Source: a virus. From it: a stretch of 21,236 bases of DNA. Made by a program: the position numbers and the translations under genes. Position 1 is the first letter of the stretch, and the number at the start of each line of letters is the position of its first letter. The stretch is taken from the IMG/VR virus record IMGVR_UViG_3300023118_000029, positions 1-21,236 of that record; one strand, given 5' to 3'. Below, one piece after another: positions 1 through 21,236 of the stretch. The notes beneath the pieces are model-generated. The model worked only from the letters and a program-made list of their open reading frames with translations, was not told the origin of the DNA and searched no databases.

Positions 1-63
1 CGCTATTATAAGCCCTACAATCGCCTTAATCAGCGGCCAATTCAAATGTTTATAGTTTCTCAT
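1..63 (-). CDS. Partial small protein, hydrophobic N-terminus
   Basis: An ATG at 63 on the minus strand opens a frame that runs off the left edge after 21 codons. The visible residues begin MRNYKHLNWPLI and continue into the hydrophobic run AIVGLIIA, so this may be the start of a membrane segment or signal anchor. It starts 4 bases after the stop of the Dam-type methylase gene and continues the same tightly packed operon. The function cannot be judged from so short a piece. Confidence 0.5.
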   Translation of the reverse strand, partial: MRNYKHLNWPLIKAIVGLIIA

Positions 64-67
64 GTTG

Positions 68-511
68 CTAATAGATTGTATTATCAAATATAACCAGCAT
101 TGAATCGTGCATGCCTCCATTTTTAGGAGTATAAAACTCGCCTGACTCGGGATCTTTTTTCTGGAACTTGATTCGCCCCTGTATAAATCTTATTTCTTTT
201 GCTGAAGGTTTAATCCACTCATGAAATAATACTGTAGATGTTGATACGGGCAACAATAAGACCGATTTTTTGCCTTTACTCAATTCATGCAACGCTTTAA
301 CTACAAAACTTTGTTTTAATAATCTACTGTAAGGAGGATTTACAAAATTACTTCGCCCCCATTCTATTAATAAACCATCGTTTTCTTTAGTTATTTCACC
401 TTCAAAATACGGGCAAGGGTCAAAATCAAATTTAAACTCGCTATCAAGCAAATCATAAAACCATTTCGGTGTGGCCCAATTATCATCGGGTGTTAAATTT
501 CTATCTTTCAT
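68..511 (-). CDS. Phage-type DNA N6-adenine methyltransferase (Dam family)
   Basis: A 147-residue protein. The N-terminal DDNWATPKWFYDLL followed by FDFDPCP, then the catalytic NPPY motif at residues 58-61, match the small phage DNA N-6-adenine-methyltransferase family (the phage Dam family, distinct from the larger enterobacterial Dam). NPPY is the adenine-flipping and catalytic loop of N6-methylases. The length fits the short phage members. Such enzymes methylate phage DNA, usually to evade host restriction, but target specificity cannot be read from the sequence. Its ATG overlaps the stop of the upstream 36-residue gene (ATGA), so translation is probably coupled. Family call is strong; the biological role is inference. 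Confidence 0.88.
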   Translation of the reverse strand: MKDRNLTPDDNWATPKWFYDLLDSEFKFDFDPCPYFEGEITKENDGLLIEWGRSNFVNPPYSRLLKQSFVVKALHELSKGKKSVLLLPVSTSTVLFHEWIKPSAKEIRFIQGRIKFQKKDPESGEFYTPKNGGMHDSMLVIFDNTIY

Positions 512-618
512 ATCTCAATTACGTTGTTTGTTAGGTAAGCTGTTATTAGCAACATGGCTGCGTATATGATCGTAACCACTACCGCAACAATGAAGATGTT
601 TCTGTTTGTGAACTGCAT
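508..618 (-). CDS. 36-residue single-span membrane mini-protein
   Basis: A very short frame fixed by overlaps on both sides: its ATG shares one base with the stop of the upstream gene (TAATG) and its TGA overlaps the Dam gene start (ATGA). The product begins MQFTNRNIF and then has about 20 hydrophobic residues (IVAVVVTIIYAAMLLITAYL) before a short polar tail. This is one transmembrane helix and almost nothing else. The gene packing argues that it is real. Such proteins in phage accessory operons can act on host membranes or serve as exclusion factors, but nothing here assigns a function. Confidence 0.65.
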   Translation of the reverse strand: MQFTNRNIFIVAVVVTIIYAAMLLITAYLTNNVIEI

Positions 619-788
619 TACTCAATTCTCCTTACATTAAAGACGATAACAGGTGTAATAAACTCTGCTTCTTCAAATAAAACCATCTTGTCAATTTCGT
701 CCTTCTCAAAGGAGCTAAACCCACTGCCTGGCGCTTTGATCTCGTCCTCTGTCATGGTCCCGAGATAGTCAACTTCAAATTTTTTCAT
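618..788 (-). CDS. Hypothetical acidic 56-residue protein
   Basis: The frame begins MKKFEVDYLGTMTEDEI and ends VIVFNVRRIE. Its start overlaps the stop of the 111-residue gene upstream (TAATG) and its stop overlaps the start of the membrane mini-protein downstream (TAATG). No family is recognised. The product is soluble, rich in Asp and Glu in the first two thirds, and ends in a short beta-prone hydrophobic stretch (EFITPVIVFNV). Confidence rests on the tight overlaps and the clean reading frame rather than on homology. Confidence 0.65.
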   Translation of the reverse strand: MKKFEVDYLGTMTEDEIKAPGSGFSSFEKDEIDKMVLFEEAEFITPVIVFNVRRIE

Positions 789-1123
789 TAGTATAAGTCC
801 TCACTGATTAAAATTCCTTCTTCGTCGTCTTGATGAAGTGTGTGATAAATCTGGTTGTTTTGTTTGGCAATTCTAAACGCTTCGGAACGGTTAACAAAAC
901 GGTTAGTACTCGTTAAAAATCCTTGTTGCTCCCTTCCGCATTCATGCTCTGTTAAAATACCGTATCCTGCTATTCTTAGCAAATTATAACAATCTGAATG
1001 CCTACGCCCACAAATTATAAATCCTGATTCTATACCTTCTGGCTGTGGATAAAAACCGTTAATTTCCGAGTAATTACCCCCATTTTTATAATGAATGGCA
1101 GCACATAAAATAAATTCTTTCAT
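788..1123 (-). CDS. Conserved phage protein of unknown function (GRRHxDC / SEDLY type)
   Basis: A 111-residue protein. The order of motifs (ILCAAIHYKNG at the start, GFIICGRRHSDC near residue 40, EQQGFLTSTNRFVNR in the middle, and ISEDLY at the C-terminus) is one I recognise from unnamed small proteins in many phages and mobile elements. Cys and His residues in the CGRRHSDC segment could bind a metal or act in catalysis, which is speculative. It overlaps both neighbours, by 4 bases (ATGA) upstream and by 1 base (TAATG) downstream. Recognition of the family is from memory; no function is known to me. Confidence 0.78.
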   Translation of the reverse strand: MKEFILCAAIHYKNGGNYSEINGFYPQPEGIESGFIICGRRHSDCYNLLRIAGYGILTEHECGREQQGFLTSTNRFVNRSEAFRIAKQNNQIYHTLHQDDEEGILISEDLY

Positions 1124-1314
1124 ATCCAGTTTCTAATTTGATCGATATTCTGTTTGATAAACTCCTGGCTTATGCCTGTCTGCAAGGAAAGAAAATACAC
1201 TGAATGGTTAAAGTGTTCAATGTCGTTTTTCTCGGCCTTAATCGAAAGGTCTTGACTTAGCTGCGGGTTGTTGCTTATCCATTTACGGATTGCAATTTTA
1301 TTGGTTAGTTCCAT
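1120..1314 (-). CDS. Hypothetical 64-residue protein
   Basis: The predicted product, MELTNKIAIRKWISNNP onward, is mostly helical in character and ends in IDQIRNWI. No family is recognised. It is the first gene after the intrinsic terminator at 1332-1366 and may head a transcription unit running left through the Dam gene. Its stop overlaps the next start (ATGA). The leader just before its ATG is A/T-rich and has no Shine-Dalgarno sequence, as is usual for Bacteroidota. Confidence 0.65.
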   Translation of the reverse strand: MELTNKIAIRKWISNNPQLSQDLSIKAEKNDIEHFNHSVYFLSLQTGISQEFIKQNIDQIRNWI

Positions 1315-1331
1315 GTGTTCTTTTTAAGGTT

Positions 1332-1366
1332 TAAAAAGTGCCGGTAGTCATCCAACATACCGGCAC
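1332..1366 (-). terminator. Intrinsic terminator
   Basis: On the minus strand a perfect 9-bp stem (GTGCCGGTA with TACCGGCAC, 1358-1366 and 1338-1346) with an 11-base loop is followed directly by five T residues (1337-1333). It lies between the 238-residue gene and the 64-residue gene. This separates the leftmost operon (1-1314) from the genes upstream. Confidence 0.85.
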
Positions 1367-1383
1367 CAAACTAAATTGCTCTC

Positions 1384-1425
1384 ACTGACCAAGCCTACCC
1401 CGTAAATCAATACAGTCAGTAGGCT
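1384..1425 (-). other. Possible pseudoknot or alternative hairpins upstream of the terminator
   Basis: Two complementary pairs interlock just after the stop of the 238-residue gene. AGCCTAC (1425-1419) can pair with GTAGGCT (1398-1392), and ACTGAC (1420-1415) can pair with GTCAGT (1389-1384). The arms are in the order a, b, a', b', so both together would form an H-type pseudoknot; otherwise they compete. This could be a structured 3' untranslated region protecting the upstream mRNA. Pairing is seen in the sequence; function is inference. Confidence 0.35.
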
Positions 1426-1430
1426 GGGTT

Positions 1431-2147
1431 TTATTTCCCTTTTCGATACTCTCCAATTGCTTTTTTTACTTCATCTGGAAAAGTTGATATTATGCGTTTT
1501 GTCTTTTCGTAGTATGGTGTAAAATCCATGCTAATACCACCGCTTTTATGATCTGAAAAGTTTGTAAGCCAATGAAGCGGGCAATCTTTCCATTCTTTTA
1601 AAAATTCTCCGTGGTCAGATAGTTGTTTGATATTTGTTTTTAAAGCCTCCCGACAATCGTGGTTACCACTCCAAATACCTGTGTTTTTACCCTCTTCAAA
1701 AACATAACCCCCACTAGAAGTATACGACCAATTTTTTTCACCTAATGGTTTCCAATTGTAGTAAAAATTACCGCTATTTATTGATGTTCCGTTGAAGAAA
1801 GTGTCAAAGCTTAACAGGATACTTAGTCCATAGTGAAAGAAGATGTAATGAGTTTCTTTATATTCTTCCCGCTGCCCATAGTCAGCAATGTAAATAAATG
1901 GTTCTTCAAATATCTTAACAAAACCAAAGTCAGTTATTTTTCTTAAATAATCTGGTGTTTTGTTTGAGCTTAAAGTATCATCTTGTGCGGTTAATAATTC
2001 TCTTAATTCCTCGCCTGTTCTCATCATAATTCCAAAACCTATCATTTCTGTAAGTTTATCATTTTTATATGATTCGCCTGTTATTTTCTCGGCCTCGCTT
2101 AGACCGTCAGTTTTTAATAATTCCAGTATTCTATTTTCTTTATTCAT
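1431..2147 (-). CDS. Conserved phage protein of unknown function, 238 residues
   Basis: The N-terminal part (residues 1-60) is helical and charged. The rest is rich in aromatic residues, with segments FIYIADYGQREEYK, HYIFFHYGLSILLSFDTF and NFYYNWKP. A conserved-looking segment, IWSGNHDCREALKTNIKQL followed by FLKEWKDCPLHWLTNFSD, resembles a motif I have seen in unnamed phage proteins. No catalytic motif, signal peptide or membrane span stands out. The start at 2147 lies 4 bases after the stop of the 83-residue gene. It is the last gene before the intrinsic terminator. Function unknown. Confidence 0.72.
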   Translation of the reverse strand: MNKENRILELLKTDGLSEAEKITGESYKNDKLTEMIGFGIMMRTGEELRELLTAQDDTLSSNKTPDYLRKITDFGFVKIFEEPFIYIADYGQREEYKETHYIFFHYGLSILLSFDTFFNGTSINSGNFYYNWKPLGEKNWSYTSSGGYVFEEGKNTGIWSGNHDCREALKTNIKQLSDHGEFLKEWKDCPLHWLTNFSDHKSGGISMDFTPYYEKTKRIISTFPDEVKKAIGEYRKGK

Positions 2148-2151
2148 TTTT

Positions 2152-2403
2152 TCACTTATTTAATTCGTTTAACAAATCATCGTCCAAGATGTCATCTAAT
2201 GTCTGTCCGTACTTTTCACCGTCTAACATGATATAGGCCGTCTCTGCGTCTAAAAACGTGTAATGCTGCGGGAATTTCTTTGCGTTGTCTATGTGACGTT
2301 GCAAGTTTTTTAGTTCTGATTGAATACCGAACCCTGTTGCGGTGGTGTTGAACCGCTTAGCTTTGTTTTTGTCGGTTATGTATGCGTTGTGCCAAACTGC
2401 CAT
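2152..2403 (-). CDS. Hypothetical 83-residue protein
   Basis: The product begins MAVWHNAYITDKNKAKRF and ends in an acidic helix, TLDDILDDDLLNELNK. No family is recognised. Its ATG overlaps the stop of the preceding 55-residue paralogue (TAATG), which supports the start and suggests coupled translation. The central segment HIDNAKKFPQHYTFLDAETA may form a helix followed by a short strand. Confidence 0.65.
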   Translation of the reverse strand: MAVWHNAYITDKNKAKRFNTTATGFGIQSELKNLQRHIDNAKKFPQHYTFLDAETAYIMLDGEKYGQTLDDILDDDLLNELNK

Positions 2404-2570
2404 TATTCAATCACATCTAAAAAATAAAAAGCTGTACTAACATCTTCGTGCCATTGCCCACCAAACCTAATATAAAAGTTATCGTTTTTGTCGTATTTGA
2501 ATAGATACAAAGCATCATGAAAAACATTTCCTGTTGCTTCTTCTTCGTCTTGTAATTTTGCGTATGTCAT
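2403..2570 (-). CDS. 55-residue MTYA-family protein, paralogue copy 2
   Basis: The frame begins MTYAKLQDEEEATGN, has a central LYLFKYDKNDNFYIRFGGQW, and ends STAFYFLDVIE. It is clearly homologous to the gene at 2725-2892 over its full length: both share MTYA, LY-FKYD-KDNF, the EW or QW, and STAF-FL-V-E. Overlaps with neighbours on both sides (ATGA upstream, TAATG downstream) fix its ends. The pattern of short alternating strands suggests a compact beta-rich domain. Function unknown; the duplication within the same operon is the notable point. Confidence 0.7.
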   Translation of the reverse strand: MTYAKLQDEEEATGNVFHDALYLFKYDKNDNFYIRFGGQWHEDVSTAFYFLDVIE

Positions 2571-2725
2571 ATATCAGCCGTTAAAGGTAAAAACTGGTTT
2601 AGTTTGTCAACGAGGGAAATGTATTCGTCCCGTTCTTCTGCGGATAAACCTTCATCGTTAAATTTAGAGTGAAGAACGCTTAATCTGATTAGCTCCCTTC
2701 TGTATAGTTTTATTAAATCGTCCAT
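2567..2725 (-). CDS. Small helical protein, 52 residues
   Basis: The start is placed at the ATG at 2725 because this gives a TAATG overlap with the upstream paralogue gene. A longer frame from 2776 would run deep into that gene. The product begins MDDLIKLYRRELIRLS and continues through LSAEERDEYISLVDKLNQFL, so it should be two amphipathic helices. Its stop overlaps the start of the second MTYA paralogue (ATGA). It lies between the two paralogues, so the three-gene group may be a functional unit, for example a complex. No family is recognised. Confidence 0.65.
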   Translation of the reverse strand: MDDLIKLYRRELIRLSVLHSKFNDEGLSAEERDEYISLVDKLNQFLPLTADI

Positions 2726-2892
2726 TATTCCATAACATTTAAAAAATTGAAGGCCGTGCTTATTTCTTCTTCCCATTCCCCCTCTATTAAAATGAAAAAA
2801 TTGTCTTTTTCATCATATTTGAATTGGTACAAATGTTTGTGGTTTATACTTCCGCATTCCTGTTCGGATGGTCTTAATACTGCGTATGTCAT
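2725..2892 (-). CDS. 55-residue MTYA-family protein, paralogue copy 1
   Basis: The frame begins MTYAVLRPSEQECGS, has LYQFKYDEKDNFFILIEGEW in the middle and ends STAFNFLNVME. It has the same length as, and aligns without gaps to, the product of 2403-2570, with roughly half the residues identical by eye. The start immediately follows the stop of the secreted 98-residue gene (TAAATG). Two Lys-Asp-Asn-Phe-containing strands and a terminal hydrophobic helix are shared. Function unknown. Confidence 0.7.
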   Translation of the reverse strand: MTYAVLRPSEQECGSINHKHLYQFKYDEKDNFFILIEGEWEEEISTAFNFLNVME

Positions 2893-3189
2893 TTACAATT
2901 GTTTTAAAAACGTTTCTACCTCTGTTAATTGCTCCTGACGTAATCTAATCGTGTAATCAAAATAAGCCGTTTTAAGAGACTTTCTCTTGTTTCTGTAGTA
3001 ATCAGTCGAAGGAACATTAAAACGCTCCTGTACTAGCTTAAAAATGCTGTCATTGCAAGTATTTACTATGAATGACTCCCGTAATTGTTTGATTGTAGTT
3101 TCGTCCGCTACTAATCGGCTTTTATACCGTTGGCCAAATCCCGCTAAACTTAGCAGCAGGATAAGGCAGGTTAGTTTAATGGTTTTCAT
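2893..3189 (-). CDS. Small secreted protein with signal peptide
   Basis: A 98-residue product. Residues 1-20 form a classical signal peptide: basic MKTIK, a hydrophobic core LTCLILLLSLAG, and a small-residue region GFGQ that is typical of Bacteroidota cleavage sites. The mature part (about 78 residues) is charged and helical, ending LRQEQLTEVETFLKQL, and has a single Cys (NTCNDS). No family is recognised. An exported phage-encoded protein could act in the periplasm or on the envelope, for example in lysis timing or superinfection exclusion, but this is inference from location only. Confidence 0.68.
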   Translation of the reverse strand: MKTIKLTCLILLLSLAGFGQRYKSRLVADETTIKQLRESFIVNTCNDSIFKLVQERFNVPSTDYYRNKRKSLKTAYFDYTIRLRQEQLTEVETFLKQL

Positions 3190-3192
3190 TTA

Positions 3193-3552
3193 TTAATTGT
3201 TGTTAAATGGCAGGTAGCTATTTAGGTTTTCAGTCATAAAACCATCTGCTTCTATAATTGCATTCTCTATCTCTGTTATTTGATCTGCTGTTAAGTCATC
3301 AACATTTAGGTTAACTGTAATGCTGATATAATTTGCTTCTTCCTGCTGAACCATCCAATAGTTATATCCGGATATATCACACCATACATGCAAATCACCA
3401 CATGACAATTGTTTCCTGTAATCGTCTATCAATTTCTCCTGACGTTTATAATCGGATTCATTATCAGCACCCCAATAAGCACTACCATAAACATTAATTG
3501 TTGTACCCTCGAAATCATAATCTAAATCAAGGTTAAATTCTGGTTTTTTCAT
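3193..3552 (-). CDS. Hypothetical acidic protein, 119 residues
   Basis: The product begins MKKPEFNLDLDYDFEG and contains the aromatic-rich segment HVWCDISGYNYWMVQQEE followed by a strand ISITVNLNVDDLTADQI and a helix. It is acidic and soluble. No family is recognised. The leader just before its ATG carries CCTCCC and CCCTTTGGG, a small possible hairpin of unclear meaning. It lies 3 bases before the start of the secreted gene. Confidence 0.65.
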   Translation of the reverse strand: MKKPEFNLDLDYDFEGTTINVYGSAYWGADNESDYKRQEKLIDDYRKQLSCGDLHVWCDISGYNYWMVQQEEANYISITVNLNVDDLTADQITEIENAIIEADGFMTENLNSYLPFNNN

Positions 3553-3579
3553 TTTCTTTTATCTATTCCCAAAGGGAGG

Positions 3580-3957
3580 TTAATCTTCTGTTTCTTCTTC
3601 CTCTTCTTCAAAATCAAAATCTAACATTGGAAAATAGTTTTGATTTTCTATAGCATAATCTATAATCGTATCAATACCATCAACCAAATCATCAATATCA
3701 ATGCTGTTTAAAGATTCTAGGTTGGCATTCCCATCAAACTTGACGTATGAATGTGAAAAACTATACTCGCCGTATGTCGCTGCCCTTACCGCTTCGCTGA
3801 TACTGGAAAAGTTTTCCTCTAAAAATGAATCGTCATTATCATAGATTCGGTCATCGTTGTAACTTGCTGCATCGCAATAAGCATTGTTTAACTCCATCAA
3901 ATCAGAGGAGGACATATTTTCAATTTGTTCTTTAATGCTATTTTCTAAAGTATTCAT
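3580..3957 (-). CDS. Conserved mobile-element protein of unknown function (YGEY / FDGNANLES type)
   Basis: A 125-residue, strongly acidic protein. The segment EAVRAATYGEYSFSHSYVKF followed by DGNANLESLNSID resembles a motif seen in unnamed proteins of plasmids, integrative elements and phages. The N-terminal LMELNNAYCDAASYNDDRIY fits the same family. The C-terminus ends in an acidic run (EEEEEETED, residues 117-125). High negative charge is a feature of some DNA-mimic proteins, so an anti-restriction or DNA-mimic role is possible, but that is only inference from charge. Recognition of the family is from memory. Confidence 0.72.
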   Translation of the reverse strand: MNTLENSIKEQIENMSSSDLMELNNAYCDAASYNDDRIYDNDDSFLEENFSSISEAVRAATYGEYSFSHSYVKFDGNANLESLNSIDIDDLVDGIDTIIDYAIENQNYFPMLDFDFEEEEEETED

Positions 3958-3980
3958 ATCGTTTTTATTTAGGATGTGGA

Positions 3981-4562
3981 TTAGTTAATTTCTTGCAATT
4001 GTTCAATTTCGGCATCATTCCATAAGGAACAAACTTTGTCATACTCTTTACAAACTGCCTTGTAAGTTTTCTCTGCCGTTCTGCTATCTTCATCATACCC
4101 GTATTCAGAACAAAAATCTTCAAATGTGCCTACATCATATTTTTGCAAGCAACATAAAATACTGTATTCGTCCGGTGCTGTAGGATAATGCACAATATCA
4201 CTTTTTCCGTTGTTTAAAAAACTCCAATCCCTACGTTTAATGACGTTAGCAAGGTTCGGTGTATTTAATTCCTTCCTGTCTATTTCAAATCTTTGTCTGC
4301 CTTTGGTGTAGTAAAACCCACTATCATTGATGGAATTACCGAATTTAAAACTGAATTTACGGGTGCCTCTCGAAATTGTAACATCGTAAATGTCTCTATC
4401 TTCTTTGTCGGAGTCGAAATGTTTTCCAGTGTGGGAGAAGGAAACTTTAATTGTGGTATTGGTGGCATTTAAAAAATCTAATGCCTGTTGCTGATATTCG
4501 CTAACCTCTACATTGTTTTTACGTAGGTCAATAAATCCGGTGTTGTTTGTTTCTGTTTTCAT
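3981..4562 (-). CDS. Conserved phage/plasmid protein of unknown function, 193 residues
   Basis: The N-terminal half has DFLNATNTTIKVSFSHTGKH and RDIYDVTISRGTRKFSFKFG, which look like a small beta domain. The C-terminal half has PDEYSILCCLQKYDVGTFED, FCSEYGYDEDSRTAEKTYKA and VCKEYDKVCSLWNDAEIEQL. This two-part pattern recurs in unnamed proteins of many phages and mobile elements across phyla. No enzyme motif is visible. It precedes the acidic 125-residue gene by 23 bases. Family recognition is from memory and the function is unknown. Confidence 0.78.
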   Translation of the reverse strand: MKTETNNTGFIDLRKNNVEVSEYQQQALDFLNATNTTIKVSFSHTGKHFDSDKEDRDIYDVTISRGTRKFSFKFGNSINDSGFYYTKGRQRFEIDRKELNTPNLANVIKRRDWSFLNNGKSDIVHYPTAPDEYSILCCLQKYDVGTFEDFCSEYGYDEDSRTAEKTYKAVCKEYDKVCSLWNDAEIEQLQEIN

Positions 4563-4585
4563 TTTGCAAGCTTTTAAAGTGTTTA

Positions 4586-4735
4586 TTATTTAAGTGATTT
4601 AATTGTGTTTTTGATTGTTGCTATCTTACCGCTATCCCTGCGTAACTCATTGAACAAATCGGGATGGGTTAAGCTAAGCGAGTGCATAAAGTTTATACGG
4701 CCGTGTATAAAGTCTTTTAAAGTCATTTCTAACAT
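4586..4735 (-). CDS. Hypothetical 49-residue protein
   Basis: The start is placed at the ATG at 4735 (MLEMTLKDFIHGRINF), 4 bases after the stop of the 170-residue gene. A longer frame from 4777 would overlap that gene by 38 bases. A third option is the internal ATG at 4726 (MTLKDF). The product is helical and basic, ending KIATIKNTIKSLK. No family is recognised. Confidence 0.55.
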   Translation of the reverse strand: MLEMTLKDFIHGRINFMHSLSLTHPDLFNELRRDSGKIATIKNTIKSLK

Positions 4736-4739
4736 AGTT

Positions 4740-5252
4740 CTAGAATTGTCTGCCGTCTTGTGTAAATTCGTAATCATTCACAATGATAGTTTCCTTTATA
4801 GCTTCATCGCTTGTTTGATACTCATATTCGTGTTTTAGAATACCTAAATAGTCAAAGCCTATTTGTTTGGTGAATTGCTCTTGTAAATCATCCAACTTTG
4901 CATCTAATTCGTGCTCATCTTCAAATGTGCCAAACTTATCTTTTGGAGCGTTATATAAGATTGTCTCCTTCATTAGATTGTATTCTTTTGCCGTTAAATG
5001 TGTGGCGCATTCCTCACCATGATTTTTAATTATTTCATGTGCCGTATAATCAGCATCATCTATTTTAATTATTATTGAATTGCTATCAATATCAAAACCA
5101 TCTAAAGTTATACCGACTTCTTTTGCATCATTATAGGTGAAATCCCACCAATCATAATTAACATTGATGTCTGATAATTGACTTATTGCTTTTTCTTGGG
5201 CTTCTTTGCTTAGTTCATTGAACTGGAATAATTTTGTTCTTACTGTTCTCAT
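4740..5252 (-). CDS. Conserved phage protein of unknown function (YDWWDF / NHGEEC type), 170 residues
   Basis: The N-terminus KLFQFNELSKEAQEKAI followed by YDWWDFTYNDAKEVGI (residues 33-48), then the IIKNHGEECATHLTAKEYN segment (75-93), the acidic APKDKFGTFEDEHELDAKLD and the C-terminal EYEYQTSDEAIKETIIVNDY match a family found widely in phages and prophages. It is sometimes listed without function and has no recognisable active site. It is the first gene left of the structured 368-base region, so its promoter probably lies there, but no good consensus was found. Confidence 0.78.
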   Translation of the reverse strand: MRTVRTKLFQFNELSKEAQEKAISQLSDINVNYDWWDFTYNDAKEVGITLDGFDIDSNSIIIKIDDADYTAHEIIKNHGEECATHLTAKEYNLMKETILYNAPKDKFGTFEDEHELDAKLDDLQEQFTKQIGFDYLGILKHEYEYQTSDEAIKETIIVNDYEFTQDGRQF

Positions 5253-5620
5253 AATGTGTCACGCCTGTTATAGTCTGCGTCTGACTTCTGTTAAAATAAT
5301 TGTTTCGCTATTCTGTAGCTCATCAGTTGACCGCTTTATTAGGTCAATACAATTCGGGATTACTAAAGCTTTCAAAGTCTCATTTACTCGCTGTGTTCAT
5401 CCCCATAAGTCAAATAACATAAAGTCATTTCGTTGGCTAGTACGTACGGTCACGCAAGGCCGTAATGCGGATAATTTAAGTTTATCATTCTGCAATATGA
5501 TTTGAGTTAAAACAACTCGTTAATCTTTCAGAAGCTTTAAATTGTGGTACGCTTCTACTGACTTATGCGCAAGTCCCGAAGAACGTTGCGCTAAGCAGAC
5601 CGCAAAGAGCTTGCGGAACT
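5253..5620. other. Gene-poor 368-base region
   Basis: No convincing intact gene is present on either strand. The right part (5484-5616) is full of hairpins; the whole stretch carries a minus-strand frame interrupted by two stops. I looked for tRNA cloverleaf elements and did not find a T-arm. No exact TAnnTTTG promoter box is visible on the minus strand ahead of the 170-residue gene. The plus-strand open frame over 5206-5505 looks accidental. Confidence 0.6.
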
Positions 5621-5630
5621 TTACTTTTTC
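5268..5630 (-). pseudogene. Possible decayed reading frame with two in-frame stops
   Basis: One minus-strand frame runs from 5630 to the stop at 5268-5270 with only two internal stops, TAA at 5520-5522 and TGA at 5397-5399, leaving 36, 40 and 42 sense codons. AT-rich noncoding DNA should stop more often. The three conceptual pieces look protein-like (for example HKSVEAYHNLKLLKD, then RTSQRNDFMLFDLWG, then KALVIPNCIDLIKRSTDEL). No ATG opens the frame. The last piece could be read as a 35-residue gene from a TTG at 5375. It may be a decayed gene or a repeated Bacteroidota intergenic element; I cannot decide between these. Confidence 0.3.
5484..5616. other. Cluster of five hairpins, candidate structured RNA
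   Basis: Within about 130 bases: CCGCAA/TTGCGG (5600-5616); GCGCAA/TTGCGC (5567-5591) enclosing a smaller stem capped, on the minus strand, by a UUCG tetraloop; AGAAGC/GCTTCT (5530-5556); GAGTT/AACTC (5504-5518); ATCAT/ATGAT (5484-5501). None is followed by a clear T run on the minus strand, so they are not simple terminators. They may be part of a 3' untranslated region of the 85-residue gene or a small RNA. The stems are seen; an RNA role is inference. Confidence 0.4.
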
Positions 5631-5878
5631 TTATCAGTGCAGTACATCTTGTAAATGACGCCATTTTTAGACGTTTTAAGGACATATCTCCCGCCACGTG
5701 ACCCAATATACATTTTGTACGTTATCGTCTTTATAACGGTGTCTTTTAACACCCTATCCTTAACCGTTGGTTCCTGTGCCCAAACTGCATTAACAGTCAA
5801 ACCAAATAATAGAACCAATAACAACAACGCTACCTTTAAAGCTCTGTCTAATCCTTTGTAACCTTCAATCTTATTCAT
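5621..5878 (-). CDS. Small exported protein with basic GSRGG domain
   Basis: An 85-residue product. Residues 13-35 form a signal peptide or anchor (ALKVALLLLVLLFGLTVNA then VWAQ, a likely cleavage site). The mature part is short and basic: YKMYIGSRGGRYVLKTS then NGVIYKMYCTDKKK. The GSRGGRY...KNG...Y pattern resembles the small basic 'PBCV adaptor-like' motif found at the ends of many bacterial and viral proteins. Role unknown; binding to nucleic acid or an envelope polymer is a guess. It follows the 67-residue gene by 25 bases. Confidence 0.65.
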   Translation of the reverse strand: MNKIEGYKGLDRALKVALLLLVLLFGLTVNAVWAQEPTVKDRVLKDTVIKTITYKMYIGSRGGRYVLKTSKNGVIYKMYCTDKKK

Positions 5879-5903
5879 GGTGGTAATTTTTATATGTGAA
5901 TTT

Positions 5904-6107
5904 TTAAACTAATTTATACTCCTTAACTGTATTCGTGTGCTTATCGTAGTACTTCCGACCAACCAAAACAAAATCTCCCCCAGCTATACGCTTAGCCTCC
6001 GCCAACGAAACATACTCCCCGACGCAATCCAAGCCGTCAGAATCTAAAACCTGATATCGCTTGTATGCTATTTGACGAATCTCGAATGTGCTATTTAATC
6101 TTTCCAT
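5904..6107 (-). CDS. Hypothetical 67-residue protein
   Basis: The product begins MERLNSTFEIRQIAYKRYQV and contains CVGEYVSLAEAKRIAGG, a strand-then-helix pattern common in small phage proteins. No family is recognised. It is the first gene of a transcription unit: a TAnnTTTG promoter box lies at 6163-6156, and a stem-loop occupies the likely 5' end of its mRNA. The ATG is 9 bases below that stem-loop. Confidence 0.65.
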   Translation of the reverse strand: MERLNSTFEIRQIAYKRYQVLDSDGLDCVGEYVSLAEAKRIAGGDFVLVGRKYYDKHTNTVKEYKLV

Positions 6108-6116
6108 GTTAACCCT

Positions 6117-6150
6117 GCGTAAGGCTCTAATGTGGTACTTCCCTTATCGC
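6117..6150. other. Stem-loop in the 5' leader of the 67-residue gene
   Basis: GCGTAAGG (6117-6124) pairs with CCTTA-T-CGC (6142-6150), an 8-bp stem with one bulged base and a 17-base loop. Relative to the promoter box at 6163-6156 the transcript should begin near 6150, so this hairpin would lie at the very 5' end of the mRNA. Its loop and right arm, TGTGGTACTTCCCTTATC (6131-6148), nearly match 12301-12316. Confidence 0.5.
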
Positions 6151-6155
6151 TGATA

Positions 6156-6163
6156 CAAATATA
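6156..6163 (-). promoter_or_regulatory. Promoter -7 box for the 67-residue gene
   Basis: TATATTTG on the minus strand (6163 to 6156) matches the Bacteroidota -7 consensus TAnnTTTG exactly. No TTG is found about 19 bases upstream (GTAGTG there instead), so the -33 half is weak. The position, upstream of a gene start and downstream of a terminator, supports it. A single box of this type can occur by chance. Confidence 0.45.
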
Positions 6164-6180
6164 CAAACAATATTTCAATA

Positions 6181-6215
6181 TACACTACGAATGTAGTTTT
6201 TTATTTACACTACAT
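6181..6215. repeat. Operator-like TACACTAC repeats
   Basis: TACACTAC occurs at 6181-6188 and 6206-6213, 25 bases apart. ATGTAGT (6191-6197) is an inverted copy that pairs with ACTACAT (6209-6215) and, over 5 bases, with ACTAC (6184-6188). The cluster lies just upstream of the -7 box at 6163-6156, where an activator or repressor would bind. Confidence 0.45.
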
Positions 6216-6237
6216 ATAAAATAAATATTAAACCCAT

Positions 6238-6263
6238 AAAAAAAGAGGAGCAAAAACCCCTCT
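6238..6263 (-). terminator. Intrinsic terminator after the winged-helix gene
   Basis: On the minus strand AGAGGGG (6263-6257) pairs with CTCCTCT (6250-6244), 7 bp with one G-T pair, loop TTTTTG, followed by a run of T (6244-6238). It ends transcription of the gene at 6305-6712 and separates it from the 67-residue gene downstream. Confidence 0.88.
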
Positions 6264-6304
6264 ATTACTTCCAAAACCCTATATCGTCCGATTTTTGTAT
6301 TCAA

Positions 6305-6712
6305 TCAATTATTAAGACCTTCTAAAAAATTATCAAGACGTAAACGCATAGACAACGTTGGCGCAAATTGTCTACTTTGATTCCTCCCACTCCCGACAAT
6401 ATCAACATAACCGATTTTACGCATCTTCTCTAACCGCTTAAATAAATGACTCCTTAAACCCATGCTATAATTCATCTTATTAATTAACTCGTATGGAGTT
6501 AAACCTAAACCACTAATACGCCAACTTTCATTTAAACACAATAAAGCGTAAATACATGAAATACTAATATTCAATTCCCTACTTAAATCATAACACCTTA
6601 ATAAAACTTTATTAGCATCTATAATCAGTTTGTCTTTTGAATTGGAATTATCCCCATTAAACACCTTTTTAGGCTCTCTGTTAGCTTCTTTTATTTGTGT
6701 TGATACTTTCAT
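6305..6712 (-). CDS. Winged-helix-like DNA-binding protein, putative regulator
   Basis: A 135-residue protein. Residues 1-30 are polar and probably disordered. From about residue 40 there is a helix pattern ending in a wing: ISISCIYALLCLNES, then LTPYELINKMNYSMGLRSHL, then FKRLEKMRKIGYVDIVGSG. This looks like a MarR-type winged helix, in which the recognition helix precedes a 'leucine-lys-...-G-Y-V' strand. It is the divergent partner of the winged-helix gene at 7331, across a region of repeated TGTAGT boxes, so it is likely to be one of the phage's early switch regulators. Fold assignment is by pattern only; no exact family was recognised. Confidence 0.6.
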   Translation of the reverse strand: MKVSTQIKEANREPKKVFNGDNSNSKDKLIIDANKVLLRCYDLSRELNISISCIYALLCLNESWRISGLGLTPYELINKMNYSMGLRSHLFKRLEKMRKIGYVDIVGSGRNQSRQFAPTLSMRLRLDNFLEGLNN

Positions 6713-6731
6713 AAGGTTTAAAATTATAGTG

Positions 6732-6743
6732 CCCTGTAAGGCT
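6732..6743 (-). promoter_or_regulatory. Leader element shared with the 67-residue gene
   Basis: On the minus strand AGCCTTACAGGG (6743-6732) lies in the leader of the winged-helix gene. The leader of the 67-residue gene has AGCCTTACGCAGGG (6126-6113), the same element with two extra bases. Both are between promoter and start codon of minus-strand units. A shared regulatory or RNA element is possible. Confidence 0.35.
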
Positions 6744-6799
6744 GTTAAATCAAGTTATTTAGTTAATTGTATTTTGGTGGTATTTGTTAATCATTGATG

Positions 6800-6807
6800 C
6801 AAATGTA
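6800..6807 (-). promoter_or_regulatory. Promoter -7 box for the winged-helix gene
   Basis: TACATTTG on the minus strand (6807 to 6800) matches TAnnTTTG. No TTG stands at the expected -33 position. A TGTAGT box (6804-6809, plus-strand reading) overlaps the box itself, as a repressor site would. The leader would be about 80 bases long. Confidence 0.4.
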
Positions 6808-7024
6808 GTGATTGAGGTTTTAATATGGAATATTGAAGATTGATTTATGTGTATGTGTGGTGGTGCATGAGCGCATAGCATGAGCAGAGGCCAATACATA
6901 ACAACATAACAATCTATTTAGGCTTTGATTATCTTGTTCATTAGTGCATATCAGCAACACAAAACATTTACGATTGAAAGTTGACCCACCCACCTAGCTA
7001 TAAACGGATTAAAAACCAGGAAAG

Positions 7025-7034
7025 AGGCCGGCCT
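7025..7034. repeat. GC-rich perfect palindrome
   Basis: AGGCCGGCCT is a perfect 10-base palindrome made almost only of G and C within very AT-rich DNA. It contains the 8-base FseI recognition sequence. Restriction-type palindromes of this kind are usually rare in phage DNA, so it may be a protein-binding site. Confidence 0.4.
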
Positions 7035-7267
7035 AAATGCAGGGATAGACCGATAGGCAAACTATATAAGCAACTATTAATGGATAAACATTCAGCGATA
7101 CCAGAAAATAAATAAGGTCTCTATAGGTAAGTTAAAAAGCTGATTTATGGGTTTAAATATACTACAAGATTGATTTAAGTAAAAGATAGTATACGTAGAG
7201 GATACCAGAAAGTATAGAGTAGGGATACTAAGAATTGCATAATATAGATAAATATATTCTAATAGTA

Positions 7268-7297
7268 TTGTTTTTACCATATCTTGTAGTATCTTTG
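7268..7297 (+). promoter_or_regulatory. Rightward early promoter
   Basis: TTG (7268-7270), a 19-base spacer, then TATCTTTG (7290-7297) match both halves of the Bacteroidota promoter (TTTG at -33, TAnnTTTG at -7). The transcript should begin near 7304, about 27 bases before the ATG of the winged-helix gene. Repeated boxes overlap it on both sides. Confidence 0.7.
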
Positions 7298-7307
7298 TAG
7301 TATACTA
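7284..7307. repeat. Operator repeats over the early promoter
   Basis: TTGTAGTAT occurs twice at 7284-7292 and 7295-7303, exactly 11 bases apart, about one turn of the helix. It runs into a perfect palindrome TAGTATACTA (7298-7307) over the likely transcription start. A dimeric DNA-binding protein would be able to block the promoter from here. Confidence 0.55.
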
Positions 7308-7330
7308 AAAGGAGATAAGAGTTATATACT

Positions 7331-7834
7331 ATGAATAAGAAACAGGATAAGATAATTGATTATATAAAGGGGTTCAATATGATTGATGGGGAACCTAAGA
7401 GTATATTGGGTGCTGAGGTTGTTAGGATGAATTACATGAAGCGTTATTACAACTGCTTATATCTTCTTGCTGGATTAAGTCCGTGTGCAAGAAATCTTAT
7501 GGATTACCTTACAGAGGAAATGGATGAAGATAACGAGGTGAGAAGTGATGTTGGAGTTCGGGCCAAATTCATAAGCTTTATAACAAAGATTACTTACGGC
7601 TTAAAAACAAGCCCTACAGGGATAGTTTATGCTGATCCTACTGTTAAGTCTGCTTTTACGGAGTTAAGTTCATCAGGGCTGATTATATCAAGGCGTAAAG
7701 GAGTGTTTGAGGTAAATAAGAAGTTCTTCTTTTTAGGTAAGGAAGAGGATAGGTTAAATGCTATTATTTTAGAGATAAAGCTTAAACCGGAGAATACGAG
7801 TTTTAGATTATTAAAAGTTAGAGATAGAAAATAA
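7331..7834 (+). CDS. Winged-helix protein, RepL-like, possible early regulator or initiator
   Basis: A 167-residue basic protein. Residues about 48-135 follow a winged-helix order: LSPCARNLMDYLTEEM, then VGVRAKFISFITKITYG, then TVKSAFTELSSSGLIISRRK and GVFEVNKKFFFLG. The last part (xxVKxAFxELxxxGLIxxxRxGVFxVNxxFFF) is like the wing of plasmid RepL/replication-type proteins and related regulators. It is the first rightward gene, under a repeat-flanked promoter, so a role in early gene control or replication start fits. Its stop overlaps the start of the HNH gene (TAATG). Fold call moderate; function inferred. Confidence 0.65.
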   Translation: MNKKQDKIIDYIKGFNMIDGEPKSILGAEVVRMNYMKRYYNCLYLLAGLSPCARNLMDYLTEEMDEDNEVRSDVGVRAKFISFITKITYGLKTSPTGIVYADPTVKSAFTELSSSGLIISRRKGVFEVNKKFFFLGKEEDRLNAIILEIKLKPENTSFRLLKVRDRK

Positions 7835-8487
7835 TGGAATCAAAAATAAACTATAATAAAAAAAGAAGGTCAAGTACTTCTAAAGAGGATCAAGAAAAGA
7901 TATATGTTGAACTAAGTAATGAGTTGGATAAATTCATAGATGATAACTCAATCTTTCATTATACCAAATCAGGTAAGCGGATATTAATCGATAAAGGAGA
8001 AAAAATAAAAAATATTAAAATTAGAATTAGAGCCGAATATGTTGAGGTATCTAATCGTTTTTGTGTTAATTATATATCTTATGAAGAGTCTTTAGGAAGA
8101 TTTATTTTAGGCATAAAAGATAAAGATATATTCGTAGACCACATAAATAGAAATCCTCTGGATAATAGAAAATCAAATTTAAGAACATGTAATAGATCTC
8201 AAAATCTTTTTAATAGGCGTAAGCGAGTAGATTCTATTTGTAAATATAAAGGATTATCAATTAGGGGTAACGGAATAGTTGTTACATGTATAAAAGACCA
8301 TATTACGCATTCAGTTTTTTTAAATTCAAAAGATCAAGCCTTAGCGGGTACAATATACGATTGTTTGTCTATTCAATTACATGGGGAATTTTCCAATCCA
8401 AATTTTCCTAGAGAAAGATATACAGATGATTTTATATTTCAAACTTTGAATGATTTAAAAATAAACGTAAAAGCCAGAACCAGATAA
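7834..8487 (+). CDS. Free-standing HNH homing endonuclease, AP2-like C-terminus
   Basis: A 217-residue protein. Residues 101-126 carry the HNH_3-type motif VDHINRNPLDNRKSNLR followed by RSQNLFNRRK: D102-H103 pair, Asn in DNR and N124. The usual motif is DHINGNPLDNR; here Arg replaces Gly. The next part (KYKGLSIRGNGIVVTCI to the end) looks like a degraded AP2-type DNA-binding domain, the usual partner of such nucleases. It cuts DNA to spread itself by homing. It lies in the early operon by one-base overlap with the gene upstream, not in an intron. Its DNA is visibly more A/T-rich than its neighbours, as selfish insertions often are. Confidence 0.85.
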   Translation: MESKINYNKKRRSSTSKEDQEKIYVELSNELDKFIDDNSIFHYTKSGKRILIDKGEKIKNIKIRIRAEYVEVSNRFCVNYISYEESLGRFILGIKDKDIFVDHINRNPLDNRKSNLRTCNRSQNLFNRRKRVDSICKYKGLSIRGNGIVVTCIKDHITHSVFLNSKDQALAGTIYDCLSIQLHGEFSNPNFPRERYTDDFIFQTLNDLKINVKARTR

Positions 8488-8489
8488 TT

Positions 8490-8789
8490 ATGAAAACAGC
8501 GAAGGAGATTTACATGGAGGTACAAGAAAAGGCTTTACCTCGGGAGAACAATTATACGTTACCAGAGGACTGGCAATTGGAGGCTATGAAGGTTTATGCA
8601 GCGCAAGCTATTGATGCCGTATGCGATCACTTGAAGGATTACGAGCATGAGGATAACTTTCCTGATGGTCCAACTGAAATAACAGATGACATGTTGGCTG
8701 TAGGTTACTATGGTGATGGCCGTGATGGTGATGTAATGGTTTGGATCGACAAGCAATCAATTTTAAAGCTAAAGGAGGAATTGAAATGA
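8490..8789 (+). CDS. Hypothetical 99-residue protein
   Basis: The N-terminal half is helical (MKTAKEIYMEVQEKALPREN then DWQLEAMKVYAAQAIDAVCD). The C-terminal half is acidic (FPDGPTEITDDMLAVGYYGD then VMVWIDKQSILKLKEELK). No family is recognised. It starts 2 bases after the HNH gene and its stop overlaps the next start (ATGA). The region coding for KLKEELK incidentally makes AAGGAGG, 7 bases before the next start. Confidence 0.68.
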   Translation: MKTAKEIYMEVQEKALPRENNYTLPEDWQLEAMKVYAAQAIDAVCDHLKDYEHEDNFPDGPTEITDDMLAVGYYGDGRDGDVMVWIDKQSILKLKEELK

Positions 8790-8974
8790 GTGAACAGCAA
8801 TCACCTATCGGGATATTTCCTAAATGGGCTGTAGAAGAGAAAAGGGCTGCAGAAATTGAAGATGCAATAGCGAGGTTCGATAATGCCGGTAAAGAAATTC
8901 CTTTGGAGTGGTATGAAGAGCTTTATGAGCTGCGGTTGAATTGGGTCAGAAGAGAAATTAAAAAACAAAAATAG
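8786..8974 (+). CDS. Hypothetical 62-residue helical protein
   Basis: The start is the ATG at 8786 (MSEQQSPIGIFPKW), which overlaps the previous stop as ATGA. A longer frame would begin inside the previous gene. AAGGAGG (8772-8778) stands at Shine-Dalgarno distance, rare in this window and unusual for Bacteroidota. It may be just the coding sequence of the upstream gene. The product is helical (EEKRAAEIEDAIARFDN, then EWYEELYELRLNWVRREIKK). No family is recognised. Confidence 0.65.
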   Translation: MSEQQSPIGIFPKWAVEEKRAAEIEDAIARFDNAGKEIPLEWYEELYELRLNWVRREIKKQK

Positions 8975-8977
8975 ATT

Positions 8978-9283
8978 ATGGATATTATTAAACTTGAATC
9001 AGAGCGCCTAGAATGGAGTATGAGAACTTTTGACGAAGCTACACCGATAAGTAGTCTTAGAAAACTTGAAAGCGAAGTAAAAGAGATTGAAGAGGATATT
9101 ATCGCTGGCATAAAAAGGCCAGAAGAGTTTGCTGATGCACTAATGTGTTTATTTGATGCGGCAGGAAGGCATGGAATATCAGTAGAGTGTATTTTCACCG
9201 CTTTTGAAGCTAAACTTGTTGTAAACAAAGCTAGAAAATGGACTAAGAATCCAGATAATAGCTATTCACATGTTAAAGCATGA
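8978..9283 (+). CDS. MazG-like nucleotide pyrophosphohydrolase (dATP/dGTP type)
   Basis: A 101-residue all-helical protein. ExxE at residues 33-36 (LESEVKEIEED) and EEFADAL (49-55, with D53) followed by CLFDAAGRHGIS form the metal-binding EExxE...ExxD arrangement of the MazG-like/DUF550 phage family, and the C-terminal AKLVVNKARKW matches its ending. Such enzymes cleave dNTPs, often dATP or dGTP, to the monophosphate and pyrophosphate, which changes nucleotide pools during infection. The length is typical of single-domain phage forms. Its stop overlaps the next start (ATGA). Confidence 0.8.
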   Translation: MDIIKLESERLEWSMRTFDEATPISSLRKLESEVKEIEEDIIAGIKRPEEFADALMCLFDAAGRHGISVECIFTAFEAKLVVNKARKWTKNPDNSYSHVKA

Positions 9284-9519
9284 CTATCCTAGACAAAATC
9301 GAGAGCGTGGCGCAAGGCCTCATGCTTTTTGAGGGCGAGAAACAGGTGGTGATAAAAGTTTCAATTGAAGAGTCAAAAAAATTACTGGTAGAAATCAAGG
9401 ATGAATATCCAAATTTAAATGTTAAAGTGGGTTGTGTTGTCCCTGAATTTACTAGGAATCATTATCACTTTCTTTTGCATGGTGTTAATTACGTTATTTC
9501 CTTTCCAAATGAAGCGTAG
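9280..9519 (+). CDS. Hypothetical 79-residue protein
   Basis: The product begins MTILDKIESVAQGLMLFEGE and appears as an alternating strand and helix domain (QVVIKVSIEESKKLLVEIKD). It ends FLLHGVNYVISFPNEA. No family is recognised. It overlaps the MazG-like gene by 4 bases and the NinB-like gene by 11 bases, so it lies in the middle of a coupled trio. Confidence 0.65.
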   Translation: MTILDKIESVAQGLMLFEGEKQVVIKVSIEESKKLLVEIKDEYPNLNVKVGCVVPEFTRNHYHFLLHGVNYVISFPNEA

Positions 9520-9985
9520 ACAACCGGCAAGGATAGACAAGAGCAATCCGGATCAACCTATGGTTATATTTTCAAATATAAAGGCTTTTGTGGGCGATTT
9601 GAAGGATTTTCCTGATGGAGCGAGAATATGGGTCGAATTAGAAAGTTATTACCGCAAACGGACTCTTTCACAAAACAACCTACTACATTTCTATTGTGAT
9701 GAAATAGCCCAGGAAACGGGGATGGAAATGTTAGCCGTGAAGGAACAAATGGCTAAGAAGTACTTGACTGTTGAAGTAGTAGATAAAAACTGCAATGTGG
9801 TCGCAGATCCGGAAACTGGCGAAGTGATGACAAGAGTGAAAAGCACAAGTGAACTGGACACTGTAGAATTTGCATCATTCGTTGACAAAATATGGTTGTG
9901 GGCTAATGATTTTTTAAACCTTCAGCTCCCGCAGCCTGATCCAAACCACAAATCAGACAAAAATTTCAAACTTAAATTAAAATAG
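9509..9985 (+). CDS. NinB-like recombination protein
   Basis: The start is the ATG at 9509 (MKRRQPARID), an 11-base overlap with the gene before. A longer frame from 9419 would add a spurious hydrophobic stretch out of frame with that gene. The 158-residue product has YYRKRTLSQNNLLHFYCDEI (R-x-x-S-x-x-QN), then EQMAKKYLTVEVV, and TSELDTVEFASFVDKIWLWA followed by LPQPDP. These are the landmarks of the NinB (YbcN) family: an N-terminal QN-containing helix and a C-terminal helix ending LPDP or LPQP. NinB binds single-stranded DNA and helps phage recombination. Family call by motif. Confidence 0.72.
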   Translation: MKRRQPARIDKSNPDQPMVIFSNIKAFVGDLKDFPDGARIWVELESYYRKRTLSQNNLLHFYCDEIAQETGMEMLAVKEQMAKKYLTVEVVDKNCNVVADPETGEVMTRVKSTSELDTVEFASFVDKIWLWANDFLNLQLPQPDPNHKSDKNFKLKLK

Positions 9986-10149
9986 AAATAATTAAAAAAG
10001 GCAATAAGCCAGCAGAAGAAAGTAAAAAATGCACTTGTCAAAAGTGCGGAACACAATTAAAATACACAAGGACAGATGTTCAGCATGACAGAGACGGAAG
10101 TTACATTGTATGTCCTGTGTGTAATGCGTTTATTGCATCTAAACTTTAA
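9982..10149 (+). CDS. Zinc-ribbon protein with a non-ATG start
   Basis: No ATG opens this frame, yet it codes for a clear small protein: CTCQKCGTQLKYTRTD, then DRDGSYIVCPVCNAFIASKL. The pairs C19-x2-C22 and C44-x2-C47 make a zinc ribbon. Family members I recall begin MIEIIK or MEIIK. Here the equivalent codons read ATA GAA ATA ATT, with ATA overlapping the NinB stop (ATAG). Two starts are possible: ATA at 9982, or ATT at 9991, which aligns with the ATG of the typical leader AATAGAAATTATG. Both are rare initiators. The gene is otherwise intact (55 codons). Probable role is DNA or RNA binding. Confidence 0.7.
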   Translation: MEIIKKGNKPAEESKKCTCQKCGTQLKYTRTDVQHDRDGSYIVCPVCNAFIASKL

Positions 10150-10161
10150 AAACAAAATAAC

Positions 10162-10359
10162 ATGGAAGAATACACAAGAGTATCGGTAGAGAGTGATGAT
10201 GACGGACATTGGTACGTAATACCTCATTCAAAAGTAGAACAGTTTCAAAAAATGCTTTCGGAAGGCGAAGAAGATGAATGGTCAGAATTTGAAGAGAATT
10301 TTGGTGAGTACAGAACCGGAGGTGACATCAACAATATTGAACTTTACGTCAAGAATTAA
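10162..10359 (+). CDS. Conserved hypothetical phage protein, 65 residues
   Basis: The short acidic product begins MEEYTRVSVESDDDGHWYVI and ends EYRTGGDINNIELYVKN. The DGHWYVIP, FExxFxEYRTGGDxNNI pattern is familiar from unnamed phage proteins. No activity is known. It follows the zinc-ribbon gene by 12 bases, in the run of small recombination and nucleotide genes. Confidence 0.7.
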   Translation: MEEYTRVSVESDDDGHWYVIPHSKVEQFQKMLSEGEEDEWSEFEENFGEYRTGGDINNIELYVKN

Positions 10360-10370
10360 AATAGAAAATT

Positions 10371-10988
10371 ATGAAAACAAAACAGATTACAAAAAAGCAA
10401 TGCGATGAATTTTTAGCTACAATAGCTGAAATTAAGCCTTGGGATGCAGGTAATGGTCAAATTATAGATGCATGGTATTCTAAGGTCGATGGAAGTTATA
10501 TTACTTTCACTAATATTTCTACAGACATAGCTTGGCTTATCGCTAACGGGATTACAGAACAAATACAGTCTAATGATCCTAGTGACCCTAGAGTTGCTTG
10601 CATCGGCTTCAATCCAGTAGAACAGAAATGGTACGGTTGGTCACATAGGGCTTTTTATGGCTTCGGTATTGGTTCAGAAGTTAAAAAAGGTCACTGTGGT
10701 TATGTATCTACTGACATTAATGACCTAATTGAACGCTCAATTAAATTTTGGAGCGATGAAACTGTCAAAAATGTAGCTGGTATTGCAGCTACTAATGATA
10801 AAGGCATTGAGGGAGTTCAGATAACTTACGAGTACGTTCCTGAAAACGTTTCTAATAAGTCTTTACATGGAACAATAGGACCGCAATTCATGTATCCTCC
10901 TAAGAAATGGGGTAGAGGTGAATGGAAAGCTGAAACCTTAGAAGATGCTAAGCAAATGGCTATAGATTTTTCACATGGAGTTTCATAA
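10371..10988 (+). CDS. Conserved phage protein of unknown function, 205 residues
   Basis: The product has an N-terminal part ACIGFNPVEQKWYGWSHRAF, then YGFGIGSEVKKGHCGYVSTD, a middle insert, and a C-terminal YPPKKWGRGEWKAETLEDAK then MAIDFSHGVS. This order (KWYGWSHRA, YGFGIG, PPKKWGxGEWxAxTLEDAKQMA) is a recurring pattern in unnamed phage proteins across hosts. No enzyme motif is visible and no signal peptide. It has its own A/T-rich leader (AATAGAAAATTATG). Family recognised from memory only; function unknown. Confidence 0.75.
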   Translation: MKTKQITKKQCDEFLATIAEIKPWDAGNGQIIDAWYSKVDGSYITFTNISTDIAWLIANGITEQIQSNDPSDPRVACIGFNPVEQKWYGWSHRAFYGFGIGSEVKKGHCGYVSTDINDLIERSIKFWSDETVKNVAGIAATNDKGIEGVQITYEYVPENVSNKSLHGTIGPQFMYPPKKWGRGEWKAETLEDAKQMAIDFSHGVS

Positions 10989-11000
10989 ATTTTAAAAATA

Positions 11001-11204
11001 ATGGAAAGGACATGGAAAAATTCAAAAACAGATCCACCAGCGGAAAGTAAACGATACTGGTGTTACGTGGAAGAAATTGGAGAATTAGGCTTATCTCACT
11101 TCGAATGGAATTGTTACTACGACAAAGAAGTCAACGAATTTAGAGATCAGCATAATGTTATGCGAGTAACTCATTGGACAGAATTAATGGGACAACCAAT
11201 TTAA
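11001..11204 (+). CDS. DUF551-like small phage protein
   Basis: The 67-residue product begins MERTWKNSKTDPPAESKRYW and ends MRVTHWTELMGQPI. A Trp near the start, a Pro-Pro, a short strand (YWCYVEEIGELGLSHFEW) and a terminal THW-x5-P are the layout of DUF551, a domain found in many phages. No function is known for it. A second gene here, at 15839-16345, ends in a similar domain. Confidence 0.6.
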   Translation: MERTWKNSKTDPPAESKRYWCYVEEIGELGLSHFEWNCYYDKEVNEFRDQHNVMRVTHWTELMGQPI

Positions 11205-11216
11205 AATTTAAATAAA

Positions 11217-11447
11217 ATGAGTGAATTAACAGCACAAGACCCAAACTTGGGAGGAAGATTAATAAGAAATACCATTGGACAGGATTTCGTAATATGGGCC
11301 GAAGAATATTGGCGGTTAAAAGAAAAATACACAAGTGGCAATGAAGAATCAGAAAAAACTAATTATAGTGAAGTAAGAAGATGTTTTGCCGAAGCAATTG
11401 ATAGATTTATAGAAGTTAGACTTCGTGATGCAGATATTTTAAGATAA
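11217..11447 (+). CDS. Hypothetical 76-residue helical protein
   Basis: The product reads MSELTAQDPNLGGRLIRNTI, then IGQDFVIWAEEYWRLKEKYT and a C-terminal VRRCFAEAIDRFIEVRLRDA. It is all-helical and has no recognisable motif. It follows the DUF551-like gene by 12 bases. Likely part of the same operon. Confidence 0.62.
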   Translation: MSELTAQDPNLGGRLIRNTIGQDFVIWAEEYWRLKEKYTSGNEESEKTNYSEVRRCFAEAIDRFIEVRLRDADILR

Positions 11448-11454
11448 TTTATTA

Positions 11455-11462
11455 TAAATTTG
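11455..11462 (+). promoter_or_regulatory. Weak promoter candidate
   Basis: TAAATTTG matches TAnnTTTG in the 38-base gap before the 186-residue gene. No TTG lies 19 bases upstream. Given how A/T-rich the gap is, this can be chance. Confidence 0.25.
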
Positions 11463-11485
11463 AACACAATTTAAAAAACAAAAAA

Positions 11486-12046
11486 ATGAAGATTAACAAA
11501 GTCACCATTACCACAAAAAAGAAAAGAGACTACATTGCAATTGAATTTGACAACATTCTCGTGAGTCCTGACAAACAGATGTTCGATGAAAAATACATCA
11601 AAAAAAGTAACCAGCTTATGTCACGGTCTTTAAGTGATGTCCTTGAAAAATTAGAACCGCATTTATTGTACTCAACTGAACTTTGCGATACATCAATTAT
11701 CCTGGGTAAAGATATCGATGCAAAAAAATTCTTCGATAATTTTGAGTTCAGGGCAGAAGAAAGGTTCCAAGGTCTTAAAGTTACTGGAATTGAATTTATA
11801 GGCAACAACGACGTGATCGATTCAGTAAAGTTGAAAGGGTACAGAGAGACTCAGCTTACAGACAAAGGATTTAAAGTTAAATTTGAGACACCGGTTATCA
11901 ACTTGGACCGCGCTGCAGAAAATCATTATCCCTTGGTTCATTTACTTGACGAACAAATCAACGATCTACATACAGCTTTGCTTGCATGGCACCAAAAAGG
12001 GGAAACCCTCAGCGTTGCACAGCAAGCAATGTTTGAAGAAGCATAA
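11486..12046 (+). CDS. Conserved phage protein of unknown function, 186 residues
   Basis: The product begins MKINKVTITTKKKRDYIAIE and has a beta-rich body with KGYRETQLTDKGFKVKFETP, then VINLDRAAENHYPLVHLLDE and a terminal helical segment HTALLAWHQKGETLSVAQQA. The strand-rich start and helical end suggest a DNA-binding accessory protein, but I see no family signature. It is the last gene before the cluster of terminators, so it may end the first rightward operon. Translation starts with a strongly A-rich leader and no Shine-Dalgarno. Confidence 0.7.
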   Translation: MKINKVTITTKKKRDYIAIEFDNILVSPDKQMFDEKYIKKSNQLMSRSLSDVLEKLEPHLLYSTELCDTSIILGKDIDAKKFFDNFEFRAEERFQGLKVTGIEFIGNNDVIDSVKLKGYRETQLTDKGFKVKFETPVINLDRAAENHYPLVHLLDEQINDLHTALLAWHQKGETLSVAQQAMFEEA

Positions 12047-12090
12047 ACCCACTTAAAGAGTCGATAGAATCTTAGCCTTTTCTATTTGTT

Positions 12091-12127
12091 AGCCCTCCGT
12101 TGTGAAACGTGGGGCTTTTTTATTTTT
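12091..12127 (+). terminator. Intrinsic terminator T1
   Basis: AGCCCT (12091-12096) pairs with GGGGCT (12111-12116) and, after one mismatch, CGTT with AACG, closed by a GTGA (GNRA) tetraloop; then six T residues. It ends the operon that includes the 186-residue gene. The T tract runs into the -33 element of the next promoter. Confidence 0.88.
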
Positions 12128-12155
12128 GATGGTTATGTAAATTTACATACATTTG
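12125..12155 (+). promoter_or_regulatory. Promoter P1 between terminators
   Basis: TTTG (12125-12128), a 19-base spacer and TACATTTG (12148-12155) match the Bacteroidota promoter in both halves. A 16-base perfect palindrome lies within the spacer and touches the -7 box. No open reading frame follows; the transcript from about 12162 would meet terminator T2 after some 65 bases. Confidence 0.65.
12134..12149. promoter_or_regulatory. 16-base palindrome, likely operator of P1
   Basis: TATGTAAATTTACATA is a perfect 16-base palindrome lying between the -33 and -7 boxes of promoter P1 and overlapping the first two bases of the -7 box. This is the usual place for a dimeric repressor to bind. Confidence 0.5.
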
Positions 12156-12161
12156 AAAAAG

Positions 12162-12228
12162 CCTCCTTCATTCACGAGCTGTATGTGTGAGCAACCAAAG
12201 TCCTTTCGTAATTGTCAGGGCTTTTTTT
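12162..12228 (+). ncRNA. Candidate small RNA (about 65 nt) between P1 and T2
   Basis: A promoter with both elements at 12125-12155 and a T-tailed hairpin ending at 12228 leave room for a transcript of about 65 nt with no start codon or useful frame. This is the layout of a free-standing small RNA. The start is estimated from the -7 box and could be off by a few bases. The sequence shows the signals; expression is inference. Confidence 0.45.
12199..12228 (+). terminator. Intrinsic terminator T2
   Basis: AGTCCT (12199-12204) pairs with AGGGCT (12217-12222), 6 bp with one G-T pair, loop of 12, then seven T residues (12222-12228). It is weaker than T1 and T3, but the T run is long. Together with promoter P1 it would define a short transcript. 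Confidence 0.65.
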
Positions 12229-12229
12229 G

Positions 12230-12237
12230 TACCTTTG
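12230..12237 (+). promoter_or_regulatory. Promoter-like box P2 after T2
   Basis: TACCTTTG fits TAnnTTTG and begins two bases after the T tract of T2. No TTG stands at the ideal -33 distance (TTTC, 22 bases away, is nearest). A transcript from about 12244 would run through the hairpin ATCCC/GGGAT (12247-12260), itself followed by a short T-rich stretch, to T3. Confidence 0.35.
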
Positions 12238-12287
12238 ACCCAACACATCCCACTCGGGATTCTTTTTGTTAATCTTTCATAAGCTAG

Positions 12288-12324
12288 TGGATAAGGTGAG
12301 GTGGTACTTCCTTATCCATTTTTT
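12288..12324 (+). terminator. Intrinsic terminator T3
   Basis: TGGATAAGG (12288-12296) pairs perfectly with CCTTATCCA (12310-12318), loop of 13, then six T residues (12319-12324). The loop and right arm carry GTGGTACTTCCTTATC (12301-12316), nearly identical to the leader stem-loop at 6131-6148. Confidence 0.88.
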
Positions 12325-12341
12325 ATTTATTTTAACAATTC

Positions 12342-12359
12342 ACTTTGAAACTTCAAAGT
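12342..12359. promoter_or_regulatory. 18-base operator-like palindrome at promoter P3
   Basis: ACTTTGAA-AC-TTCAAAGT (12342-12359): 8 + 8 perfect arms around two bases. It includes the TTTG of the -33 element of P3, so a protein bound here would affect the promoter directly. The small helix-turn-helix protein next to it may bind its own site. Confidence 0.5.
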
Positions 12360-12373
12360 AATCCCTATATTTG
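12344..12373 (+). promoter_or_regulatory. Promoter P3 for the small helix-turn-helix gene
   Basis: TTTG (12344-12347), 18 bases, then TATATTTG (12366-12373). Both elements match the Bacteroidota consensus. The ATG at 12378 is only 5 bases from the -7 box, so the mRNA should begin at or next to the start codon. Confidence 0.7.
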
Positions 12374-12377
12374 TTCC

Positions 12378-12527
12378 ATGCAAACAGAAATAAGAAAAGA
12401 CCTTGTGAAGGTTAGTACCTTCGCCCGTCAAAAAAACAAAAGCACTACTTGGGTTTACGATCAAGCAAAAGCAAAACTAATTACACTGGTATTAATTGAC
12501 GGAGTAAAATTCGTTAAAATAGCATAG
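12378..12527 (+). CDS. Small helix-turn-helix protein (excisionase-like)
   Basis: The start is the ATG at 12378 (MQTEIRKDLVKVSTFARQKN). The frame can be extended to a TTG at 12345, but that lies inside the promoter. The 49-residue product shows the layout of small MerR/excisionase-type DNA-binding proteins: VSTFARQKNKSTTWVYDQAK (helix, turn, helix), then a short strand pair LITLVLIDGVKFVKI. The last strand 'IDGxxFVKI' is typical. It probably regulates nearby promoters, perhaps its own, through the palindrome at 12342-12359. Only 5 bases separate it from the promoter box, so its mRNA is probably leaderless. Confidence 0.7.
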   Translation: MQTEIRKDLVKVSTFARQKNKSTTWVYDQAKAKLITLVLIDGVKFVKIA

Positions 12528-12573
12528 TACGGCTTTGCTATCTCCCAAATTAAGTAACCTTAAAATTTGAAAC

Positions 12574-12765
12574 ATGAAAATACTACTATTAAATGACGGC
12601 GGGGGGTGCGAATTAAAAGCATGGCTTTCTCGTGATTCCGAAACAATTAATATCTCTATCCAATGCGAATTACATCAAGTAAAGACAGAAGAAGTTATAT
12701 CCTTAGATAAGGAAGATATAGACGATCTAATATGTGAATTAACAGCTTTAAGAAATAAAATGTAA
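12574..12765 (+). CDS. Hypothetical 63-residue acidic protein
   Basis: The product begins MKILLLNDGGGCELKAWLSR, has alternating strand segments (ETINISIQCELHQVK) and ends in a helix (LDKEDIDDLICELTALRNKM). No family is recognised. It lies between the small helix-turn-helix gene and the replication genes. Confidence 0.62.
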   Translation: MKILLLNDGGGCELKAWLSRDSETINISIQCELHQVKTEEVISLDKEDIDDLICELTALRNKM

Positions 12766-12769
12766 TCGA

Positions 12770-13465
12770 ATGGAGTCAGGTAAAATAAAACATAGGAAAG
12801 GCCCAAAATATACTTTGGTAAATAATGAAATACTTAATTCTACTGATTTAAGTTGGAAAGCAAAAGGAATTATGTCATATCTAATAAGCCTTCCTGAAGA
12901 TTGGGAACTCTATAAAACTGAGCTTGTAAAAAGATCTAAAGACGGATATGAATCTATGATTTCTGGATGGAAGGAATTAGAGGCTTTAGGTTATATTGAA
13001 ACAAAAATAATAAAGTCAGGAAACCTTTTTTCTAAGTATGAGTACACAATAAATGACTCTCGCATTCTGGGTTTTACCGAATCGGGAATTACCGAGCCGG
13101 AAAACCCCCAACTAATAATTACTAATAGTAAGGTTAATACTAAACGTATTAACACTAATAATAAAGAAGCTATTTTTTCTTTTGAAGATTTCTGGCAGTT
13201 ATATCCAAAAAAAGTAGCCAAGGAAAAATGTCTAACAAAATTTAAAAATCTTAAATCGAATGAAATACAGGCAATAAAAAGTACACTCACTTCATTTTTG
13301 AATTATTACCCATTTCCTACGTATTCTCATCCTGATCCATTATCTTATCTTAATGCAAAAAGATGGCAGGATGAGATACCAGTCCAACCAACACAAGCAG
13401 AAGAACATTCAGTATTAACCAAAGAACAACAAGATGAGCTTGACGCCTATTTCAACAGATTCTAG
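12770..13465 (+). CDS. Replisome-organizer-like protein with winged-helix domain
   Basis: A 231-residue protein. Residues 13-80 are a winged helix of the type found in phage replication organizers: YTLVNNEILNSTDLSWKAKG, then IMSYLISLPEDWELYKTELV and SMISGWKELEALGYIETKI. A flexible middle part follows. The C-terminal part begins FEDFWQLYPKKVAKEKCLTK (about 138 on), the FWxxYPKK pattern common in phage replication proteins and helicase loaders, and includes PDPLSYLNAKRWQDE. It overlaps the primase-helicase gene by 32 bases, which fits a protein that loads or recruits the helicase. The role is inferred from domains and position. Confidence 0.72.
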   Translation: MESGKIKHRKGPKYTLVNNEILNSTDLSWKAKGIMSYLISLPEDWELYKTELVKRSKDGYESMISGWKELEALGYIETKIIKSGNLFSKYEYTINDSRILGFTESGITEPENPQLIITNSKVNTKRINTNNKEAIFSFEDFWQLYPKKVAKEKCLTKFKNLKSNEIQAIKSTLTSFLNYYPFPTYSHPDPLSYLNAKRWQDEIPVQPTQAEEHSVLTKEQQDELDAYFNRF

Positions 13466-15533
13466 TTTACAATTCATGCCGGTTAAGGCAAATAAGAAAC
13501 CAATTCATGATGGATGGCAAAATACAAAGAGGGATTATGATTTTTCAAAGGCCGAAGCGATTGGTTTAGTTTGCGGTTCCATATCCGGTAATGTAGAAGT
13601 TTTAGATATAGATTTAAAATATGATAATTCAAAAACTCTTTTTAAAAATTTAAAATTAGCTATCAAGGATGCTAATCCTAATCTCTTAAAAAAGATGGTC
13701 GTTCAGGAAACTCAAAGCGGAGGGTATCATTTTATTTACAAATGTGCCGCTATAAGCGGGAGTTTAAAATTAGCATCAAGATCAACTATCGAATCAGAGC
13801 GTGAAGAAACTTATAAAAAATCTTACATACACAATTACAATGAACTTGGACCTCAAAATTTACCAGAAGCCGAACGTGTCGAGAAATCAGTACTAGCTGC
13901 AGTTAAGTCACGAGACAACGACAAAGTAAGAGTTCTTCTGGAAACAAGAGGTGAAAAGGGACAGATATTAGTTGAACCATCGCCCGGTTATAAACTTGTT
14001 TTTGGAAATTTCGATTCAATACAGACTATAACTCCTGAAGAACGAGAAACCCTTTTTAATATTTGCTACAGTTTTAATGAGGTTTATAAGGAAAATTACC
14101 AAGAGAAAAAACTTCCAAAGAAAGAAACCAAAGGACTTACACCATCTGAAGATTTTAACGAACGTGGTGATGTAGTTGGATTGCTAATGGAGCATGGCTG
14201 GAAACAGGTGGGTAAACGAGGCTCTAAGATTTTAATGAAAAGGCCTGGTGATACAAAAGCAGAAAGTTCGGGTAATTACGACATTGAAAAGAAATGGTTC
14301 AGTGTATTCACTACTTCCACAGAATTTGAAGCTCAAACACCGTATAAGCCTTACGCAGTCTACACAATGCTTAAATGTGGTGGTGACTACTCAAAAGTCA
14401 CTAAGGTACTCGCAGATGCAGGGTATGGTGATAAACTAGAAACATTAGCTGATTCTAAAATCACCGTTCCTAGTATTGTTGACATGACAGATGATGATTT
14501 GTCTTTCTTGGCCACTGAAGCAGATTATGATGAATATTTGGCCAAGTGGAGAAACGGAACATTTGAGAAAGGTAAATCTACAGGAATGGAAGGCCTGGAT
14601 AAACATTTCCTTTTCAAGGATGGAGATTTGGTTATCATCAACGGTATTGACAACGTAGGTAAATCAACAGTGATTTGGTATCTGGCAATGTTGGCAGCTA
14701 TACTCCATGGATGGAAGTGGTTAATTTTTAGTTCTGAAAATAAAGTTGGAGGTATTGTCCGTAAGCTGATCGAATTTTATTGGGACAAACCGATATCTGA
14801 AATTACAGATGAACAATTTCGGGAAGCTAAGCAATTTGTAAAGGACCATTTTGATATAATCAAAGTTTCTGATAAGCTATTCAACTACCAAGACATCCTG
14901 AATATGCACACGAAGGCTTCTAAGAAGAAAAAATACAAAGGTTTGATGATTGACCCATACAACTCGTTAAAAGTTGATGTGCCGGCTAAAAACAAGCAAA
15001 ATACGTATGAGTATCACTATGAGGCAGCAAGTGTTATCCAGCTTTACGGAAAGAATAATGATTTGTCGATTTATCTTAACTGTCACGTAGGGACAACAGG
15101 CGCTAGGAACAAAGATAAAAATGGATTTACTCTTGCTCCGCAGAAAGAAGATACCGAAATGGGAGTTATGTTCGCCAATAAAGCAGACGAGTTTTTGACG
15201 ATACACAGGGTTACTCAGCATGAAACTGAATTTATGTATACAGAGATACACGTTCGTAAAGTTAAGGAGATCGAAACAGGCGGTAGGGTCACTTCACTTT
15301 TAAAACCAGTCTTGCTTAGGGGTAATTTGGGAATGACAGGATTTAATTATCATGCAAGCAAGTTATCTGGTTCATTTGGGTACAATCCAATTAGACAATG
15401 GCACGACTCGAAATTAAAAGCCGGACAAAAAAGTATTTTTGATGAACCTGAAGATTTATTCAATGTGGTTATGCCACACCAATTACCAGTAGAAGTTAAT
15501 AACATTCAAGATGACGGAGATTTACCATTTTAA
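13434..15533 (+). CDS. Primase-polymerase / DnaB-like helicase fusion
   Basis: A 699-residue replication protein. The N-terminal part (about 15-215) is a bifunctional Prim-Pol domain: PVKANKKPIHDGW, then VLDID with D58 and D60 as metal-binding residues, SGGYHF (95-100) with H99, and RGEKGQILVEPSPGYKL. A middle linker domain (245-340) follows. From about 380 is a DnaB/RecA-type helicase: STGMEGLDKHF, Walker A GIDNVGKST (404-412), Walker B LMID (D507) and NCHVGTTG as a sensor. Such fusions unwind DNA and prime it. The ATG at 13434 gives a 32-base overlap with the gene before; the ATG at 13476, after that gene's stop, is an alternative start. Tail ends DDGDLPF, a possible SSB-like docking peptide. 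Confidence 0.85.
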   Translation: MSLTPISTDSSLQFMPVKANKKPIHDGWQNTKRDYDFSKAEAIGLVCGSISGNVEVLDIDLKYDNSKTLFKNLKLAIKDANPNLLKKMVVQETQSGGYHFIYKCAAISGSLKLASRSTIESEREETYKKSYIHNYNELGPQNLPEAERVEKSVLAAVKSRDNDKVRVLLETRGEKGQILVEPSPGYKLVFGNFDSIQTITPEERETLFNICYSFNEVYKENYQEKKLPKKETKGLTPSEDFNERGDVVGLLMEHGWKQVGKRGSKILMKRPGDTKAESSGNYDIEKKWFSVFTTSTEFEAQTPYKPYAVYTMLKCGGDYSKVTKVLADAGYGDKLETLADSKITVPSIVDMTDDDLSFLATEADYDEYLAKWRNGTFEKGKSTGMEGLDKHFLFKDGDLVIINGIDNVGKSTVIWYLAMLAAILHGWKWLIFSSENKVGGIVRKLIEFYWDKPISEITDEQFREAKQFVKDHFDIIKVSDKLFNYQDILNMHTKASKKKKYKGLMIDPYNSLKVDVPAKNKQNTYEYHYEAASVIQLYGKNNDLSIYLNCHVGTTGARNKDKNGFTLAPQKEDTEMGVMFANKADEFLTIHRVTQHETEFMYTEIHVRKVKEIETGGRVTSLLKPVLLRGNLGMTGFNYHASKLSGSFGYNPIRQWHDSKLKAGQKSIFDEPEDLFNVVMPHQLPVEVNNIQDDGDLPF

Positions 15534-15535
15534 TT

Positions 15536-15808
15536 ATGAAATTTTTTATAGAACCATCAGGAGAATATAATTACACCGCTTTTGAAGCGGATGATAAAGT
15601 TTTTAAAATAGTTGGTACAGAGGTTCCGGACAATTACAAGACGATATTGGATGTGAAGGATACATTTAGGTCTTCGGACGGTGTATTTTCCACAAGAACA
15701 AGGAGACAAATTTATCAAGCCGCTTTTGAAGGGAAAATTACTCAAATAGAATCCAGTGAGATTAAGATCAAGTCTCCAGAAGGAAAAAGAAAAGGAAGAG
15801 CAGTCTAA
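15536..15808 (+). CDS. Hypothetical 90-residue basic protein
   Basis: The product begins MKFFIEPSGEYNYTAFEADD and ends in a basic tail KIKSPEGKRKGRAV. The centre has a strand-rich pattern and TRTRRQIYQAAFEGK. The basic tail could bind nucleic acid. No family is recognised. It starts 2 bases after the helicase stop, so it is in the replication operon. Confidence 0.65.
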   Translation: MKFFIEPSGEYNYTAFEADDKVFKIVGTEVPDNYKTILDVKDTFRSSDGVFSTRTRRQIYQAAFEGKITQIESSEIKIKSPEGKRKGRAV

Positions 15809-15838
15809 ATACAGTTACAGAAAGAAAAAATAGAAATT

Positions 15839-16345
15839 ATGGAAAATACAAAAGCAATAAATCACAAAGAGTGGGCCTATAAGATTATAGAATCCATAAG
15901 CAAGTCATTTCATGAGTATAGATTAAATGACCTTAATTTTGATTCCTACGGCAAGCATATCGTAATTTATGATAATAATCCTTGGTTTTATGAACAGCAT
16001 TTTAGAGAATATTACTTTCCTGTAGAGGATTGGTTTAAGCAGAAATATGGTATTACTGATGTCGAGTTTGAGTTTTCAGCTTTTGGGCACAATTTTATGA
16101 TTAAAAGATTAGATAATCGTGTGCCATTTGATATTTCTAAAATCACATTAGCTCCCATCTGGCATGAATTAAACAAAGGTTATTATCCGCCAGAATCCGA
16201 AACAGTTTGGTTATGGGCCGATGATGGATTAGGATTATCGAAAGGAGATTTTAATTATGAACTACAAAAGTTTTTATACGGTGGAGAAAAAAGAGAATTT
16301 ACACATTGGCAGAGCATTTTTTTACCAAAAGCACCTAACAAATAG
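15839..16345 (+). CDS. Hypothetical 168-residue protein, DUF551-like end
   Basis: An aromatic-rich protein: YKIIESISKSFHEYRLNDLN, then YDNNPWFYEQHFREYYFPVE, VEFEFSAFGHNFMIKRLDN and a C-terminal part ETVWLWADDGLGLSKGDFNY then FTHWQSIFLPKAPNK. The last part (a strand, then T/S-HW-x-x-x-x-LPKAP) resembles DUF551. The N-terminal two thirds are not recognised. The leader AATAGAAATTATG is the typical one for this phage. Confidence 0.65.
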   Translation: MENTKAINHKEWAYKIIESISKSFHEYRLNDLNFDSYGKHIVIYDNNPWFYEQHFREYYFPVEDWFKQKYGITDVEFEFSAFGHNFMIKRLDNRVPFDISKITLAPIWHELNKGYYPPESETVWLWADDGLGLSKGDFNYELQKFLYGGEKREFTHWQSIFLPKAPNK

Positions 16346-16348
16346 ATT

Positions 16349-16525
16349 ATGAAACAGAGAAAATTAAAATTTGGCAAGGAAGCTAAGCACACACATTGGG
16401 GTCGGGCTGGTATGGCCAGAAGCATGTATTCCGGTGGCTTCACAAGATGGATTTACGGCATTAAAGGAATTATCTCATACGAGGTATTGGAGTGCTGGGG
16501 AGATTTTAGAAATATGAATTTATGA
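16349..16525 (+). CDS. Small basic protein, 58 residues
   Basis: The frame begins MKQRKLKFGKEAKHTHWGRA and ends EVLECWGDFRNMNL. It is basic in the first half with His, Arg and Gly, and has two Trp-Gly pairs. Its stop overlaps the start of the PAPS-reductase-like gene (ATGA), so the two are probably translated together. No family is recognised. Too short for standard ORF finders but well supported by packing. Confidence 0.65.
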   Translation: MKQRKLKFGKEAKHTHWGRAGMARSMYSGGFTRWIYGIKGIISYEVLECWGDFRNMNL

Positions 16526-17298
16526 GAGAACAACATCAACCAAAGGCAGGTGAAAAAATAGTTGTTTGGTTTTCTTGTGGTGCAGCAAGTGCGGTAGCTG
16601 CAAAAATGACTTTAGATATGTACGGAGCTACGAATGAAGTTATAATAGTGAACAATCCAATAAAAGAAGAAGATGATGACAACCAAAGGTTTTTAAAAGA
16701 TGTTGAAAAATGGCTAGGAGTAAAAATACATTCAGCAATAAACTCTAAATATAAATCATGTTCAATAGTTGATGTTTTCGAAGATCAGAATTTCATGGCT
16801 AACGTTGGTGGATTAGCGTATTGTACACTTGAACTAAAACAAAAAGCTAGATTTGAATGGGAATTGAAAAATAGGCCCGACTGGACTGTTTTAGGTTTCA
16901 CTAAGGAAGAGGAACACAGGTTTGAAAGATTCCAGTTAAAAAGGTTGACAAGTTTATACATACTTCAAAATATAACCAAGTATGATTGTTTTATTATTCT
17001 ACAAGAGGCTGGAATAAAATTACCAAGACCGTATCTGTTAGGAATGCCAAATGCAAATTGCAAAGGCTGTATTAAAGCCACCTCCCCAACTTATTGGAAT
17101 CTAGTTAGGAAAATATATCCAAAAGACTTTGATGAACGTGCGAAACAAAGTAGAGAAATTGGAGCTAAATTGGTTCGGGTAAAGGGAGAAAGGATTTTTC
17201 TTGATGAACTTGATCCAAAATCAAAAGGAGCGCCATTAAAAGATTTAAGATTCGAATGCGGTATTTTTTGCGCTACAGATAGTTTTGATAAAAAATGA
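16522..17298 (+). CDS. PAPS-reductase-like (PP-loop) protein
   Basis: A 258-residue protein. The PP-loop is VWFSCGAASAVAAKM (15-29); the usual SGGxDS reads SCGAAS. Further landmarks: DDDNQRFLKDVEKWLGVKI, the Cys-containing YCTLELKQKARFEW, EEHRFERF, PNANCKGCIKATSPTYW and ECGIFC near the end. These match the phosphoadenosine-phosphosulfate-reductase-like PP-loop family common in phages. It can bind ATP or an adenylated intermediate and act in sulfur transfer or activation, for example in nucleic-acid modification. Paired cysteines (NCKGC; CGIFC) suggest metal or redox chemistry. The exact substrate cannot be read from the sequence. The gene shares overlaps with small genes on both sides. Confidence 0.8.
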   Translation: MREQHQPKAGEKIVVWFSCGAASAVAAKMTLDMYGATNEVIIVNNPIKEEDDDNQRFLKDVEKWLGVKIHSAINSKYKSCSIVDVFEDQNFMANVGGLAYCTLELKQKARFEWELKNRPDWTVLGFTKEEEHRFERFQLKRLTSLYILQNITKYDCFIILQEAGIKLPRPYLLGMPNANCKGCIKATSPTYWNLVRKIYPKDFDERAKQSREIGAKLVRVKGERIFLDELDPKSKGAPLKDLRFECGIFCATDSFDKK

Positions 17299-17459
17299 CC
17301 CTCTTTGAAAAATACCTTGGCCGTCCTGTAGAGGAAAAAGACAAGATATTCGAGCGGGAATGGTATATCTCCAAGCTCTACACTAAAAAACAAATGCAGA
17401 AACGCTGGGATAAGATTGGATTTAGGATGCCGGAAGTCGAACAATTAAAACTGTTTTAG
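17295..17459 (+). CDS. Hypothetical 54-residue basic helical protein
   Basis: The ATG overlaps the stop of the PAPS-reductase-like gene (ATGA). The product begins MTLFEKYLGRPVEEKDKIFE and continues REWYISKLYTKKQMQKRWDK to LKLF. It is a basic, mostly helical protein with several aromatic residues. No family is recognised. The overlap suggests a partner for the PP-loop protein, which is inference. Confidence 0.65.
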   Translation: MTLFEKYLGRPVEEKDKIFEREWYISKLYTKKQMQKRWDKIGFRMPEVEQLKLF

Positions 17460-17475
17460 TAGAAATATCTTGATT

Positions 17476-17529
17476 ATGGATATTTTACCTAATTTTATCA
17501 AAAATCTAAGAAACAATAAAAAAGTATGA
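17476..17529 (+). CDS. 17-residue leader ORF coupled to groEL
   Basis: ATG at 17476 opens an 18-codon frame (MDILPNFIKNLRNNKKV) whose TGA overlaps the groEL ATG (ATGA at 17526-17529). It has the usual A/T-rich leader (TTGATTATG). A coupled mini-ORF could serve to deliver ribosomes to groEL, or may be translated for its own sake. It may also be chance. Confidence 0.4.
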   Translation: MDILPNFIKNLRNNKKV

Positions 17530-19103
17530 CAAAATCAATCAAGTTTGGGGAAGAAGGACGTAAAATCCTTATGTCTGGTGTAGACCAGCTCGCAAACGCA
17601 GTAAAATCCACATTAGGAGCAAAAGGAAAGAATGTTATCATCGGAACTGATTATGGTTTGCCGATCATAACAAAGGATGGTGTGACGGTCGCTAAAAGCA
17701 TTATGCTTCCTGATGAAATGGAAAACATGGGTGCTGCACTAGTGAAAGAGGTTGCTTCTAAAACTGCCGAGGTAGCAGGGGACGGAACCACTTCGGCTTC
17801 AGTATTGGCGCAAGCGATTCTTAAAATGGGAATTGAAGCCGTTGATGGTGGTGCAAATCAAATGATGTTAAAATCAGGAATTGACAAAGCAACAAAAGCT
17901 GTAGTGGCCAACCTTGCTAAAATCTCAAAACCGATAAAAGGGAATAAGCAACTTATCAGCATAGCTTCAATTTCAGCGAACAACGATCCTGTAATTGGAA
18001 AGTTAATCGGTGAGGCTGTAGGGCACGTAGGTGTTAACGGAATTATCAACATCGAAGAAAGCGGTACTATGGAAACATACGTAACTAAAATCGATGGATT
18101 GAAATTTGGACAAGGGTACATCGATAAACACTTCGTAGTTGGCGCAAAGGAAAAAGTAGAGTTACTAAATCCTGTCATTTTGATGTACGATAAAAAAATC
18201 ACCAAAATGGCCGAAGTACTTCCTTTATTGGAGCAGGTAGCTAACGAACGTAGATCGTTATTGATTATCGCTGAGGACGTAGAAGGAGAAGCTTTGAAAT
18301 CTCTTATCGTAAACAACATTCAAAAAACGATTCAGGTTTGCTGCGTTAAAACGCCTGGGTATGGAGTTAACCGTTACGACCTAATGAACGACATTGCTGT
18401 TCTCACTGGCGGTATGTTCATTTCCGAAGACTTAGGTATCCGTCTTGAAGATGTGAACTTGGGTAACTTAGGACACGCTCAAAAAATCACCATCTACAAA
18501 GATAAAACGATCATTGCTGGTGGCGCAATTCAGAAAGAAGTTTTAGATGTGAAAGTCGAGGACTTGAAGGAAATGATTAAGCATCCTAAAGACAATGACG
18601 TTGCATTCTTGAAGTACCGTCTAGCCAACTTAACGAACGGTGTTGCCTCAATTCGTGTTGGTGGATCTACCGAAGTTGAAGTCAAAGAAAAGATTGACCG
18701 TATAGATGATGCTTTGAACGCTACTATCAGCTCATTAGAGGAAGGATATATCGCTGGTGGTGGTTGTGGCTTCGTAAAATGTTTAAGCTGCTTAGAAGAC
18801 TTAAAATTAACCGATAAAGATGAAGCTACTGGTGTTGGGATTATCCTTGAAGCAATCAAAACTCCTTTTATGCAGATTTTACAGAATGGAGGCCTTGATG
18901 GGGGAGATTTTCTGCAGAACGTTCGGGATGATGACTACGGTATGGGTGTAGACATCAAAACAGGTGAATATGTAAACTTGCTAAAAGCAGGAATCATTGA
19001 TCCAGCTAAAGTTTCCCGTGTAGCTCTTGAAAACGCAGCTTCCATCGCAGGAACGTTTTTAACAACAGATTGTATCATTTTAAACATTTCAGATTACGAA
19101 TAA
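17526..19103 (+). CDS. groEL: Phage GroEL chaperonin
   Basis: A 525-residue full-length chaperonin; all three domains are present. Equatorial: ITKDGVTVAK with D51, AGDGTTS (84-90) with D86 (E. coli D87), RIDDALNAT with D395 (E. coli D398) and GGG at 411-413. Apical: GQGYIDKHFVV (195-205), LLIIAEDVEGEAL. Intermediate: VGGSTEVEVKEK. These ATP-binding and hydrolysis residues look intact, so it should be active. It ends TTDCIILNISDYE and lacks the GGM repeat tail of bacterial GroEL. In the substrate site E. coli YLSPYF reads YIDKHF. groES follows with a one-base overlap (TAATG). Probably folds phage structural or packaging proteins with the co-chaperonin next to it. Confidence 0.95.
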   Translation: MTKSIKFGEEGRKILMSGVDQLANAVKSTLGAKGKNVIIGTDYGLPIITKDGVTVAKSIMLPDEMENMGAALVKEVASKTAEVAGDGTTSASVLAQAILKMGIEAVDGGANQMMLKSGIDKATKAVVANLAKISKPIKGNKQLISIASISANNDPVIGKLIGEAVGHVGVNGIINIEESGTMETYVTKIDGLKFGQGYIDKHFVVGAKEKVELLNPVILMYDKKITKMAEVLPLLEQVANERRSLLIIAEDVEGEALKSLIVNNIQKTIQVCCVKTPGYGVNRYDLMNDIAVLTGGMFISEDLGIRLEDVNLGNLGHAQKITIYKDKTIIAGGAIQKEVLDVKVEDLKEMIKHPKDNDVAFLKYRLANLTNGVASIRVGGSTEVEVKEKIDRIDDALNATISSLEEGYIAGGGCGFVKCLSCLEDLKLTDKDEATGVGIILEAIKTPFMQILQNGGLDGGDFLQNVRDDDYGMGVDIKTGEYVNLLKAGIIDPAKVSRVALENAASIAGTFLTTDCIILNISDYE

Positions 19104-19351
19104 TGGGACAAGTATTAGCAGACAGGATTTTAATAACTCCTATTCCAGAAGAAAAGCACAATACGTTTTACGTATCAGGTGATGATCGTAACAAGCCAAG
19201 CCGAGGAACGGTAGATCAGGTCGGCAAAGATGTGATTGATGTAAAGGCTGGCGACACGATCATGTTCGGCATAAACGCTGGCACAGACGTTAAAATCGAT
19301 GGTCAGCAAAAGAAGATACTTCGTGAGGTAGAGGTTTACTACATTTTTTAA
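19103..19351 (+). CDS. groES: Phage GroES co-chaperonin
   Basis: The start is the ATG at 19103 (MGQVLADRILITPIPEE), which overlaps the groEL stop as TAATG. The 82-residue product (bacterial GroES about 97) has the fold markers: PxxDRIxIxPI at the start, mobile-loop segment with NTFYVS in place of the usual GGIVL, RGTVDQVG, VKAGDTIMFG and a terminal REVEVYYI. The hydrophobic FYV replaces the IVL tripeptide that binds GroEL. It is short in the roof region. It should cap GroEL and is very likely translated from the same mRNA. Gene order groEL then groES is the reverse of the usual bacterial operon. Confidence 0.9.
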   Translation: MGQVLADRILITPIPEEKHNTFYVSGDDRNKPSRGTVDQVGKDVIDVKAGDTIMFGINAGTDVKIDGQQKKILREVEVYYIF

Positions 19352-19353
19352 TT

Positions 19354-20112
19354 ATGGAAGGAAAATCGCCATTTAATCTTCTCTTAATACGTCCGGACGA
19401 AAACTTCCGGACGTATCAGGTTAAGGGTAAAAATACAAATATTGCTACAGCTCTGGACGGTGAATCAGCCGGTCAGAGACTTTCAGTTAGGGGGACAGTC
19501 ATTAAGCTACCTGAAAGATTATACTACTCTGGCCCGCAGCTAATGCACGAACGCAAGAACTTCGCTAACGACCGGTCATCGGTAAATGTAATTCAGTCAC
19601 TAAAAGATCCATCCATGGTTTACGATACTCCAATAGAAGTTCAAGTTGGAGATATCGTATTTTTCAGTTATTTGGAACATTACGAGTGTTACATTGAAGG
19701 CCGGTTCATTGAACAGGAAGATCATGATTTGCTATTGATTAAATACGACAGCTTAATTTGCTGCCATAAACTCAACAACTTAAAAACCTTAAAACCTCTG
19801 AACGGAATGATCCTGATTGAGCCATTAGGAGAGGAAGAAAAAAAATCAACAATAGAAACCGTAACTTTGAATAAGTACAGGGACAAGATTCACAAGCTCG
19901 CTTTTGCGTCGGTAATTTTAACCGGTAAAAAATGCAACGGATATCTTGAAGACTTATCAGCTCCAAAAGACACGGATGAAGTTAAGCAAGGACAAATAGT
20001 AATGTACAAACCGCATGGAGCGCACATCGTTGAATGGGGACTCCATCAGGTGCTTTTTAAAGGCAGAAGGATTATGGGCCTTCACAGAAAGAATATCCTA
20101 ATGATAAATTGA
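19354..20112 (+). CDS. Tandem GroES-like (double Cpn10) protein
   Basis: A 252-residue protein that I read as two GroES-like domains. Domain 1 (about 7-139): NLLLIRPDEN, VRGTVIKLP (45-53), IEVQVGDIVFFSYLEHY (94-110) and LLLIKYDSLICC (126-137). Domain 2 (about 146-252): LKPLNGMILIEPL (146-158), AFASVILTG (183-191), VKQGQIVMY (210-218) and RRIMGLHRKNILMI (238-251). These align in order to E. coli GroES IRPLHDRVIVKR, TRGEVLAVG, LDVKVGDIVIF and VLIMSESDILAIV. Tandem Cpn10 proteins are known in chloroplasts (Cpn20). It begins 2 bases after groES. Both domains carry a long insert where the mobile loop should be. A GroEL co-chaperonin or a capsid-linked variant are the options; remote similarity, so not certain. 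Confidence 0.7.
   Translation: MEGKSPFNLLLIRPDENFRTYQVKGKNTNIATALDGESAGQRLSVRGTVIKLPERLYYSGPQLMHERKNFANDRSSVNVIQSLKDPSMVYDTPIEVQVGDIVFFSYLEHYECYIEGRFIEQEDHDLLLIKYDSLICCHKLNNLKTLKPLNGMILIEPLGEEEKKSTIETVTLNKYRDKIHKLAFASVILTGKKCNGYLEDLSAPKDTDEVKQGQIVMYKPHGAHIVEWGLHQVLFKGRRIMGLHRKNILMIN
19387..19416. repeat. Perfect 10-bp hairpin at the start of the tandem Cpn10 gene
   Basis: ATACGTCCGG (19387-19396) and CCGGACGTAT (19407-19416) are exact complements with a 10-base loop, starting 33 bases after the ATG. The stem is GC-rich for this genome. No T run follows, so it is not a terminator. It could slow ribosomes or shape mRNA levels, setting the ratio of tandem protein to GroES. Confidence 0.55.
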
Positions 20113-20119
20113 AGTTACT

Positions 20120-20737
20120 ATGATAGAATTGGAAAAAGGAGGCTTGAGTAAAGTCTCTTATGATTTTTCTAAATGTATGTATGATATCTCAACGTTAGCT
20201 CCTGGTGGTCTTCTAAAGACTTATCCGGAGCTTAATGCTTATGAGGAATTTGTAAATACAACTAGGGATGAAGAAATAAAAATTGCTATTTGCCTTTGCG
20301 ACATCAACAGCCCTTTTTTGAAGATTAAAGATTTCAGACAGAAGCTAACGGCAATATTTGAGTACCTTTCATTGAAAGATAAAGTTCTTTTCGAGGAAAT
20401 GTTCACTTACACAAATGAAACAATAACCTCGATATGTTCGGTTTACATGCAGATGCAAAACAACCATGACTTTACCTACTGGTGGAACACGAATCAGCTT
20501 TACTACAGTTTGATGAATGAAATGGGTAAACCTCGAGGGAAGGAAGAGGATGTTACCCGCTATGTAGACAGGAAGCTTAAAATTCAAAAGCAAGCTGAGC
20601 CAATTAAAAATGATTTGTTGAACATTGAGGCTAACCTATTCTCCGATTCAAAAATGAAAATGGCAATAGCTAAATCTAAACTTACAGTGATTCGGACATA
20701 TGCCGAAATGTTCGCAGAATCCAATGGAACCGAATAA
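20120..20737 (+). CDS. Hypothetical protein before terminase, possible small subunit
   Basis: A 205-residue protein, helical throughout: LNAYEEFVNTTRDEEIKIAI, FRQKLTAIFEYLSLKDKVLF, EEDVTRYVDRKLKIQKQAEP and MKMAIAKSKLTVIRTYAEMF. No small-terminase helix-turn-helix is obvious. It lies directly before the large terminase gene (5-base gap), the usual place for a small subunit, and C-terminal coiled-coil-like segments would fit an oligomer. This role is inferred from position only. Confidence 0.6.
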   Translation: MIELEKGGLSKVSYDFSKCMYDISTLAPGGLLKTYPELNAYEEFVNTTRDEEIKIAICLCDINSPFLKIKDFRQKLTAIFEYLSLKDKVLFEEMFTYTNETITSICSVYMQMQNNHDFTYWWNTNQLYYSLMNEMGKPRGKEEDVTRYVDRKLKIQKQAEPIKNDLLNIEANLFSDSKMKMAIAKSKLTVIRTYAEMFAESNGTE

Positions 20738-20742
20738 AAAAT

Positions 20743-21236
20743 ATGGCAAAAGATAGCGAATATATCGACTTACGGGAACTAAAATCCTACACTCCACAAT
20801 GGGAGAATGGAAAAATAAGAATGGTTTATGGGTATCCAGTTCGGATGCCAGAAGAACCAGCCGATGAAGATTGTGTGAATTTTGGTTTAAAAAGAAATGA
20901 CCAGATTTTCAGAAGAACATTAATACCAGATGATTTAAAGTTCTGGAATCAAGAAGAGAAAGAAGCATTTATCAGAGAAGAATACCATAGGCGTAAAAAC
21001 GGTCTATGGTATTTGATTGATGGAGAAAAATTATACGTAACAGGAGTCTTCTATTTTTTCCTCAATTATTGGCACCTGCAAACCGGAAAGAAAGCGTTAT
21101 TTCGTATTACCGATCTTGATTTCTTTCATATCTGGATGTACGTAGTTAAAAATCCAAAAGTATACGGTTTAGTAGTTTTTAAATGTCGGCGTATTGGTGA
21201 CACCGAGAAGAGCTTATGCATTGTGTATGAGTACGC
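20743..21236 (+). CDS. Large terminase subunit, N-terminal part (partial)
   Basis: ATG at 20743 opens a frame with no stop to the right edge (164 full codons). It begins MAKDSEYIDLRELKSYTPQW. Landmarks near the end are LYVTGVFYFFLNYWHLQTGK, DFFHIWMYVVKNP, and VVFKCRRIGDTEKS. The 'TG-x-FYFFLNYW' and 'R/K-x-RRxG-x-x-x-K-S' sequence is the N-terminal part of phage terminase ATPases, with CRRIGDTEKS as a variant Walker A (usual form RRxGK[ST]). The C-terminal nuclease lies outside the window. It packages DNA into proheads. The call rests on the N-terminal motif only. Confidence 0.72.
   Translation, partial: MAKDSEYIDLRELKSYTPQWENGKIRMVYGYPVRMPEEPADEDCVNFGLKRNDQIFRRTLIPDDLKFWNQEEKEAFIREEYHRRKNGLWYLIDGEKLYVTGVFYFFLNYWHLQTGKKALFRITDLDFFHIWMYVVKNPKVYGLVVFKCRRIGDTEKSLCIVYEY

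Follow-up and report, generated by a model that had tools for sequence, protein, structure and literature searches.

A terminator-promoter array ahead of a phage replication operon, with a likely small RNA gene and a probably leaderless regulator promoter

We analyzed a 21,236-bp fragment of an uncultured virus from IMG/VR (hereafter the window), and we find that its positions 12047-12377 hold a real, non-random array of intrinsic terminators and promoter boxes. Judged from its sequence, the region is most likely made up of a phage regulatory small RNA (sRNA) and an autoregulated switch. With a probability of about 0.55, we favor a reading in which it forms a regulatory boundary ahead of the phage replication operon, consisting of a terminator (T1), an RNA gene with its own promoter and terminator (P2-RNA 2-T3), and a leaderless promoter with operators (P3). 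According to this reading, T1 would end the upstream operon, and P2, which has a Bacteroidota sigma-ABfr box, would drive an independent noncoding RNA that ends in the T3 hairpin and offers its GUGGU loop to a partner. RNA 2 might then act in trans, on functions of the phage or of its host, either by pairing or through a protein that binds that loop. From P3, a leaderless mRNA would begin at the start codon of a small, putatively DNA-binding regulator, with the replication genes next; inverted repeats over P1 and P3 would be the likely operators of this regulator, and P1-T2 would represent either a further RNA or a leader that is translated.

Genes in the window run leftward over ~1-6.7 kb and rightward over 7.3-21.2 kb (Table 1). 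The host of the phage is most likely a member of the Bacteroidota, given its TAnnTTTG boxes and its distant relatives among Cellulophaga phages. Elsewhere in the window, the gene at 10371-10988 has a strong Pfam match to Tad6, an inhibitor of type I Thoeris (E 3e-37), and is a likely anti-defence gene. An AT-rich stretch at 7090-7330, located at the GC-skew turn, contains repeated GTAGTAT/AGTATAC-like words and, at 7290, a TATCTTTG box; at 7331 lies a RepL-like gene with a weak match (E 0.003), and this stretch is a possible replication origin. A 368-bp gene-poor gap at 5253-5620 contains several inverted repeats, and neither ARAGORN nor Rfam found a tRNA or RNA family in it; it may be what remains of a tRNA, now degenerate, or of another RNA.

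Table 1. Positions of features in the window and of comparable elements in related phages
Feature	Position	Strand	Remarks
NinB-like gene	9419-9985		
T1, intrinsic terminator	12091-12122 (hairpin 12091-12116)	+	-14.0 kcal/mol, z -4.2
P1 -33 element	12125-12128	+	TTTG, 19-nt spacer
Palindrome in P1 spacer	12134-12149	none	TATGTAAATTTACATA, perfect, 16 bp; putative operator
P1 -7 box	12148-12155	+	TACATTTG; predicted +1 at 12160
Candidate RNA 1 (P1-T2)	12160-12229	+	~70 nt; small RNA or leader
T2, intrinsic terminator	12197-12229 (hairpin 12197-12224)	+	8-bp stem, 12-nt loop, T-run
P2 -7 box	12230-12237	+	TACCTTTG; no -33 TTTG; predicted +1 at 12242; box kept in L160, L161, L169
Candidate RNA 2 (P2-T3)	12242-12323	+	~82 nt, no ORF; fold z -3.0; counterparts in three relatives
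Small 5' hairpin of RNA 2	12247-12260	+	AUCCC-ACUC-GGGAU; absent from relatives
T3, terminator hairpin	12286-12325 (hairpin 12286-12320)	+	GUGGU(A) loop (GTGGT 12301-12305)
GUGGU loops at T3 and counterparts			window GAG-GUGGUA-CUU; L160 GGGAU-GUGGU-GUCUC; L161 CAGAG-GUGGUA-AUCUG; L169 ACGGU-GUGGUU-ACUGU
Inverted repeat over P3 -33 element	12342-12359	none	ACTTTGAA-AC-TTCAAAGT; candidate operator, from sequence; TTTG 12344-12347
P3 -7 box	12366-12373	+	TATATTTG; starts exactly 12 nt before ATG (leaderless)
Putative DNA-binding regulator, 49 aa	12378-12527	+	leaderless; aligns with small HTH_17-like proteins of relatives
Replication initiation protein	12770-13465	+	first large gene of downstream operon; phrog_270, E 6e-20
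Prim-pol/DnaB-like primase-helicase	13434-15533	+	query for finding relatives
GroEL-like ORF	17526-19103		by its sequence
Pseudoknotted leaders in relatives	L160 10296-10420; L161 12960-13080; L168 10322 and 12154; L169 10545; L159 10641; L172 6882; L175 6888; L187 6630; L182 6843; L185 6254; L181 13890; L017 3277; L196 7057		strongest: L159 10641, L160 10296, L168 10322, L172-L175, L187

All three hairpin-plus-T-run terminators that a preliminary description had placed in 12047-12377 are present, compared with a mean of 0.20 in dinucleotide shuffles, and at least three were observed in 0 of 300 shuffles. One terminator scan, which allowed loops of up to 8 nt, found T1 and T3, missed T2 because its loop exceeds that limit, and added a weak hairpin at 12247-12260, which we interpret as belonging to the 5' part of RNA 2. 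T1 most likely terminates the upstream operon, in which the last gene runs to 12046. The three TAnnTTTG boxes described before (12148, 12230, and 12366) were likewise recovered, together with a fourth at 12121, inside the T1 tail, that had not been listed; the minus strand of the region has none. The shuffle mean is 0.375 boxes, with a probability of 0.0055 for at least three and 0.00075 for at least four, so the earlier chance estimate of about 0.2 per strand was slightly low while the excess over chance holds. When 331-bp windows were slid along the sequence, at least three boxes were found in 31 of 2091 on the plus strand and 0 of 2091 on the minus strand. As had been claimed, TTTG lies at the expected distance upstream of the P1 and P3 boxes (19 and 18 nt, respectively). 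The -7 element of F. johnsoniae spans -12 to -5 (PMC6847099), and by this spacing rule (PMC6847099) we predicted the +1 positions of P1, P2, and P3; the P1 and P2 starts, at 12160 and 12242, agree with the 12160 and 12244 given earlier.

The window has no DNA match among GenBank phages, where no close DNA relative was found, and GenBank phage helicases gave only distant matches, the best from Cellulophaga phages, with at most 36% identity. Helicase searches of viral contigs yielded 26 and then 79 loci; a search of genome contigs found no relative. A scan with the small regulator (A4) matched only the L002 and L169 contigs, and a scan for TTTTTTATCAACA-N-TTGACA found only two loci with the layout, both already known. 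A pattern scan of viral contigs for a box, GAGGTGGT, and a T-run gave, among the matches listed, almost exclusively chance occurrences, and L082 was rejected as a counterpart since it is antisense and ahead of an unrelated gene.

P2-T3 is the best-supported candidate small-RNA gene of the region and most likely a single phage sRNA gene; the core of the case is the kept layout and loop, the 40-nt spacing of the relatives, and the lack of an ORF. At the same place in three relatives, L160 (identical to L001), L161 (identical to L002), and L169, we observed a box, 40 nt, a terminator hairpin, and a T-run. The distance from box to stem is exactly 40 nt in all three and 56 nt in the window, whose RNA 2 is longer by 16 nt, mostly through an extra 14-nt 5' hairpin, and the box is TAnnTTTA, not TAnnTTTG, in L161 and L169. 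Stems at the T3 position are largely unrelated in sequence among the four viruses, and GUGGU is present in every loop. Of 236 terminators predicted in ~1.04 Mb of relatives, 5 have GTGGT in the loop, four of them at the RNA 2 site and the fifth (L225) elsewhere. In the same four viruses, the only ones with it, the GUGGU unit is found directly upstream of the leaderless small regulator; its place is taken by a different RNA in L006, L168, and L166 and by a terminator alone in L007. The helicases of L160 and L161 are 90% identical, yet there is no blastn match in the RNA 2 region, suggesting that the layout outlives the letters, with spacing and loop persisting. Comparison of relatives is what establishes this layout, the box-to-stem spacing, and the conserved loop, as well as the leaderless spacing at P3.

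The counterparts of RNA 2 fold with z scores of -3.6 (L161), -4.3 (L169), and -2.0 (L160), and neither RNA 2 nor any of the three has a usable ORF. A four-way MAFFT alignment of the RNAs was left out of the covariation counts because the loop was misplaced in it. No gathering-level Rfam match was found in the window, and a relaxed search, with the FopS family included, gave chance-level hits only. Pairing of RNA 1 and RNA 2 with each other, with the regulator mRNA, or with gene starts in the window was not clearly above shuffles (p = 0.05 for RNA 1 with RNA 2, and 0.17-0.27 with the regulator mRNA). We also weighed and rejected the idea that the GUGGU loop pairs with the ACCAUG preceding the regulator, since the ACC would be missing from a leaderless mRNA. 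As a separate observation, L006 (3531-3650) and L168 (6742-6861) have a nearly identical RNA upstream of the regulator, with one U/C difference that keeps the pairing of GUCUUUCG with CGAAAGAU/C and is thus a compatible change.

P1 is a better promoter than P2, with both elements present and a palindrome in its spacer. This 16-base palindrome, noted before, is perfect and the longest of its kind in the 21-kb window; since ~0.6 palindromes like it are expected per window by a rough base-composition estimate, it is mainly its position that is notable. RNA 1 folds no better than shuffles (z about -0.3), no counterpart was found among the relatives compared, and an ATG at +24 opens a 29-codon ORF that crosses T2, a length at chance level, being equalled in 12% of shuffles. 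Where the preliminary description had proposed one or two small RNAs and a search of relatives for the hairpins, P2-T3 gains from the box, spacing, terminator hairpin, and GUGGU loop kept in L160, L161, and L169. P1-T2 gains no such support and may represent another sRNA or else a leader that is translated.

P3 is a predicted leaderless mRNA promoter rather than one for a small RNA, its +1 falling at 12378, the A of the ATG of the 49-aa gene. The 49-aa protein has no significant family match of its own. We compared 11 loci that have a small regulator-like gene ahead of replication genes, some of them near-duplicates, amounting to about six separate groups with several kinds of small protein. 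In 10 of these, the distance from the start of the P3-type box to the ATG is 12 nt, and in the other it is 13 nt. Leaders shorter than 10 nt are rare in Bacteroidota. They make up approximately 3.7% of 5' UTRs in B. thetaiotaomicron (PMC7366714), and among predicted F. johnsoniae transcripts 87% have a leader longer than 10 nt (PMC6847099), indicating that the leaderless layout is a kept feature. The inverted repeat over the P3 -33 element was absent from the preliminary description, and at its place L006, L007, L165, L166, and L168 have ATTTCA-N7-TGAAAT. The presence of inverted repeats over the P1 spacer and the P3 -33 element, and of another in relatives, suggests autoregulation of the regulator, and P3 is probably a leaderless, autoregulated promoter. 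We infer that the region is transcribed and that the regulator binds there.

Many H-type pseudoknots are found in relatives between a box and an operon ATG. Stem 1 is often at +1, the loop pairs with the stretch just 3' of it, and a T-run often comes next; in the strongest, whose stem stacking amounts to -33 to -48 kcal/mol, the start is at +1 or +2. Eight pseudoknots at -30 or better were seen, compared with 0-1 per shuffled set, whereas a loose +1 scan at -21 kcal/mol was noise (38 hits versus 31 in shuffled loci). These leaders have no Rfam match, and they may form a new class of leaders or attenuators in Bacteroidota phages. The best pseudoknot in 12047-12377 is at -30.1, with 7 of 60 shuffles equally good, and no strong pseudoknot starts at the P1 or P2 +1. 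At approximately 4932-4950 in L008 and 2101-2119 in L012, a common AAGGCATAGTTTTTGTAAG stands directly before a pseudoknot RNA and resembles a sigma-54 -24/-12 element, not TAnnTTTG.

An attenuator is an unlikely alternative, in which the P1 and/or P2 transcripts would be leaders of the regulator-replication operon and T2 and T3 regulated terminators, with read-through triggered by translation of the 29-codon ORF across T2 or by binding at the GUGGU loop. That ORF is what such a mechanism would use, and in related phages most of the pseudoknotted leaders inspected, which lie directly ahead of the operon and often have a terminator, contain an ORF of 10-38 codons that opens at +12 to +40. Against it stand the chance-level length of the RNA 1 ORF, the lack of a usable one in RNA 2 and its counterparts, and the separate promoter P3 just downstream, with which read-through is unneeded. 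We consider it unlikely that the region is a plain operon boundary, with tandem terminators as insulation, P3 as the sole working promoter, and P1 and P2 as chance or weak boxes. P2 has no -33 element, P1-T2 is neither conserved nor well folded, and in L007 the terminator and P3 are present with no box upstream, all as this would predict; however, a box lies 40-85 nt before the last terminator in eight of nine relatives (shuffles 2-21% each), and the equal 40-nt spacing in three relatives and the conserved loop also argue against it.

Because relatives have pseudoknots at or near the homologous place (L157, L159, L163, L172-L175, L182-L187, L196, and L198), we also considered exchange of an RNA cassette. 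The promoter-RNA-terminator unit before the replication operon, often with a leaderless regulator, would be kept while its sequence is replaced between close relatives, with GUGGU-hairpin or pseudoknotted RNAs swapped in as an RNA-based specificity module for immunity or lysis timing; we regard this as quite doubtful. It is very improbable that the region is an origin in which short transcripts prime replication and the hairpins are origin structures. It does lie directly upstream of the initiator and primase-helicase genes, but no iterons were found, the GC skew turns near 7 kb and not here, and in relatives, RNA leaders of this sort are found ahead of unrelated genes as well.

The favored reading, a small RNA gene beside an autoregulated leaderless promoter, has several likenesses among known systems. 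Validated Bacteroides intergenic sRNAs have a promoter and an intrinsic terminator (PMC7366714), and FopS sRNAs, 65-70 nt long, combine an unpaired 5' portion with a hairpin terminator (PMC11697453). By the features of Bacteroidota intergenic sRNAs, P1 and P2 both have a sigma-ABfr -7 box at the right distance, and P1 alone has the -33 TTTG; P2-T3 has a terminator 50-100 nt downstream and no ORF, and P1-T2 contains the 29-codon ORF. RNA 2 is like GibS/FopS-type Bacteroides sRNAs in its sigma-ABfr-type promoter, their 65-80 nt size class, largely unpaired 5' part, and intrinsic terminator hairpin. Unlike them, it is phage-encoded, of other sequence, and without an Rfam match, and it is conserved in the terminator loop, not in a 5' seed. 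In the immunity regions of phage P4 (CI RNA) and of P1/P7 (c4 antisense RNA), a replication or antirepressor operon is preceded by short RNAs and terminators. The window region, with its terminators, has the same position ahead of a replication operon, but no internal complementary target was found in the window and no Rfam match, c4 RNA being listed as RF01695 (PMC2864571). The small regulator, the inverted repeats over its promoter, the replication genes that come next, and the variability of the module likewise resemble a lambdoid cro/cI switch. In lambdoid phages, inverted repeats cover the promoter of a small regulator gene that lies ahead of the replication genes, and the module differs between otherwise similar phages. 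The window-type regulator differs in being leaderless, HTH_17-like or unassigned, and preceded by an RNA gene.

Our literature searches found no small RNAs of Bacteroidota phages, and these seem hardly described. The larger set of pseudoknotted leaders from the same comparison looks worth a separate study. Most mRNAs of Bacteroidota have leaders, and a short RNA with a conserved terminator loop beside a strictly leaderless regulator would be a compact test case for replication timing in these phages.
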